A stretch of 60,699 bases of DNA, taken from positions 1-60,699 of the forward strand of contig DASWJH010000070.1 of the NCBI GenBank assembly GCA_036397255.1. Direction: 5' to 3'. Positions 1-60,699 of this stretch are shown in pieces. Within the stretch, counting starts at the first letter, position 1, and each line of letters starts with the position of its first letter. Both the position numbers and the translations under genes were made by a program. Source of the DNA: Nitrospiria bacterium (lineage in GTDB: Bacteria > Nitrospirota > Nitrospiria > DASWJH01). Under the pieces are notes generated by a model. That model did no database searches, was not told where the DNA came from, and saw only the letters and a program-made list of their open reading frames with translations.

Positions 1-112
1 GGATGGATGGATATTCAGGGGTAAGCAGTGTCATTGGAAGGATGGGCAGGGAGATGGAGAAGGATAGAAGGACAGCAAAACGGTTTGAGGAAATAAGGAT
101 AAAAATTCAAAG

Positions 113-362
113 ATGAGCCAAGAGCAGATTTGACCCCAAACGACCCCAAACCCCCAAACGACCCCAAACCAAGAGCAGATTTGACCCCAAACTAAAATCC
201 TACCAAAAGGGAACTAATCTGGTTTTATTAAGTCCGGATGTTGCTGAAGCATTTCCAAATGAAGAAGCGGTTAATGAAGCGATTCGGTCCCTTGTAAAAG
301 TTGCGCGCCGGTCTTTTCGTGGGACCAAACGAACTCGTCAAAGGAAAAAGCTTCGGGCTTAA
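113..362 (+). pseudogene. Decayed small antitoxin-like ORF
   Basis: A reading frame ending at TAA 360-362 encodes a C-terminal segment (GTNLVLLSPDVAEAFPNEE, then VNEAIRSLVKVARRS and a basic tail) that looks like small uncharacterised proteins often found in antitoxin-like settings; that family memory is not verified. The frame has no in-frame ATG, GTG or TTG before a stop at 114-116. An ATG at 113 lies in another frame: removing one C from the run at 118-119 would join it to the coding frame and give M-S-K-S-R-F-D-P. The same N-terminal stretch is then interrupted by a 51-bp (17-codon) repeat expansion. I read it as a damaged gene; an assembly artefact in the repeat is the alternative. Confidence 0.45.
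118..192 (+). repeat. Short tandem/direct repeat in N-terminus of decayed ORF
   Basis: A 24-bp unit is present at 118-141 and again at 169-192. Between them lie further copies of the 10-bp core GACCCCAAAC (142-151, 160-169) and one 8-bp partial copy. The spacing of 51 bp keeps frame, consistent with slippage expansion. Confidence 0.8.
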
Positions 363-435
363 TGACCCTTCCTGTTTTTTTATGACCTCCCTTTCAAGTG
401 TACATTGGTTATCCTAATAAATATTTTCCTTATTC

Positions 436-556
436 TTGGATTCCCGCTCCGGTTTTAAACCAAACGAGGACAGGTTCCGCGGGAATGACGGGAGTGGGAC
501 TGGGAAAATCTTCATCGTAAAATCCCCCTAGCCCCCTTTGCAAAAGGGGCCCCCTA
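436..556. repeat. Dispersed intergenic hairpin repeat, copy A
   Basis: This stretch carries GGATTCCCG...GCGGGAATGACGGG followed by TCATCGTAAAATCCCCC and a CCCCTTTGCAAAAGGGG hairpin. The same order recurs at 1579-1675. It is non-coding and partly palindromic. The rest of the 363-679 gap holds no recognisable gene. Confidence 0.65.
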
Positions 557-679
557 AGGACAAACCTTAAAAAGAGGATCTTGGTCTGATTATGTGGAAA
601 AAGGGGTAGAATATTGCTATAGTGATGGAGGTATTTTTAGAATAAACCTTTAAAAAACAATTAGCATTGGTATTTAATT

Positions 680-997
680 TTGGAAAAAAATAAAACATCC
701 TTCTTACTAATTCCATACTATACGGGGTTGGATTCTTTGGAAGATGTTCTCCGGGAGCCAAGGGCCAGGGGTCTTCTTTGGTTAGAAATTCTTTTCAATG
801 ACCAAGTGCCTTGGGAAGACTATTTGGATAAACCTGAAATCCAATCGGCTTATCAAAAAGCTTGCATTTGGTATAGCCATTTTAAAACCATGGTTTTATA
901 TTCGACTCGGCGTAAACCGCTTAAAACCAAAACTGGTCCTATCGATGAAAAGGATTATCGTAAATTTCTGGAGGCTTTAAATTTTGTCTCAGATTAA
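680..997 (+). CDS. Small hypothetical protein, possible antitoxin partner
   Basis: A 105-residue soluble protein starting at TTG 680. I do not recognise a domain. It is rich in aromatic and charged residues, with WLEILFNDQVPWEDYLDKP in the middle and a lysine-rich end. It overlaps the downstream nucleotidyltransferase gene by 14 bp, so the two are translationally coupled. Two-gene units of a small protein plus a nucleotidyltransferase-fold protein are typical of toxin-antitoxin modules, which is the only basis for the suggested role. No strong ribosome binding site is visible before the TTG. Confidence 0.55.
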   Translation: MEKNKTSFLLIPYYTGLDSLEDVLREPRARGLLWLEILFNDQVPWEDYLDKPEIQSAYQKACIWYSHFKTMVLYSTRRKPLKTKTGPIDEKDYRKFLEALNFVSD

Positions 998-1505
998 TGC
1001 GGATCACATTCTCACTCTTCTAAAAACCTTTACTCAAGAAAAAAAAAGTCCCCTTGAAATTATTCTAATCGGTGGTTTGGCCCTTCACTTTTACGGGAAA
1101 AAGGAGAGGGTTACCGTAGATGTGGACGCCGAGGTTAAGGGAGACCTTGAGGGGTTATTTCATTTTTTGAAGGGCCATCAGATACCGGCTGATCTAAGCG
1201 AAAATATTTCTGGATGGTCTGTTGTGGGAATGCCACCCGATTATCAGGAAAGGACCCTTGTGGTCTATGAAGACGCCCTATTAAAAGTCAAAATCCTTTC
1301 ACCCGTTGATTTTATTGTGGCCAAACTTCGGCGTTTTTCTGAAGAAGATATCAATGACGGAATATTTGTTGCCAAGAAATATAACATTAAACCCGAACAG
1401 GTGAAGGAGTCTGCAAACATCGCCATTAAGCATTCAGTAAAAGATACCGCGTTGTTCCCTTTTCGAAAGAACGTTCAACGATTTAATCAGATGTTGAGCG
1501 AATGA
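984..1505 (+). CDS. Nucleotidyltransferase-fold protein (DUF6036/AbiEii-like)
   Basis: A 173-residue protein with the minimal nucleotidyltransferase signature: IIGG-like IILIGGLALHFYG at about residues 27-39 followed by VTVDVDAEV at about 44-52, which supplies the paired aspartates that bind metal and nucleotide. A later LSPVDFIVAKLRRFSEEDINDG segment matches the K-x-x-R-x-x-x-x-D pattern common in DUF6036/AbiEii-type proteins. The start is TTG 984, inside the end of the preceding gene. With that gene it resembles a type IV-like toxin-antitoxin or stress module. Which partner is toxic cannot be told from sequence. Confidence 0.6.
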   Translation: MSQINADHILTLLKTFTQEKKSPLEIILIGGLALHFYGKKERVTVDVDAEVKGDLEGLFHFLKGHQIPADLSENISGWSVVGMPPDYQERTLVVYEDALLKVKILSPVDFIVAKLRRFSEEDINDGIFVAKKYNIKPEQVKESANIAIKHSVKDTALFPFRKNVQRFNQMLSE

Positions 1506-1578
1506 GAAAATTGATCCTAGAAGAAAATCTATGCTCTTAACCCATCTAAACCCCATTTTAAAAGGAAAAAATTAAAAA

Positions 1579-1717
1579 CCTGGATTCCCGATAAAACCAT
1601 TCGGGAATGACGGGAGGGAGATCGGAAAACCCTCATCGTAAAATCCCCCTTTCCCCCTTTGCTAAAGGGGGAAATTTAAAACCTGGATTCCCGATAAAAC
1701 CATTCGGGAATGACGGG
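1579..1717. repeat. Dispersed hairpin repeat, copies B and C
   Basis: An identical 36-bp sequence occurs at 1579-1614 and 1682-1717, each containing ATTCCCGA...TCGGGAAT inverted arms. Between them (about 1645-1675) lies a CCCCCTTTGCTAAAGGGGG hairpin, which could act as a two-way terminator. Copy C ends one base before the stop codon of the methyltransferase gene on the - strand. The remaining bases of 1506-1718 hold no gene. Confidence 0.75.
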
Positions 1718-1718
1718 T

Positions 1719-2744
1719 CTAAAGAGAAGAATTTTTTCCTGGGGAGGAGGGGGTTCTCTGGAGCATCCAGTGGGTGAATTTCTTCCGGATCGTTGCCGCG
1801 GTAAGCCAGTACCAGCGTTCGTATTTCTTGAGAGCCTCGGCGCGAAATTCCGTATCATCCCGGATTATTTTAGGGGAAGGGATTTTTTCTTGGGATTCGG
1901 GTTTTCTCATGACCGCAAAAAGGTGCACATTGGGCAAGTCCCCATCCCGCGATTCCATTCTTTCAACAGAAAAACCGGTTTTATAGGCAAGCCTGCGAAG
2001 GGTGACGGGTGAAAAACAGAAGGGGTGGGCAGGGTGAAAAAAATGAGAAAGCCTTGACCCCGGGGCTTCGATATTGGGGACTTCTACAATTAAAAATCCA
2101 TTGGTTTTAAGTAATTCCTTCAACGATATTAAGACCTGAGTTGGGCTGGTGGTATGCTCAAGAACATGGTTCATGACGATGAGGTCAAATTCCTCATGTT
2201 TGAGTTGAGGCGTGATTTCCTGAATTAAACCGGTTCGGACATCCAGACCTTTTTCCTGGCGGGCGTAATCTGATTGTTTTTGGTCGGGTTCTATTCCGAT
2301 GACTTTTCCGCTATTTCCCACAACGGATTTGATACAGGAGAGGAGTGCCCCCACGCTACAGCCACATTCCAGAATATTCATTCCCGGACTTAAAAAGGGC
2401 CGCAACTCATCCAGTATGGGTTGAATTTTTGGAATTCTCCTTTTAAAGAATTTCTCATCGGGGTTCTTTTGGTTTTTGTATTCCTTCCAATAGTGGGTTC
2501 GATAATACCCAGAGTTTTCATGATCACTGGGTCTGGGATGGATAAAAACCAATCCACACTCCTTACAGATCACAGTGTTTAAGGAAGCCCCATGCCTCCC
2601 TTTTCGGTAGAAGACTTGATAGGAAAGACCTCCGCAAAGATCGCAACCCTGGTTTTGGGTTGTTGCGCCCAAGGGGGATTGAATCGCTTTTTCGGAAATT
2701 AGGGCTGTATCAGGATTTTTCGTAACCATCTCAAGGTCTTGCAA
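1719..2744 (-). CDS. Class I SAM-dependent methyltransferase with zinc-ribbon N-terminus
   Basis: A 341-residue protein. Near residue 35 is a CDLCGG...CKECGLVF four-cysteine knuckle of the kind that precedes many sugar- or lipid-modifying methyltransferases. The SAM-binding core follows: ILECGCSVGALL (motif I), then VIGIEPD (acidic residue for the ribose) and FDLIVMNHVLEH. After the core comes LKELLKTNGFLIVEVPN. The substrate is unknown; the architecture fits Methyltransf_23 proteins of polysaccharide or glycan gene clusters, but no such cluster is present here. The start is TTG 2744 with AGGA upstream; ATG 2729 is an alternative. The gene end abuts dispersed repeat copy C. Confidence 0.75.
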   Translation of the reverse strand: MQDLEMVTKNPDTALISEKAIQSPLGATTQNQGCDLCGGLSYQVFYRKGRHGASLNTVICKECGLVFIHPRPSDHENSGYYRTHYWKEYKNQKNPDEKFFKRRIPKIQPILDELRPFLSPGMNILECGCSVGALLSCIKSVVGNSGKVIGIEPDQKQSDYARQEKGLDVRTGLIQEITPQLKHEEFDLIVMNHVLEHTTSPTQVLISLKELLKTNGFLIVEVPNIEAPGSRLSHFFHPAHPFCFSPVTLRRLAYKTGFSVERMESRDGDLPNVHLFAVMRKPESQEKIPSPKIIRDDTEFRAEALKKYERWYWLTAATIRKKFTHWMLQRTPSSPGKNSSL

Positions 2745-2973
2745 GGGTCCTATTTAGTTTCTTTAATACCATAAACGTCAAAGGGTTTTGTGTCAATAAT
2801 AAATTCGTTTTGTTCTTGAATCCTGTTGGGGGGACTCGTATAATTTTAACGGAGCTTTTTGGAAAAAAGAATCCCCTTCTTTTTGGGGCTCCTAGAAAAA
2901 TTTTAAAAAAGTGGGCACGAAGGTTTGACTACCTGCTTGGGTTTAAAAATTTTTCTTCCTCATTGACCATTTC

Positions 2974-4347
2974 ATGCCTTTTCTAAAATTGTTTAATTTA
3001 GCCAATCTCACCGGGCCTCTTCGGATTGCATTAGCAAAAAAACTTTTTTTAGGGTTTGTGGCAATGGTGGCTTTGACCCTTCTGGTCGGCGGATATGCCT
3101 TGGTGAAACTCAATACGCTGAGGGGAATCAGTGAAGGAATGGTCAAACAGGATTTTGTCTTTTCAAAACTCATAAATCAAATGGAAGAAAACCTTCTTGT
3201 TCAAAATTTGTATGAAAAACGCTATTCGGTGCTTAAAGATCCCGCCGTTAAAACCCTTTTTGATGATCGCGGAAAAGAGTTTAAACAATTATGGGCGGAG
3301 TACCGATCCCATATTTCTCCAGAAGAATCGGGATTACAAAAAATTATGACGTTACACCAAAATTACGAATCCTATGTCAAAAATAAAATAGATTTACTGG
3401 ATCAAGGGGAAGAACAAAAGGCAGAAACCCTATCAAAGGACTTCATCCGGGTGACCTTTGAAGAGTTAATGGAAAAAATTAAAAAAGTGAACAAGAAAAT
3501 CAATAAAGAACAAAACGAAAAAATTTTAAAAACACATCAAATTGGAGAAGAAGCTTTTTACGTTACTGTTTTCCTTTGCCTGGTGAGTGGGATTTTCGGG
3601 TTTGGGTTTTCCACTTTTTTAATTTATAATTTATCCTCTTCGATTCGGAAACTTAAGGAAGCCACCCGATTTATTGGAGAAGGGAAGTTTGATCGGGTAA
3701 CTTCAATCCCACAAATAAAAGATGAGGTGGGGGATCTTGCTGAGTCCTTTCAGTGGATGAGCAATCGCCTCCGAACCCTGGAGGAATTGAATCTGGACGC
3801 CAATCCTTTAACCCGTTTGCCGGGAAATTTGGCCATCGAAAAAGAAATTTTGACCCGCCTTCATTCCGATTCGAAGTTTGCCTTTTGTCTTGTTGATTTG
3901 GACAATTTTAAAGCTTTTAGTGATCGATATGGATATGCCCGGGGAAGTGAATTGCTAAAAGGGATGGGAAGCATTTTGGTGGATACCGTTAAACGGTTGG
4001 GGGCTCCCAATGATTTTATCGGTCATATCGGGGGAGATGATTTTGTTTTGGTCATTAGTATGGCCAGTATTTCTCCTCTGTGTGAAGGCATTATTCAACA
4101 ATTCGATGAACAAATTACCCGTTATTATGATCCTGAGGATGTAAAAAGGGGGTTCATTATTTCCAAGGATCGAAAAGACAAGGAGCAGGCCTTTCCTATC
4201 ATGACCCTTTCCATCGCAGTGGTCACAAATGATAAAAGGCCTTTAAGCAGCCCTGCACATATCGCTGAAATAGCGGCGCAGCTCAAACAGTACGCGAAAA
4301 CCTTTTCCAAAAGTCTCTATGTGGTGGATCAACGGAGGTCCCTATGA
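2974..4347 (+). CDS. Membrane sensor with HAMP and GGDEF-type domain (GGDDF variant)
   Basis: A 457-residue inner-membrane protein. Hydrophobic segments at about residues 24-46 and 194-217 bracket a charged, helical periplasmic sensor region of the four-helix-bundle type. A HAMP-like linker (SSSIRKLKEATRFIGEGKFD) follows. The C-terminal half is a GGDEF-fold domain with NPLTRLPGN, FCLVDLDNFKAFSDRYG and IGGDDF near residue 352. The canonical signature is GG(D/E)EF; D replaces E here, so cyclase activity is uncertain and the domain may bind rather than make nucleotide. Its last 4 bp overlap the next lipoprotein gene, so the pair is coupled. Confidence 0.75.
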   Translation: MPFLKLFNLANLTGPLRIALAKKLFLGFVAMVALTLLVGGYALVKLNTLRGISEGMVKQDFVFSKLINQMEENLLVQNLYEKRYSVLKDPAVKTLFDDRGKEFKQLWAEYRSHISPEESGLQKIMTLHQNYESYVKNKIDLLDQGEEQKAETLSKDFIRVTFEELMEKIKKVNKKINKEQNEKILKTHQIGEEAFYVTVFLCLVSGIFGFGFSTFLIYNLSSSIRKLKEATRFIGEGKFDRVTSIPQIKDEVGDLAESFQWMSNRLRTLEELNLDANPLTRLPGNLAIEKEILTRLHSDSKFAFCLVDLDNFKAFSDRYGYARGSELLKGMGSILVDTVKRLGAPNDFIGHIGGDDFVLVISMASISPLCEGIIQQFDEQITRYYDPEDVKRGFIISKDRKDKEQAFPIMTLSIAVVTNDKRPLSSPAHIAEIAAQLKQYAKTFSKSLYVVDQRRSL

Positions 4348-4874
4348 AGGTGCAAAAAGAAATTATTTCCATTTTTTTGTCGTTTGCCCTATCCGGGTGT
4401 CTTACTATTCAGGTTTCCCCTCAAACCCCACCGTTTAATGATTCATCGGGGCCCCTTCACTCGCTAAATTATGCCCATGAGTTGTTCAAGAAAAAAGAAT
4501 ATTCAGATGCTGAAAAGACTTTTCGTTATGTGATAGATACCTATTCCCTTGATCCCCTTTCCGCTGATGCCCGGATTGGGCTGGCATACACCCTTCTTTA
4601 TTTTGATAATCCAAAACGGGATGAGCTCAAAGCCGTGAAAGAGCTCGAGCAGTTCCTAATACAAAACCCCATGCACCCTCGGGCAAACGAGGTCAAGAAT
4701 TGGATCAGCTTTTTAAATAACCTCAATGAGGTGAAAATAGAAAATAAACGGTTAAAAGATGACCTTCAGCGTTTAATCGATATTGATATTGAGACGGAGA
4801 AAAAAAGGAAAGAAACCCAGGAGGAATTCAAGGAGCCTCAGGAAAAACCCATTGAACCCCCCCAACAAAATTAA
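4344..4874 (+). CDS. TPR-containing lipoprotein
   Basis: A 176-residue exported protein with a lipoprotein signal peptide ending in LSGC (residues 16-19). A tetratricopeptide-like region follows, including YAHELFKKKEYSDAEKTFR and a second repeat around residues 70-105, then a charged coiled-coil-like tail ending in proline-rich repeats (EKPIEPPQQN). A strong GGAGGT Shine-Dalgarno lies just before ATG 4344. Start overlaps the stop of the GGDEF-type gene (ATGA), suggesting a shared role at the envelope, perhaps as partner or anchor of that sensor. It meets rsmI head-to-tail on the other strand with a 4-bp overlap. Confidence 0.7.
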   Translation: MKVQKEIISIFLSFALSGCLTIQVSPQTPPFNDSSGPLHSLNYAHELFKKKEYSDAEKTFRYVIDTYSLDPLSADARIGLAYTLLYFDNPKRDELKAVKELEQFLIQNPMHPRANEVKNWISFLNNLNEVKIENKRLKDDLQRLIDIDIETEKKRKETQEEFKEPQEKPIEPPQQN

Positions 4875-5584
4875 TGGTTTTTATTTTTGTTTTTTTTGGA
4901 ACGTTTAATTCCTTCAATAATTACCGTAATTTCCCCTCGGATGGCTTTTTCTTCTAACTGGGTTTTAATTTCCGTTGCCTTTCCCCGAATGAATTCCTCA
5001 AAGGTTTTTGTTAATTCCCTTGCCAAGATGATGTCCCGATCTCCGAGAACACTGATTAAATCGGTTAAACAAGATAGAATTCTGTGGGGTGATTCATAAA
5101 AAAGAATGGTTTTCGTTTCCTGTTGGAGGGATTCAAACCACCGTTGCCGGGGTCCACGTTTTCTTGGGGCAAAACCTTCGAAGGTGAACCGATCCGGAGG
5201 GGCACCCGACCCTGTCAATGCAGCAATTAACGCTGTGGGTCCTGGGATGGGTATGATCCGGATATCACATTGAATTGCCCTTCGAATGAGATAATACCCG
5301 GGATCACAGATGGTGGGGGTTCCCGCATCACACAGCACCGCAATATGATTTCCTTCTTTTAATTTATTGATTAAAATTTCGCTTTTTTCTTCTTTATTAA
5401 AGTCATGGTAACTGGTTAGAGGGGTATGGATTTGAAAGTGGTTTAAAAGTTTTTTGGCATGGCGAGTATCCTCTGCAGCGATGATGTCCGCTTCATGAAG
5501 CGTTTTTAACGCTCGGAGGGTAATATCCTCCAGGTTTCCAATGGGGGTGGAAACGACGAAAAGTTCTCCTATTTTCTCAATCAT
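4871..5584 (-). CDS. rsmI: 16S rRNA (cytidine(1402)-2'-O)-methyltransferase RsmI
   Basis: A 237-residue cytoplasmic enzyme of the tetrapyrrole methylase fold. The N-terminus VVSTPIGNLEDITLRAL and AAEDTRHAKKLL are characteristic of RsmI. VLCDAGTPTICDPG and IPGPTALIAAL form the SAM pocket, and YESPHRI is the usual C-terminal family motif. The enzyme 2'-O-methylates C1402 in the decoding centre of 16S rRNA. Length is slightly short of the usual 270-290 residues because the C-terminal extension is abbreviated and ends in a lysine/asparagine-rich tail (KRSKKNKNKNH). It is convergent with the lipoprotein gene. Confidence 0.93.
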   Translation of the reverse strand: MIEKIGELFVVSTPIGNLEDITLRALKTLHEADIIAAEDTRHAKKLLNHFQIHTPLTSYHDFNKEEKSEILINKLKEGNHIAVLCDAGTPTICDPGYYLIRRAIQCDIRIIPIPGPTALIAALTGSGAPPDRFTFEGFAPRKRGPRQRWFESLQQETKTILFYESPHRILSCLTDLISVLGDRDIILARELTKTFEEFIRGKATEIKTQLEEKAIRGEITVIIEGIKRSKKNKNKNH

Positions 5585-5983
5585 ATTTTACCTGTTTTCT
5601 CTTCCATTAACCCTTTCCCTAAGGGGAGGTGTAAAGACCGGGGAGAAAGTGGGGCTGATTTCATTAATATGCCAGAGCATGCATTGAAAATCCAGTCCCC
5701 TAACTTACCCTCTCCCCTAAGGGGAGAGGAGTGGTTTGGGCTCTTTCTCCCCAACGGGAAGAAAGATATTTTGGGATTTTCTCCCGAGAAGGATGGGTTT
5801 TAATTTTAAAATCCCCCCCCGACCCTTCTTTTTTTTTTTAAAAAGCATTTAAGGGGAGAGATCTTGTTTAAAGAGAGTGATTTGAGATTGGAAATCTTTT
5901 TCAATAAAAATATAAATCCCCTTGTTTGGGTTCGTATTTTTTGGTAAATTAGATTGTTTTTATTATGTGTAAAAGGAGGAAGG
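5585..5983. repeat. Gene-free region with dispersed CCTAAGGGGAG-type repeats
   Basis: No coding sequence is seen. CCCTAAGGGGAG occurs near 5617 and TCTCCCCTAAGGGGAGAGG near 5713, and C-rich/G-rich arms recur up to about 5860, suggesting degenerate mobile or hairpin repeats. The ugd ribosome binding site AAAGGAGG lies at about 5971-5979. No convincing promoter is identified. Confidence 0.5.
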
Positions 5984-7297
5984 ATGAATATTTGCGTTGT
6001 GGGAACAGGTTATGTGGGATTAGTGACAGGGGCCTGTTTTGCGGAATTCGGCAATAAAGTGGTTTGTGTGGATAATGACGAAACGAAAATTCGGAATTTA
6101 AAAAGAGGAATTTTGCCCATCTATGAGCCTGGCCTTGAAGAAATTGTGCGAAAAAATTCAAAGGAAGATAGGCTTTCGTTTACAACCGATTTGGGAAATG
6201 CGATCCAACAATCCTTGGTGATTTTTATTGCAGTGGGTACGCCTTCGCGGGAAGACGGTTCGGCGGATCTTTCTTACGTGGAAGGTGTGGCACGAGAGAT
6301 TGCAAGTCACCTAAATGGATATAAGGTGATTGTGACCAAAAGTACCGTTCCAGTAGGAACGGGGGCTAAAATTCAAGAAATTATCCAGAAAAACAAAAAA
6401 GAGGGAGGGGAATTTGATATCGTTTCCAACCCCGAATTTTTGCGGGAAGGATCTGCGATTGAAGATTTTATGAGGCCCAACCGGGTGGTGATTGGGACCA
6501 ATGGTTCTCAGGCCATTGCGATTCTAAAAGACCTTTACCGTCCTTTATACTTGATAGAGACTCCCTTTGTAATTACCGATGTAGTGAGTGCGGAGATGAT
6601 TAAATATGCCTCTAACGCCTTCCTTGCCACTAAAGTTTCATTTATCAACGAAATGGCCGCCCTCTGTGAGCGGGTCAACGCGGATGTGCATCAGGTTGCG
6701 AAAGGGATGGGCCTTGACCGGCGGATTGGGTCCAAATTTTTGCACCCGGGGCCTGGATTTGGTGGATCCTGTTTTCCAAAAGATACAAAAGCCCTTACAC
6801 AAATTTCCCGTGAACAAGGGTATACATTTGAAATTGTTGAAGCGGTCATCCGCGTCAATGAAAAACAGCGGGACAGAATGGTGGAAAAAATCCGCGGGGC
6901 TGTTGGGGATCTTCAAAACAAAACCCTAGGGGTCTTGGGCCTTTCCTTCAAACCCAATACGGATGATATTCGGGAAAGTCCTTCCGTGGCAATTATTGAA
7001 TCCCTTTTAAAGAAAGGAAGCACGATCCGGGCTTTTGATCCTATTGCAATGGATGAGGCAAAAAAGGTATTAAAAAATGTATACTATGGGTCTGATGCCT
7101 ATGAGACTGCCAAGGGATGCGATGCTCTGATTCTCATGACCGAATGGAATCAATTTCGAAATCTTGACCTTGATAGAATTAAATCGATTATAACCCAACC
7201 GGTTTTTATTGACCTTCGCAATGTCTATGATCCTTTAAGAATGGCAAAACTGGGTTTCCGCTATATCGGTGTTGGCCGTAAGCCGTCCGAATTTTAA
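5984..7297 (+). CDS. ugd: UDP-glucose 6-dehydrogenase
   Basis: Oxidises UDP-glucose to UDP-glucuronate with NAD, supplying surface polysaccharide synthesis. The start is ATG 5984, preceded by AAAGGAGG; an upstream in-frame start would add ten residues ahead of the Rossmann strand and is less likely. The N-terminus MNICVVGTGYVGLVTG is the dinucleotide-binding fold. TKSTVPVGTG, NPEFLREGSAIEDF, and PGPGFGGSCFPKD with the catalytic cysteine near residue 263 are all family signatures. GLSFKPNTDDIRESP opens the C-terminal domain. About 437 residues, normal for the family. It stands alone between repeat-rich gaps. Confidence 0.95.
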   Translation: MNICVVGTGYVGLVTGACFAEFGNKVVCVDNDETKIRNLKRGILPIYEPGLEEIVRKNSKEDRLSFTTDLGNAIQQSLVIFIAVGTPSREDGSADLSYVEGVAREIASHLNGYKVIVTKSTVPVGTGAKIQEIIQKNKKEGGEFDIVSNPEFLREGSAIEDFMRPNRVVIGTNGSQAIAILKDLYRPLYLIETPFVITDVVSAEMIKYASNAFLATKVSFINEMAALCERVNADVHQVAKGMGLDRRIGSKFLHPGPGFGGSCFPKDTKALTQISREQGYTFEIVEAVIRVNEKQRDRMVEKIRGAVGDLQNKTLGVLGLSFKPNTDDIRESPSVAIIESLLKKGSTIRAFDPIAMDEAKKVLKNVYYGSDAYETAKGCDALILMTEWNQFRNLDLDRIKSIITQPVFIDLRNVYDPLRMAKLGFRYIGVGRKPSEF

Positions 7298-7676
7298 TTA
7301 AAAAACCTCAAAATCCAAATCCCAAATTTTAAAACAAAATAAAACACCAAGATCCAAACAAGGCCAAAGCCTGGATAATCTGAATTCCAAAAATAGAAGC
7401 ACCAATTTTGGAAATTCAAAAATAATTCCAGTGTTAAAGGTGCTAGGGGAAAAAAACTCCCCCCGACAGTCCTCCTTTTCCCTTCTTTTCCCTTGCCTCG
7501 AAATTCGTCTTTGGATTTCGAGTTTATCCTTTTTGAGGTCCGTTCGTGAAGATTAAAATTTAAAAATTTCCACGGCAATGACACAAAAGACTCTGTTCCT
7601 CTTCTGTTTCCAATGAAGACAAGGTTCGGAATGATAAATGGAAGGTAGGGAGTTTTGGTGGAAAAAAAAGAAGATT
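7298..7676. other. Gene-free repeat-like intergenic region
   Basis: The first 150 bases are strings of CAAAATCCAAATCCCAAATTTT and similar AAATTCCAAA words, a low-complexity intergenic pattern. The remainder holds no ORF with recognisable protein features. The two flanking genes converge here, so it may carry transcription end signals, but no clear hairpin with a T-tract is seen. Confidence 0.5.
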
Positions 7677-8348
7677 TTACGGTTTTGGTTTCACGTGGCA
7701 ACGATCACATTCCGCCAACGGGAAGGCTACCCGGCCGTGGCACCTTCCACAGTATTCCCCATTGGTAATCTTTACCATTGAAATGGGGTTTGCCCCTTTT
7801 TTCATGATAAAAATACTTGGATGACAATTGGCACAATCCAGCCAATAGGTGTGGGGGAAATGTGGGAAGATGACGTTCGGCATTGCACCGATGGCGGGAA
7901 TTTCGATGTTAAAATTAAAAGGAGGGGTGGGTTTCTTTTCCCCAGAAAGGTCATCCCGGGGATGAATCACCACAGCATCTTTATTCATGGTATAAAGGGC
8001 TTCTCCGCTGGCACGGCTCATTCCCCCCGAAGTAACCCAATTGGGCAATCCCAGAGAATCGGTAGGAAGTTCCCTTAGGGCGGTGGGGGGATTACTATTT
8101 TGACGTGCATAGGGGGGGCCCGGCTCGGGAAAACCGTTGGGTTCAGAAAGGTTCCCCGAATAGGAAAGAAAATCCATTCCCGGTGGGGCCTGTTGTACAA
8201 CTGGTGCTGGAGGGGGGGTAAGGGTTGGACCCGTGGTTTGGGTTGAGGAGGGTGGCGTGGCTTGCTGGGTTTGAGCACAGGCATAAAGAATAAAAATAGC
8301 TACGGTGAACATTAAAGAAAAAAATACGATGTGTTTCCTTATATTCAT
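7677..8348 (-). CDS. c7-type triheme cytochrome (exported)
   Basis: A 223-residue exported cytochrome. Residues 1-24 form a signal peptide ending in a cysteine (LYAC), so it may be a lipoprotein. A long proline/glutamine-rich low-complexity linker (to about residue 130) precedes a compact heme domain with three CXXCH sites: CANCH, CGRCH and CDRCH. The pattern PNVIFPHFPH...CANCHPSIF...GANPISM...GEYCGRCHG matches the c(7)-type triheme family found in metal-reducing and nitrite-oxidising bacteria. Expected to shuttle electrons in the periplasm. It lies 79 bp behind a second protein of the same family and opens the cytochrome cluster in the divergent direction. Confidence 0.88.
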   Translation of the reverse strand: MNIRKHIVFFSLMFTVAIFILYACAQTQQATPPSSTQTTGPTLTPPPAPVVQQAPPGMDFLSYSGNLSEPNGFPEPGPPYARQNSNPPTALRELPTDSLGLPNWVTSGGMSRASGEALYTMNKDAVVIHPRDDLSGEKKPTPPFNFNIEIPAIGAMPNVIFPHFPHTYWLDCANCHPSIFIMKKGANPISMVKITNGEYCGRCHGRVAFPLAECDRCHVKPKP

Positions 8349-8427
8349 TTTATTTTTCCTTAAAGGCCAAGAAATTTAATTTTTAAACTCCAAAAATAAA
8401 TGGCAAAAAGTCAGAAAAAAGCAAGTC

Positions 8428-8799
8428 TCACTGGGGAAACCCCTCCAGAGGGCCCGTTGTCATCCCTGGCCTCCCAGCATGACAGCGTGCGCAATTAACC
8501 GGTTTCCACGAAATGGTTCCATCATGGCATTTTCCGCAAAACTGTCCATCCACAATTTTTTTCATGTCGATATCGTTGGAGCCGGCCCTCATTTCAAAAA
8601 TGGCTGGATGACACACCTTACATTTAAACTCTGCCCGATGAATCCAATGGGGAAAAATCACGGGAGGCATCCCACGTTTTTCCGCTTTGCTGTTTAGAAC
8701 GATATCTCCATAATAACCCGCAACTTTTTTGCTGAAAAGAGCGGGAAGGGTGAAACAGGCCAGGATTAATAAAACGGCGAATATTATTTTATTTTTCAT
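8428..8799 (-). CDS. c7-type triheme cytochrome (small)
   Basis: A 123-residue protein: signal peptide (residues 1-28) followed almost directly by the triheme domain. Heme sites are CKVCH, CGKCH and CARCH. PPVIFPHWIH supplies histidines expected as distal heme ligands, and CHPAIFEMRAGSNDIDM is the family signature shared with the adjacent cytochrome. It lacks the long proline-rich linker of its neighbour, so the soluble and tethered forms may serve different sites. Transcribed from the promoter proposed at 8880-8908, away from the main + strand cluster. Confidence 0.9.
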   Translation of the reverse strand: MKNKIIFAVLLILACFTLPALFSKKVAGYYGDIVLNSKAEKRGMPPVIFPHWIHRAEFKCKVCHPAIFEMRAGSNDIDMKKIVDGQFCGKCHDGTISWKPVNCARCHAGRPGMTTGPLEGFPQ

Positions 8800-8879
8800 T
8801 CCGTATCCTTTTTCCTAAAATAACGCCAGAAGGTTTAGTAACGATCAAAAAAAAATAAGATGAAGGCACCATCCAAAAC

Positions 8880-8908
8880 ATTTTAAACGTAGTTACCATA
8901 GGGGTCAA
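8880..8908 (-). promoter_or_regulatory. Sigma-70-type promoter for the c7 cytochrome genes
   Basis: Reading the - strand: TTGACC (8908-8903), a 17-bp spacer, TAAAAT (8885-8880). Both boxes match the consensus at five of six positions. It lies about 80 bp before the start of the small c7 cytochrome gene. Confidence 0.6.
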
Positions 8909-9142
8909 GCATATGTCAATAAAAATCTGTTGAAGGGGTTGGCAAGAAAAAGGAGACTTTGGTTTTTTTAAAGAACCTGAGGGGAAAAGGTTTATGATTT
9001 GCATTTCTCTGAATCATTCAAGGAGATTTCATATAAATGAAAATAAACGGAGGGGGTTTTGGATTAAAAAAGAAAAAATTTACAGATAAATTGAAAAAAG
9101 GTTCGGTTGTGATCAAAAACCAAGTAAAAAAGAGATTTTTGC

Positions 9143-9170
9143 TTGACATAACCTCTTCATTTTTATTAAT
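9143..9170 (+). promoter_or_regulatory. Candidate sigma-70-type promoter for the + strand cytochrome cluster
   Basis: TTGACA at 9143-9148 is a perfect -35 box; ATTAAT at 9165-9170 after 16 bp is a four-of-six -10 box. The context CTTGACATAA recurs at 16556. It lies about 75 bp before the 5-heme cytochrome start. The rest of 8800-9244 has no gene. Confidence 0.45.
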
Positions 9171-9244
9171 TTAACCTTGAAAATAGCGGAGATAGGAGAA
9201 TTTTAAGTGCCTAATGCGTAATGGAGTTTACCCTTTGGTAGAAC

Positions 9245-10048
9245 ATGACCACTAGACGTCTATTTTTTATTTTATCCTGTTTGTTGATAACGGTGGGAGG
9301 GTCCTATTGGTCCGCACAGGGTAATTCCATTATACAATCACGGCACGATCTGACCTTTTTTAACCAACGGGGTTACGGAACGGACACCGGTCCCATGACC
9401 GGTGCTGCCTTTAACAATTATCAAGAAACCTGTATTTATTGTCACACCCCCCACAACGCCAGTCCCGTTGCCCCTCTGTGGAACCGTGAGTTGCCTGAAC
9501 TGACTGAATACCAAATGTATTCCAGTCCCAATTTTGATTCAAAGGTGGGGGTGGGTCCGGATGGGGTTTCGTTAGCATGTCTTTCCTGTCATGACGGGTC
9601 TGTTGCAGTAGATTCTGTACTAAATCCGCCTAAGTACCACGCTTTTGATGATTCGGGAACACATTACCGAATGAGCCTTGAAGGGCAATCCGGAAGTGAC
9701 AGTTGTGGGAAATGCCACAATCGCTCAGAGGGTGCCTATGGTGGGTTAAGCGGGGCCCACGACGCAACAATTCGGTATTTAACTAAAAATTTAAGAGATG
9801 ATCATCCGATTTCTATTAAATTTCCAACTTGGGACCTTGATCCCGGTTTTAATCAACCCATGATTCCAAAGGAAGACGGGGGCCGCATGTTTCCCAATGG
9901 GGTGCAGACTTTTGAAGGGGACAAGGTTCAGTGTGCCTCCTGCCACGATCCCCATGATCCCGATGAAAAGGATATGGAAGGGAGAGACCCGTTCCTTAGA
10001 GTTTCAAATAAAGGGAGCGCATTATGCTTAACCTGTCATTCAAAATAA
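9245..10048 (+). CDS. Five-heme exported cytochrome c, OmcE/OmcS-like pattern
   Basis: A 267-residue protein with an N-terminal signal peptide (cleavage around residue 26). Heme sites in order are CIYCH, CLSCH, CGKCH, CASCH and CLTCH; the last sits at the extreme C-terminus (CLTCHSK). Between them are signatures shared with the next cytochromes: CHTPHN...PLWNRELP, SPNFD, CLSCHDGS, LRDDHPISIKFP and CASCHDPHDP. This 'doubled CXXCH' layout, with a terminal CxxCHxK, is also that of the Geobacter OmcE/OmcS filament cytochromes, so an extracellular or outer-surface electron carrier is plausible; filament formation is inference. First gene of the + strand cluster. Confidence 0.85.
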   Translation: MTTRRLFFILSCLLITVGGSYWSAQGNSIIQSRHDLTFFNQRGYGTDTGPMTGAAFNNYQETCIYCHTPHNASPVAPLWNRELPELTEYQMYSSPNFDSKVGVGPDGVSLACLSCHDGSVAVDSVLNPPKYHAFDDSGTHYRMSLEGQSGSDSCGKCHNRSEGAYGGLSGAHDATIRYLTKNLRDDHPISIKFPTWDLDPGFNQPMIPKEDGGRMFPNGVQTFEGDKVQCASCHDPHDPDEKDMEGRDPFLRVSNKGSALCLTCHSK

Positions 10049-10105
10049 TGAAACATGGAAAAAACACAAAAGGGGAATAGAGTTTGTTTTAAAAAGAAAA
10101 AGGAA

Positions 10106-11209
10106 ATGAAACTTGAAATGAAAAAAAAGGTTTCTTTTATCATGGTCCTCCCTTTGATGGGTTTAATGGTAGGATGTGCCGGTACCCCAGCTCCCACCCG
10201 AGATATGGTTTGGCCTTTACCGCCGGATCCACCGCGGATTAAGTTTGTTAAAAGTATTACCTCTGCAGGTGAGGTTGGAAAAGAATCTTTTTTTGGAAAA
10301 ATTAAACGGGTATTGGTTGGAGGTGATCCCGAAGCCCGTTTGGTGAAGCCTTATGCGGTTCATGCGGATCAAGAGGGAAGAGTTTTTGTTGTCGATACAG
10401 GTTGGAGAAAGGTACTTGTATTCGACTACCCCAATGGAAGGTTTTTTATTATCGGTGTGGATGGACCTGGAATGCTCAGTGGGCCTGCAGGGGTGACGAC
10501 GGATTCGGAAGGCAATATTTATGTGGCGGATGGTCTACAAAGGCGGGTCGTGGTTTATGATCGGGAGGGGCAGTTTATTTACGCCATCGGAAAACGGGGC
10601 CAATTCGATCAACCTGTTGCCGTTGCGTTGAATGAACCCTTAGCCAGGATCTATGTTGTAGATCGAAAAAAACATAACCTACAGGTTTTTAAATTGGGAG
10701 ACGGGGAATTCCTGTTTGAAATCGGACAAAGGGGAACTGAAAAAGGGGAGTTTAATGTTCCCACCCATCTTTTTATTGATTCAACAGGAAGAATTTATGT
10801 AACGGATACCTTTAATTTCCGTGTTCAAATTTTTGAACCGGATGGCACCTTTGTGTCCACTTTTGGCGCCGTAGGAACCGCCTTTGGTCATTTTTCAAAA
10901 CCCAAAGGAATTGCGGTGGATAAGGAAGGGCATATTTATGTGGCGGATGCCGCATTTAACAATGTTCAAGTCTTTGATGATCAAGGCCGGTTGTTGCTCT
11001 TTTTTGGGGGCTTTGGTTACCAACCGGGACAGTTCTGGCTTCCGGCGGGAATGGATATTGATAACCAGAATCGGATTTATGTGGCTGATCAATATAATCA
11101 TCGGATCAATGTTTATCAATACATCAGTCAATCTGAGCCGACCTCTCAAGACCCTTCCAAAGAAAAAGAGAAAGCCCAGGTTGTTGATGAAATTCAAGAG
11201 GGATCATAA
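10106..11209 (+). CDS. NHL-repeat beta-propeller lipoprotein 1
   Basis: An exported lipoprotein (lipobox LMVGC) of about 367 residues. Starts at 10106 or 10118 place a normal signal peptide after an AAAAAGGAA ribosome site; an upstream start (10055) would add an unusually basic leader. Just after the lipidated cysteine is WPLPPDPPRIKF, a motif repeated in the second NHL protein. Six NHL-type blades follow, each with the pattern G-(I/V)-x-x-D-x-x-G-x-(I/L)-Y-V-(A/T)-D (for example GIAVDKEGHIYVADAAFNN). NHL propellers bind protein partners; in cytochrome clusters they may organise outer-membrane electron carriers. It sits between two cytochrome genes, and the next gene starts on its stop codon. 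Confidence 0.85.
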   Translation: MKLEMKKKVSFIMVLPLMGLMVGCAGTPAPTRDMVWPLPPDPPRIKFVKSITSAGEVGKESFFGKIKRVLVGGDPEARLVKPYAVHADQEGRVFVVDTGWRKVLVFDYPNGRFFIIGVDGPGMLSGPAGVTTDSEGNIYVADGLQRRVVVYDREGQFIYAIGKRGQFDQPVAVALNEPLARIYVVDRKKHNLQVFKLGDGEFLFEIGQRGTEKGEFNVPTHLFIDSTGRIYVTDTFNFRVQIFEPDGTFVSTFGAVGTAFGHFSKPKGIAVDKEGHIYVADAAFNNVQVFDDQGRLLLFFGGFGYQPGQFWLPAGMDIDNQNRIYVADQYNHRINVYQYISQSEPTSQDPSKEKEKAQVVDEIQEGS

Positions 11210-12345
11210 TGAAAACTTTTTTTGATTCATCTCAAAAATCCCAAACCCAGGGGATAAAAGGAAATCCGGTGAAAATAAAATTGGGAATTTTTGTTTCTGC
11301 TCTTTTGGTTTTTATTGGTGCGATTCCTTTTTTATTTGCATCCGAGGATGTCCGGCACACCAAACATAATTTGGCCGCCAATCCGGACATTAGGGCGTCC
11401 GATGGAACCATAAAACTGAGACAAGAAATCTGTGTTTTTTGCCATACCCCCCACGGTGGAAGAACCGACGTGGCGGGAGGAGCGGCTCCCCTTTGGAACC
11501 GCCGGATTCCGCCTGACCCCACACAAAACAGCAGTTATTACATTCCCTATTCCAGTCCTAACTTTGATGCAAAAGACACCACCAATACCCCCGGGAAACC
11601 CAAAGGGGTTTCTCTGGATTGCCTCTCTTGCCATGATGGGACCATTGGGTTTGACGCTTTGATTAACTTTCCAGGTTCAGGGGGATATTTTTCCGTCAAT
11701 AAAACCGGGTTTGGGTTTGGAGGCGCGGTGGGTACCGGGAACCTTACCTTAACAGGTCCTGCGGCCAATACCAGTTCTGTGGGGGATTCTACGAGTTTTA
11801 ATGAATTATTAAGGGATAGTACTGCGGGGGGATTCGCTTATTTTGAAAGCGATGGGGTTACTCCTTCGGGAATTTCAGGTGCGGCCCCTTTTCCAAACTT
11901 AACCACGGATTTATCAGATGATCATCCCATTAGCATGGCCATTCCCTGCGGAACCGATCCCCAATTTAATGAGATTTGCATAGGGATTGCGAGCAAGGGA
12001 GGGAGGATCCAAGGGACCAACTCCGTGATGTGGATCTCCCGGGATCCTAGTGGCGGAGGAAATTACCCCCTTCCCACGGATAAAAGTGACCGGCTTAGGG
12101 CATACCCTTCAAACCCTCAAAATTTAAATGAACCGTATATTGAATGCGCTTCATGTCACAACCCCCATGAAGCAAGTGGTAACCCCAATTATCCCTCGGG
12201 TCAACCGCCCGCAAACGTGGATCCCCTTGTGGAACCAAGGTCGGTAAACAATTCCCTCTTTCTTCGAATGGCGTCTTATGTTGGAGCAAACAACCAAGAC
12301 CGAAACAGGGGGAGTCTTGTTTGTCTTTCATGTCATGCGAAGTAG
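11209..12345 (+). CDS. Four-heme exported cytochrome c, OmcE/OmcS-like pattern
   Basis: A 378-residue protein with a basic N-terminus and signal peptide (cleavage near residue 45, ...PFLFA-SEDV). Four heme sites: CVFCH, CLSCH, CASCH and a C-terminal CLSCHAK. VRHTKHNLA, CVFCHTPHGG, APLWNRRIPP, SPNFDAKD, CLSCHDGTIGFDA, LSDDHPISMAIP and CASCHNPHEA match both the 5-heme cytochrome and the large one downstream. Long glycine/serine/asparagine-rich spacers separate the heme pairs. ATG overlaps the NHL gene stop by one base (TAATG). A hairpin with T-tract follows the gene. Confidence 0.87.
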   Translation: MKTFFDSSQKSQTQGIKGNPVKIKLGIFVSALLVFIGAIPFLFASEDVRHTKHNLAANPDIRASDGTIKLRQEICVFCHTPHGGRTDVAGGAAPLWNRRIPPDPTQNSSYYIPYSSPNFDAKDTTNTPGKPKGVSLDCLSCHDGTIGFDALINFPGSGGYFSVNKTGFGFGGAVGTGNLTLTGPAANTSSVGDSTSFNELLRDSTAGGFAYFESDGVTPSGISGAAPFPNLTTDLSDDHPISMAIPCGTDPQFNEICIGIASKGGRIQGTNSVMWISRDPSGGGNYPLPTDKSDRLRAYPSNPQNLNEPYIECASCHNPHEASGNPNYPSGQPPANVDPLVEPRSVNNSLFLRMASYVGANNQDRNRGSLVCLSCHAK

Positions 12346-12372
12346 GGAGCAGTGATCGGATTTTTACAGTGT

Positions 12373-12405
12373 GGGTAGGGGTAAGTGTACTCTACCCTCT
12401 TTTTG
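12373..12405 (+). terminator. Intercistronic rho-independent terminator or attenuator
   Basis: GGGTAG (12373-12378) pairs with CTACCC (12392-12397) around a 13-base loop, followed by TCTTTTTG. It lies between the 4-heme cytochrome and the parvulin gene, so it probably lowers expression of the downstream genes relative to the cytochromes. Confidence 0.55.
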
Positions 12406-12437
12406 TATAAAAAGGGTTCATTAGAAAGGGGATTCTT

Positions 12438-13454
12438 GTGGGAAAAGCCATAGGGATTTTAATCCTGTTTTTCCCATTGTTTTTTTCCTGTCATGTGTTA
12501 ACAGAAAAAAAAAGATCTCAAGGGGAGGTACTAGGAAATGGTTCACATCAAGATCAGGAACAAATAATGGCTACCGTAGATGGCGTTTCCATCACTTCCC
12601 AACATGTGAAGGGGATGGAGCGGGAACTTCTTCCTCAATTTTCCGGTCACCAACATCTCTCCGATGAAAGAATGGGAGCGGTAAAAAAAAGGGCCCTGGT
12701 CGATTTAATTCAAAAAGAATTGATTTTCCAAGAAGGCAAACGTTTGGGGATTAAGGTTTCATTAGAGGAGATTTCCCATGAGGTTTCAAAAATTGAAAAC
12801 CGGTTTCCCTCCGCCAAGGCTTTTGATGAACGCTTGGTTTTAGAAAATTTAACCGAAAATGAAATCCACAGAGGGGTTGAGCGTTTTTTATTAATACAAA
12901 AAACCCTTCAACAGGAAATTGAAAAGAAAATTTCCTTTGATGAAGAGGATTTGGAGCACTATTACCGGGATCATCCGGAGAAGTTTGTGTTACCCGAACA
13001 GATTAGGATCCGGCAGATTTTGTTAGGTGTTCTACCGTCAGCTTCCACCGAGGATTGGGAAAATACTCAACAGACTGCGATGAAACTCATTCAGAAAATC
13101 AATGAAGGTGAAGACTTTGAGGCCCTTGCTCAGGTTTATTCTGATGATGGGCAGACCCGGGATAAAGGAGGAGACCTTGGATGGGTACACCGGGGCCAAA
13201 TGAGCTTAAGGGAGGTGGAAGAAATTGCGTATCGGTTAAAGGTGGGGGAAACCAGCGATCCGATTCGGACTTTATACGGCTACTTTATTATCCGGGTAGA
13301 AGAAGTAATGCCTCAGCGTCAGCTTCAATATTTGGAAATTAACAAAGGTTTACTTAAAGAAGAACTTAAGCGTTCGGCCATAGAAAGGCGAAAGGAGAAA
13401 TGGTTGAAGGGGCTACAAGAGAAAACAGAGATTAAATTATTCATTCCTCAATAG
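12438..13454 (+). CDS. SurA/PrsA-like peptidyl-prolyl isomerase (parvulin), probable lipoprotein
   Basis: A 338-residue exported folding factor. GTG start with GAAAGGGG upstream. The signal sequence ends in LFFSC, a plausible lipobox. Residues about 43-170 form a SurA-type N-terminal chaperone domain (LVDLIQKELIFQEGKRLGIKVS). Residues about 180-285 form the parvulin domain: IRIRQILLGV, ALAQVYSDDGQTRDKGGDLGW and GYFIIRVEE are diagnostic. It should assist folding or secretion of envelope proteins, most obviously the beta-barrel protein encoded next or the multiheme cytochromes around it. Parvulin genes are a regular part of extracellular cytochrome clusters. Confidence 0.87.
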   Translation: MGKAIGILILFFPLFFSCHVLTEKKRSQGEVLGNGSHQDQEQIMATVDGVSITSQHVKGMERELLPQFSGHQHLSDERMGAVKKRALVDLIQKELIFQEGKRLGIKVSLEEISHEVSKIENRFPSAKAFDERLVLENLTENEIHRGVERFLLIQKTLQQEIEKKISFDEEDLEHYYRDHPEKFVLPEQIRIRQILLGVLPSASTEDWENTQQTAMKLIQKINEGEDFEALAQVYSDDGQTRDKGGDLGWVHRGQMSLREVEEIAYRLKVGETSDPIRTLYGYFIIRVEEVMPQRQLQYLEINKGLLKEELKRSAIERRKEKWLKGLQEKTEIKLFIPQ

Positions 13455-13469
13455 ATGTTCATGCCAGGG

Positions 13470-13598
13470 GGGTTGGGCGTTGCCGATTCCTAAGCAGGGT
13501 AGAAAGGTTGATTCCCCTTTGCTGGATCAAGATCAGGTTCTATTGAAAGCAGTGCCATATATTCACTCTTTCTGACCGATCGGTTAAGGGAACCCTGC
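13470..13598 (+). ncRNA. Candidate structured RNA / leader element upstream of the beta-barrel gene
   Basis: The gap holds two mutually exclusive closing helices. One pairs GCAGGGT (13494-13500) with ACCCTGC (13592-13598), seven perfect base pairs. The other pairs GGGTT (13470-13474) with AACCC (13591-13595) and GCCGAT (13482-13487) with ATCGGT (13579-13584). Inside are a hairpin AAAGG/CCTTT (13503-13507, 13516-13520) and a hairpin GAAAGCAGTG/CACTCTTTC (13545-13554, 13564-13572). It ends 25 bp before the barrel start codon. I could not assign it to a known family; strand is inferred from the downstream gene. Confidence 0.4.
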
Positions 13599-13622
13599 AA
13601 AAAAAAGGTTGAATGAAGAGGT

Positions 13623-15434
13623 ATGTCGATTTCCTCCATATTCCGGTTACAGTGGATTCGTGTTCTGGCCTGTGTAATTATTTTTCTATTTTTGCATTTC
13701 CAGAAGGCTCAGAGTCGTGTCTTGAATTTGGGAGGGTCCGCTGAATTAATTTATTCGAGTTCTTGGACAGAACAAAATTCTGAGGAAACCCAAGTTGAAA
13801 CTCTTCAGCAACGATACCATTTAGGAAATACCGGAGATCTCTGGGACCCCCGTCTCGGAACCTTTCATCTCAGTGGGACCTTTTTGGATTTAAAAAGTTA
13901 TGGGGATGGGAGCAACAGTGATCTGGAAATTTTGGATTTTAATAGTTCTGCCAACCTTTTCCCGCGCCTTTTTCCGTTAACCCTATATGCCCAACGGGTG
14001 GCCAGTGATAATGAAACCAGTGTCATTACAAAAGATACCCGAACGACCTATGGTTTAAACTGGGTCCTCCCTTTAAGGAATTTCCCAACCCTCCGTCTTA
14101 ATTTACAACAATCGGACCTGGAGAGTGATTTTTCTCCAAACAGTACTTCCCGGTTTATTAATCTCACCGGGGATGGAAAATACCGCCAAATGAACATCAG
14201 GGCCAGTACCCAATATACCGAACTGGAGGTTGACGGGAGTTCCTCTCACGACAGCTATAGCCTGAACCTCAATATGGACGGGCCTTTGGATCTTTCGGAA
14301 ACCTTGACCCTGAATGCTTTTGCCACCTATGCCAACCGCGGAGGGACACCGGTTGGAGGCCTAGGAACCTTTCAGGAGAGGGGAGTCGGGTTATCTCTAT
14401 TTCACCGTCCGACGTTAAACTTTAATCAAAGTGCCAGTTATAGTTTTTATGATACCCCGTCCAATGTGACCTTTCAACGCCATGTGATTAACTATGGGGC
14501 AAACGGAAGGCCCACCACGAATACGGACCTGGGGGGTAATCTTCGGTTTTTGCGTTTCGAAATTGATGATGTTGAAATCAATTCCTTATTCACGAATCTT
14601 CATGGTTCCTGGAGACCTCTATTTGGTCTGAATATTTCTCCCTCCTTATCGGGGGGGCTTACCGACACCAGAGGGGCTTCCCAATCGGATGTTAAATTCG
14701 AAAGGATCAATGTGGTAGTGAGTTACCTTCGGTCTTTATGGGATTTTATTCGATGGAATTCAGCCGTGACCTCGGGTCTGGGAATAAATTGGACCGAGGG
14801 AGGTGGGGCCTCAACACGGACCTGGGACTTTCCTTTAAATTTTTCCACCACCTGGGATAATTTGGATTACCGGTATGTTTATGTCGCATTAACCTATAAT
14901 TATTATTTCATTAGGGCAGGCGGTACCGGAGAAATCACTGATAAGACCCAGGACCATCACGTTCAATTTACGGCCAACAGTCGTTATTTTCGAAATTTAT
15001 TATTTCGGGGGGATAATCTCTTTTTAGAATACCTGCAAAGTTTTACCGTTCGGAAAGGTGGATTGGTAAAAGAACATACGTTTCTCACCAATCTTCAGGC
15101 CACCTATTATCTCCCCCGGGGGGTAACCGTTAAAAGTGGGTTCAACCATTTAGATATTTCCGGAACCCCGGGCCAGGTTTCCGATTCCGTTTTTAGTGAA
15201 TTGCAATGGAATACCGTTGTTTTGCGCTCCCTTTCGGTGGTGTCTTCGGTCCGTCAAACCTGGCAGTTTAATGAGTATGCTGAAGATGTGGAAACACTTT
15301 CAGGAAATGCGACACTGGGGTACCAAATTGGATTGGTTTCTTTAAGTGCCCAATATACGGTTTACTTAAATGAGACCGATACCTCCGATATATTAACCCA
15401 AACGGTTTATTTGAGAGCGGTGAGACCTTTTTAA
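13623..15434 (+). CDS. Outer-membrane beta-barrel protein (possible porin of a cytochrome conduit)
   Basis: A 603-residue exported protein with a signal peptide (residues 1-31, ...FQKAQS). The mature chain is built of alternating polar/hydrophobic strands with aromatic girdles throughout (for example NMDGPLDLSETLTLNAFATY, FLRFEIDDVEINSLF, LDYRYVYVALTYNYYFIR) and ends in VYLRAVRPF; a terminal phenylalanine is the outer-membrane insertion signal. No cysteines or heme sites are seen. I recognise no named family. Its place between cytochrome and NHL genes matches the porin partner of porin-cytochrome conduits, in which a barrel sheathes a multiheme cytochrome. Stop is directly followed by the next ATG. 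Confidence 0.75.
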   Translation: MSISSIFRLQWIRVLACVIIFLFLHFQKAQSRVLNLGGSAELIYSSSWTEQNSEETQVETLQQRYHLGNTGDLWDPRLGTFHLSGTFLDLKSYGDGSNSDLEILDFNSSANLFPRLFPLTLYAQRVASDNETSVITKDTRTTYGLNWVLPLRNFPTLRLNLQQSDLESDFSPNSTSRFINLTGDGKYRQMNIRASTQYTELEVDGSSSHDSYSLNLNMDGPLDLSETLTLNAFATYANRGGTPVGGLGTFQERGVGLSLFHRPTLNFNQSASYSFYDTPSNVTFQRHVINYGANGRPTTNTDLGGNLRFLRFEIDDVEINSLFTNLHGSWRPLFGLNISPSLSGGLTDTRGASQSDVKFERINVVVSYLRSLWDFIRWNSAVTSGLGINWTEGGGASTRTWDFPLNFSTTWDNLDYRYVYVALTYNYYFIRAGGTGEITDKTQDHHVQFTANSRYFRNLLFRGDNLFLEYLQSFTVRKGGLVKEHTFLTNLQATYYLPRGVTVKSGFNHLDISGTPGQVSDSVFSELQWNTVVLRSLSVVSSVRQTWQFNEYAEDVETLSGNATLGYQIGLVSLSAQYTVYLNETDTSDILTQTVYLRAVRPF

Positions 15435-16484
15435 ATGAAAAAAATTTTCCTGGAAAATGCCCAAGGGTTTTTTTTAATAGGGTTTTCCCTTTTAGGGATC
15501 TTCCTTTCGGCTTGCGGGGCACCGGTAACAAAAGAAAGGGTCACGTTGGAATGGCCTTTTCCTCCGGACCCACCCAGGATTGCCTATGAACAAAGTCTTT
15601 CCTCCATTAGGGATTTGGAACCAGCCCCATCTTTTTTTAGGAGATTGGGAAATCTCCTTTTTGGAAAAGAAGAGGTTCCTGTTTTGGTCCGTCCTTTTTC
15701 ACTCTGTGCAGAAGGAGGAAAACTTTATGTTGGGGATACAGGTCTACAGGTTGTTCATATTTTTAACTTGAAAACCAAGGAATATAAACAGGTATTTCGG
15801 TTGAAGGATCCCTACCGGATCCTTTCCCCTGTTGGCGTGACGGTTGATTCCAAGGGGAATCTGTTTGTTTCCGATTCTGAATGGAACAAAATCTTTGTTT
15901 TTAATCCGGAAGGAAAATTCCTTCGTGAATTTGTTGAGGAAGGGGAAGTAGGTCGTGTTGCAGGAATTGTCTATAATCCTTTGAACGATTTCGTTTATGT
16001 TTCCGATACCGTTGATCACCGTGTGGTGGCCTATTCCTTAGAAGGGAAAAAACAATTTCAATTTGGCCATCGCGGGGGGCAAGCGGGAAGTTTTAATTTT
16101 CCGACCCATTTAGCGGTCAATAAAGTCAGTGGGGAAATTTATGTAACCGATTCAATGAATTTCCGGGTTCAGCATTTTGGACCGGATGGAAAATTTTTAT
16201 CAACTTTTGGTTCATTGGGTCGAACCATAGGCAGTTTTTCCAAACCCAAGGGAGTGGCTTTAGATACTCAGGGGCTAATTTATGTGGTTGATGGGATCTA
16301 TGATACGGTTCAACTGTTTAATGCCAAGGGAGCCTTATTAATGAATTTTGGAATCAGTGGCATTAAGCCCGGGCAGTTTTGGCTCCCTGCGGGGATTGCC
16401 ATTGATGAGGAAAATCGGATTTTTGTTGCGGATACGTTTAATTTCCGGGTGCAAATATTTAAATTTTTAGATTCCAGCGGATAG
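15435..16484 (+). CDS. NHL-repeat beta-propeller lipoprotein 2
   Basis: A 349-residue lipoprotein (LSAC lipobox at about residues 24-27), paralogous to the NHL protein at 10106. It repeats the post-lipobox motif as WPFPPDPPRIAYE and the order of blades, ending with GQFWLPAGIAIDEENRIFVADTFNFRVQIFKF, where the first protein has GQFWLPAGMDIDNQNRIYVADQYNHRINVYQY. The gene begins immediately after the barrel stop codon (TAA-ATG), so the two proteins are probably made in equal amounts and may form an outer-membrane complex. GAGGCGTTTATACCTC followed by a T-rich stretch (16532-16555) downstream is a weak terminator-like hairpin. Confidence 0.85.
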   Translation: MKKIFLENAQGFFLIGFSLLGIFLSACGAPVTKERVTLEWPFPPDPPRIAYEQSLSSIRDLEPAPSFFRRLGNLLFGKEEVPVLVRPFSLCAEGGKLYVGDTGLQVVHIFNLKTKEYKQVFRLKDPYRILSPVGVTVDSKGNLFVSDSEWNKIFVFNPEGKFLREFVEEGEVGRVAGIVYNPLNDFVYVSDTVDHRVVAYSLEGKKQFQFGHRGGQAGSFNFPTHLAVNKVSGEIYVTDSMNFRVQHFGPDGKFLSTFGSLGRTIGSFSKPKGVALDTQGLIYVVDGIYDTVQLFNAKGALLMNFGISGIKPGQFWLPAGIAIDEENRIFVADTFNFRVQIFKFLDSSG

Positions 16485-16556
16485 TTGGGTTTGAAATTTT
16501 GGTTCCAAGTTTGTTTAGAAAAGAACGCGTTGAGGCGTTTATACCTCTGGTTTTTC

Positions 16557-16586
16557 TTGACATAAGAGACCGTGTTTGATTAAAGT
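16557..16586 (+). promoter_or_regulatory. Candidate internal promoter before the large cytochrome gene
   Basis: TTGACA at 16557-16562 with TTAAAG or TAAAGT 17-18 bp later. The -35 context CTTGACATAA is the same as at 9142. If real, it places the transcription start near 16592 and rules out the upstream TTG (16576) as the cytochrome start. Confidence 0.4.
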
Positions 16587-16623
16587 AAAATTAAATTCTC
16601 GAGGAGAAAAGGGGCAAGAGTCA

Positions 16624-19617
16624 GTGAAAAAAATACGCAGATTAGGGACGTTCTGTTTCGCTCCAATTTTTGGTCTATTTCTTTTTATAAGCGTGGTTTT
16701 TTTCGGGGCCCATAGTGCGATTACACAAGCACCTCCAGGTTTACCTACCCCACCTCCCCCTGTTTTGGAAGATGTGGTAAACACCCGGCATAATCTTTCT
16801 GCTACCACCCCTGATCAGGCAAAATTTGAAAGCCTATATGGAAGCGGTTCATCGCGCAATATATTTACAACGGAAACCACCGAGATTTGTGTTTTTTGCC
16901 ACACCCCCCACGGTTCCAATGCCGCAGGGGCGGCATTTAAAGCCCCCATATGGAATCGAAACCTTTCAACCGCATCGTATATTCTTTATGATCAAACTTG
17001 GAGCAAAAGTTTTGAAGGGGAAGTAAACCCTGGAGCCCCAACGGGTTATTCCCGGCTTTGCCTTTCCTGCCATGACGGCACCATTGCGCTCGGGTCAGTT
17101 GTTAATCGTCCGGGATCGGGAGGATATAATGCGGATCCCTTCAACTTGACCTACCCCAATGCCAATCAGGTTCCTCCCATTCCAAACACCATCCCGGTAG
17201 GTAGTGGAGAGAAAACAGGTGATACAAGGCGACTGGGGACCGATTTAAGAAATGACCATCCCATTTCCTTTCGGTTTGATACGCAACTGGCGGTTCTGGA
17301 TACCGAGTTAGTGGATCCGGGGCCCAACCAACAGGTCCCCGCAAAGGTGAGTGATGCCACCCCCATTTCCCCAATGAGGCGTTATGATGGCGCGACGGTG
17401 GGGGTCTATGATTCTGTTCAATGCACTTCCTGTCATAATCCTCATGCGGTGACCTATCCAAAATTTCTGAGAGCCAACTGGTTTCATAATGAAACCAACA
17501 ATCCCGATCCTTCACGAAACCACCCGGGTGAACCCATTCTCTGCATTTATTGCCATGAAAAGCCGGGTTGGATTCAAAGTACTCATTCGGTTAGTCAGGC
17601 CGTTCGAAACAAGTATCCTTTGGTTAACAATGATCCCAATAATCCCTCTTCGGGATACGACTATGATGGATCCCATGCCGTTGGGGAATTTGCCTGTAGA
17701 AACTGCCATGATCCCCATACCGCAGAAGGAGCCAAGCGCCTTCACCGGGAAGGGGTGGATACCTTTGCCGGAAATGATTCGGTAGAAAATACCTGTTACC
17801 TTTGTCATTCCCCCAATACTGCTTCTATTACCCCACTCCTCCCTGCAGGTGATCCCACCTCGCCTTCCTTTCCCCGATTTATTGACAATGGCCAGACCGT
17901 TGCACCCGACATCTATTCAGAGTTTGCAAAGGATACATTGGAACCCAGTTGCATCACCTTTCCCGAGTGTGGAAGCGCTATGAATCTTCGTTTGGATGCG
18001 TTAAATCCAAGCCATTCCCCCTTCTTCCTAGCAAGACCTCAGGAAGGAGTTCAACTCATGAGTCAAGGGGTGTCGGAGACGCCAGCGAGGAATGAAGAAA
18101 CCCCGGGATCAACGACCCCGGACCTTCCCCACGTGGAATGTGTAGATTGCCATAATCCACATCAAGTCATTAGTCCCGCAATCGATCCGCCAGGGCGGAT
18201 TAAGGGAATGAAGGGGGTGGGAATTGATAATGACCTCACATTTGGCAATCCAATTGTTGTAGGACGCGGGGAAATTGGAACAGACATTGATGGTCGTAGC
18301 ACGGACCGCGACCCTTATGTGTATGAAGTCTGCTTCAGGTGTCATGGAAACAGCTATACCAATATTTTTGGCCCCAATGTGATCAACAACAGTAGTGAGG
18401 ATCGCTTTCCTCAAGGGCAAGTTACAACTTTGGTTCCCAAAAGTACACAGGAAGATGGGCTTGGGACGGTTACCCTGGATCCCTTTGTGACTTCGGTACG
18501 GTCCGATCCCAGGGCCCCGGCCCCCAATAACCTCAGTTTCAGTTTTAAAGGTTTTAGCAACAAGTTTAAAGAGTTTAATCCTCGAAGTGATATGGTCATT
18601 ACGGACAGTTCAGGTACCCCAAGAACCATTTCAAACAATAATACCGCATATCATCCGGTGGTAGCTCGTGGAAGAAACGGAACCACTCAGCTGGCAAACC
18701 AATTGGCTGGTGCATTTCCAACCGCGGCGGATCCCACACAACGGACCATTAATTGCACGGATTGCCACAATAACGATGCGACCTCCAGTTCCACACTTCA
18801 AATGGGCCCTGTGACCTTTAGCAATTTAAGGCCAACCGATGAGCCTCCTCCGGTATTTCAAGATTCAAGCTCCGACCCTGTGGGGCCTCATGGTTCTAGA
18901 AATATCCGGATTTTAAGGGCCAGATACAATACGGATATTTTGGATCCTGCCCGCTGTTTTGAAAGGGGAAATCCGACGCTGGCACAGTGTTCCGGAAGTG
19001 ATGGATACAATGCGGGGTGGTTTGATAACTTCCTTTTGTGTTTTCAGTGCCACAACCGCAGGGCCTTTGATCCTAATTTTGGATCGCGGACCGATCCCAA
19101 TTGGAGCAATTTCTTTGGAATGCCGACCAACCCCGATAATCATTGGAACGGAAATCTTCATATGTATCATCTTCAGTACAGCGGTGCCATGTGCCATGAA
19201 TGTCATTACAATGTTCACAGCAATGTTGAAGCGCAAAATACGATTTATGGGGATGGGTTAGGGAATATCGCAAACCAAGGACCACCTTGCAATAACAATC
19301 CTGGTTATCCCTGCCTTCCGCCCGATTCAGAGGATGGAATATTTGATGGAGTTGTGGATACCCATCTGATTAACTTTGGGCCTCAGGCGGAAGGGACCAT
19401 TGATGTGAAACCCAAATGGGCCTATGTTTGGGATAGCTCGGTGAGTGCCTACCGTTTTAAATGCTATCTTCGTTGCCACAATGAGACCATGGATACATGT
19501 GCTTACCAAACAATGAATCCTAACGAAGAGGCCGATAATGATGCTTTTAACCCCGCTTTTCCTGGAAGGGGAACTCAAGGAACCACCTGGTGTGCCGGTG
19601 GTGCGACAGTGGATTAA
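16624..19617 (+). CDS. Large multiheme cytochrome c (11 CXXCH + 1 CX3CH)
   Basis: About 997 residues from GTG 16624, preceded by GAGGAGAAAAGGGG and followed by a clear signal peptide (KKIRRLGTFCFAPIFG...GAHSAITQA). Heme sites in order: CVFCH, CLSCH, CTSCH, CIYCH, CRNCH, CYLCH, CVDCH, CFRCH, CTDCH, CFQCH, CHECH, then CYLRCH, a CX3CH near the C-terminus. The N-terminal third repeats the short cytochromes' layout (VVNTRHNLS, CVFCHTPHGS, PIWNRNL, CLSCHDGTIALGS, DLRNDHPISF, CTSCHNPH). Long proline/asparagine-rich spacers separate the later sites. No membrane anchor is seen, so it is periplasmic or secreted. Probable terminal or surface electron carrier of the cluster. Confidence 0.87.
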   Translation: MKKIRRLGTFCFAPIFGLFLFISVVFFGAHSAITQAPPGLPTPPPPVLEDVVNTRHNLSATTPDQAKFESLYGSGSSRNIFTTETTEICVFCHTPHGSNAAGAAFKAPIWNRNLSTASYILYDQTWSKSFEGEVNPGAPTGYSRLCLSCHDGTIALGSVVNRPGSGGYNADPFNLTYPNANQVPPIPNTIPVGSGEKTGDTRRLGTDLRNDHPISFRFDTQLAVLDTELVDPGPNQQVPAKVSDATPISPMRRYDGATVGVYDSVQCTSCHNPHAVTYPKFLRANWFHNETNNPDPSRNHPGEPILCIYCHEKPGWIQSTHSVSQAVRNKYPLVNNDPNNPSSGYDYDGSHAVGEFACRNCHDPHTAEGAKRLHREGVDTFAGNDSVENTCYLCHSPNTASITPLLPAGDPTSPSFPRFIDNGQTVAPDIYSEFAKDTLEPSCITFPECGSAMNLRLDALNPSHSPFFLARPQEGVQLMSQGVSETPARNEETPGSTTPDLPHVECVDCHNPHQVISPAIDPPGRIKGMKGVGIDNDLTFGNPIVVGRGEIGTDIDGRSTDRDPYVYEVCFRCHGNSYTNIFGPNVINNSSEDRFPQGQVTTLVPKSTQEDGLGTVTLDPFVTSVRSDPRAPAPNNLSFSFKGFSNKFKEFNPRSDMVITDSSGTPRTISNNNTAYHPVVARGRNGTTQLANQLAGAFPTAADPTQRTINCTDCHNNDATSSSTLQMGPVTFSNLRPTDEPPPVFQDSSSDPVGPHGSRNIRILRARYNTDILDPARCFERGNPTLAQCSGSDGYNAGWFDNFLLCFQCHNRRAFDPNFGSRTDPNWSNFFGMPTNPDNHWNGNLHMYHLQYSGAMCHECHYNVHSNVEAQNTIYGDGLGNIANQGPPCNNNPGYPCLPPDSEDGIFDGVVDTHLINFGPQAEGTIDVKPKWAYVWDSSVSAYRFKCYLRCHNETMDTCAYQTMNPNEEADNDAFNPAFPGRGTQGTTWCAGGATVD

Positions 19618-19644
19618 CCTCTTGTGGTTTAAAGGGTATAAAAA

Positions 19645-20523
19645 GTGTTTAAAAAAATATTAATCAATCGACGATTAATAAACCTTTATGGGTTAGTGTT
19701 GTTTATAGTGAGTCTCATTCTCCCGTTATATGGAATGGCCACAACACCCCCTCCAGGAATGGTATATGTCCCTCCGGGGTCATTTATAATGGGAAGCACC
19801 GAAAAGGATGGAATCATTGGCGTTTCTGTGGGGGTGGATGAGGTTCCCCAATTCAAAGTTCATTTGCCAGGTTTTTTTATCGATCAGTATGAGGTCACAA
19901 CCACAAAATACAAAGAATTTTTGGATGATACAGGAAGGGAACCTCCTGGAGACAAACATCATCCCGAAGTTTATCCATGGAAACGTGATGGGGGAGTTCC
20001 CCCCGAGCTTGCGGACCACCCGGTTATTTATGTTTCCTGGTTTGATGCGGACGCATATTGTCGGTGGGAAGGGAAACGGCTTCCCACAGAACAAGAATGG
20101 GAAAAAGCGGCGCGAGGGACGGATGGGCGAATATGGCCTTGGGGAAACACGTTTGATCCTGCGAAGGCAAATGTCAGGGAATATTGGTTTCAGGTATATG
20201 ATCGTGAAAAAGACCCGGGGACAGTTACTAAAAGAGACTATTCAGGCACCACACCCGTGGGAAGTTTTCCAGAAGGGGTTAGCCCCTTTGGGGTATACGA
20301 TATGACCGGAAATGTGGCGGAATGGACGTCTTCTTGGTACCAGGCCTATCCAGGGAGTACTTTAAAAAGGAAGGCCTTTGGAGAGGTGGTTCGGGTTTTT
20401 AGGGGAGGTTCTAATGTTCTTGAGGGAAACCTCTACGGGCGCGCAGCCCACAGAACCACTTCAACCATTCCGGAAAAGAAGCATCGCTCTTTAGGTTTTC
20501 GTTGCGCCAAGGATGATGAATAA
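19645..20523 (+). CDS. SUMF1-fold (FGE-like) exported protein 1
   Basis: A 292-residue protein with GTG start, AAAGGG upstream and an N-terminal signal segment (to about residue 32). The formylglycine-generating-enzyme fold is shown by PPGSFIMGSTEKDG, DQYEVTTTKYKEFL, HPVIYVSWFDADAYCRWEGKR, LPTEQEWEKAARGTDGRIWPWGN, FGVYDMTGNVAEWTSSWYQAYPG and a terminal LGFRCAKD. The segment that holds the catalytic cysteine in true FGE (before RYR...AARSxxTP) reads NLYGRAAHRTTSTIP here, so sulfatase activation is unlikely. The C-type-lectin-like fold may instead bind a protein, sugar or metal. First of three tandem paralogues. Confidence 0.85.
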   Translation: MFKKILINRRLINLYGLVLFIVSLILPLYGMATTPPPGMVYVPPGSFIMGSTEKDGIIGVSVGVDEVPQFKVHLPGFFIDQYEVTTTKYKEFLDDTGREPPGDKHHPEVYPWKRDGGVPPELADHPVIYVSWFDADAYCRWEGKRLPTEQEWEKAARGTDGRIWPWGNTFDPAKANVREYWFQVYDREKDPGTVTKRDYSGTTPVGSFPEGVSPFGVYDMTGNVAEWTSSWYQAYPGSTLKRKAFGEVVRVFRGGSNVLEGNLYGRAAHRTTSTIPEKKHRSLGFRCAKDDE

Positions 20524-21346
20524 AAAAAAGAGGATAGAAAAGGGCTTTGTTGTCGCTGTTTTAATTTTTCTATCTATGGGATGTGTGAACAAGGGAAATC
20601 GTTTGGGTGATAAGGAAAAATTTTTGAACGAAAAAAATAGGCCTAAAGGAATGGTTTTAATTCCGGCCGGGAAGTTTCTCATGGGAAGTACAAAACAGGA
20701 TGGGGGAATAGGGATTGATATTGGTGTGGATGAACTCCCACAACACACGGTTGATTTACCTGCTTTTTACATGGATCAATTTGAAGTGACCAACAGCGAA
20801 TATGGAATGTTTAGAGAGGCTACGGGACATCCGGCTTCGGCCCTGCTGACGCAGGAAGATTTCACCAGTGTCTATCCTAAACCAGAGGATAATCACCCGG
20901 TTTTGGATGTCAATTGGAATGATGCCGACGCTTTTTGCCGTTGGGCGGGAAAAAGGCTTCCCACGGAGGCGGAATGGGAGAAAGCGGCACGAGGAACGGA
21001 TGGGAATTTTTGGCCCTGGGGAAATGAAGCGGATCCAGGAAAAACAAATACCCGGGAGTCAAGACATTTCTGGACCCACCCTGTTGGGGGAAAAAAGGGG
21101 GATGTGAGCCCCTATGGGGTTTATGACATGGCGGGAAATGCGATGGAGTGGACCTCCTCCTGGTATGATGCCTATCCGGGAAGCCCGTTAAAAAGAAAGG
21201 CATTCGGAAAAAGTTTCAAGGTTTTGAGAGGTGCATCATGGGGAACTGAATTCTTTCCCTTTTCACGGGTAACCCACCGGTTTAGCGTTTTGCCCGGGCT
21301 TGCCCAACCTGATTTTGGAATTCGATGTGCGAAAAATGTGGAATAA
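20513..21346 (+). CDS. SUMF1-fold (FGE-like) lipoprotein 2
   Basis: A 277-residue lipoprotein (lipobox SMGC near residue 24) overlapping the previous gene by 11 bp. It repeats the same elements: GMVLIPAGKFLMGSTKQDGG, GVDELPQHTVDLPAFYMDQFEVTN, HPVLDVNWNDADAFCRWAGKRLP, WEKAARGTDGNFWPWGN, YGVYDMAGNAMEWTSSWYDAYPG and FGIRCAKN. The region equivalent to the FGE active site (FSRVTHRFSVLPG) has no cysteine. The insert SPLKRKAFGKSFKVLRGAS is shared almost unchanged with the neighbouring paralogues, pointing to tandem duplication rather than independent recruitment. Confidence 0.85.
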   Translation: MMNKKKRIEKGFVVAVLIFLSMGCVNKGNRLGDKEKFLNEKNRPKGMVLIPAGKFLMGSTKQDGGIGIDIGVDELPQHTVDLPAFYMDQFEVTNSEYGMFREATGHPASALLTQEDFTSVYPKPEDNHPVLDVNWNDADAFCRWAGKRLPTEAEWEKAARGTDGNFWPWGNEADPGKTNTRESRHFWTHPVGGKKGDVSPYGVYDMAGNAMEWTSSWYDAYPGSPLKRKAFGKSFKVLRGASWGTEFFPFSRVTHRFSVLPGLAQPDFGIRCAKNVE

Positions 21347-22178
21347 TAAAGCGAATATAATATTTCAACTCTTTTCTCAGTTTTTTATTTTTATGATAAT
21401 GGGAGGGTGCCTTTTATCTAAGGTAGACCCTATACCTTTCCCTCAGACTACCCAGGGAATGGTTTTAATTCCAGAGGGTTATTTTTGGATGGGAAGTACC
21501 GAAAAGGATGGTCTCATCGGAATTGACGTTGGAGTGGATGAGATTCCCAAGCAAAAAATATTTTTACCCTCCTTTTATCTTGATCAATTTGAGGTAACCA
21601 ATCGGGCCTATAAGATTTTTGTGGACGTTACCCAGAGAGGAAATAAAATCCCCGGTTATTGGGTAAAGGGATCTTACCCACTCGGAAGCGGGGATGAACC
21701 TGTATCCGATACGGATTGGTTTGATGCCTATGCCTATTGTGACTGGACGGGGAAGCGACTCCCCTCAGAGAGAGAGTGGGAAAAGGCTGCGAGGGGAAAT
21801 GATGGGCGAATATGGCCTTGGGGCAATCAAATCCAAGATGGAGCAGCCAATACTGCAAATGAAGGATGGGAATGGAAACGGCCCATTGGGTCCTATGATT
21901 TGGATACGAGCCCATTTGGGGTTTATGATATGGCTGGCAATGTGAGGGAATGGACCTCCTCCTGGTATGAGGCTTATCCCGGCAGCCGCCTAAAACGTAA
22001 TGCGTTTGGAAAAAGCTTTCGTGTTATCAAGGGAGGCTCCTATGCTGACAGTGGCGCCATGACCCGTTTGGCACATCGAATTGCGGTTCGGGCGACCCAT
22101 GATCCCGATGGGGACCGAACCTGGCATACCGACTATGCAAATGGTTTCCGTTGTGCCAAGGATATTGAGGAGAAATAG
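21336..22178 (+). CDS. SUMF1-fold (FGE-like) lipoprotein 3
   Basis: About 280 residues from ATG 21336, which overlaps the previous stop by 11 bp; an upstream TTG (21300) would overlap by 47 bp and add residues ahead of the signal peptide. Lipobox MGGC. Domain signatures: GMVLIPEGYFWMGSTEKDG, DQFEVTNRAYKIF, CDWTGKRLPSEREWEKAARG, DGRIWPWGN, FGVYDMAGNVREWTSSWYEAYPG and NGFRCAKDIEEK. The position of the FGE cysteine reads MTRLAHRIAVRATHDP, again without cysteine. All three proteins share VGVDE(V/L/I)P, an element I do not know from classical FGE. Probably co-expressed with the flanking lipoprotein genes. Confidence 0.85.
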   Translation: MWNNKANIIFQLFSQFFIFMIMGGCLLSKVDPIPFPQTTQGMVLIPEGYFWMGSTEKDGLIGIDVGVDEIPKQKIFLPSFYLDQFEVTNRAYKIFVDVTQRGNKIPGYWVKGSYPLGSGDEPVSDTDWFDAYAYCDWTGKRLPSEREWEKAARGNDGRIWPWGNQIQDGAANTANEGWEWKRPIGSYDLDTSPFGVYDMAGNVREWTSSWYEAYPGSRLKRNAFGKSFRVIKGGSYADSGAMTRLAHRIAVRATHDPDGDRTWHTDYANGFRCAKDIEEK

Positions 22179-22182
22179 AAAA

Positions 22183-24405
22183 ATGAGAACTCGTTTGCCG
22201 GAGGTGATAAAAAATAAAGTGGGAGTGTATTCTCATTGGATGGGTTTAATAATATCGGTTTTTTTATTCCTCGGGGTGGTCAACGGATGTGGTGGGAAGA
22301 AAAGCTCGGATGTATGGATACAACCGGATTTTTGGTATTTTACCGATAAAACCATGCGGCTTGACGAAATGGTTCGAATGCCCGAAAAATCTTCCAAAGG
22401 GGAGGTGAGGTTTATCTGGGTGGATCAAAGGAATCCAGACATTATATACGCTGGAACGGATGGCGGTTTGTTTAAAAGCTCCAACCGGGGAAATGAATGG
22501 TTTCCCATTAATAATGGTCTGACCAACTTTGGGGTTTTATCCCTTGTTCAAGACCCCGCAAATCCGATGCACCTTTTTGTGGGAGTTCGAAAATCCATGG
22601 AAGGTTTTGGGGGAGTTTACGAATCCACAACTGGAGGAAAAACCTGGAGGTTTATGGAAAATGGCCCAAAAGAATTCTCAATAAATTCCCTTTTAATAGA
22701 CTCGGAAACGCTGTATGCCGGAACTTATGGAGGGGGCCTGTACGTTTCAAAAGACAAAGGGGGGCACTGGCAGTCCACCAGTAAAGGATTCGATGTATTT
22801 GGTGTTTATTCAATTCAAAAGGAGCCTCATCCTCCGTACCATATATTTGCAGGAACTGAAAAAGGTTTGTTTGAACTCAATAATACTAAGGGAGAATGGA
22901 AGAGGTATTTATTAGGGGGAGGGAGTTCAGCAGTGATCTCAATCGCTTTTGATCCTGCCACTCCTGGGAAAATTTATATTGGAACAGAGGGCCGGGGTTT
23001 TTTCTTCTCAGAGGATCGTGGGGCCCAATGGCGTCAGGTGGAAAAATTTGAAAAAAGCGAAATTCCTTCCATTTTGGTAATGCCTAGCGATGAAAATGGT
23101 TTTCAGCCCTCCATTGTATATGCTGCCATGGGTTCTCTGATTGTTCAAAGCAGAGATGGGGGAAATAGCTGGGATGAAATTCGCCCGAATCCAGAGTTTT
23201 CTTATCCCCCCTTGGTGGGGGAAAATATTTCCAAGGTTAGATCAATGGCTTTCCTTCCCGGAAAATCAGGTGTTTTATATACAGGGTGGGATCAAGGCCG
23301 CGGTATCGTTGGAATTCGATTTAACCCTTTTTTAGATGCAACTTGGGCTTCGTTAAATAATGGATTGGTTAATTCATCGGCTATGGATCTTCTGGTGTCT
23401 AAACATGATTCTTCGGTTGTGTTTGGAGCGACCTGGGGAAGTGGGCTGGTTATTTCAGAGAACAGGGGACAGATCTGGAAGCAGATGAACGACGGTTTTA
23501 ACGGATCGGTTGCCCTTTCCATTGCTGAGCATCCCCAAAATCCAATGATCCTTTACGCTGGGGGCGAAGATGGCGTTTACAAATCATGGGATAGGGGAGT
23601 TCACTGGAAGAGAGTGGGGTCCCCCATACGAAAACCCATTGATATTCTCATTGACCCCAAAAACCCTGCAAAGGTTTATGTGGCTTCCTGGGGGGATGGA
23701 TTTTTTAAATCGGAGAATGGAGGAGAAGACTGGGTGGATTTGAGCCATGGGCTGGAAGTCAGGCGCGCCTATTCCATTGCCATTGATCCTATGCAGACGG
23801 ACATACTTTATCTGGGTACGGATTATGATCTGTACAAATCAACGGATGGGGGAAAGAATTGGAAACAATTACATGTCCGGCCCGTTCAGGTTGTTATTTT
23901 GGATCCCACAGATCCCTCAACCGTTTATGCAGGGACCTGCAAATGGATTTATAAATCAACCGATGGTGGAAAAACATGGTCGATTAAGCGAACCGGAATG
24001 AAATATACCGATGTATATTCTCTTGCCATTGATCCTGAAAGACCCAATGTGATCTATGCGGGAACCTATGAGGGGGGAATGTACAAATCGATGGACGGAG
24101 CGGAAAGCTGGGCCCACATGTCCGTGGGGTTGAGTAATAAACATATCTATTCTCTGGCGATGGATATTCGAAATCCAGAAGTGCTTTATGCCGGGACCTT
24201 TTCGGCCACTTTTGCAAGCGGGGTTTTTAAGACCCGTAATGGCGGGGATCAATGGAATTTAACTCATCCCGGGGAAAGTGAATTGACCAATCCAAAATGG
24301 GTAGCTCAAAAAGCCTTTTCAGTTGGTGCTTCCCAGGGTAGTTCTCCTTGGCCCAATGAGTGGGGACAGCAGGAGGTTATTCAATCCGCCGAGTCCACCC
24401 AGTAA
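22183..24405 (+). CDS. Sortilin/BNR-type beta-propeller lipoprotein
   Basis: About 740 residues from ATG 22183, preceded by GAGGAGA; the longer frame from 22081 lacks a signal peptide at its start and overlaps the preceding gene. Lipobox VVNGC. The mature protein is a series of BNR/sortilin-like repeats with the Asp-box pattern S-x-D-x-G-x-x-W: SSNRGNEW, STTGGKTW, SKDKGGHW, SEDRGAQW, SRDGGNSW, SENRGQIW, SWDRGVHW, SENGGEDW, STDGGKNW, STDGGKTW, SMDGAESW and TRNGGDQW. Twelve such boxes suggest two stacked propellers. No glycosidase active site is evident. Probable outer-surface structural or binding protein of the cluster. Confidence 0.82.
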   Translation: MRTRLPEVIKNKVGVYSHWMGLIISVFLFLGVVNGCGGKKSSDVWIQPDFWYFTDKTMRLDEMVRMPEKSSKGEVRFIWVDQRNPDIIYAGTDGGLFKSSNRGNEWFPINNGLTNFGVLSLVQDPANPMHLFVGVRKSMEGFGGVYESTTGGKTWRFMENGPKEFSINSLLIDSETLYAGTYGGGLYVSKDKGGHWQSTSKGFDVFGVYSIQKEPHPPYHIFAGTEKGLFELNNTKGEWKRYLLGGGSSAVISIAFDPATPGKIYIGTEGRGFFFSEDRGAQWRQVEKFEKSEIPSILVMPSDENGFQPSIVYAAMGSLIVQSRDGGNSWDEIRPNPEFSYPPLVGENISKVRSMAFLPGKSGVLYTGWDQGRGIVGIRFNPFLDATWASLNNGLVNSSAMDLLVSKHDSSVVFGATWGSGLVISENRGQIWKQMNDGFNGSVALSIAEHPQNPMILYAGGEDGVYKSWDRGVHWKRVGSPIRKPIDILIDPKNPAKVYVASWGDGFFKSENGGEDWVDLSHGLEVRRAYSIAIDPMQTDILYLGTDYDLYKSTDGGKNWKQLHVRPVQVVILDPTDPSTVYAGTCKWIYKSTDGGKTWSIKRTGMKYTDVYSLAIDPERPNVIYAGTYEGGMYKSMDGAESWAHMSVGLSNKHIYSLAMDIRNPEVLYAGTFSATFASGVFKTRNGGDQWNLTHPGESELTNPKWVAQKAFSVGASQGSSPWPNEWGQQEVIQSAESTQ

Positions 24406-24465
24406 ATCAGAAAAAGATTTTTTATATACGTTATTCAGGGTAATACGGAATTTGAGGAAACTCCG

Positions 24466-25059
24466 GTGCGGAAAATAAAATTAAACCAAGAGGTGTTTTT
24501 TTATTTTTTAATGTTTGGCCTTCTTCTGGAAGCGGGAACCGGGTTGCTGGTTGGGGTATTTAGTTTTTGGGAGATTACCCTTTTTTCTTTAATTCTAATT
24601 CACCTCCTGGTTGGTTTTTTATTATTGGGCCCTTTTATTTTATTTGGAATTTTTCATGGTTGGAAAGAAAGTTTTTTCCCGGGCTCGCTTGTCAGTGGGC
24701 GGACTCAAAAGGAGGAAGGAATTTCCGGGTCTAGAGTGAAAAATCAGAACCCAAGTATGAAACGATCCAAAAGTTCCCCGTTTCTTTGGGGAATTATTCT
24801 TTTTCTGTTTTTATTGGTTTCTTTTAGTCTGGGAGGGTATTTTACCATTGCTGGTGTTCCTCGCAGAAACGAATGGCTCCTACACGTTCATATTGCTGCC
24901 GGATGGATTGGCCTAATTCTTTTGCTGTGGCACTTAAAAAGCATTTCGTGGAAGAGATTTGCTAAAGGGTTTGCCTTGACTGTTCCTTTGATCTTTTTTT
25001 TTAATTTTTTTGGAAAACACAAACCTGTACAGCAACGTATTGGATCAAAATGGAATTAA
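24466..25059 (+). CDS. Five-helix membrane protein, predicted b-type cytochrome module
   Basis: A 197-residue integral membrane protein from GTG 24466 (GAGG upstream). Five hydrophobic segments lie at about residues 9-30, 36-62, 104-126, 134-157 and 166-184. Helix 2 has histidines at both ends (IHLLVGF...GIFHGW) and helix 4 has HVHIAAGWIGLILLLWH, the spacing expected for two b-hemes between helices 2 and 4. Positive charge (MRKIK, KRSKSS, KRFAKG) puts the N-terminus inside and the C-terminus in the periplasm. It overlaps the next cytochrome gene by 50 bp at a T9-AA-T7 tract, so a frameshifted fusion is possible. A quinol-to-cytochrome step is inferred. Confidence 0.65.
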   Translation: MRKIKLNQEVFFYFLMFGLLLEAGTGLLVGVFSFWEITLFSLILIHLLVGFLLLGPFILFGIFHGWKESFFPGSLVSGRTQKEEGISGSRVKNQNPSMKRSKSSPFLWGIILFLFLLVSFSLGGYFTIAGVPRRNEWLLHVHIAAGWIGLILLLWHLKSISWKRFAKGFALTVPLIFFFNFFGKHKPVQQRIGSKWN

Positions 25060-27214
25060 ATCTTCCCCTTCCACCTCACCCGTGGCCGATTTCCCAGTGA
25101 AAGCCCAACCAGAAGGAGAGGGGAGGGACAAAGATGACCTCTTTAAACCGTCCTTGGGGAGAACGAATGACGGAAAAATTTTATCAGCAAAGGTTTTTCT
25201 CCGTTCTGAGTCTTGCGGAAATTCGGGTTGTCATTCCGAGATTTTGAATCAGTGGCGTTCCTCTGCGCATCATCGTTCATCCTTTAACAATCCCTTTTAT
25301 AAAAAGACGGTTGAAATTTTGGAAAAGCAGAAAGGCTCCAATCCTGTGAAATTTTGTGGTGGCTGCCATGATCCTGTTCTATTGTTTTCCGGGAAAATGG
25401 AGGGCAAGATAAATTCCAGCACCCCTGAAGCTCAAGCGGGAATTGTCTGCCTTTCCTGCCACGCCATACAAAAAATATCCGGGGTAAGGGGAAACGCCGA
25501 ATATGTTATTCGATTGCCTCAAAAATATCCTTTTGAAGATCAAGAAGGGCCTGTACCCCAGTTTTTAAACCGCCTTTTAATTCGAGTGAAACCCGGCCCC
25601 CATCGAAAAGAATTTTTGAAGCCTTTTCACTCAAAATCCCAGTTTTGTGGTTTATGCCATAAGGTGAGTATTGATGTTCCGGTAAACGGGTATCGTTGGA
25701 AAAGGGGGCAAAATGAATATGACGCATGGCAGATGAGTGGAATTTCGGGGCATGTTGCCGCCCCCTTGGGAAATCAAAATAAAAAAGGGAAATCATGCAG
25801 CGATTGTCATATGCCGGAAGTTGAATCGCAAGATATGGGAAATAAAAACGGTAAAATTCATCATCACGCCTTTGCTACGGCAAATACCGCTTTGCCCCAT
25901 GTGTTGGAGGATTTGCCTCAATTAAACCGGGTTAGGGATTTTCTAAGGAATAACCAGATTAGCATAGACCTGATTGCGGTACGTAAAAAAAGTGAAGTTT
26001 CTGGACTCCAAGAAATTTCTGACTCGACATCTAATCAGGATAAGGTTTGGGTTTTTCCGGTTGACCCCTATCCATTGGGGTTCCGGTGTGGAGAAGAGAT
26101 AATATTTGAGGTTCTGGTGAAAAATGAAGGTGTGGGCCATTCATTTCCCGGCGGAACCATCGACGCACAGGAGGTGTGGATAGAGTTTCAGGTAAATGAT
26201 GAACGGGGAAATCCAATTTTTCATAGCGGTTTCCTAAAGGAAGACGGAAAAGTTGATCCTAGGGCCCATTTTTACGGGGCATTGCTTTTGAACAAAAAAG
26301 GGGAACCCATTCTCCAAAGGAATATTCAGGACTGGATTGCAACTGCATATAAACGCGTAATCCCTCCTGGGGGTTCGGATGTTGTTTTTTATAAGGCTCT
26401 CATTCCAGAAGGTTGCAAAAGTGGGATTTCCATCAAGGCCAGTTTACAGTATCGAAAGTTTCGGCCCTCATTTACTCAATTTGCGTTAAAGGAAGAAAAA
26501 GGGAAAAATACCCAAATTGATCCTTTTCCAGTGGTCACAATGGGAGAGTTTCATATTCAAATAGCCAATGATTTGAACTTGGAAAAAACCCGTGATTCCG
26601 GAAATGACTTCCAAAAAACCTCGGACAGGTTAAATGACTATGGATTGGCACTTTTTCTCCAGGGAGATTTTCGCAGGGCCGAGGAAGTTTTTAGGACCTT
26701 ATTGATGGGAGATGAAATGTTTTTTGAAACCCGGGCCAGACTCGTTCGGGTTTTATTAGCCGATGGGGCCATAGAGGATGCCCGGGAGGAAGCGGAACGT
26801 TTGGTTGATTTGGATCCGTCCTCTTCTAAAGGACTTTTTCTAAAAGCACTGGTTGAGAAAGAGTATGGAAACTATGAAGAGGCCTTAGCCCTTTTAAACC
26901 CTCTATCCCTCCAATTTCCCAATGACCGGGAGGTATTAAAACAAATGGGGAGAATCCAATTTTTAATCGGAAGTTTGGAAATGGCAAAATCCTCTTTTGG
27001 AAAGGCACTGGAGATTGATCCGGAGGATCCCATGGTTCATTTGAATTTAAGTTTAATTTTTGAAGCGCTGGGGGATGAAAAACAAGCCAGGGTCAAAAGG
27101 AATCTTTATTTAAAATACAAGGACGCTGAGGAAGAGGAGACATTGGCAGGCGTATTTAGACGAAGCGATTTATGGATCAATCGTGAGGCTCAAAAAATTC
27201 ATGTTCATGATTAA
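25010..27214 (+). CDS. Multiheme cytochrome c with TPR domain (CX4CH + 4 CXXCH), no own signal peptide
   Basis: 734 residues. Heme sites: CGNSGCH (CX4CH, about residue 69), CGGCH, CLSCH, CGLCH and CSDCH, in a cytochrome c554-like order (SESCGNSGCHSEILNQWRSSAH, with the histidine pattern of that family). A beta-sandwich region (about 340-520) follows, then TPR repeats (about 550-700), including ALFLQGDFRRAEEVFRTLL and MAKSSFGKALEIDPEDP. Heme attachment requires export, yet the frame opens at TTG 25010 without signal peptide. It is open upstream to 24992 in the +1 frame relative to the membrane protein, so a frameshift in the T-tract would tether it in the periplasm. Confidence 0.8.
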   Translation: MENTNLYSNVLDQNGIKSSPSTSPVADFPVKAQPEGEGRDKDDLFKPSLGRTNDGKILSAKVFLRSESCGNSGCHSEILNQWRSSAHHRSSFNNPFYKKTVEILEKQKGSNPVKFCGGCHDPVLLFSGKMEGKINSSTPEAQAGIVCLSCHAIQKISGVRGNAEYVIRLPQKYPFEDQEGPVPQFLNRLLIRVKPGPHRKEFLKPFHSKSQFCGLCHKVSIDVPVNGYRWKRGQNEYDAWQMSGISGHVAAPLGNQNKKGKSCSDCHMPEVESQDMGNKNGKIHHHAFATANTALPHVLEDLPQLNRVRDFLRNNQISIDLIAVRKKSEVSGLQEISDSTSNQDKVWVFPVDPYPLGFRCGEEIIFEVLVKNEGVGHSFPGGTIDAQEVWIEFQVNDERGNPIFHSGFLKEDGKVDPRAHFYGALLLNKKGEPILQRNIQDWIATAYKRVIPPGGSDVVFYKALIPEGCKSGISIKASLQYRKFRPSFTQFALKEEKGKNTQIDPFPVVTMGEFHIQIANDLNLEKTRDSGNDFQKTSDRLNDYGLALFLQGDFRRAEEVFRTLLMGDEMFFETRARLVRVLLADGAIEDAREEAERLVDLDPSSSKGLFLKALVEKEYGNYEEALALLNPLSLQFPNDREVLKQMGRIQFLIGSLEMAKSSFGKALEIDPEDPMVHLNLSLIFEALGDEKQARVKRNLYLKYKDAEEEETLAGVFRRSDLWINREAQKIHVHD

Positions 27215-27232
27215 GAATAGAATTTTTTTTTT

Positions 27233-28981
27233 ATGGTGCACTGGTTTTTTTTGGGAGGAATTTTTTTAATTTTTTTGGGGACAAACCAGGAATGTTTTGG
27301 GGGCCAATTGGATTTAAAGAAAAAATCGGTTAAAAATAATATGAATAATTTAAAATCTGAAATAATGTTTACAGATGTAACCCAAAAAGCGGGAATTAAG
27401 TTTATCCATGAAAACGGGGGAACGGGTCAGTACTTTTATCCTGAAACCTTTGGTTCCGGTGTTTGTGTCATAGATTATAATGCCGATTCGGCCCCCGATC
27501 TGGTTTTGATCAATGGCAATCGCGATTTTTCATCCTTAAAAAAACAGAAGGAATTGAAGCCCATTCCAAATAGTATCGTTCTATACCATAACAATGGAAA
27601 CGGAACCTTTTCTGACAGGACCCAACAAGCACAAATAATTTCTGAACTATACGGAATGGGGTGTTCTGTGGGAGATTACGATAATAACGGTTTTCAGGAT
27701 TTATTGGTTACCGGATATGAGGGTTTTACGCTTTACCATAATCAGGGAAAGGGTTCCTTTGAGGATGTGACCCAAAAGGCTTTTCAGGGAAAAAGCCAAA
27801 AAGGTTGGGCTACCGGTAGCCTCTGGTTTGATTATGATCGGGACGGGGATTTGGACCTCTTCGTCGGCCATTATGTTCAATGGTCCCCAAAAACCGATCT
27901 TTGGTGTACCATCGATGGAAAGGAGAAATCTTTCTGCGGGCCTGAACCCTATTCGGGAGAGACCAACCGGCTCTATCAAAACCGAGGTGATGGAACCTTT
28001 CAGGATGTGACCAAGCCATCAGGTCTATTGAACACAAAGGGAAAAACCTTGGGGGTCTCCATGCTGGATATGGATGAAGACGGGTGGATGGATTTGGTGA
28101 TCGCCAATGATATGGTTCCAAATTTCCTTTATCGAAATAAGCAGGATGGAACATTCGTTGAAGCCGCTTTGAAAAAAGGCCTTTTCGTCAACGAGAGGGG
28201 TTTGGCAAAAGCGGGTATGGGAATTGATGTTGCGGACTTTGAGAACGATGGTGGGCCGGGAATCTTAATTGGAAACTTTGCCCACGAACAACTCTCTCTC
28301 TTTGTCAGGCGGGAAAAGGGAGTTTTTGTCGATGAAAGTCGAAACCGAGGCCTTGCCATTCCGAGTCATTTCTTTTTAACCTTTGGTCTTTTCTTTTTTG
28401 ATTTTAATTTGGATGGGTTATTGGATATTTTTACCGCCAATGGACATGTGGACCGCCATGCTTCCCTAATATCCAAAGGATCAACCTATCAGCAAAGGCC
28501 TCTTCTCTTTCGCCAGAACAAAGAGAAAAAATTTGATGAGGTGGGTTTAGATCATGGGAAGGCATTGACCCGTCCTGTTTTGGGTCGAGGGGCCGTTTAT
28601 TTGGATTATGATGAAGATGGAGATTTGGATATTTTTTTAACGGAGAATGGGGGAAGGCCCATTTTGTACCGAAATGAAGGAGGAAATCAAAACCATTGGT
28701 TAAGGATTGGGTTGGTTGGAACGGAAAGTAACCGGGATGGTATTGGGGCCTTGGTAAAAGTAAAAGTGGGTGATCAGGTTCTTCAAGCCATGGTCAAAAC
28801 GGGATCCAGCTATCTGTCTCAAAGTGAACTCCCTTTAACATTCGGGCTAGGAGAATTAAAACAGGCGGAATGGATAGAGGTCCAATGGCCTTTGGGAAAA
28901 GTTGAGAAGCACGACAATATTAAAAGTGATCAATTTATTGTTTTTAAAGAAGGGAAGAACATAATAAAACAGATCCCATGA
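27233..28981 (+). CDS. CRTAC1-family FG-GAP/ASPIC-UnbV exported protein
   Basis: A 582-residue protein with a signal peptide (to about residue 24). The chain is a seven-bladed FG-GAP/VCBS propeller whose blades end in calcium-binding loops: DYDNNGFQD, DYDRDGDLD, DMDEDGWMD, DFNLDGLLD and DYDEDGDLD are intact, while DYNADSAPD and DFENDGGPG are weaker. The C-terminal about 90 residues (NHWLRIGLVGTESNRDGIGA...TGSSYLSQSELPLTFGLG) form the ASPIC/UnbV domain. Such proteins commonly lie next to TPR or multiheme proteins in environmental bacteria; their function is not established. A TPR-bearing cytochrome gene precedes it by 18 bp. Confidence 0.85.
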   Translation: MVHWFFLGGIFLIFLGTNQECFGGQLDLKKKSVKNNMNNLKSEIMFTDVTQKAGIKFIHENGGTGQYFYPETFGSGVCVIDYNADSAPDLVLINGNRDFSSLKKQKELKPIPNSIVLYHNNGNGTFSDRTQQAQIISELYGMGCSVGDYDNNGFQDLLVTGYEGFTLYHNQGKGSFEDVTQKAFQGKSQKGWATGSLWFDYDRDGDLDLFVGHYVQWSPKTDLWCTIDGKEKSFCGPEPYSGETNRLYQNRGDGTFQDVTKPSGLLNTKGKTLGVSMLDMDEDGWMDLVIANDMVPNFLYRNKQDGTFVEAALKKGLFVNERGLAKAGMGIDVADFENDGGPGILIGNFAHEQLSLFVRREKGVFVDESRNRGLAIPSHFFLTFGLFFFDFNLDGLLDIFTANGHVDRHASLISKGSTYQQRPLLFRQNKEKKFDEVGLDHGKALTRPVLGRGAVYLDYDEDGDLDIFLTENGGRPILYRNEGGNQNHWLRIGLVGTESNRDGIGALVKVKVGDQVLQAMVKTGSSYLSQSELPLTFGLGELKQAEWIEVQWPLGKVEKHDNIKSDQFIVFKEGKNIIKQIP

Positions 28982-29251
28982 GAGTGTTTTAACTATAGAA
29001 TAAACTTACTGATTTGAGGTATTCGTTTTCATAATCTAGGTTAAGTAAAGAACAATAAAAAAATAAAGAATCAAACAAAAGAAATTGAAGTGTAACTCAT
29101 TGTTTTAAAAAGTTGTTTTTGTGTGTAAGGTTTTTTGGGGGGTATGGGAATTGCACTTCAAAGGATAATGGGCTCTTTTAAACCAGGGAATATAAATCCA
29201 GTTCTGTCAATAAAAGTCATGTTTTATACTTTCTCAAAAATTACTGAACCT

Positions 29252-32200
29252 ATGAAAAATCCAACATTTAATCGGGTTTTATTCTTTTGTCTTTATGGTA
29301 TTTTTTTCCTTTTAACCACCCCTATTATCGCTCAATCCGTTTCCACACTTACAACCATTACTCCCAATTCGGGATTGTGGGATAAAGAGATTACCGTTAC
29401 CATTCAAGGGAGCAATTTTGTGAGCGGTTCCATTGTGACCTTTACATGTAATTCGTGTACAAAGCCTGGTATCTCGGTTCTTTCTACAAAATATGTCAAC
29501 GATATGATCAACCCTCCTAAGATTGAAGCCATTATTTACGTTTCGCCAGAAGCGGAAATTGCCACATGGCAGGTAGATGTTTTCGATCCTGATAACACCC
29601 AATCGACCAATTCGCTTACTTTTAATGTGAATGAAAGAAATTTGGATGTCAATACGGCAAGTGGAGATATAATTCTTGATGTTGGAAGTCCACGAAGGTG
29701 GAAAAATATTTTGGTTACCAATGGTAAAACGTTAACCATTAATGCCATTACTATTGAAATTGAAACACTGACCATTTCAAATGGAACCTTAAAACTTGTT
29801 AGGGGAGCACGCTTATTACCTTCCCCCACCATTAACGCCACCAATGCTACCATTACCGGGGATAGTTCATATACCTTGGACGGTTCCAACATTACCTTGA
29901 CGAGTTCCAATATTTTTGGAGAACGGGTGACGGTTTTAGGGACGAATCTAACGGTTGGATCTGCTTCTAGAATTAACCTCAATGGAGGGGGGCAAAAAGG
30001 GGGAAGAGGATGTAAAGACATTGATTATGTCGGGTCTGCCGGCCAAGGAAAGGGGGAGGATGGAAATGGGGCAGCATGTCTTAACCTTCGGCCCGGTGGG
30101 GGTGGAGGTTATGGGGGAACGGGGGGAAATGGATTCTCGACCCTTGGCCCAACGGATCCCGTTTCTTCGGGAGGTATAGCCTATGGAAATCCAATGGCAC
30201 CCACAGACCTGGGGAGTGGTGGGGGCAAGAGCGTGGTTTCTACTTTGGCGGGAAATATAGCGGTTGCGGGTGGAAATGGCGGAGGGGCTCTTAAAATTGG
30301 GGTTTCTGGAACTCTTACCAATAACGGAATTATTTCCGCTAATGGGTCTGTCGGAGGAACCGGTAGTAGAGGTGCCGGTGGAGGAAGCGGGGGAAGTGTT
30401 TTTGTCAGCGCAGGGACTTTATCAGGGACAGGAACCTTTAGGGCAATTGGTGGAAATGGCGGGGCAAATGGGGGCGGTGGCGGCGGGGGTGGAAGAATTG
30501 TCGCCTATTATAATTCTACAACCTTTCCAGTTGGTAATTTAATTTGTACAAGAGGAACCGGAGGCAGCGGTGGCGGGGGAAATGGCATTAACGGAACCTG
30601 CGGGGGAGGGTCCGGGGGATTGCAAGTCATTGGATCTGCCCCAAGTGGTATTTCTGTTTCTCCATCTAGTTTGGGACAAGGAGCAGCGAGTAAAACCCTG
30701 GTTATAACGGGAAACAACATTAAAAACGGCGCCACTGTCGGTTTTTCCGGGTCGGGCATTACCATAATTTCCACAACCTTTATTTCTTCTAACAGCAGCC
30801 TCTCCGTAACGATTTCGGTTTCTTCATTCGCCAGTAATGGGAACAGAATATTGACTGTGACCAATCCCGATGGGACCAGCAGTACCACAACTTTTTCTGT
30901 GGCTTCAGGTCCTACCGTTTCCACAATCTCCCCATCCCGGGTGGATCAGGGTAAAAGCAATGTCTCCGTGGTTATCAGTGGGACAAATTTCGATTCTCCC
31001 AATGGATGTTCCCTTTCTTTTAGCGGTTCTGGAATTGTAATCAATAATGTTACCTGTGACAGTTCAACCCAAATTTCAGGAAACATTAGCATTGCCCCAA
31101 CTGCCACCTCGGGGCAGCGGGATGTGATTATCAGTAATTCCTCGAACAGTGGTCGGGGGGTGGGGGGTAACAGACTTCAAGTTGAGCTTTCCCCAACCGT
31201 AAATAATGTAAGCCCTGGAAATTTGGGCCAAGGGGCTTTGAGCCAAACCCTTACTCTCACGGGCTTTAGTTTTTCTAGCGGGGCAACCGTTTCATTTAGT
31301 GGAGGAGGAGATATTACATCAGGTGGGGTAACCGTAAACAGCAGTACATCTATTACCGTTCCAGTGACGATTTCAACAACTGCTCTGTTGGGAACCAGGG
31401 ATGTAACGGTCACCAATTTGGATGGGAGGGCAGGAACCTGTTCCGGTTGTTTGACACTAACACAAGGACCTTCTATTAGTTCCATATCCCCGGCCAGCAG
31501 AGGACGAGGGGCCACCGGTCAAGTCCTTTCCATTAATGGCAGCAATTTTGTTTCAGGGGCTACGGTTTCTTTTAGTGGAGCTGGAATTACCATTAACAAT
31601 ACCAGTTTTATCAATTCCACCCAGCAATCGGTTACGGTGAATATAGCCAGTAATGCAACCACTGGAACCAGGGATGTCAGTGTGACCAATCCTGATAAGG
31701 GACGGTTTGGAGGAACCGGAATATTTACAATCAATCCGACCCCTAGTATCAACACCATTACGCCAAAGCGAGGAGATGAAGGCGCTACCTCCCTCCAATT
31801 GACGATTTCTGGAACAGATTTTCAAAACGGGGCGACCGTTACTCTGGGGGGATCGGGACTTACAGTGGGGTCAACTTCTTTTGTGAATACCGGCACATTA
31901 CAAACCACTGTTGATATTCTCCCAACTGCTCCAATTGGAGCAAGGAGCGTCACTGTCACAAACCCTGATGGTGGCTCCCAAACCCTTAGCAGTCTGTTTA
32001 CAGTTGATGCAGTTCCGGTTATTTCGAGTGTGAGTCCTTCTAACGGGGTTCAAGGGGATATAGATAAACAGGTGACCATCACGGGGACCGGTTTTGTGAA
32101 TGGTCTTAATGTTTCAGTGGGTTCGGGGATCACGGCTTCATCCATCAATGTGGTCAGCCTTACCCAGATTGTGCTTTTAGTAAATATTTCTTTCCCCACC

Positions 32201-35200
32201 ACTCCTGGGACCTATAATTTTACGGTAACCAACCCCGATGGGCGTTCTTCCACCGCATCTTCACCTTTTACTGTCACCGCTGCTTCGCCTTTAACAGTTA
32301 ACGGAAGTCAAACCTTAACATCCAGCGATATCAACAGTTATATTTCTGTTACCGTAAACAATGGAGGAGTTCTAACCTTACAGGGGGCGGTCGGTTTATC
32401 CGTACAGGGAAATATGACTGTGGCGGCTGGAGGAACCGTTACAGCCAATGGGAAAGGGTGTCCGAGTGGTCAGGGGGTAGGTGCTAATGGTTGCAGCGGA
32501 AATTTAGGTATCCCTGGAAGACCGAGTGGGAACAGTGGTGGAGGCCACGGTGGAAATGGTGGAAATGGATTCTTTGGTGTTGGAGGATCAAGTTATGGTC
32601 TGGCAACCAAACCTACTTTTCTTGGTTCAGGGGGAATTGCCGGAGACAATCCTTCCAATCCAAATGGAGGACCGGGTGGAGGTGCCATAAAATTGGTTGT
32701 TGGGGGAACCTTGCAAGTCGATGGAATCATTTCCGCAAATGGAAATCCGGGAGGGAATTTAAATGGGGCAAACGGTGGGGCAGGAGGCGGGGCGGGGGGA
32801 AGCATTTATTTGACTGCAAATACCTTATCAGGAACTGGGAGCGTTAGTGCCAATGGGGGCGCTGGAGGGACCAATGATTTAAATCGCGGTGGAGGTGGAG
32901 GTGCTGGGGGAAGAATAGCCATTTACTATGTTCCCAGTGGATTAAACACTTTTTCTGGTGTGGCCGTTCCTTCCACAAGTTGTGGGGCTAGTCTATCCAA
33001 AGGGGGGACTGCTCCCCCCGGGGGAACAGCGGGGTCAGATGGAACCTGTATCATCACCACAATAAGCAATCCCAATGTTTCGGTGGCCACCCCAAACACG
33101 TTGATTCAAGGAAGAACCAATGTGTCCCTCACGCTTACCGATACTGATTCAAACCCAGCAACAAATTTTGTTAATGGTGTGACGGTATCTTTTAGTGGAA
33201 CTGGAATTACGGTGGTCAGCACCAGTTTCGTGGATGCGCAAACTCTTTCGCTAACAGTTAATATTGCCAACACAGCTTCTTCTGGAAGTAGAAATGTGAC
33301 CGTTACAAACCCCGATGGAACATCCTTTACCGCAAACGGACTTATTTCCATTAGTGCCATCCCAACCCTAACCTCTGTTTCCCCGGATAATTTAAACCGT
33401 GGTTTGACCAGTCAAACCCTGACCCTTAATGGAAGCAATTTCCAAACCGGCGCCACCCTTTCAATGGATGGGGGAGGTTTTTCAGCGAGCTCCTGTTCGG
33501 GAAGTGGAAGCCAATTGGTTTGTACGGTCAGTTCTTCAATCACCAATACCGCCGGGCCAAGGACTCTAACGATTACAAACCCCGATACCGGAAGTGGAAG
33601 TGCCACTGGATTATTCCGAATCAATTCAAATCCCCAGCTTACCAGTGTTTCTCCCTCAAGTGTTCCCCCCGGAACCCTTAACCAAGTTTTAAGGCTAATC
33701 GGAAGCGGGTTTATTAGTAATGCGACGGTAGACATTTCTTGTGATACCAACCTGGTCCCAAATTGCAGCCATGGAATTGAAGTATCCGGGAATCCTACCT
33801 TTGTTGGTTTTAATGAATTACAGGTAACGGTTAATGTTCTTTCCTCGGCAACAGTGGGAAAAAGAACCCTTGTGATTAATAACCAAGATGGAGGGAGTAA
33901 TACTTTTTCCAATAATTTTGAAGTGGGGGCCATTCCTTCTACAACGGTGACGGGTTTGGTTGCTTATGGAGAATCTTCCACTTCAACACCCCGGTTTAGA
34001 ACATGGAACGGGTCAGGCTGGTCGCAGGAAAGTAGTGCCGTCAATGGGGTGAACCCCAACCACTGGAATGTTATGGTTTCTAACCCGGTTAGAAATGAAA
34101 AGATCCTTGCTTCTTTGGATAGTAAAGACCGTTTAATGGTACAGGTATGGAATGGTGTCCAATGGGGAAATGCACTGGAAATTGCACCCCTTTCCGGTTC
34201 AGCGAGCGTAGAAGGAACCGCCTTTGATGTTGCCTTTGAGGCTGGGGGACGGGGTTTGGTGGTCTATGGCCTGAGCGGATCGTCGGTTCTTCGATATAGA
34301 ATTTGGGATGGAACCAACTGGGGGTCTGAACAACAAGTTTTCAACACTGCAACGACTGGGGTCCCTGTATGGGTCAAACTTGCAGCCAACCCTTCAGGGC
34401 AGGAAATCCTCTTGGTGTTTAAAGACAGCCAAAAAGATATTAATTCCTTGGTATGGAATGGAACCCAGTTTGGAAATGAGAAGAGGTTAACCATTGAAGG
34501 AACCTCTCCAGCAACCCCAGGATTTGATGTTGCTTATGAAAGGCAATCCGGCAAGGCAATGGTGGTTTGGAGTAAAAACTCAAGTTCAACACCGCGATAT
34601 CGAATTTGGGATGGAACAAGTTGGGGAAACGAAGGCCAGGCCATTCAATTGGGTTCGTCCTCGAGTGCCAATCTACGCCATCTTCGTTTGGTCAGTGATC
34701 CCCAATCCGACCAGATGGCGTTAGGGATATTGGATGAAAACAGGGGGCTCCAGGTTCAGTTTTGGGATGGATCGAATTGGTTAAATACTGGGACAAGAAC
34801 ACCTTTTACGCTGACAGAAAACCCTGGTTCTACATTAACCGTTTCTTCCATTTCACCGAATAGTATAGGGCAAGGAGTAGGAAGTTTAAATCTAACTATT
34901 ACCGGAGCAAATTTTAAAGAAGGAAGTCTCACACAACCCGTGTTGGTAAGTTTCAGTGGAACCGGGATAACGGTAGATTCTGCGAATGTAACGGTTGATA
35001 GCCCCACACAATTGACTGTTCCCATAACCGTTTCTAACTTAGCCCCTTTAGGATCCCGGAATGTAACGGTTACCAACACCGACCCGGAGGGGCAAAGTGT
35101 AACCATGCCTGGTTTATTTGAAGTCACTACAGGGACTTCGGCGTTAATAAAAACTTTCACACAAAATGAAGGTTTTGGTAGAAACTTTGATTTGGCCTGG

Positions 35201-38200
35201 GAGTCCAAAAAACAACAGATGATTGCGGCCTATGGGAATGGAGGGATTTTGGGCGGGGTTTATAGAAAGTGGACATTGGGAAGTGGCTGGTCTTCAGCCT
35301 CATTTCTTCCATCAGGCCCAAGAATTCCAGATGTGATTCAGTTACGTTCTAATCCAACCAATAATGAACAATTACTAACACTGATCGATAGAAAATTTAA
35401 TGAAAACGATTCTAATGAAAGCTCTCCCCAGGGGATTACGTTTCATCATTGGACCGGGTTTGTGTGGGATAAAAGCACGATTTTAGAAGCAAATCCTCCG
35501 AGTCCGAGAACCGTTTATGATTCCGATAGCGGGAAGAACGTTATGGTTCAACCGGAATCGTTTATGGTTTCATTTGCTCAGCACCAAAACATAACCGGTT
35601 TAACTGTAAATGGGATAAATCCCTCAATCTTAGGACTTGGAACCTCAACCTCTGTAACCCTTTCGGGAACCGGTCTGGTTTCGGGGTCTACCGTCACTTT
35701 TAGTGGGACAGGGGTTACCACGAATGGTGGGGTGAACGCCAGTAACGGGGGAACACAATTGGCTTTTACGGTAAATGTTTCAGGTGGGGCAGCTACGGGA
35801 GCAAGGGATATCACTGTAACAAATTCAGATGGACAATCCGTGATGGGGGTTGGAATTCTTACCATTGGTTCGGGAACAACTTCTTCTCCAAGGATTACAG
35901 GGCTTAGTCCTGACTCTGCCCCCCAAGGCGTATCCTCCGCTTTGATTACAATCAATGGGTCTGGTTTTCAAACAGGCGCAACGGTTGGTTTTAGCGGTAC
36001 CGGGGTTACGGTAAATTCCGTTAATTTTGTAAATTCCTCCCGTTTGGATGTGACCGTGGATATCAATGGTTTGGCTACCCCGGGAGCAAGGGATGTTACT
36101 GTTACAAATCCAGATAGCGGAACGGTTACAGTTTCTTCTCTCTTCAATATAGCCTTGGTCTCTAGCTCCAATCTGCTTGTTTCGTCTAATATGACCATTT
36201 CAACGGATGCCACCTATCCTGATATTACCGTCAGAGATGGTGCCACTCTGACCCTTCAAGGGGACATTACTTTAACTGCCACTGGAACCATATGTGTGGC
36301 CGGAACATCCTCAACTTGTGCGTCGGGAAGCTCGGGGGCTGGAGGGATTCTTTTAATTCCTTCTTCGGGATTGGTAACCATTAAAGCGTCCGATATGAAC
36401 ATCGAATCAGGGGGACAAATTTCTTCGGACTGGAGGGGTTGTGCGGCAGCGGTTGGGTGTGGTTCAGGTGGAATTGGTGTTGGGGGAAGCAGCACTGGTT
36501 CAGGTGCAGGTGGAGCTTCTCACGGGGGAAGAGGTGGAAACAGCGGAAATTCTTCTGGAGGAAAGGGTTCTTTAAGCACTTATGGTTCAAGTACTTTTCC
36601 AATTACAAGAGGGAGTGGGGGTGGAAATGGAGATGCAACAGGTGTTGGGGGAGCTGGGGGGGGAGCTTATAAGATAGAGGTAATAAATACCCTTACCTTA
36701 AATGGATTTTTAACGGCTCAAGGGCAAAATGGAATTAATAGTGCGGTTTCCGGGGGTGGCGGTGGAAGTGGAGGGAGCATCCAGGTCATTACCAATATAC
36801 TTGGGGGTTCTGGAAATTTTTCTACAAAAGGAGGAAATGGGGGAAATCATTCCTCTGGAAATAATCCTGGTGGTGGTGGCGGTGGTGGTCGAATCGCCGT
36901 CTATGCGATAACCTCTACTTTGAGCACATCCAATATGAATTGTTCAGGTGGTACAGGAGGGGCAGGATTAACCACCAATGGTCAAAACGGGGGGCCGGGG
37001 GGTTGTAATCTTTATATTCAAGCCACTCCCACCGTTTCCAGTATTTCTCCCTCAAGTTTATTTAAAGGGGTGAATGATCAAAATATTACTATTTTGGGAT
37101 CCAATTTTGTAGATGGGGCGACGGTTTCAATGGGCACCGGAGTGGTGGTGAATTTGGTGAAGTTTATCAATGCGGGTGAATTGGTGGTGAATGTGGATGT
37201 AAACCCCTCTGCTGTGCAAGGTCTAAGAGATGTTATTGTTACCAATCCTTTAATCGGACAGTCCCCTTCAGGAAATAATTTGCTAACCATCCTGGATCCA
37301 AGCGATACGACTGCCCCAAATGCGGTTTCGGATCTTACAGAAAAACCTAATTCTACCACAACCAGTTCCGTGACATTCAAGTGGACCTCTCCAGCGGATA
37401 ATGGGGGGGGGAATGTGGCATCCTATGATATTCGATATGCAACCTTCCAAATTGCTGCCGCGAGTTTTTCAAGTGCCACCTCTGTTTTAAATTCCCCAAC
37501 ACCTTCTTCTGCAGGGAGCCCAGAGGAATTTACGATAGGGGGGCTCGTGGGGGGACGAACATATTTCTTTGCCTTAAAATCAAAGGATGCCAATGGAAAT
37601 ACCTCTGCAATCTCCAATGTGGTTTCTGTGGTGGTTGGGGCTGATACGACTCCTCCAGCAAAAATCACTGATTTAAGGTTTGGGGAAACGGTAAACTCCA
37701 ATTCTGTTTCTTTAATATGGACTTCAACGGGTGATGATGGAAGCATAGGACAGGCCAACCGTTATATTGTGAAATTTTCAATCACGAATATTCAAAATCA
37801 AACGGACTTTAATAATGCCACTACTTTTAAACAATTCCTTATTCCCAAAACCGCAGGGTCTACTGAGACCTTGGCTATTGGCGGTCTATCCCCCAATACG
37901 CGCTATTATTTTGGGGTGGAAGCGGTTGATGAAGCTGGGAATAAAGGAGGGTTTTCCAATATTGCGACGGCGGCCACTTTGTCAAATACCCCCTCTAATG
38001 ACACTGTTGCTCCGTCGGCCATTACCGATCTTGTTGTCGTATCCGCTGGGGTAACAGATACCACGTTGATGGTTCGGTGGACGGCTTCCGGTAATGACGG
38101 AAAATTAGGAACCGCTACCGGTTACGATTTGCGGTACTCTCATTTGGAAATCGTGGGTTCTGGAGGGGATGGGGTGAGAACCATTAATTTTGCTAATGCA

Positions 38201-38929
38201 ACTCCTGTTTCAAATCTCCCCTCTCCTCATGAAGCTGGGAAGATTGAAACGTTTGTTATTACCGGTTTGACCCGGAATACACCCTACACCATAGCCATAA
38301 AAGTTTTTGATGAGGGATATAATCAAAGTAATTCGTCTCCTCAAGGAATTTCTGGGATTTCAAATATTGTTTCTTCCCGCACAGCCATGCGGAACGGGTT
38401 TAACCTTGTGTCCGTTCCCTTGACTACCATACCCAATGATGTGGATTCCGTTTTTGGGGATGATGTGGGGATTCCTGTAAATATATCCAGTTGGTTTTCC
38501 ACGGGTCTAGACTCTTCGAAAGGATCTTACCAAACTCCAACGACGGTGCAGGAGGGGATGGGATATATCCTTTTTTCCCAGGGAAACCTTTCCGTAGTCG
38601 ATGCCCCAAGTGGATCACAAGAAATTACAACAGGCCCCTATTCTATTTCAATACAGAGGGGTTGGAATATCCTTGGGAACCCTTTTAACAAAAGAGTGGG
38701 GTTAGGAGAGACCAGTATTAGGAGGATGGAATCGGGAGAAACCCTTGGTTTTCCTGAGGCGGTGACCCGTGGCTGGGTAGGGAGTTCTCTATACCTTTTT
38801 AATGGAATAACATTCGATGCGGTTAAATTTGATGATCCCACACCCGCTGCATTGGAACCTTGGCAAGGGTATTGGTTTTTGGTGTTGAGGGATGATTTTT
38901 CCTATGAAATGGTGATTAACAAACCTTGA
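29252..38929 (+). CDS. Giant IPT/TIG, glycine-rich and FN3 surface protein
   Basis: About 3,225 residues. ATG 29252 gives a signal peptide (LFFCLYGIFFLLTTPIIAQS); an upstream TTG (29135) gives no sensible leader. By nucleotide position: IPT/TIG domain (29340-29640), glycine-rich module A (29640-30640), six IPT (30640-32280), glycine-rich B (32280-33070), three IPT (33070-33930), a repeat region with WNG/WDG-x-x-W motifs (33930-34830), IPT (34840-35130), a related repeat region (35150-35590), two IPT (35600-36150), glycine-rich C (36150-37020), IPT (37025-37290), three FN3 (37300-38380) and a C-terminal GFNLVSVPL/GWNILGNPF domain. No transmembrane anchor or LPXTG is seen. Likely a secreted adhesin or extracellular matrix scaffold. 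Confidence 0.82.
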   Translation: MKNPTFNRVLFFCLYGIFFLLTTPIIAQSVSTLTTITPNSGLWDKEITVTIQGSNFVSGSIVTFTCNSCTKPGISVLSTKYVNDMINPPKIEAIIYVSPEAEIATWQVDVFDPDNTQSTNSLTFNVNERNLDVNTASGDIILDVGSPRRWKNILVTNGKTLTINAITIEIETLTISNGTLKLVRGARLLPSPTINATNATITGDSSYTLDGSNITLTSSNIFGERVTVLGTNLTVGSASRINLNGGGQKGGRGCKDIDYVGSAGQGKGEDGNGAACLNLRPGGGGGYGGTGGNGFSTLGPTDPVSSGGIAYGNPMAPTDLGSGGGKSVVSTLAGNIAVAGGNGGGALKIGVSGTLTNNGIISANGSVGGTGSRGAGGGSGGSVFVSAGTLSGTGTFRAIGGNGGANGGGGGGGGRIVAYYNSTTFPVGNLICTRGTGGSGGGGNGINGTCGGGSGGLQVIGSAPSGISVSPSSLGQGAASKTLVITGNNIKNGATVGFSGSGITIISTTFISSNSSLSVTISVSSFASNGNRILTVTNPDGTSSTTTFSVASGPTVSTISPSRVDQGKSNVSVVISGTNFDSPNGCSLSFSGSGIVINNVTCDSSTQISGNISIAPTATSGQRDVIISNSSNSGRGVGGNRLQVELSPTVNNVSPGNLGQGALSQTLTLTGFSFSSGATVSFSGGGDITSGGVTVNSSTSITVPVTISTTALLGTRDVTVTNLDGRAGTCSGCLTLTQGPSISSISPASRGRGATGQVLSINGSNFVSGATVSFSGAGITINNTSFINSTQQSVTVNIASNATTGTRDVSVTNPDKGRFGGTGIFTINPTPSINTITPKRGDEGATSLQLTISGTDFQNGATVTLGGSGLTVGSTSFVNTGTLQTTVDILPTAPIGARSVTVTNPDGGSQTLSSLFTVDAVPVISSVSPSNGVQGDIDKQVTITGTGFVNGLNVSVGSGITASSINVVSLTQIVLLVNISFPTTPGTYNFTVTNPDGRSSTASSPFTVTAASPLTVNGSQTLTSSDINSYISVTVNNGGVLTLQGAVGLSVQGNMTVAAGGTVTANGKGCPSGQGVGANGCSGNLGIPGRPSGNSGGGHGGNGGNGFFGVGGSSYGLATKPTFLGSGGIAGDNPSNPNGGPGGGAIKLVVGGTLQVDGIISANGNPGGNLNGANGGAGGGAGGSIYLTANTLSGTGSVSANGGAGGTNDLNRGGGGGAGGRIAIYYVPSGLNTFSGVAVPSTSCGASLSKGGTAPPGGTAGSDGTCIITTISNPNVSVATPNTLIQGRTNVSLTLTDTDSNPATNFVNGVTVSFSGTGITVVSTSFVDAQTLSLTVNIANTASSGSRNVTVTNPDGTSFTANGLISISAIPTLTSVSPDNLNRGLTSQTLTLNGSNFQTGATLSMDGGGFSASSCSGSGSQLVCTVSSSITNTAGPRTLTITNPDTGSGSATGLFRINSNPQLTSVSPSSVPPGTLNQVLRLIGSGFISNATVDISCDTNLVPNCSHGIEVSGNPTFVGFNELQVTVNVLSSATVGKRTLVINNQDGGSNTFSNNFEVGAIPSTTVTGLVAYGESSTSTPRFRTWNGSGWSQESSAVNGVNPNHWNVMVSNPVRNEKILASLDSKDRLMVQVWNGVQWGNALEIAPLSGSASVEGTAFDVAFEAGGRGLVVYGLSGSSVLRYRIWDGTNWGSEQQVFNTATTGVPVWVKLAANPSGQEILLVFKDSQKDINSLVWNGTQFGNEKRLTIEGTSPATPGFDVAYERQSGKAMVVWSKNSSSTPRYRIWDGTSWGNEGQAIQLGSSSSANLRHLRLVSDPQSDQMALGILDENRGLQVQFWDGSNWLNTGTRTPFTLTENPGSTLTVSSISPNSIGQGVGSLNLTITGANFKEGSLTQPVLVSFSGTGITVDSANVTVDSPTQLTVPITVSNLAPLGSRNVTVTNTDPEGQSVTMPGLFEVTTGTSALIKTFTQNEGFGRNFDLAWESKKQQMIAAYGNGGILGGVYRKWTLGSGWSSASFLPSGPRIPDVIQLRSNPTNNEQLLTLIDRKFNENDSNESSPQGITFHHWTGFVWDKSTILEANPPSPRTVYDSDSGKNVMVQPESFMVSFAQHQNITGLTVNGINPSILGLGTSTSVTLSGTGLVSGSTVTFSGTGVTTNGGVNASNGGTQLAFTVNVSGGAATGARDITVTNSDGQSVMGVGILTIGSGTTSSPRITGLSPDSAPQGVSSALITINGSGFQTGATVGFSGTGVTVNSVNFVNSSRLDVTVDINGLATPGARDVTVTNPDSGTVTVSSLFNIALVSSSNLLVSSNMTISTDATYPDITVRDGATLTLQGDITLTATGTICVAGTSSTCASGSSGAGGILLIPSSGLVTIKASDMNIESGGQISSDWRGCAAAVGCGSGGIGVGGSSTGSGAGGASHGGRGGNSGNSSGGKGSLSTYGSSTFPITRGSGGGNGDATGVGGAGGGAYKIEVINTLTLNGFLTAQGQNGINSAVSGGGGGSGGSIQVITNILGGSGNFSTKGGNGGNHSSGNNPGGGGGGGRIAVYAITSTLSTSNMNCSGGTGGAGLTTNGQNGGPGGCNLYIQATPTVSSISPSSLFKGVNDQNITILGSNFVDGATVSMGTGVVVNLVKFINAGELVVNVDVNPSAVQGLRDVIVTNPLIGQSPSGNNLLTILDPSDTTAPNAVSDLTEKPNSTTTSSVTFKWTSPADNGGGNVASYDIRYATFQIAAASFSSATSVLNSPTPSSAGSPEEFTIGGLVGGRTYFFALKSKDANGNTSAISNVVSVVVGADTTPPAKITDLRFGETVNSNSVSLIWTSTGDDGSIGQANRYIVKFSITNIQNQTDFNNATTFKQFLIPKTAGSTETLAIGGLSPNTRYYFGVEAVDEAGNKGGFSNIATAATLSNTPSNDTVAPSAITDLVVVSAGVTDTTLMVRWTASGNDGKLGTATGYDLRYSHLEIVGSGGDGVRTINFANATPVSNLPSPHEAGKIETFVITGLTRNTPYTIAIKVFDEGYNQSNSSPQGISGISNIVSSRTAMRNGFNLVSVPLTTIPNDVDSVFGDDVGIPVNISSWFSTGLDSSKGSYQTPTTVQEGMGYILFSQGNLSVVDAPSGSQEITTGPYSISIQRGWNILGNPFNKRVGLGETSIRRMESGETLGFPEAVTRGWVGSSLYLFNGITFDAVKFDDPTPAALEPWQGYWFLVLRDDFSYEMVINKP

Positions 38930-38937
38930 GACTTAAT

Positions 38938-39753
38938 ATGATGGAAAAAAAAATATTGGTATTTTTTTTCTCCCTTTTCTTCTATTTCACATTGATTTCC
39001 GTTGTCCAGGCCTTTAATTTTGAAATGGAAATAAAGGTATCGGTCTCAGATGCTTTAGCCGATAATGGAAAAGCCACACAACGCCTTGTTGCCGGGGGAA
39101 ACCAAAAAACCACCGTTGGTTTTGATCCCCTTTTTGATGTTCCGGCACTTTTCCTTGGGGATACTCTTAAAGCCTCTTTCCCTCATCCAGAGATGCCTGG
39201 TCATTTGGACCCTCTCTGGAGAGATTTTCGGGAGGATCACCTCCCAATGGCTTGGACGTTTGAGGTTTCCTCCAATAAGGATAAAACTCCCATTACCCTG
39301 CAATGGGTGGCATCGGTTACCGAATCAGGCTGTGAGAATGTGAAATTTAACCTGATTGATCAAACTACTGGGCAAGTTATTGATATGGAGATTGCTTCTA
39401 ATTACACGTTTTCCAATGAAAAACTAAAAAAAAGACAGTTTCTTTTAAAAGCTCAGGCTGCCCAAAATGCACCCCCTCAAATCCCAGGCCAGCTTTGGAG
39501 TCCGCGGCAAGGAAAATCAGGGATACTTCTAACCTGGAGCTTCCCAACCGGTGAGGCCGATGTAGGTTACCAAATTGAACGGAAGCAGGGATTTGAGGAT
39601 TTTGAAAAGTTAAAAACGACCTCCCTTTCAACCAACAAATACCTTGATCGAAACATTGTTCGAGGGAATACCTATACCTATCGGGTTACCGCGGTTTCAA
39701 AAAATGGATGCCAGAGCGGTTCATCTGAAGAGCTCACCTTAACCATCCCTTAA
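38938..39753 (+). CDS. Exported protein with C-terminal FN3-like domain
   Basis: About 272 residues with a signal peptide (ILVFFFSLFFYFTLISVVQA). The first half is unrecognised and may be a carbohydrate- or ligand-binding beta-sandwich (DPLFDVPALFLGDTLKASFPHP, MAWTFEVSSNKDKTPITLQW). The C-terminal about 90 residues are FN3-like (ILLTWSFPTGEADVGYQIERK...YTYRVTAVSKNGCQSGSS). It follows the giant IPT/FN3 gene almost without gap. The C-terminus of the giant protein also has a GWN-type domain with similar surroundings, so the two may be secreted and act together. ATG 38938 or 38941 both fit; an upstream TTG overlaps the previous stop. Confidence 0.7.
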   Translation: MMEKKILVFFFSLFFYFTLISVVQAFNFEMEIKVSVSDALADNGKATQRLVAGGNQKTTVGFDPLFDVPALFLGDTLKASFPHPEMPGHLDPLWRDFREDHLPMAWTFEVSSNKDKTPITLQWVASVTESGCENVKFNLIDQTTGQVIDMEIASNYTFSNEKLKKRQFLLKAQAAQNAPPQIPGQLWSPRQGKSGILLTWSFPTGEADVGYQIERKQGFEDFEKLKTTSLSTNKYLDRNIVRGNTYTYRVTAVSKNGCQSGSSEELTLTIP

Positions 39754-39823
39754 ATTTCTATTCTCATTTTAAGTTTAAGTTATTTCCCGACAGCCAGATA
39801 AACCTGTTAAAAATTGACGTTAC

Positions 39824-39851
39824 TTGACAAACCGGGATCATTGGATATGAT
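39824..39851 (+). promoter_or_regulatory. Sigma-70-type promoter
   Basis: TTGACA (39824-39829), 16-bp spacer, TATGAT (39846-39851), a near-consensus pair. It lies about 100 bp before the small coiled-coil gene. CTTGACAA is the same -35 context as at the tRNA-Val and HU genes. Confidence 0.6.
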
Positions 39852-39955
39852 AAAAACTGCGAAGGAAAAAAATCCTAATGGGATCAAGTAAGTGTTTCTT
39901 TTTTACAATATTAAAAGGTGAACTCTTATGAGAAAAAAACCTTGCGGAGGTGCTC

Positions 39956-40324
39956 GTGTCCCAATTAAATAAGAAACGCCCAGGCAAAAGTCAAAAAAGA
40001 TTTTCCTCCGTTTCTTATCGAGAGAACGGGAAAGTGGTTGCCGGGAAGCGAAAGCCAAAGAGGGACAAATTATATTATATGCAAGAGGAAGAACGCTTAT
40101 TTCTTTTGGAAGATATCCAGGAAAGATCCATTTATGAATTAAGAGAACGGCAGGAAGATGATATGACGCAACAGGAAGTGGCCCTATATTATAGTTTCCT
40201 TAGTCAAATTGAGGAGGAGATCCAAAAACAACAGGAATTGATCATTCAAGTTCGACAAGAAATTGAAGATACAGATAATCCGTCCCTTCCTTTTTTTAGG
40301 AAAAAATCCCGCTTCAGAATTTAA
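39956..40324 (+). CDS. Small basic coiled-coil hypothetical protein
   Basis: About 122 residues, starting at GTG 39956 behind GGAGG (39946-39950). The first 35 residues are strongly basic (NKKRPGKSQKR, AGKRKPKRDK); the middle is acidic and heptad-like (EEERLFLLEDIQERSIYELRERQEDD, then a second coiled-coil IEEEIQKQQELIIQVRQEIED). No domain is recognised. A 14-codon mini-ORF (ATG 39928 to TAA 39970) with its own AAAAGG site overlaps the start in another frame. The basic tail could bind nucleic acid, but there is no direct evidence. Confidence 0.6.
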   Translation: MSQLNKKRPGKSQKRFSSVSYRENGKVVAGKRKPKRDKLYYMQEEERLFLLEDIQERSIYELRERQEDDMTQQEVALYYSFLSQIEEEIQKQQELIIQVRQEIEDTDNPSLPFFRKKSRFRI

Positions 40325-40473
40325 ATTAATTCTATTAAAATAATTTAAAAGAAATATTTTTTTTCTCGCTATCCATTTCTTTTATTCCTAAAAACTTATA
40401 GTCCGTTCAGCAACCCCTTAGGTTTGCAATTTCAAAAGTCCTGTTCTAAAATGTTTTTATTTAGGAGCTTGGA

Positions 40474-41139
40474 GTGACTTTTACTCAGCGATTAAGGAAA
40501 AAATCCCAGCCCATTTGGAATGCACAACTCAAGCATCCTTTTGTGAGAGCCCTTGGAAATGGAAGCCTTTCCCCAAAAAAATTTAAATTCTATATTCTTC
40601 AAGACTCTCTTTTCCTTTTTGAGCTTTCAAAAGTTTTTGGACAAGGGGCATTTCGAAGCCCCAACTCAAAATTAATGTCCCATTTTACAAAACTTCAAGC
40701 CGACACCTTGGAGGTAGAGCAAGCCCTTCATCGTGAATATGGGAAAAAGTGGAAATTAAGTGATACCCAAATGACATCCGTTCCCATGGCACCAACCAAC
40801 TATGCCTATACCCGGCATATGCTCCAGGTGGCACTCACAGGAAGTTTAATCGAAATTACCAGTGTGGCATTGCCTTGTGCTTGGATCTATTGTGAAGTAG
40901 GGTTGCACCTTTGCCGAAAGCCCATTCCCAAAAACCACCCTTATATAAATTGGCTTTCATTGTATTCCTCTCCTGAGTTTGCAGAGGTTGCCGCGTGGAT
41001 GCGTGCTCTGGTTGATCGGTTGGCCCTATCCGTTGGACCTCAAATTAGAAAAAAAGTGGAACATGATTTTTGGATTAGTTCGCAATATGAATTGCTTTTT
41101 TGGCAAATGGCATGGAATGAAGAAAAGTGGCCTGTTTGA
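40474..41139 (+). CDS. tenA: TenA-family thiaminase II / thiamine salvage protein
   Basis: A 221-residue all-helical protein. GTG 40474 follows AGGAG. Signatures: FVRALGNGSLSPKKFKFYILQDSLFLFELSKVF near the N-terminus, where Tyr/Gln-Asp form part of the pyrimidine pocket; TNYAYTRHMLQVA; LPCAWIYCEVG with the catalytic cysteine; and YSSPEFAE. TenA hydrolyses thiamine breakdown products to recover the pyrimidine. Length is normal. A relation to the rhodanese gene 75 bp downstream (sulfur transfer) is possible. No thiamine riboswitch is found in the 150 bp ahead. Confidence 0.88.
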   Translation: MTFTQRLRKKSQPIWNAQLKHPFVRALGNGSLSPKKFKFYILQDSLFLFELSKVFGQGAFRSPNSKLMSHFTKLQADTLEVEQALHREYGKKWKLSDTQMTSVPMAPTNYAYTRHMLQVALTGSLIEITSVALPCAWIYCEVGLHLCRKPIPKNHPYINWLSLYSSPEFAEVAAWMRALVDRLALSVGPQIRKKVEHDFWISSQYELLFWQMAWNEEKWPV

Positions 41140-41214
41140 TTCCATCATTCAATTTTTGGTCGTAAAAATTTTTATTTTTAAATTTGGATTAGATTATCTA
41201 GGGGGAAAAGGCTG

Positions 41215-41619
41215 GTGGACCATAAACCCGGGTTTTTAAAATTAGTCCGACAGGCCAAAAAAAATATAAAGGAGTCTTCGGTATTCAAAGTCAAAAAGAA
41301 ACTTGAACGGGGAGAGAGGTTTTATTTCATTGATGTCAGAGAGGACCATGAGTTTCAGAATAGATCCGCCAAGGGAGCCCTTCATTTGGGACGGGGGATC
41401 ATCGAGCGGGACATTGAAGAATTGGTTCCCGATAAAAAGTGTGAAATTATTCTTTATTGTGGGGGGGGATATCGTTCCGCGCTGGCGGCCCTGAATTTAA
41501 AAAAGATGGGGTATCAAAAGGTCTTTTCCATGGCAGGTGGGATAAAAGCCTGGTTAAAGGCTGATTATCCGATCCAGACTGAAAAACGTATACCCGTTGG
41601 GAATAAAAAAGTAAGATAA
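41215..41619 (+). CDS. Rhodanese-like sulfurtransferase
   Basis: A 134-residue single-domain rhodanese. GTG 41215 has GGGGGAAAAG upstream. FYFIDVREDHEFQ opens the domain, and ILYCGGGYRSALAA carries the catalytic cysteine in a loop C-G-G-G-Y-R-S, the length typical of sulfur-transferring rhodaneses. VFSMAGGIKAWLKADYPI ends it. An N-terminal helix-like basic extension (FLKLVRQAKKNIKESS) precedes it. Cytoplasmic. It lies between tenA and mpl; sulfur transfer in thiamine metabolism is possible but unproven. Confidence 0.88.
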   Translation: MDHKPGFLKLVRQAKKNIKESSVFKVKKKLERGERFYFIDVREDHEFQNRSAKGALHLGRGIIERDIEELVPDKKCEIILYCGGGYRSALAALNLKKMGYQKVFSMAGGIKAWLKADYPIQTEKRIPVGNKKVR

Positions 41620-41667
41620 AAAGAATCCTGAATAATGGTGTTTGGAAAAACCTTTGGTAGGGTTTCT

Positions 41668-43098
41668 ATGATAGAAAATTTTGATCCCAAAAAAGTTCGA
41701 CACATTCACCTCATTGCCATATGCGGAACGGGGATGGGGTCCTTGGCCGGAATGTTGAAGGACTCGGGTTTTGAGGTCAGCGGTTCCGATCATAATGCTT
41801 ACCCTCCCATGAGTACCTATTTAGAGGGTTTAGGGATAAACCCAAAGGTAGGGTTTTCTCCCTCCCACCTGAATCCCCGTCCTGACCTTGTTGTCATTGG
41901 AAATGCAGTTCCAAAGACCAATCCCGAAGTTCAGGAAGTCTTAAATAAACAGATTCCTTATCTTTCTCTTCCTCAAGCCCTGGCGACTTTTTTTCTGGAC
42001 GGGAAAAAAAATGTAGTCATTACGGGAACACACGGAAAAACAACCACCAGTGCTTTGATGGCCTGGATATTGGAGTTTGCCGGACTCAATCCAGGATGCA
42101 TGATTGGGGGATGGGCCCTCAATTTTAATGGAAATAATCAGTTGGGGGGAGGCCAATATTTTGTTGTTGAGGGGGATGAATATGATACCGCTTTTTTCGA
42201 TAAAGGTCCGAAATTTCTTCATTACAAACCCACCATTGGAGTAATTACCAGCATTGAATTTGACCATGGGGATATTTACAAGGATCTTAATTCTATTAAG
42301 GCCGCTTTTAAAAAGTTTATTGATCTTTTACCCCCTGATGGTTTTTTGGTTGCTGCCCAGGGAGATCCCAATATTGATGATATACTAAAACCGGTTTCCT
42401 GTAAGGTGGAGCGCTATGGTTTAGAATCCAACGCAGATTGGTGGGCGGATGGGATCAAATACCGGAAGGGGGGAATACATTTTGAGCTTCGGTACAAGGG
42501 ACAACCCCAAGGAGATTTTGAAGTTCCGGTGGTGGGCCTTCACAATTTAAAGAACGTTCTTGCCGTGATTGCTGTTTCCCAACGTATAGGGCTTCCGCTG
42601 GAAAAAGTCAAAGAAGGTTTAACCCAGTTCCGGGGGGTAAAGCGTCGCCAGGAGGTTGTCGGAGAGGTACGGGAAATTTTGGTCCTAGATGATTTTGCCC
42701 ACCATCCCACTGCGATTCAGGAAACCCTAACGGGTCTCAAAAATTCCCATCCCCATCGGCGGCTCTGGGCTGTTTTTGAGCCGCGGTCAGCCACCAGCCG
42801 AAAAAATATTTTTCAAAAGGAATTTGTCAACGCTTTTAGGTCTGCAGATTGCGTGGTGATTGCCGATCTTTTTTCTCCTGAAAAGATTCCTCCCGAAGAA
42901 CGCCTTGATCCCAAAAAACTGGTGGAGGATATTGAAAAAAGTGGGAAAAGGGCATGGTTTTTACCCCAAACCGGAGAGATTCTTCATGAAATGGTATCCC
43001 AGCTTCAGCCAGGGGATTTGGTCTGTATCATGTCCAGTGGGAGCTTTGACGGTTTACATAAAAAATTGATCCAGGTGTTGGAGGAACATTTTTCATAA
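41668..43098 (+). CDS. mpl: UDP-N-acetylmuramate:L-alanyl-gamma-D-glutamyl-meso-diaminopimelate ligase
   Basis: A 476-residue Mur-ligase family enzyme that reattaches recycled murein tripeptide to UDP-MurNAc. ATG 41668 (GGTAGGG upstream) gives the standard N-terminus; ATG 41635 is less likely. Motifs: HLIAICGTGMGSLAGMLK and GSDHNAYPPMS at the UDP-MurNAc domain, VVITGTHGKTTTSALMAW (P-loop), VVEGDEYDTAFFD, SIEFDHGDIY, LDDFAHHPTAI and EPRSATSRKN, all characteristic of Mpl rather than MurC. It is followed by a serine hydrolase and ldcA, forming a murein recycling unit on the + strand. Confidence 0.94.
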   Translation: MIENFDPKKVRHIHLIAICGTGMGSLAGMLKDSGFEVSGSDHNAYPPMSTYLEGLGINPKVGFSPSHLNPRPDLVVIGNAVPKTNPEVQEVLNKQIPYLSLPQALATFFLDGKKNVVITGTHGKTTTSALMAWILEFAGLNPGCMIGGWALNFNGNNQLGGGQYFVVEGDEYDTAFFDKGPKFLHYKPTIGVITSIEFDHGDIYKDLNSIKAAFKKFIDLLPPDGFLVAAQGDPNIDDILKPVSCKVERYGLESNADWWADGIKYRKGGIHFELRYKGQPQGDFEVPVVGLHNLKNVLAVIAVSQRIGLPLEKVKEGLTQFRGVKRRQEVVGEVREILVLDDFAHHPTAIQETLTGLKNSHPHRRLWAVFEPRSATSRKNIFQKEFVNAFRSADCVVIADLFSPEKIPPEERLDPKKLVEDIEKSGKRAWFLPQTGEILHEMVSQLQPGDLVCIMSSGSFDGLHKKLIQVLEEHFS

Positions 43099-43107
43099 AG
43101 GAAGACA

Positions 43108-44244
43108 TTGGATCTGATTTCGGTCCTCATTGAAGAAGGAAAGAACCAGGGGGTTTTTCCAGGTGCGGTTCTTTGGGTTCAAAAAGGGGAACAGGTAATC
43201 TACCAAGGAGCTTGGGGAAAAACTTCCCTGGAGATGGAAAATGAAAACGTTTCCATTGAAACGTTGTTTGATGTTGCTTCTCTGACCAAGGTTATCGCCA
43301 CCACCTCTGCCATTCTTTTATTAATCCAAAAGGGTTTTCAATCCCCACGGCTTTTGAAGCATTCCCATTTTTCCCCTAAAAAAATTAACCTGGATACCTT
43401 CCTAGAAGAAATTCTGAATGGGGTTTTGGATGTTGTGAAAAAAAAGATCACATTAAGGTTGCTTTTATCTCATGCCTCTGGCTTCCCGGATACACGCCCT
43501 TTTTATAATAACATTCGGAAAGCGGAAAAGAGAAAACAAGGGTTTTTAGGAAGTCAACAGGCGAAGCAACAAATGTATGAGCTGGTTCATCAGGAACCAC
43601 TGGTATATGAACCCGGGGACCGACAGCTTTATAGTGACTTGGGTTTTATTTTATTGGGGGAATGTATTGAACGCTTATCGGGTGAAACCCTGGACTCTTT
43701 TTGTAAAAAGGAGATTTTTGTTCCGTTGGGTTTGATGCACACGGGATTCCTCCCGTTTCCCCAAAAGGAGTGTCCCATCACCCATGTGGCGGCAACGGAG
43801 CGGTGTCCATGGCGGGGAAAGGTTTTATTAGGAGAAGTTCATGATGATAATGCGTATGCCATGGGAGGCGTAGCGGGTCATGCAGGTTTATTCTCAACCG
43901 CCAGGGATATTGCCTGTTTTGCTTTTTCGGTTCTGAAGTCCTTTCACGGTGGAAACAGTTTTTTTGACTCAGCTCTTATTCGCGAATTTACGCAAGGATA
44001 CCCTAATGAATGGGGTTTGGGATGGATGATGAGGACCGAACCCTCTTCATCGGGTCGATTTTTTTCGGAAGCCTCTTTTGGTCATTTGGGTTTTACAGGA
44101 ACATCACTTTGGATTGATCCTGTTCGGGATTTGATCGTTGTTTTTCTCACCAACAGGGTTCATCCTTCCCGGAACAATGACCAAATAAAATTTTTTAGGC
44201 CGCGCCTGCACGATTTAATTTTTAAGGAGATGATCCATGATTAA
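43108..44244 (+). CDS. Serine hydrolase of the beta-lactamase / class C PBP family
   Basis: A 378-residue protein of the penicillin-binding/beta-lactamase fold (Pfam Beta-lactamase). TTG 43108 follows AAAGGAAG. Motif SLTK near residue 57 holds the nucleophilic serine and lysine; YSDLG fills the YxN-type position; HLGFTGT near the C-terminus is an HxG variant of the KTG box. No signal peptide, so it appears cytoplasmic, unlike classical beta-lactamases. Its position between mpl and ldcA suggests action on murein-derived peptides. Antibiotic resistance should not be inferred. The next gene overlaps by 8 bp. Confidence 0.82.
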   Translation: MDLISVLIEEGKNQGVFPGAVLWVQKGEQVIYQGAWGKTSLEMENENVSIETLFDVASLTKVIATTSAILLLIQKGFQSPRLLKHSHFSPKKINLDTFLEEILNGVLDVVKKKITLRLLLSHASGFPDTRPFYNNIRKAEKRKQGFLGSQQAKQQMYELVHQEPLVYEPGDRQLYSDLGFILLGECIERLSGETLDSFCKKEIFVPLGLMHTGFLPFPQKECPITHVAATERCPWRGKVLLGEVHDDNAYAMGGVAGHAGLFSTARDIACFAFSVLKSFHGGNSFFDSALIREFTQGYPNEWGLGWMMRTEPSSSGRFFSEASFGHLGFTGTSLWIDPVRDLIVVFLTNRVHPSRNNDQIKFFRPRLHDLIFKEMIHD

Positions 44245-45157
44245 ACCCGTCCCTCTAAAACGGGGAGATACCATTGGAATTGTTTCCCCTGCCGGGCCCG
44301 TTGAAAAAGAGGAACTTTTTTTAGGGGTTCGACGATTGGAATCGCTTGGGTTTAAGATTTTATTGGGAAAATCTATTCATCAATCCTTTCGATATTTAGC
44401 CGGAACCGATGAGGAGCGGGCCAAGGACCTCATTGAGCTATATCAAAAGCCAGAGGTCAGGGCAGTGGTGGCCGCAAGGGGAGGGTATGGGACCCTCAGG
44501 CTAATTCCTTTTTTGAGACCAGAGGTTTTTAAAACAGAACCCAAAATTGTGGTGGGAAGCAGCGATCTAACGTTCCTTCTCCTTTTTCTTTTGAGACAAT
44601 GCCAAATGGTCTCTTTTCATGGTCCCATGGTTGCTCCCAATTTTGGGAGGAAAGGGTCCTCTCTAACCGATAAATTTTTTCTCTGGAATATGTTGTCTAA
44701 CCATTCCGAAATTTCCTTTTCGTTTCCCTCGGTGGAAATTTTAAGAAAAGGAAGGGCAGAAGGGGTTTTAACGGGCGGATGTTTGAGTCTTCTTTGTCAA
44801 AGCATTGGAACCCCTTTTGAGTTTGAAACGGAGGGACGTATCCTCTTTTTGGAAGATATTGAGGAAGCTCCATACCGGGTAGACCGTATGTTAACCTACT
44901 TGAAAACAGTGGGAAAATTGAAGGGAGTCAGGGGAATTCTTTTTGGAACCATGGAGAAATGTCAAACCGAAACCGGAAAGTCTTACCATTTAACGGATGT
45001 CTTAATGGATTGTCTGAAGGATTTTCCAGGGCCGATCCTCTATGGATTTCCATCAGGACACGGAGAACATAACGTAACCATTCCCTTGGGGGTGAAAGTC
45101 AGTTTGGATGGTGCCAACGGCGAATTAAAGCTCTTGGAACGAGGAACCCTGGATTGA
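44237..45157 (+). CDS. ldcA: LD-carboxypeptidase, peptidase family S66
   Basis: A 306-residue cytoplasmic enzyme that removes the terminal D-alanine from murein tetrapeptide, giving the tripeptide used by Mpl. Signatures of S66 (LdcA/MccF): GDTIGIVSPAGPV at the N-terminus, RAVVAARGGYGTLRL, VVGSSDLTFLLLFLL with the nucleophilic serine, FHGPM, LEDIEEAPYRVDRML with the catalytic glutamate and PSGHGEHNVTIPLG with the catalytic histidine. The 8-bp overlap with the serine hydrolase and closeness to mpl support one operon. It converges on rplT with a 6-bp gap. Confidence 0.93.
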   Translation: MIKPVPLKRGDTIGIVSPAGPVEKEELFLGVRRLESLGFKILLGKSIHQSFRYLAGTDEERAKDLIELYQKPEVRAVVAARGGYGTLRLIPFLRPEVFKTEPKIVVGSSDLTFLLLFLLRQCQMVSFHGPMVAPNFGRKGSSLTDKFFLWNMLSNHSEISFSFPSVEILRKGRAEGVLTGGCLSLLCQSIGTPFEFETEGRILFLEDIEEAPYRVDRMLTYLKTVGKLKGVRGILFGTMEKCQTETGKSYHLTDVLMDCLKDFPGPILYGFPSGHGEHNVTIPLGVKVSLDGANGELKLLERGTLD

Positions 45158-45163
45158 AAAAAT

Positions 45164-45520
45164 TCAACTTGCCTTTTGTTTGACAGTCTCTGCCAATTGA
45201 TTAAAAGCAGGGAGATCAAAAACCGCCAGGTCTGCCAAAATTTTTCTATTTAAATTAATATTTAAAACCTTTAACCCTCCCATAAACCGGCTATAGGAAA
45301 GTCCTTGAAGAGCGGCTGCAGCGTTAATTCTAGCAATCCAAAGTTTTCGAAAATCGCGTTTTTTCTGGCGCCTATCCCGATAGGCATATTGTAGCGCTTT
45401 ATCTACAGCTTCGGTTGCGGTTCTGAAAAGTTTGCTTTTTGCTCCTCGATACCCTTTGGCGAGTTTCAGTACCCCTTTTCTCCGCCTCCGCGTTTTTGGT
45501 CCACCTTTTACCCTTGGCAT
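45164..45520 (-). CDS. rplT: 50S ribosomal protein L20
   Basis: 118 residues, typical length. [20 protein letters not shown] and the run [23 protein letters not shown] are unmistakable; a strong AAAGGAGGG site precedes ATG. L20 binds 23S rRNA early in assembly and in many bacteria represses this operon. Last gene of thrS-infC-rpmI-rplT; 15 bp after rpmI. Confidence 0.97.
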
Positions 45521-45535
45521 AATGCCCTCCTTTGG

Positions 45536-45730
45536 TTATTGATAGGGGAGTAGTCTCCGAATCTTCTCGGTGTTGGATTTATGGACTAGCGCCATTTTTT
45601 TTAATCCCCGTTTTCGTTTTGAAGACTTTCCCGTTAACAGATGGCTTTTGGATGCTTTCCGTCTGGCAATCTTTCCTTTTCCGGTTATTTTAAATCGTTT
45701 GGATGCCCCTCGGTTTGACTTTAATTTCAC
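45536..45730 (-). CDS. rpmI: 50S ribosomal protein L35
   Basis: 64 residues, the normal size. MKLKSNRGASKRFKITGKGKIARRKASKSHLL and KSSKRKRGLKKMALVHKSN are family signatures. Lies between infC (31 bp upstream) and rplT in the conserved order. Confidence 0.96.
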   Translation of the reverse strand: MKLKSNRGASKRFKITGKGKIARRKASKSHLLTGKSSKRKRGLKKMALVHKSNTEKIRRLLPYQ

Positions 45731-45761
45731 GTTGGCCTGACTCCTTCCTCGTTATATTTCT

Positions 45762-46271
45762 TTAAGATTTGGGGGAAATTAACATGGTCAAGTTGTTCCC
45801 CTCTCTTCGCGGGGGTTGCTCAATGACACCGACATCGGCGATGTCTGAAGCGACCTTGCCTAAAAGAGACTGTCCCATTCCCATATAAGCCTGCTCGCGC
45901 CCCCGAAAGGTGACGGTAACTTTTGCTTTATTACCTTCTTCTAAAAACCGTTTTAAATTACGAATTTTATATTCCAAATCGTGTTTTTCTGTTCGCGGTC
46001 TTAACTTGACCTCTTTTACCTGGACGTTTTTTTGACTGGACTTCATGGCATGAAGCTTTTTGTTTTCCTCATATTTATATTTTCCGAAATCCATAATACG
46101 GCATACGGGGGGTTGTGCCGTAGGAGCTACCTCTACCAGGTCAAATCCCATTTCTTCAGCTTTTGAAAGGGCCTCCTTTGGGGAAAGGATTCCGATTTGC
46201 TCACCATCAGGACCGATGACCCTTACCTCCCGCGCCCAAATTTCCTTATTCACCCTTAGTTTTTGAACGAT
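45762..46271 (-). CDS. infC: Translation initiation factor IF-3, probable AUC start
   Basis: 169 residues. Conserved N-domain: NKEIWAREVRVIGPDGEQIGIL, then DLVEVAPTAQPPVCRIMDFGKYKYE; C-domain: VKEVKLRPRTEKHDLEYKIRNLKRFLEEGNKAKVTVTFRGRE. The longest ATG/GTG frame begins at GTG 46253, but the normal IF-3 N-terminus needs about six more residues. Reading back, ATC at 46271 follows AAGGAGG with a 5-base gap and gives (M)VQKLRVNKEIWARE. Rare start codons are a hallmark of infC, letting IF-3 limit its own translation. Co-transcribed with thrS (24 bp upstream). Confidence 0.93.
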   Translation of the reverse strand: MVQKLRVNKEIWAREVRVIGPDGEQIGILSPKEALSKAEEMGFDLVEVAPTAQPPVCRIMDFGKYKYEENKKLHAMKSSQKNVQVKEVKLRPRTEKHDLEYKIRNLKRFLEEGNKAKVTVTFRGREQAYMGMGQSLLGKVASDIADVGVIEQPPRREGNNLTMLISPKS

Positions 46272-46295
46272 GGCATCCTCCTTTTTTAAACTGGG

Positions 46296-48224
46296 TCAGG
46301 TTAAACCTCTTGATTGAATATCTTCCTGGATCATTTTAAGGACTTCCTCGATTCCTTTTGCCCCTAAGTTCTCCCCGGTTCTTTTGCGAACGGAGACGGT
46401 ATTTTCTTTTACCTCCCGATCCCCCATTATGAGCATAAAGGGAGTTTTTGCTAATTGGGCCTCACGGATTTTAAGATTCATTTTTTCTTTTCTCAAGTCG
46501 GTTTGAACCCTTATCCCCTCTCCCTTCAAACGGGTATGAACCTCCTGAGCATAGGGATGTTGTTGGTCGGTTATGGGGATCAGCATCACCTGGATAGGGG
46601 CAAGCCAGGTGGGAAACGCCCCTGCATAATTTTCAATAAGAACTCCCAGAAACCGCTCCAGGGATCCCAAAAGGGCCCGATGAACCATTATGGGGCGATG
46701 TTCATTGCCATCCTCTCCAATAAACCCAATACCAAAACGCTCCGGAAGGTTAAAATCCACCTGAATGGTTGTGCATTGCCAGGCTCTGCCGAGAACGTCC
46801 TTAATTTTTATATCGATTTTCGGTCCGTAAAAAACTCCTTCACCTGGGTCCACCTGAAAAGGGAGGCCATGATGTTCTAAGGAGGATTTTAGGGCCAGGG
46901 TGGCTTTTTCCCAGTTTTCCGGGGACCCCACAAAGTGCTCCGGCCTAGTCGAAAGATAGATATCATACTCGGTAAACCCAAAGGTTTTCAAGACAAAAAG
47001 AGTGAAATCCAAAACCTGATTAATCTCCTCTTCCAACTGGTCAGGTCGGCAAAAAATATGAGCATCATCTTGTGTAAATCCTCGAACCCGCAATAGCCCG
47101 TGAAGCACCCCTGAGCGCTCGTACCGGTAAACAGTTCCCAACTCCGCGAAACGAATTGGGAGATCCCGGTAGCTCCTTAGGTGGGATTTATAAATGAGAA
47201 TATGAAAGGGACAGTTCATCGGTTTTAGTTGGTAATCCGACCCTTCCACATTAATGTGAGAAAACATGTTTTCCTTGTAAAATTCTAAATGTCCGCTTTC
47301 TTTCCATAAATCAAGTTTTGCTATATGGGGTGTGAATACGAAATCATACCCGGCTTTTTGATGCTCATCCCTCCAAAAATCTTCAATGATTTTCCGGACA
47401 AGAGCCCCCTTGGGGTGCCAGAGAACCAACCCTGGACCGGACTCATCATGAATATTGAAAAGGTCCAAATCCCTTCCAATTTTTCGGTGATCGCGCCTTT
47501 TAATTTCTTCTCTCTTGGTTAAATAATCTTTGAGTCCTTTGGGGTTTGGAAATGATGTTCCGTAAATGCGCTGAAGCATGGCATTTTTTTCGTTTCCCCT
47601 CCAATAGGCACCTGCGCTGTTGAGAATTTTGAAAGACTTCATTTTTTTTGTGGAAGGGAGATGGGGGCCTCTGCAAAGGTCGATAAATTCCCCTTGTTGA
47701 AATAAAGAGATAATGGGATCGGAAATCCCTTCAATTAGCTCTACTTTATAATCTTCCCCTTTTTTTCTAAAAAGAGAAATGGCCTCCTCCTTTTTAAGCT
47801 CTTTCCGAAAAATGGGTAGGTCTGCTTCAACAATTTCCTTCATTTTCTCCTCCACCCGTTCTAAATCTTCAGGGGTAAAAGGGCGCTCAAAGGCGAAATC
47901 ATAATAAAACCCATCTTCTATCGGAGGACCAATTGCCAATTGGGTTTTTGGAAAAAGAGCCTTAACAGCCTGAGCCATAATATGGGAACTGCTGTGGCGA
48001 TAAATATCACGTCCTTCTGGGGTAGAGAAACTCAGAAAATCAATAGTTCCCGATTCCGTGACCTCTTCGCTGAGCCCTTTGAGCTGTTCGTTGAATTTTA
48101 AAGCCACAATCTCACTTTCTATTGTCGGAGCTATTTTCCGGAGGACCTCAGAAAAGCGAGTCCCGATTTGGAAAGGGATGGGTTCTTGATTTTTATAGGT
48201 AATTTGAACGGTTTTATCCTTCAC
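46296..48224 (-). CDS. thrS: Threonyl-tRNA synthetase
   Basis: About 642 residues from GTG 48224. A longer frame to 48314 would translate the terminator hairpin and a phenylalanine/lysine-rich stretch, so it is rejected. Domains: TGS (about 1-60), editing domain with HSSSHIMAQAVK, class II catalytic core with YQLKPMNCPFHILIYKSH, RVRGFTQDDAHIF, GVFYGPKIDIK and RALLGSLERFLGVLIENYAG, and the anticodon-binding domain ending in LAKTPFMLIMGDREVKENTVSVR. Charges tRNA-Thr. First gene of the conserved operon with infC, rpmI and rplT. Confidence 0.96.
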   Translation of the reverse strand: MKDKTVQITYKNQEPIPFQIGTRFSEVLRKIAPTIESEIVALKFNEQLKGLSEEVTESGTIDFLSFSTPEGRDIYRHSSSHIMAQAVKALFPKTQLAIGPPIEDGFYYDFAFERPFTPEDLERVEEKMKEIVEADLPIFRKELKKEEAISLFRKKGEDYKVELIEGISDPIISLFQQGEFIDLCRGPHLPSTKKMKSFKILNSAGAYWRGNEKNAMLQRIYGTSFPNPKGLKDYLTKREEIKRRDHRKIGRDLDLFNIHDESGPGLVLWHPKGALVRKIIEDFWRDEHQKAGYDFVFTPHIAKLDLWKESGHLEFYKENMFSHINVEGSDYQLKPMNCPFHILIYKSHLRSYRDLPIRFAELGTVYRYERSGVLHGLLRVRGFTQDDAHIFCRPDQLEEEINQVLDFTLFVLKTFGFTEYDIYLSTRPEHFVGSPENWEKATLALKSSLEHHGLPFQVDPGEGVFYGPKIDIKIKDVLGRAWQCTTIQVDFNLPERFGIGFIGEDGNEHRPIMVHRALLGSLERFLGVLIENYAGAFPTWLAPIQVMLIPITDQQHPYAQEVHTRLKGEGIRVQTDLRKEKMNLKIREAQLAKTPFMLIMGDREVKENTVSVRKRTGENLGAKGIEEVLKMIQEDIQSRGLT

Positions 48225-48263
48225 CACGGGTCTCGCTTTTTTTCTCTTAAAAAAAACCTTTTG

Positions 48264-48311
48264 ACAAAAAAAGAAAAAGGCATCACGCGCAAGGAGTGCC
48301 TGATGCCTTTT
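48264..48311 (-). terminator. Strong hairpin with U-tract between tRNA-Val and thrS
   Basis: On the - strand AAAAGGCATCA (48311-48301) pairs with TGATGCCTTTT (48285-48275) around a 15-base loop, then CTTTTTTTG. A rho-independent terminator: either the end of the tRNA-Val transcript or an attenuator of thrS, whose start is 40 bp on. The + strand reading also ends in TTTT. Confidence 0.75.
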
Positions 48312-48453
48312 CACTCATTTAAATCAATTACAAACCGATTAAACCAAGATCCATTTTTTTATAAATTGGGCAGCCGTGGGTTTTGGTTCCGACGTTATGG
48401 ACCATTCCCTTGGCTTTAAATTAATCATTCTTATGGGGAAACCGCACGGTAAA

Positions 48454-48528
48454 TGGTAGGCACGGGCGGTTTTGAACCGCCGACCTCTACCGTGTCAAGG
48501 TAGCGCTCTACCCCTGAGCTACGCGCCT
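48454..48528 (-). tRNA. tRNA-Val (anticodon GAC)
   Basis: On the - strand a 75-nt cloverleaf: acceptor AGGCGCG pairing with CGTGCCT, D-arm GCTCAGGGGTAGAGC, anticodon stem CTACC/GGTAG with loop TTGACAC (anticodon GAC), T-arm GGCGG...TTCAAAACCGCC, and encoded 3' ACCA. Reads GUC/GUU valine codons. Confidence 0.96.
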
Positions 48529-48544
48529 ATAAAAACTTTCCCCG

Positions 48545-48573
48545 ATTTTATAGATAATACAATGTGTTGTCAA
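48545..48573 (-). promoter_or_regulatory. Promoter of tRNA-Val
   Basis: On the - strand TTGACA (48573-48568), 17-bp spacer, TAAAAT (48550-48545), ending 17 bp before the mature tRNA 5' end. Near-consensus sigma-70 promoter. Confidence 0.75.
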
Positions 48574-48613
48574 GCGAAAATTAGAAACCTTCGGTAGGTC
48601 TTTGGGAGCCGTA

Positions 48614-48892
48614 TTAAATTAATTTTACAGCGGATTTGAGGGCTTTTCCTGCAGAGAATTTGGGTGACCGGGTTTCCGGAATCATAATTTCTTTTCCGGT
48701 GCGTGGATTTCGTCCTTTTCTTGCCTTTCTTTGGCTGATTGAAAAGGTACCAAAACCAACCATGGTTACTTTTTGTCCATTTTTTAAGGCGGTACTGACC
48801 CCGTTTACAAAGGCTAATAAACTCTTTCCCGCAGCCAACTTACTGATTCCCGCACTTTCTGCCATTTTTTCGATTAAATCTTCCTTGGTCAT
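48614..48892 (-). CDS. hup: HU-family DNA-binding protein
   Basis: 92 residues, the canonical HU length. MTKEDLIEKMAESAGISKLAAGKSL begins the dimerisation helices; VGFGTFSISQRKARKGRNPRTGKEI is the DNA-binding arm with the conserved proline, and SPKFSAGKALKSAVK is the C-terminal helix. It compacts and bends DNA. GGAGG precedes ATG. It has its own promoter. Confidence 0.95.
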   Translation of the reverse strand: MTKEDLIEKMAESAGISKLAAGKSLLAFVNGVSTALKNGQKVTMVGFGTFSISQRKARKGRNPRTGKEIMIPETRSPKFSAGKALKSAVKLI

Positions 48893-48962
48893 GCATGGTC
48901 CTCCAATGTTAAAATTGTTCCACCTCTGTTTGGGAATGTTCGGGCCCCATTTTAGAGGGGAA

Positions 48963-48991
48963 AGGGTAACAACTCACTTTTTCGTTGTCAA
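48963..48991 (-). promoter_or_regulatory. Candidate HU gene promoter
   Basis: On the - strand TTGACA (48991-48986), 17-bp spacer, TACCCT (48968-48963). The -35 context CCTTGACAAC is shared with the tRNA-Val promoter. The -10 box is weak. Confidence 0.4.
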
Positions 48992-49031
48992 GGGAAAATT
49001 AGGTTTTCGATGGAGGATTTGGAGAAAGATT

Positions 49032-49628
49032 TTACTTTTTTGTCCGTTTAATCGTGATTTTTAATTCTTTTATTTTTTTCCTAAGCGTATTTCGATTGAC
49101 CCCTAACATATGGGCAGCTTGCACCTGGTTTCCTTTTGTTTCATTTAAGATCATGGTGATTAAAGGTTTTTCAATTTCTTTAATTAACAAGGAGTAAAGG
49201 TTCCTTCCTTGGCTTAAGCTCATTCGCTTAACAAAATCTTTTAATTTTCTTTCTACAAAATCATTAAGAAAAAGATCGCGGGAAGAATGGGTTGAAATCG
49301 TTTGTGAATTTGTTTTTTTTTCATCATTTTTAATTTCGTTGGATAATTCTTGAATTTTTCCGGCCCCGGAACGGATGGATTGGGAGGTTCCCACGATTAA
49401 AAAAAAGTCTTTGGTGGAGTTCTTTTCAAAAATAGTCATTAAATTTTCCTGAAATCCTTTTTTAGATTCCAAAATAATCATGGAATAGCTATTTTTTGTT
49501 AAATGTTGTCCCAAATTCATTGTGGATGAAAGGAAAGTTAGGCCGGTACCTGTTTTTTCAAAGGTTCTTTGAAATTCTTTGGAAAGATCAGGATCTTCGT
49601 TGACCAATAAAATATGTTGCCCACCCAT
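49032..49628 (-). CDS. Fis-type regulator with degenerate receiver domain
   Basis: 198 residues. The N-terminal about 80 residues have a receiver-like pattern: HILLVNEDPDLSKEFQRTF, then MIILESKKG where the phosphorylated aspartate would lie, here glutamate. The acidic pair is reduced to ED. The C-terminal about 45 residues (EIEKPLITMILNETKGNQVQAAHMLGVNRNTLRKKIKELKI) form a Fis/NtrC-type helix-turn-helix. No AAA+ domain lies between, so it is not a sigma-54 activator. Glutamate at the phosphosite can mimic phosphorylation, making constitutive activity plausible. GGAG precedes ATG. Confidence 0.8.
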   Translation of the reverse strand: MGGQHILLVNEDPDLSKEFQRTFEKTGTGLTFLSSTMNLGQHLTKNSYSMIILESKKGFQENLMTIFEKNSTKDFFLIVGTSQSIRSGAGKIQELSNEIKNDEKKTNSQTISTHSSRDLFLNDFVERKLKDFVKRMSLSQGRNLYSLLIKEIEKPLITMILNETKGNQVQAAHMLGVNRNTLRKKIKELKITIKRTKK

Positions 49629-50263
49629 GGCCGCTCCGGGAAATGATAGAACCTTCCTTAATATGACTTTCCTGTTAAGAAGGGTCTTGTGTTACTTGGA
49701 ATTTTTCTGGAAAGGTTTAATTTGAGGATTAAACAAGGATTCTTTAACATAGCCATTTAATCCTGTCAATAGGGAAAAAAATTTAATTAAAAAAATGAAT
49801 GGAAACTTAATTCTTAAAAATTAATTAAACTTAATTTTTCAAGTAAATTATTGAAATTGAAAAATTCAAACAAAAGGTAAAACCTTAATGATAAACATAC
49901 ACTGAATCAGGATAATTAATAAGAAACAGATAAAGCGAATCCTGTTTTAAATTTCTCCGTTTTTTACCTTGCCGAGGAATCTATTTTTAAAAAAAAAGTA
50001 ACCAAAACCTGAGGCGCAAAGGGAAAATAAATAGCGGAATGATTCAATGGAATTTTTTTTCTAGGATTATGAGTCATTAAAACAAAAAGGGTGCCAATCA
50101 TGTAGATTAAGGTATTCTTTTATATTTATTTGTTTTTTTGGAACCGTGAAGAATTGGCTTTTGTTATTACAAAAATTTTACTCTTTTTTGAAAAAGATTT
50201 CATTTTTTTTTCTCATGTTTTTCTTAAATTTTCTCCCCAAAGGGGAAGAGTATATTTCTAATT
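49629..50263. other. AT-rich gene-free region with inverted repeat
   Basis: About 635 bp, strongly AT-rich with no convincing ORF. A perfect 10-bp inverted repeat AATTTTTCAA (49833-49842) / TTGAAAAATT (49857-49866) with a 14-bp spacer could be a protein-binding site or hairpin. The divergent Fis-type and beta-helix genes flank it, so it should hold their promoters; none is clear. Confidence 0.5.
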
Positions 50264-51133
50264 TTGTTGAAATTCTTCAATAATTTCACTAACCTAATCT
50301 TTTGGAATCATTTAAGGCGGGTAAAAGAGAATTTGAATAGGGAATTGATTACAGAACCACCGGAAAACCCGGCTGGGGGGAGGACCTTAATCGTGGATTC
50401 CTCAAATCCCTCTTTCTATCCAAGGCCCAGTTCGGCCCTTGTGGAGGCGGGTCCGGAAGATCAAGTATTTGTGCGCCCTGGTACCTATGAGGACAAGATT
50501 TTTGTTGCCGACCGTCCCATTCGTTTAATCGGTGCTGGAAAAGATCAGGTTCAAGTTTTTTGCCGCAAGGGAGGGCCTTTTTACCTTCAAAAAGTGACCG
50601 AAGGCTTAGTGAGCGGAATGACATTTCGTTATGTTGGAAGTGATCAACATTCGGCCATGAATGTTTTGGATTCCACCTGTACCATCAGGAGCTGCCGTGT
50701 CATGGAGGGGATTTTGTCTGGAATCGTGATCTATGGCCCAGAAAACAGGGTGTCTTTGATCGACAATGAAATTTGCCATAATCGGGAGTCGGGGATTTTC
50801 ATTTTTGCGGGTGCCCGGCCTTATATTTCAAAAAATGTGTCCTATGAAAACCATCACTTTGGGATAGCCGTTCGGGATCATGAGACCTCCCCCGATATCG
50901 TTCGTAACATTTGCCGTAACAACATGCTGAGCGGGTTGCTGTTATTTCACCTTGCGGAGGCCTTGGTGTTGGAGAACCAATTTTTTGAAAACCAGGAATG
51001 GGGACTTGTGTTAACGCCGGATTGCAAGATCTCTCCCCCCCTTTCAGAAATCCTATCCTCAAATGAGTTAGAAAAAAATCCCAGAGGGGCGTTTCAAATT
51101 ACCCGAACCCCCCTTGCTGAAATTGGGCGGTAG
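50264..51133 (+). CDS. Right-handed parallel beta-helix protein
   Basis: 289 residues; start codon uncertain (TTG 50264 or later starts near 50330), no signal peptide visible. The core (about residues 60-250) has coil repeats of pectate-lyase/NosD type: DQVFVRPGTYEDKIFVADRPIRLIGAG, SGMTFRY, NVLDSTCTIRSCRV, SGIVIYGPENRVSLIDNEICHNRESGIFI, ENHHFGIAVRDHETSPDIVRNICRNNMLSGLLLF and ENQFFENQEWGLVL. Such helices bind or process polysaccharides, or act as passive scaffolds. No catalytic residues can be assigned. Neighbouring genes give no functional clue. Confidence 0.7.
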   Translation: MLKFFNNFTNLIFWNHLRRVKENLNRELITEPPENPAGGRTLIVDSSNPSFYPRPSSALVEAGPEDQVFVRPGTYEDKIFVADRPIRLIGAGKDQVQVFCRKGGPFYLQKVTEGLVSGMTFRYVGSDQHSAMNVLDSTCTIRSCRVMEGILSGIVIYGPENRVSLIDNEICHNRESGIFIFAGARPYISKNVSYENHHFGIAVRDHETSPDIVRNICRNNMLSGLLLFHLAEALVLENQFFENQEWGLVLTPDCKISPPLSEILSSNELEKNPRGAFQITRTPLAEIGR

Positions 51134-51181
51134 GAAATTTTTCTTTAAAAGAAATGTCATTCTTAATAAGACTTAAAAAAG

Positions 51182-52225
51182 TTGGGTGAGAAACTTGTGG
51201 ATCTTTTCCCCCGGAGGCTCTCTCCCTGGCTGAGAATAATCGCTTTTTTATTGGGTATTTCTATCGTTTTGGCCTTTGGGGTTCAATATATGATCAATAT
51301 GCCGGGAAAATCCTATTCTGGGCCTCTTCCTCCTTTGAAAGAAGAAGAAAATGAGATTCAAACTTTCCTTTTGAAACACATCCAAATTTTGGCGGGAGAA
51401 ATTGGGGAGCGGAACCTTTGGCAATATCAAGCCTTACAGTCATCTGCGAATTATATTGAACGAATATTTAAAAGTATGGGGTATGAGGTATTTTCCCAAG
51501 AGTATGGGGTTCAGGGAAAAAAAGTCAAAAATATTGAGGTACAGTTGGAGGGAACCCATCGTCCGAATGAAATTGTTTTAATCGGTGCCCACTATGATTC
51601 TGTTCGAGTATCCCCGGGGGCAAACGACAATGCAACGGGAACGGCTGCGGTTTTGGAAATCGCTCGGCTTCTTTTTGGTCAACCCAATAAACGAACGGTC
51701 CGTTTTGTAGCCTTTGTTAATGAAGAGCCTCCGTTTTCAATGACTCAGGATATGGGAAGCCGGGTGTACGCAAATCGTTCCCGGGAACTTGAAGAGAATA
51801 TTGTGGCCATGTTTTCTATTGAAACCATCGGATATTACGATGATGCAGAGGGGAGTCAGCAATATCCTTTTCCCTTTCGTTATTTTTATCCCAGTACGGC
51901 TAACTTTATTGCCTTCGTTGGAAATGTGGCCTCAAAATCCCTGGTGTATGACAGTATCGATTCTTTTAGAAGGCATACATCTTTTCCATCCGAAGGGGTA
52001 GCCGCTCCTGGGTGGATGACAGGGATCGGTTGGTCTGACCACCAATCTTTTTGGAGGGAAGGCTATCCGGCTTTGATGGTTACCGATACAGCCCTGTTTA
52101 GGTATGCCCAATATCATTCTCAGGAGGATACTCCCGATAAAGTAAATTATCCTCGAACCGCGAGGGTGGTGGCGGGATTGGCCCGGGTGGTCTCCGAGGT
52201 GGCGAACCCCCCAAAAAAACCGTAG
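51182..52225 (+). CDS. M28-family zinc metallopeptidase, membrane-anchored
   Basis: 347 residues. An N-terminal transmembrane segment (about 17-37) anchors it. Zinc site residues of M28: GAHYDS (His), GANDNATG (bridging Asp), FVNEEPPF (catalytic Glu-Glu), MFSIETIGYY (Glu) and YAQYHSQEDTPD (His). The domain should face the periplasm as an aminopeptidase or related exopeptidase. The PF insertion after NEEPP is a feature of this subfamily of predicted M28 peptidases. TTG 51182 is one option; GTG 51197 is another. Followed by leuC on the same strand with a 97-bp gap. Confidence 0.85.
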   Translation: MGEKLVDLFPRRLSPWLRIIAFLLGISIVLAFGVQYMINMPGKSYSGPLPPLKEEENEIQTFLLKHIQILAGEIGERNLWQYQALQSSANYIERIFKSMGYEVFSQEYGVQGKKVKNIEVQLEGTHRPNEIVLIGAHYDSVRVSPGANDNATGTAAVLEIARLLFGQPNKRTVRFVAFVNEEPPFSMTQDMGSRVYANRSRELEENIVAMFSIETIGYYDDAEGSQQYPFPFRYFYPSTANFIAFVGNVASKSLVYDSIDSFRRHTSFPSEGVAAPGWMTGIGWSDHQSFWREGYPALMVTDTALFRYAQYHSQEDTPDKVNYPRTARVVAGLARVVSEVANPPKKP

Positions 52226-52322
52226 GGACATCCTTTTCCTTTTTATGGTTTGTGAGTTTAGTCTTGCGGTGAAGCAGATAATTATGCAAAAATGAAAATT
52301 TAACCTAAAGTTGATGTTAGGG

Positions 52323-53732
52323 ATGAAGCCAAAAACACTGTTTGAGAAAATCTGGGAAACACACACCGTCTACGAAGAACCAGGAAAGCCTTCATTGATT
52401 TACATTGATCGGCATTTGGTTCATGAAGTGACCTCTCCACAAGCCTTTGAAGGGTTGCGTTTAAGCGGAAGAAGGATACGGCGTCCCGAACTGACCTTTG
52501 CAACTATGGATCATAATGTTCCTACATCGGACCGCTCTCAGCCCATTGATGACCCTATTTCCGCCAAACAAATGGAAACTCTTGCAAAAAATTGCAAAGA
52601 GTTTGGCGTTAAACTTTTTGATCTCCAGAGTCCTGATCAAGGCATTGTTCATGTCATAGGCCCTGAGCTGGGTTTGACACTTCCCGGGATTACCATGGTT
52701 TGTGGGGATAGCCATACCTCCACCCATGGGGCTTTCGGGGCCTTGGCATTTGGAATCGGGACCAGCGAAGTCGAGCATGTTTTTGCTACCCAATGCCTTT
52801 TACAGGATCGGCCCAAAACCTTTCTCATTGAGGTGAATGGCACACTTCCGTATGGCGTAGAAGCAAAAGATATTATTCTTTCAATAATTGGTCACATTGG
52901 AACGGGTGGGGGAACGGGGTGTGTGATTGAATATGGCGGAAATACCATTCAGAGCCTAACCATGGAAGAGCGTATGACCGTTTGCAATATGTCCATCGAG
53001 GGAGGAGCCCGGGCAGGAATGATTGCTCCCGATGAAACCACTTTTGAGTATTTGAAAGGGCGGCGCTATGCACCTCCTCAATTTAGAGAAGCGGTTCAAA
53101 AGTGGAAAGAGCTCTGCAGTGATCCGGGGGCCGTTTTTGATCGGACTCTAAAATTAAACGCGGCATCCATTTCTCCCCAGGTGACTTGGGGAACCAATCC
53201 GGGGCAAGTGGTTTCCATAGATGCCGGGGTTCCAAATCCGTCTTCGTTTTCGGATCCCAATGCAAGGAAGTCAGCCGAACGGGCTTTGGACTACATGGGA
53301 TTGAAGGCCGACACTTCAATGATCGACATTCCGATTGATCGGGTTTTTATTGGTTCCTGTACGAATTCGAGGATTGAAGACCTAAGGCGGGTGGCCGAGT
53401 TTGTAAAGGGAAAAAAGGTGTCGTCTCGGGTCTATGCCATGGTGGTTCCGGGTTCCCAGCAAGTTAAAAAGCACGCAGAAGAAGAAGGTTTAGATCGAGT
53501 TTTTAGAGAAGCAGGGTTCGATTGGCGTGAATCAGGTTGCTCCATGTGTTTGGGGATGAATCCCGATATTCTAAAGCCCGGGGAGCGGTGTGCTTCCACC
53601 TCTAACCGGAATTTTGAAGGGCGCCAGGGAAAAGGAGGAAGGACCCACCTGGTAGGTCCCTTAATGGCAGCGGCGGCAGCGGTGGAGGGCCATTTTGTGG
53701 ATGTGCGGCAAATGGATATCAAAAAAAGGTAA
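52323..53732 (+). CDS. leuC: 3-isopropylmalate dehydratase large subunit
   Basis: About 469 residues. Catalyses isomerisation of 2- to 3-isopropylmalate in leucine biosynthesis with Leu[14 protein letters not shown] is the usual N-terminus, so ATG 52323 is preferred over TTG 52311 or ATG 52314. Aconitase-family signatures: [56 protein letters not shown] and [12 protein letters not shown]; the cysteines of the last two with one other hold the 4Fe-4S cluster. One base separates its stop from leuD. Confidence 0.96.
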
Positions 53733-53733
53733 A

Positions 53734-54345
53734 ATGATGGAGGCTTTTCAAACCATAACGGGCATTGTGACCCTTTTAGATTTGCCCAATGTGGATACCG
53801 ATCAAATCATACCGAAACAGTTTTTAAAAAGGATTGAACGTACAGGATTTGGGCAGTTTCTTTTCTATGATTGGCGGTTAATGGAAGGAGGCAACCCCAA
53901 CCCCGAATTTGAAATGAATGCTGACCGCTATCACGGCGCATCCATTTTGGTGACACGGGCCAATTTTGGGTGCGGTTCCTCGCGGGAACATGCCCCATGG
54001 GCCCTGTTGGATTATGGCTTTCGTTGTATAATTGCCCCTTCTTTTGCAGATATTTTTTATAATAATTGTTTTAAAAACGGAATTCTCCCCATTTCCCTTT
54101 CGGAAGATCAAGTGGAGGGGCTATTTGAAAAGGTTAGACAAAACCCGGGGTTCCAATTAACCGTTAATCTGGAAAAAAAGAAGATCACATCCGGAGAAGG
54201 ATTAAACTTTTCTTTTGAAGTGGATGAATTTCGACGCCATTGTTTGCTAAACGGTTTGGATGACATTGGTCTAACCCTTCAATATGAACAGAAAATTCTT
54301 CAATTTGAAAAAAAACACACTGAAAATCACCAAATTCCAAATTGA
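53734..54345 (+). CDS. leuD: 3-isopropylmalate dehydratase small subunit
   Basis: About 203 residues from ATG 53734 ([19 protein letters not shown]), directly after leu[47 protein letters not shown] and [22 protein letters not shown] are characteristic of the swivelling domain. Partner of LeuC. An in-frame ATG-equivalent at 53695 lies inside leuC and is rejected. Confidence 0.96.
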
Positions 54346-54380
54346 TAAAGCTCTGGTGTTTTTTCTTAAGTGGAGGTTAA

Positions 54381-55241
54381 ATGACACCCTCTTGGATTGA
54401 AAATGTAACGGAAACCGATTTTGAGGAAAAAGTGGTTGCGGTTTCCCAACAGGTTCCGGTTCTGGTGGATTTTTGGGCTCCCTGGTGCGGACCGTGCCGA
54501 ACGCTGGGTCCCATCCTGGAACAGGTGATCGATAGCCTAGGTGGAAAAGTTCACCTGGCAAAGGTGAATACCGATGAAAATCCAACTTTGGCCCAACAAT
54601 TTCAAATTCAAGGCATACCCGCAGTAAAAGCGGTTGTGAATGGAGAAATTAAAGATGAGTTTGTGGGTGTTCTTCGGGAAAGACAGATCCGTGAATTTAT
54701 TGAAGGGTTGGTTCCATCGGAAGCGGACCGGGTATCTACCGAAGCCCAATCTTTAGAAGAGAAAAATCCGGGTGGAGCCCTAAAAAAATATGAGGATGCC
54801 CTTCAAAAGGAGCCATCCCATGCCCAATCGCTAATTGGAAAACTGCGAGTTTTAGTAGCGTTGGGCCGCTTGGAAGAAGCGGAAGGTTTTTTTAACGGGC
54901 TTCCCGGGGCTCTGCAGTTGGACCAAACCGTTTCAAGGCTTAAAACGAAAATAGATTTAGGAATAATCCTCCAGCAAGGTCCCTCAGAATTGGAGTTAAG
55001 AGAAAAAACCCAAAAAGATCCCCACAATTTAGAAGCCCTTTGGGATTTGGCCATATACCTTTCTGCGGAAGAAAAATATTCTGAAGCATTTGAGATTTAC
55101 CTAACCATTATGGAAAAAGATCGAGCCTTTAAAGATGATGGTGCGCGGAAGGCGGTTCTTCAACTGTTTGAATTAATCGGTTCCCGTTCCCCTTTGGCTG
55201 AGACCTATCGGGATAAAATGGCCCGTCTGATCTTGAGTTAA
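54381..55241 (+). CDS. cnoX: CnoX/YbbN-like thioredoxin-TPR chaperedoxin
   Basis: 286 residues, the length of YbbN. Thioredoxin domain about 1-110 with VDFWAPWCGPCRTLGP and IQGIPAVKAVVNGE (cis-proline); a TPR-like helical domain fills the rest (NPGGALKKYEDALQKEPSHAQSLIGKLRVLV...). The active site is CGPC, so it should be redox-active, unlike Escherichia coli YbbN. CnoX protects proteins from oxidation and hands them to chaperonins. GTGGAGG precedes ATG 54381. It lies 35 bp after leuD, possibly in the same transcript. Confidence 0.88.
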   Translation: MTPSWIENVTETDFEEKVVAVSQQVPVLVDFWAPWCGPCRTLGPILEQVIDSLGGKVHLAKVNTDENPTLAQQFQIQGIPAVKAVVNGEIKDEFVGVLRERQIREFIEGLVPSEADRVSTEAQSLEEKNPGGALKKYEDALQKEPSHAQSLIGKLRVLVALGRLEEAEGFFNGLPGALQLDQTVSRLKTKIDLGIILQQGPSELELREKTQKDPHNLEALWDLAIYLSAEEKYSEAFEIYLTIMEKDRAFKDDGARKAVLQLFELIGSRSPLAETYRDKMARLILS

Positions 55242-55248
55242 AAACAGA

Positions 55249-55301
55249 AAAACCAAAGAAAAGAATTTCTATTGGGAACTTTGGGTTTTTCCCTTTTCTT
55301 T
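55249..55301 (+). terminator. Terminator-like hairpin after cnoX
   Basis: AAAACCAAAG (55249-55258) pairs with CTTTGGGTTTT (55279-55289), one bulged G, followed by T-rich TTCCCTTTTCTTTTTT. Placed 7 bp after the cnoX stop. Confidence 0.5.
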
Positions 55302-55424
55302 TTTGATTCTATTAAAAACCCATCTTGCGAAATAAACCCAGAACCGTTTGGAACCCTGGCTATCTCTTGAGATTGCATCCTGGTTTCTATATACTTCCTG
55401 AAATTTTAGAATAACGGGTCAATA

Positions 55425-56105
55425 TTGAAAAAATTCAGGAAATGGATCTTTTCCTTAAAATGGGTCGATAAAAACCTACTGTTTTTTCTTTCTTTTTTCT
55501 TAATCACCGGTGGGGCCTACGCGGCGGGGTTACCCGAACCCAAAGTTGAGTTTTCTGCGGATAGCTATGTTCAGACAGGGAATTATACCTCTGAGTCTAA
55601 AATTTACCGGTCTATGGATAAAGAGCGCCGCGAACTGGACCTGGGAGATTCCAAACAGGTTGTCATCAGCCGAATGGATAAAAATGTAATATGGATGTTG
55701 ATGCCCGCGCAAAACTTGTACATGGAAATGAGTCTGAGCGATCAAAAAACTAAACAAGGGGCTGGAGAATTTTCTTATGAAGAGATTACCCAGACGGTGG
55801 TTGGTGAAGAAATGATTGAAGGAATGAAATCAATCAAAAGTAAAATAAGCGTTAAAGATTTTTCGGGAACCACCTTTCAAGGGTATATGTGGACGACGAA
55901 GGATGGCATTACCCTGAAAATGGATACGGTGACTGTGGGAAAAGGCCAACCCTTTCAAATAAAAATGCATTTGAAAAACGTAAAAATTGGGAAACAGGAT
56001 CCAAATATTTTTGAAATTCCTTCCGGTTATACTAAAATGGATATGGGCTTTCCTTTTGGTGGGCATGGGTTAGGGATGGAAGGCATGGAAAACGGTTCAA
56101 GGTAA
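55425..56105 (+). CDS. Exported LolA-like / DUF4412-like protein
   Basis: 226 residues with a signal peptide (LLFFLSFFLITGGAYA, cleavage near residue 34). The mature chain is beta-rich: VEFSADSYVQTGNYTSESKIYRSMDKERRELDLGDSKQVVISRMDKNVIWML, then NLYMEMSL...VVGEEMIEGMKSIKSKISV. The pattern of short paired strands is that of LolA/LolB-like outer-membrane carrier folds and DUF4412 proteins, but sequence evidence is weak. The C-terminus is rich in glycine and methionine. Start TTG 55425. Function unknown; envelope location is clear. Confidence 0.6.
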   Translation: MKKFRKWIFSLKWVDKNLLFFLSFFLITGGAYAAGLPEPKVEFSADSYVQTGNYTSESKIYRSMDKERRELDLGDSKQVVISRMDKNVIWMLMPAQNLYMEMSLSDQKTKQGAGEFSYEEITQTVVGEEMIEGMKSIKSKISVKDFSGTTFQGYMWTTKDGITLKMDTVTVGKGQPFQIKMHLKNVKIGKQDPNIFEIPSGYTKMDMGFPFGGHGLGMEGMENGSR

Positions 56106-56149
56106 GGTAAAAAAACAGTTAGACATAATAGGGAGGAATTCTAAATACG

Positions 56150-57805
56150 GTGAAAAACCAAAAGACCTTAAAAATATTTTTATTTGGGCTTTTAATCGCT
56201 TTAATGACCACCTCTTTCCCCAACAATGGGCACACTCAACCCTCCGTGAATGGAAATTCCGAAAAACTGGGACAAGTTTCCTTTTTGATTACATGTGAAG
56301 GCGAGGCCCAAAAGCAGTTTAAGCGTGCATTGGCGATGCTCCATTCCTTTTGGTATACCGAGGCACGAACGGCTTTTGAAGAAGTGACCCAAACCGACCC
56401 GGAATGTTCAATGGGCTATTGGGGTATTGCTATGACTTATAATCATCCCCTGTGGGAACCCCCCAGTACGGATGATTTGGAAAAGGGGAGCGCTGCAATT
56501 AAAATGGCGAGGTCGGTGGGTAAAAATACCGAGAGGGAATGGCTATATATCGCCGCCCTTGAGACGTTTTATAAAAAAATGGACCGGGTAGATCATGAAA
56601 CCCGGGCGGAGGATTATAGTCAGGCGATGAAGCGGGTCTATGAGCGGTATCACGATGATCAAGAAGCGGCCATTTTTTATGCCCTTTCCTTATTGGGAAC
56701 AACCTCTCCCAATGATAAAACCTATAAAATGCAAAGAAGGGCTGGTGAGATCCTCGAGAGAATTTTAGAAGACCAACCGAATCATCCTGGTGTTGCCCAT
56801 TATATTATTCATAGTTATGATTATCCGGAGCTTGCCCATCGGGCCGAAAAAGCCGCCCAAATTTATTCCAATATCGCACCTTCCGTTCCCCATGTCCTTC
56901 ACATGCCTTCCCATATTTTTACTCGCTTGGGTTTATGGGATGAATCCATTCAATCCAATTTGGCCTCTTCCCAAGCAGCAAAACGTTTTGCTGAAAAGAA
57001 AAATCCGGGAGGGATTTCCTTTGAGGATCTTCATGCCCTGGATTATCTTATGTATGCCTATCTTCAGAAAGGGGAGGATCAAAAGGCACGGGATATCTTG
57101 AAAGAAATTCAGTCTGTGAAAGAGGTACAAACAGTGAATTTAGCATCTGCCTATGCCTTGTCGGCGATTCCTGCAAGGTACGCTATTGAGCGGCGGAGTT
57201 GGGGGGAGGCGTCCGACCTTTTACTTCATCCGAGTCAATTTCCATGGGAACAGTATCCCTGGACAGAGGCCACGGTGGTGTTTACCCGGGCCATTGGAAA
57301 TGCACGGGGTGGAAATTTAGCGAAAGCGAAAAAAAATGTAAAAAGGCTTCAAGAACTCCAAAATGAAACGAAAAAGGTCAAAAAAAAATATTGGGTCAAT
57401 CAAATTGAAATTCAAAGATTGACTGCATCGGCCTGGGTTGTTTTCGCGGAAGGAGATCATGACCAAGGCCTAAAGCTGATGCAGCTTGCGGTTTCTTTGG
57501 AAAGCAAAACGGAAAAAAGTCCCGTAACACCGGGTCCCATTTTACCCGCATCGGAACTGTTGGGGGAGATGCTTTTGGCCTTGGATCAACCGGATAAGGC
57601 TTTAATGGCTTTTGAAAGTGCTCTTGAATCATCTCCAAACCGGTTTAATGGGCTTTATGGTGCGGCTAAAGCCGCAGAGCAATCGGGAAAAATGGATGAA
57701 GCCATGGGGTATTACTCCAAACTGGTAGAGATTTGCCGGAATTCAAATGGAGACAGAGCGGAACTTAAAGAAGCAAAAACATTTTTGAAAAAATTGAAAA
57801 AATAA
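56150..57805 (+). CDS. Exported TPR-repeat protein
   Basis: 551 residues; GTG 56150 with GGGAGGAATT upstream; signal peptide to about residue 30. The chain is all-helical with TPR-like repeats from about residue 50 to the end, including FKRALAMLHSFWYTEARTAFEEVTQTDPECSMGYWGIAMTYN and a C-terminal pair (ALMAFESALESSPNRFNGLYGAAKAAEQSGKMDEAMGYYSKLVEI). A central HYIIHSYDYPELAHRAEKAAQIY...SVPHVLHMPSHIFTRLG block with histidines is a strong conserved-looking feature of a subgroup of these proteins. Cytochrome sites are absent. It lies just before the dioxygenase gene. Confidence 0.78.
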   Translation: MKNQKTLKIFLFGLLIALMTTSFPNNGHTQPSVNGNSEKLGQVSFLITCEGEAQKQFKRALAMLHSFWYTEARTAFEEVTQTDPECSMGYWGIAMTYNHPLWEPPSTDDLEKGSAAIKMARSVGKNTEREWLYIAALETFYKKMDRVDHETRAEDYSQAMKRVYERYHDDQEAAIFYALSLLGTTSPNDKTYKMQRRAGEILERILEDQPNHPGVAHYIIHSYDYPELAHRAEKAAQIYSNIAPSVPHVLHMPSHIFTRLGLWDESIQSNLASSQAAKRFAEKKNPGGISFEDLHALDYLMYAYLQKGEDQKARDILKEIQSVKEVQTVNLASAYALSAIPARYAIERRSWGEASDLLLHPSQFPWEQYPWTEATVVFTRAIGNARGGNLAKAKKNVKRLQELQNETKKVKKKYWVNQIEIQRLTASAWVVFAEGDHDQGLKLMQLAVSLESKTEKSPVTPGPILPASELLGEMLLALDQPDKALMAFESALESSPNRFNGLYGAAKAAEQSGKMDEAMGYYSKLVEICRNSNGDRAELKEAKTFLKKLKK

Positions 57806-57851
57806 AAAAAGACGTTCCTAATGTGGAGGAACAAATAAGAGAAAATTTTGT

Positions 57852-58469
57852 ATGCAATCACGAAGAAAATTTTTATTACAGGGAATTTCTATGGCTGGGA
57901 TTTTCTTTTTTACCCCTCCCCTCCTGGCCGTAGGTCGATGTGTTGCGACCCAAGATAATATTTTGGGTCCTTTTTACCGTGAAGGGGCTCCCTTTAAAAC
58001 AAAAATCGCCGGACCCAACGAAAAAGGAGAACCCCTTAAGATTTTTGGGAAAGTATTGGGGCTTGATTGTGAGGCATTGCCGGGGGCGGTGGTTGATGTT
58101 TGGCAAGCAGACCATGAAGGCAGTTATGATAATTCTGGTTTTTTTCAGCGATTTAATCCAAAGGAGTTTAAGCTTCGGGGAAGGATGAAAACAAATGAAA
58201 AAGGCCATTATGAATATGAAACGATTCTTCCCGGCGCTTACAAGATTGGGTTGAACAGCTGGAGGCCAAAGCATATCCACTATATCGTCACTAAACCCGG
58301 TTTTGAACCTTTGACCACCCAACTCTATTTTAGCGGTGATCCTTATATTGAGGGGGACCGTTTTGTAAAGGAATCTTTAATCATAGATTTAAAGAAAACC
58401 GATCCAGATAAAAAATCCCCTCTCCTGGTGGGAAACTTTGATATTGTCCTGAACCCCTCCAAATTATAA
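57852..58469 (+). CDS. Tat-exported intradiol ring-cleavage dioxygenase-like protein
   Basis: 205 residues. N-terminus SRRKFLLQGISMAGIFFF is a twin-arginine signal, so the folded metalloprotein is exported. The non-heme iron(III) ligands of intradiol dioxygenases can be placed: tyrosine in HEGSYDNSG, tyrosine in ETILPGAYKIG, and two histidines in RPKHIHYI. VDVWQADHEG is the family signature. Family members open catechol-type rings, but periplasmic short members of unknown substrate are common. Neighbouring TPR gene lies 47 bp upstream; no other aromatic-degradation gene is in the window. Confidence 0.83.
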   Translation: MQSRRKFLLQGISMAGIFFFTPPLLAVGRCVATQDNILGPFYREGAPFKTKIAGPNEKGEPLKIFGKVLGLDCEALPGAVVDVWQADHEGSYDNSGFFQRFNPKEFKLRGRMKTNEKGHYEYETILPGAYKIGLNSWRPKHIHYIVTKPGFEPLTTQLYFSGDPYIEGDRFVKESLIIDLKKTDPDKKSPLLVGNFDIVLNPSKL

Positions 58470-58636
58470 ATTCAAGTTAAATCCCTTTTTATTTAAAATT
58501 ATATCCCCTTGAGTACCCACCGCTGTTTCCACTATACTTTAAATTTGATGATACCCGTGTGTCTTTAACTGATTGTTTTTAAATAAATTTCAATTCTGTT
58601 GGTATCTTACGAAAACGTTGAAAAAAAATGAAGGCC

Positions 58637-58722
58637 GTCATTCCTGCGAAAGCGGTAATCCAGAGGTCAAAAAACATTGAATTCCAGCTCTTTCCCATTG
58701 GGGTGGTAACCGCTGGAATGAC
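58637..58722. repeat. Dispersed GTCATTCC-type element, copy D
   Basis: Flanked by GTCATTCCTGCGAAAGCGG (58637-58655) and the inverted-type end CCGCTGGAATGAC (58710-58722), giving GTCATTCC...GGAATGAC inverted ends. It lies between the dioxygenase and SUMF1 genes and resembles the repeats at 436-556 and 1579-1717 in the GGAATGAC core. Confidence 0.6.
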
Positions 58723-58768
58723 ACCGGAAAAAACCAAGTAATTTGTAGAACGGGAAACTTGAACCAAA

Positions 58769-59419
58769 TTGAAAATTTTGGTCTTTATCATTCTTTTTTT
58801 TAGTGACTTTGCCTTTTTCTCTCTAAAGGTTTTTGCCGGGCCCATGGTTCAAATTCCTGAGGGACCTTTTTTGATGGGAGAAATTCTAGCCGAAGAGGGG
58901 GTAAACGGAAAAACTGTAAAATTACCTTCTTTTCAGATAGATCAGTTCGAGGTAACCAATCAAGAGTTCCAGGGGGAATTTCCATTCCATCATTTTCCGT
59001 TGGGTGCGGAGAAGCATCCGGTTTGCCATGTAACCTGGGAGGAGGCCAATGTCTATTGCGAAAGGTTGGGAAAACGACTTCCTTCCGAGGCCCAATGGGA
59101 AAAAGCCGCCCGGGGAACCGATGGCCGAATTTTCCCGTGGGGAATTAAAAAGAAACGGAGGGGGGCCCATCCTCCAATCTCTGGGATGACCAAACGAATC
59201 GTTGGGTTTAATAAAAAAGATGTTTCGGTCTATGGTGTTCGGGACATGTCCGCTTCGGTATGGGAATGGGTTAAAGACGAAGGTCTAAATGAAAGGCGTG
59301 TAGCAAAAGGCGGAGTGTGGAATGAGCATTTGGATTATGAGTACAGCAAAACCTTTGACCGGATTTTCATAGATCCGGATAAACGGTTTATCTTTTTAGG
59401 GTTTCGATGCGTAAAATAG
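58769..59419 (+). CDS. SUMF1-fold (FGE-like) exported protein 4
   Basis: 216 residues from TTG 58769; signal peptide ends at FAG (about residue 24). Shorter than the three paralogues at 19.6-22.2 kb. IPEGPFLMGEILAEEG, IDQFEVTNQEF, HPVCHVTWEEANVYCERLGKRLPSEAQWEKAARGTDGRIFPWG, SVYGVRDMSASVWEWVKDEG and FLGFRCVK define the fold. It lacks the VGVDE-P insert and the usual G-N before the WEW region (DMSASVWEW). Its last 13 bp overlap the molybdoenzyme gene, so it is coupled to it, unlike its cluster relatives. Confidence 0.83.
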   Translation: MKILVFIILFFSDFAFFSLKVFAGPMVQIPEGPFLMGEILAEEGVNGKTVKLPSFQIDQFEVTNQEFQGEFPFHHFPLGAEKHPVCHVTWEEANVYCERLGKRLPSEAQWEKAARGTDGRIFPWGIKKKRRGAHPPISGMTKRIVGFNKKDVSVYGVRDMSASVWEWVKDEGLNERRVAKGGVWNEHLDYEYSKTFDRIFIDPDKRFIFLGFRCVK

Positions 59420-60147
59420 GGGGAATCCAACGAAGGGTGTTTCTTATCGGAATCCTAATGGGAACGCTGGGGTTTTTCGTTGGAATGTTCAAGACGAAAA
59501 CCTGTGCTCAGGCCAGTGGTGACTTTTTTGGAAGGGAAGAATATGTGGGAAAAACACGGAAGGGACGGTTTAAAAAATTTTATGTTCAGTATTTTAAACC
59601 TTTTAAAAGGGTGGATGGAGATAAATGGAAACTGAAAATCACCGGACTTTGTGAAAATCCCCAGGAAATAGATCTTGTAGAGATCAAAAAGCTATCAAAA
59701 AAGACCCAGGTTTCCCGGATCAAATGTGTGGAGTGCTGGTCCGCCAAGGCCCAATGGGAAGGCTTTCATATTTCACACCTTCATGAAAAGGTCCGTCCGC
59801 TGCCTGATGCGGAGGGTGTGGTTTTCCGATGCGCGGATTCTTATAATGAATATTTACCCCTGAACGACTTAACCCATGAGCGGGCCTTATTGGTTCATAC
59901 CATGAATAAAGAACCTTTATCCGATGAACATGGTTTTCCCTTAAGGGTCATTGTTCCTTTTAAATATGGGTATAAAAGCCCGAAAGCGGTTTTAGAAATG
60001 GAATATGTAAAGGGTTTCCATCTAGGAACCTGGAGTAAAATTGGGCCCTATTCACTGGATGGGACCATTCTTCCCGGATATGATCATCCCTTGGATATGG
60101 GGAAAAAACGAAGAAAGATTTTTGGAGGGGAGATTTTTGATTATTAG
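59407..60147 (+). CDS. msrP: MsrP/YedY-like molybdopterin oxidoreductase, Tat signal
   Basis: 246 residues of the sulfite-oxidase fold. IQRRVFLIGILMG at the N-terminus is a twin-arginine signal. The molybdenum-ligating cysteine lies in IKCVECWSAKAQWEGF; a second cysteine sits three residues on. PLRVIVPFKYGYKSPKAVLEMEYV matches the cofactor-binding end of MsrP. MsrP reduces methionine sulfoxide in periplasmic proteins, usually with the heme b membrane partner MsrQ, which is not in this window. Adjacent msrB supports a methionine-repair role. Assignment to MsrP rather than another sulfite-oxidase-like enzyme is probable, not certain. Confidence 0.75.
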   Translation: MRKIGGIQRRVFLIGILMGTLGFFVGMFKTKTCAQASGDFFGREEYVGKTRKGRFKKFYVQYFKPFKRVDGDKWKLKITGLCENPQEIDLVEIKKLSKKTQVSRIKCVECWSAKAQWEGFHISHLHEKVRPLPDAEGVVFRCADSYNEYLPLNDLTHERALLVHTMNKEPLSDEHGFPLRVIVPFKYGYKSPKAVLEMEYVKGFHLGTWSKIGPYSLDGTILPGYDHPLDMGKKRRKIFGGEIFDY

Positions 60148-60159
60148 GGGGGGTGCCAA

Positions 60160-60558
60160 ATGAAAGAAAAAGTACAAAAAACAGAAGAAGAATGGAAAGG
60201 GCAACTGACGCCTGAGCAGTATCAGGTGACCCGGCAAAAAGGGACAGAGCGCGCCTTTTCCGGTGAATATTGCGATTCTAAGGAGAAGGGAATTTTTCAA
60301 TGTATTTGCTGCGGGAACGACCTTTTCAGCTCGGATTCAAAGTTCGACTCAGGAACAGGATGGCCGAGTTTTTGGGAGCCTGTTGATTCTAGAAATATCG
60401 AAGAAGAGGTAGATTACAGCTATGGAATGGAGAGGGTAGAGGTTCTTTGTTCAAAGTGTGATGCTCATTTAGGTCATCTGTTTCCCGATGGTCCTGCCCC
60501 CACCCATCAGAGATATTGTATCAATTCAGCGTCTTTGAAGTTGAACAAGAAGAAATAA
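60160..60558 (+). CDS. msrB: Peptide methionine-R-sulfoxide reductase MsrB
   Basis: 132 residues, cytoplasmic (no signal). [31 protein letters not shown] is the conserved N-terminus; CICCGNDLF and [12 protein letters not shown] hold the structural zinc; SGTGWPSFW and the C-terminal [11 protein letters not shown] carry the substrate pocket and catalytic cysteine. Reduces R-epimer methionine sulfoxide using thioredoxin. It lies 12 bp after the MsrP-like gene with GGGGGG ahead of ATG. Confidence 0.95.
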
Positions 60559-60699
60559 AGGGTCTTCGTGTAATCGAGTGGGTAAAAATTGTTAAAAAGT
60601 GTTTAAGGTCCATACAGGGCAAGGGTCAAGTCAAAGTCATTCTGTGGTTGAAGCCTTTGAAGTATTAGAGGTTCCTGCAAAATCCAGTTCGTCATTCCC
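60559..60699. other. Gene-free end of window
   Basis: No ORF. GTCATTCCC at 60691-60699 looks like the start of a further dispersed GTCATTCC repeat that continues beyond the window. Confidence 0.4.

Follow-up and report, generated by a model that had tools for sequence, protein, structure and literature searches.

Two overlapping reading frames meet at a T-rich tract

We analysed a window of 60,699 nucleotides, the whole of the stretch covered by positions 1 to 60,699 of contig DASWJH010000070.1 from a Nitrospiria bacterium (assembly GCA_036397255.1); the features of the locus described here all lie on its forward strand. Two open frames occupy the locus: ORF1 (24466-25059), which corresponds to an N-terminal membrane domain and begins with a GTG preceded by a Shine-Dalgarno-like GAGGA (24454-24458), and ORF2 (open from 24992 to 27214), which would encode a pentaheme cytochrome c located in the periplasm, with TPR repeats at its C-terminus. 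Counted from a TTG at 25010 (25010-27214), ORF2 overlaps ORF1 by 50 bp. The frames cross in a tract made up of nine T residues (T9, 24994-25002), two A residues (25003-25004) and seven further T residues (T7, 25005-25011). The positions of the T runs and the extent of the overlap, as given in the original prediction, proved exact when the sequence was rechecked.

Passing from ORF1 to ORF2 requires either a +1 change, equivalent to loss of one T (T8), or two added bases (T11). The T8 sequence joins the frames into a stop-free reading of 915 aa, as had been predicted for a +1 change, and T11 likewise joins them, whereas a single added base (T10) leads to an immediate TAA. T9, at which T8 or T11 fits the frame of the protein family described below, is the likeliest position of the break and T7 the alternative one; beyond the tract, the ORF1 codons no longer follow the family frame.

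The locus continues at 27233-28981 with a gene for a CRTAC1-like FG-GAP/UnbV_ASPIC protein, the conserved 3' partner of the family. Farther downstream lies a repeat-rich ORF of 3264 aa (29135-38929), and upstream are three tandem, similar ORFs with an FGE-sulfatase-like look (19645-22178, of which 21300-22178 was covered by the Pfam scan).

ORF2 resembles a pentaheme cytochrome and ORF1 is a putative membrane cytochrome b

ORF2 contains one CX4CH heme motif (CGNSGCH, 25214-25234) followed by four CXXCH motifs (CGGCH, 25355-25369; CLSCH, 25448-25462; CGLCH, 25646-25660; and CSDCH, 25796-25810). It matches the Pfam family Cytochrome_C554, and its pentaheme domain is collinear with those of its homologues. 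The TPR repeats, also recognized by Pfam, occupy 26624-27091. Attachment of c-type hemes takes place outside the cytoplasm, and the cytochrome frame had been predicted to lack a signal peptide; indeed, its N-terminus is not hydrophobic. No start codon 5' of heme 1 in ORF2 has a convincing ribosome site, and the GTG of ORF1 has its GAGGA. Codon usage is weak over the first 159 codons of ORF2, an observation that counts against the explanation favoured below.

All five hydrophobic segments of the locus are in ORF1, and ORF2 has none. Comparison of ORF1 with Pfam and NCBIfam gave zero matches, including none to a curated cytochrome b family, and pairwise BLAST detected no convincing similarity to the N-termini of fused homologues. 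A profile built from five fused N-terminal domains revealed the similarity, aligning with ORF1 over 121 columns (hhalign probability 94.3, E 9.5e-8); by this profile comparison, ORF1 is homologous to the N-terminal domains of the fused proteins. Two histidines are invariant or nearly so in this multi-helix domain and both are present in ORF1: His142 (codon 24889-24891) occurs in 57 of 57 aligned rows and His46 (24601-24603) in 56 of 57, the remaining row being a gap. Both are putative b-heme ligands. Two others tend to co-vary, namely His64 (24655-24657; 37 of 57 rows) and His156 (24931-24933; 32 of 57 rows). They are jointly present or jointly absent in 48 of 57 rows (both in 30, neither in 18, mixed in 9), as raw counts that ignore relatedness. 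Such a pattern would be expected if one bis-histidine heme b were obligatory and a second optional, and from it we infer that ORF1 is probably a b-type cytochrome of five helices carrying one or two b-hemes.

Homologues encode both domains in a single frame

Relatives of the cytochrome half, with 33-37% identity, were found in Nitrospirota, Acidobacteria, Rhodothermus and Neomarinimicrobiota; the two Nitrospirota relatives (L011 and L012) belong to the same phylum as the window and apparently to another class. Five relatives (L011, L012, L023, L024 and L025) have four to five hydrophobic segments upstream of heme 1 in one unbroken frame, and all seven Rhodothermaceae genomes carry two fused copies. 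The second Rhodothermaceae paralogue (L094, L095, L101-L105) is shorter, lacks TPRs and is followed by a CRTAC1-like gene. We considered these second copies as splits because of apparent internal stops, but the stops are terminal ones. Profile searches returned matches in 27 of 395 genomes from one phylum (that of G412) and in 121 of 396 from another (that of G411); in both searches many matches cover the N-terminal domain and others begin past it. Variation within the family includes a Neomarinimicrobiota cytochrome without the membrane domain and Nitrospirota fused copies without TPRs. Of 56 loci (L096-L155, L011, L012 and L023-L025), most of them viewed with about 1.5 kb of flank, 42 have the CRTAC1-like gene adjoining the fused one.

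The homologues thus include the single fused proteins that the original prediction had proposed to look for, in Nitrospirota, Acidobacteria and Rhodothermus relatives alike. The opposite outcome, two proteins each with its own signal, did not appear: no split pair was found among the homologues, and in the part of the match list that was opened the membrane and cytochrome domains were never seen as separate genes. One candidate for a split homologue, L013 (G058), was set aside; its frame begins within the cytochrome domain and the sequence upstream looks unrelated. In L120, another homologue, the stretch that separates helix 5 from heme 1 contains an in-frame TAA, some 33 codons ahead of the heme motif.

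The fused reading of the window matches the family in spacing as well, with 107 residues between His142 and heme 1 compared with 93-126 (median 103) in homologues. As assembled, the frame changes within 24994-25011. By sequence comparison the locus is homologous to the fused family, but it is no intact member as it stands.

A structural model of the fused reading

We modelled the fused reading with AlphaFold using an alignment of 59 sequences, a first model from 8 sequences having been too poor to use. The resulting model (pLDDT 80.2, pTM 0.79) places a helix at residues 172-194, which spans the junction (residues 176-183) at lower confidence (blocks of 62-69). Because this helix crosses the junction, the tract would lie within helix 5. 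The original prediction therefore holds in locating the join at the last membrane helix but not in placing it after that helix. The cytochrome domain, modelled without hemes, adopts a pentaheme fold of the 5ZE8 type (E 2.9e-13; TM-score 0.65 on the target). The model indicates that the fusion is structurally sensible; the fused reading was its input, so production of the fusion is not implied.

Together, the fused homologues, the profile homology of ORF1, the invariant His46 and His142, the linker length and the modelled helix 5 strongly support the reading of ORF1 and ORF2 as one gene with a broken frame.

Relationship to known pentaheme cytochromes

The 5ZE8 structure is cytochrome c552 of Thermochromatium tepidum, which has been grouped with ExtKL and the pentaheme cytochromes of cable bacteria (PMC11976967). 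The window cytochrome resembles this PHC family (ExtKL and Gsu2801 of Geobacter, sPHC and lPHC of cable bacteria, and T. tepidum c552) in its five heme motifs, in a phmmer match (E 1.7e-4) and in the structural match to 5ZE8. It differs in its additional N-terminal five-helix domain, its C-terminal TPRs and the CX4CH form of its first motif. ORF2 matches the ExtKL profile NF040886 weakly, at 16 bits, far short of the cut-off of 250. It also has close counterparts in the fused cytochromes that occur in Nitrospirota, Acidobacteria and relatives of Rhodothermus, which share its domain order, His46 and His142, heme motifs and downstream CRTAC1-like gene; those cytochromes are single ORFs, whereas the window copy is frame-broken at T9.

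What breaks the frame

Homopolymer tracts were surveyed in 765 kb of this genome and, more loosely, in about 1.05 Mb of its 3.35 Mb. The 765 kb contain 78 A or T runs of nine, and no longer run falls inside a gene there; the looser survey found one T10 inside a gene. Since 21 of the runs of nine lie well inside called genes, nothing is unusual about the tract taken alone. What stands out is that it coincides with a frame break separating two halves of a single protein family: among 147 overlapping same-strand pairs of open frames in the 765 kb, a single pair, that of the window, has an A/T run of at least nine in the overlap. With most A9 and T9 runs leaving genes intact, 97.5% completeness and 0.5% contamination, this assembly is not riddled with indels in general, a point against the explanation favoured below.

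A second break of a similar kind is present in the same assembly. In tamB (L079:10133-10141; G000 contig C88), a TamB-like N-terminal half and a PF04357 half (E 1.9e-52) lie in different frames that meet at a run of nine C residues (C9), also in the +1 direction; a search seeded with the tamB piece recovered that piece and no relatives. A gene at L163 (around 3617-3624) apparently shifts frame twice, the second time at G7, and may be a pseudogene or contain sequence errors. General assembly noise was rejected as the sole cause given that the majority of long runs are intact, yet the tamB C9 and L163 candidates exist. Two other candidates were dismissed by eye, one at L161 as an ordinary argD/argF overlap and one at L165 as an ordinary IS630-like transposase. 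The halves of the latter lie in different frames at A8 (L165:14564-14571), and the use of transcriptional slippage is known from IS elements (PMC1088944). Our automatic detection of frame breaks overlooked both the window and the tamB breaks, so its counts are rough.

Conservation of the tract was assessed across 56 loci. A/T runs at the homologue junctions are six or shorter in 54 of 56, the T run is not conserved, and a frame change at the junction is absent from all of the other homologues. One homologue, L139, has a T9 (at 1900) in the helix 5/linker region with its frame intact. Frame transitions that are supported by homology but unclustered are expected to be sequencing errors (Antonov et al. 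2013, PMC3711429).

The lack of conservation at the site, the absence of a frame change there in any other homologue and the tamB C9 break in the same direction together speak for a sequence error or an indel rather than programmed slippage. Of the two causes named in the original prediction, error (or indel) is thus the one to which the evidence points, and programming is unsupported. The best overall explanation, which we hold with good but not full confidence, is that the locus represents one membrane-anchored cytochrome gene whose frame is broken in the T9/T7 tract by a non-programmed event: the assembled tract encoding helix 5 would have either one surplus base or two missing ones. We put a consensus error or a tract-length polymorphism in the assembly at roughly even chances, and consider a recent real indel a possible but rather unlikely cause. 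Even with a real break, RNA polymerase slipping on T9 should still yield some of the fused product.

Use of T9 as a transcriptional slippage site is improbable, although it has several points in its favour. Here RNA polymerase would drop one U or add two, so that some of the mRNA is fused and the rest encodes the membrane domain only. The frame change does coincide with an A/T run of at least nine; in many genomes, selection against slippage begins to show at nine bases (Baranov et al. 2005, PMC1088944), and slippage increases steeply with run length (PMC5574713). Messages with T8 and T11 both encode the fusion, and both halves of the gene are intact except at the break. Slippage on A11 rescues an interrupted tssM in Citrobacter (PMC4256274). 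Like the window locus, tssM encodes an envelope protein and is broken at a long A/T run, beyond which it continues in a different frame; there, however, slippage was measured and found in a second species, whereas the site in the window is unique. Against slippage stand the missing conservation of the site, the lack of a known function for the short form, and the second break at a different homopolymer (tamB C9), which suggests a general cause. A more specific form, in which T9 is a lineage-specific slippage switch setting the ratio of free membrane cytochrome b domain to full b-c conduit, appears highly improbable; were it true, electron export would be adjusted through slippage of the polymerase or through changes in tract length.

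It is very unlikely that the frames are two independent, translationally coupled genes with the cytochrome starting inside the overlap. A TTG is available there, at 25010, and some other gene pairs in the genome overlap with weak starts, but ORF2 would have to deliver a protein with neither signal peptide nor anchor, from no convincing start 5' of heme 1, to the site of c-type heme attachment, and its homologues are fused. A ribosomal frameshift programmed at the T runs is likewise very unlikely: T-rich slippery heptamers are present, but -1 reading meets a TAA immediately, the direction needed is +1 or -2, and the site is not conserved.

A putative quinone-linked electron conduit

If the locus is one gene with a non-programmed break, as we favour, its product would have five membrane helices, probably with one or two b-hemes, through which electrons pass between the quinone pool and the pentaheme cytochrome c domain in the periplasm. 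TPR repeats would follow that domain, and the CRTAC1-like FG-GAP protein would be its partner. A quinone-linked membrane cytochrome b would thereby hand electrons to the pentaheme domain. A quinone-linked electron conduit with an ExtKL-type fold is plausible.

The whole fusion matched no family in Pfam or NCBIfam, we found no curated family name for it, and a limited literature search yielded no published description. There is probably nothing unusual about the frame break as such. The fused membrane/pentaheme/TPR cytochrome, for its part, is widespread in Acidobacteria and occurs also in Rhodothermus relatives and Nitrospirota, and automatic annotation would miss the window copy or mislabel it as two genes.
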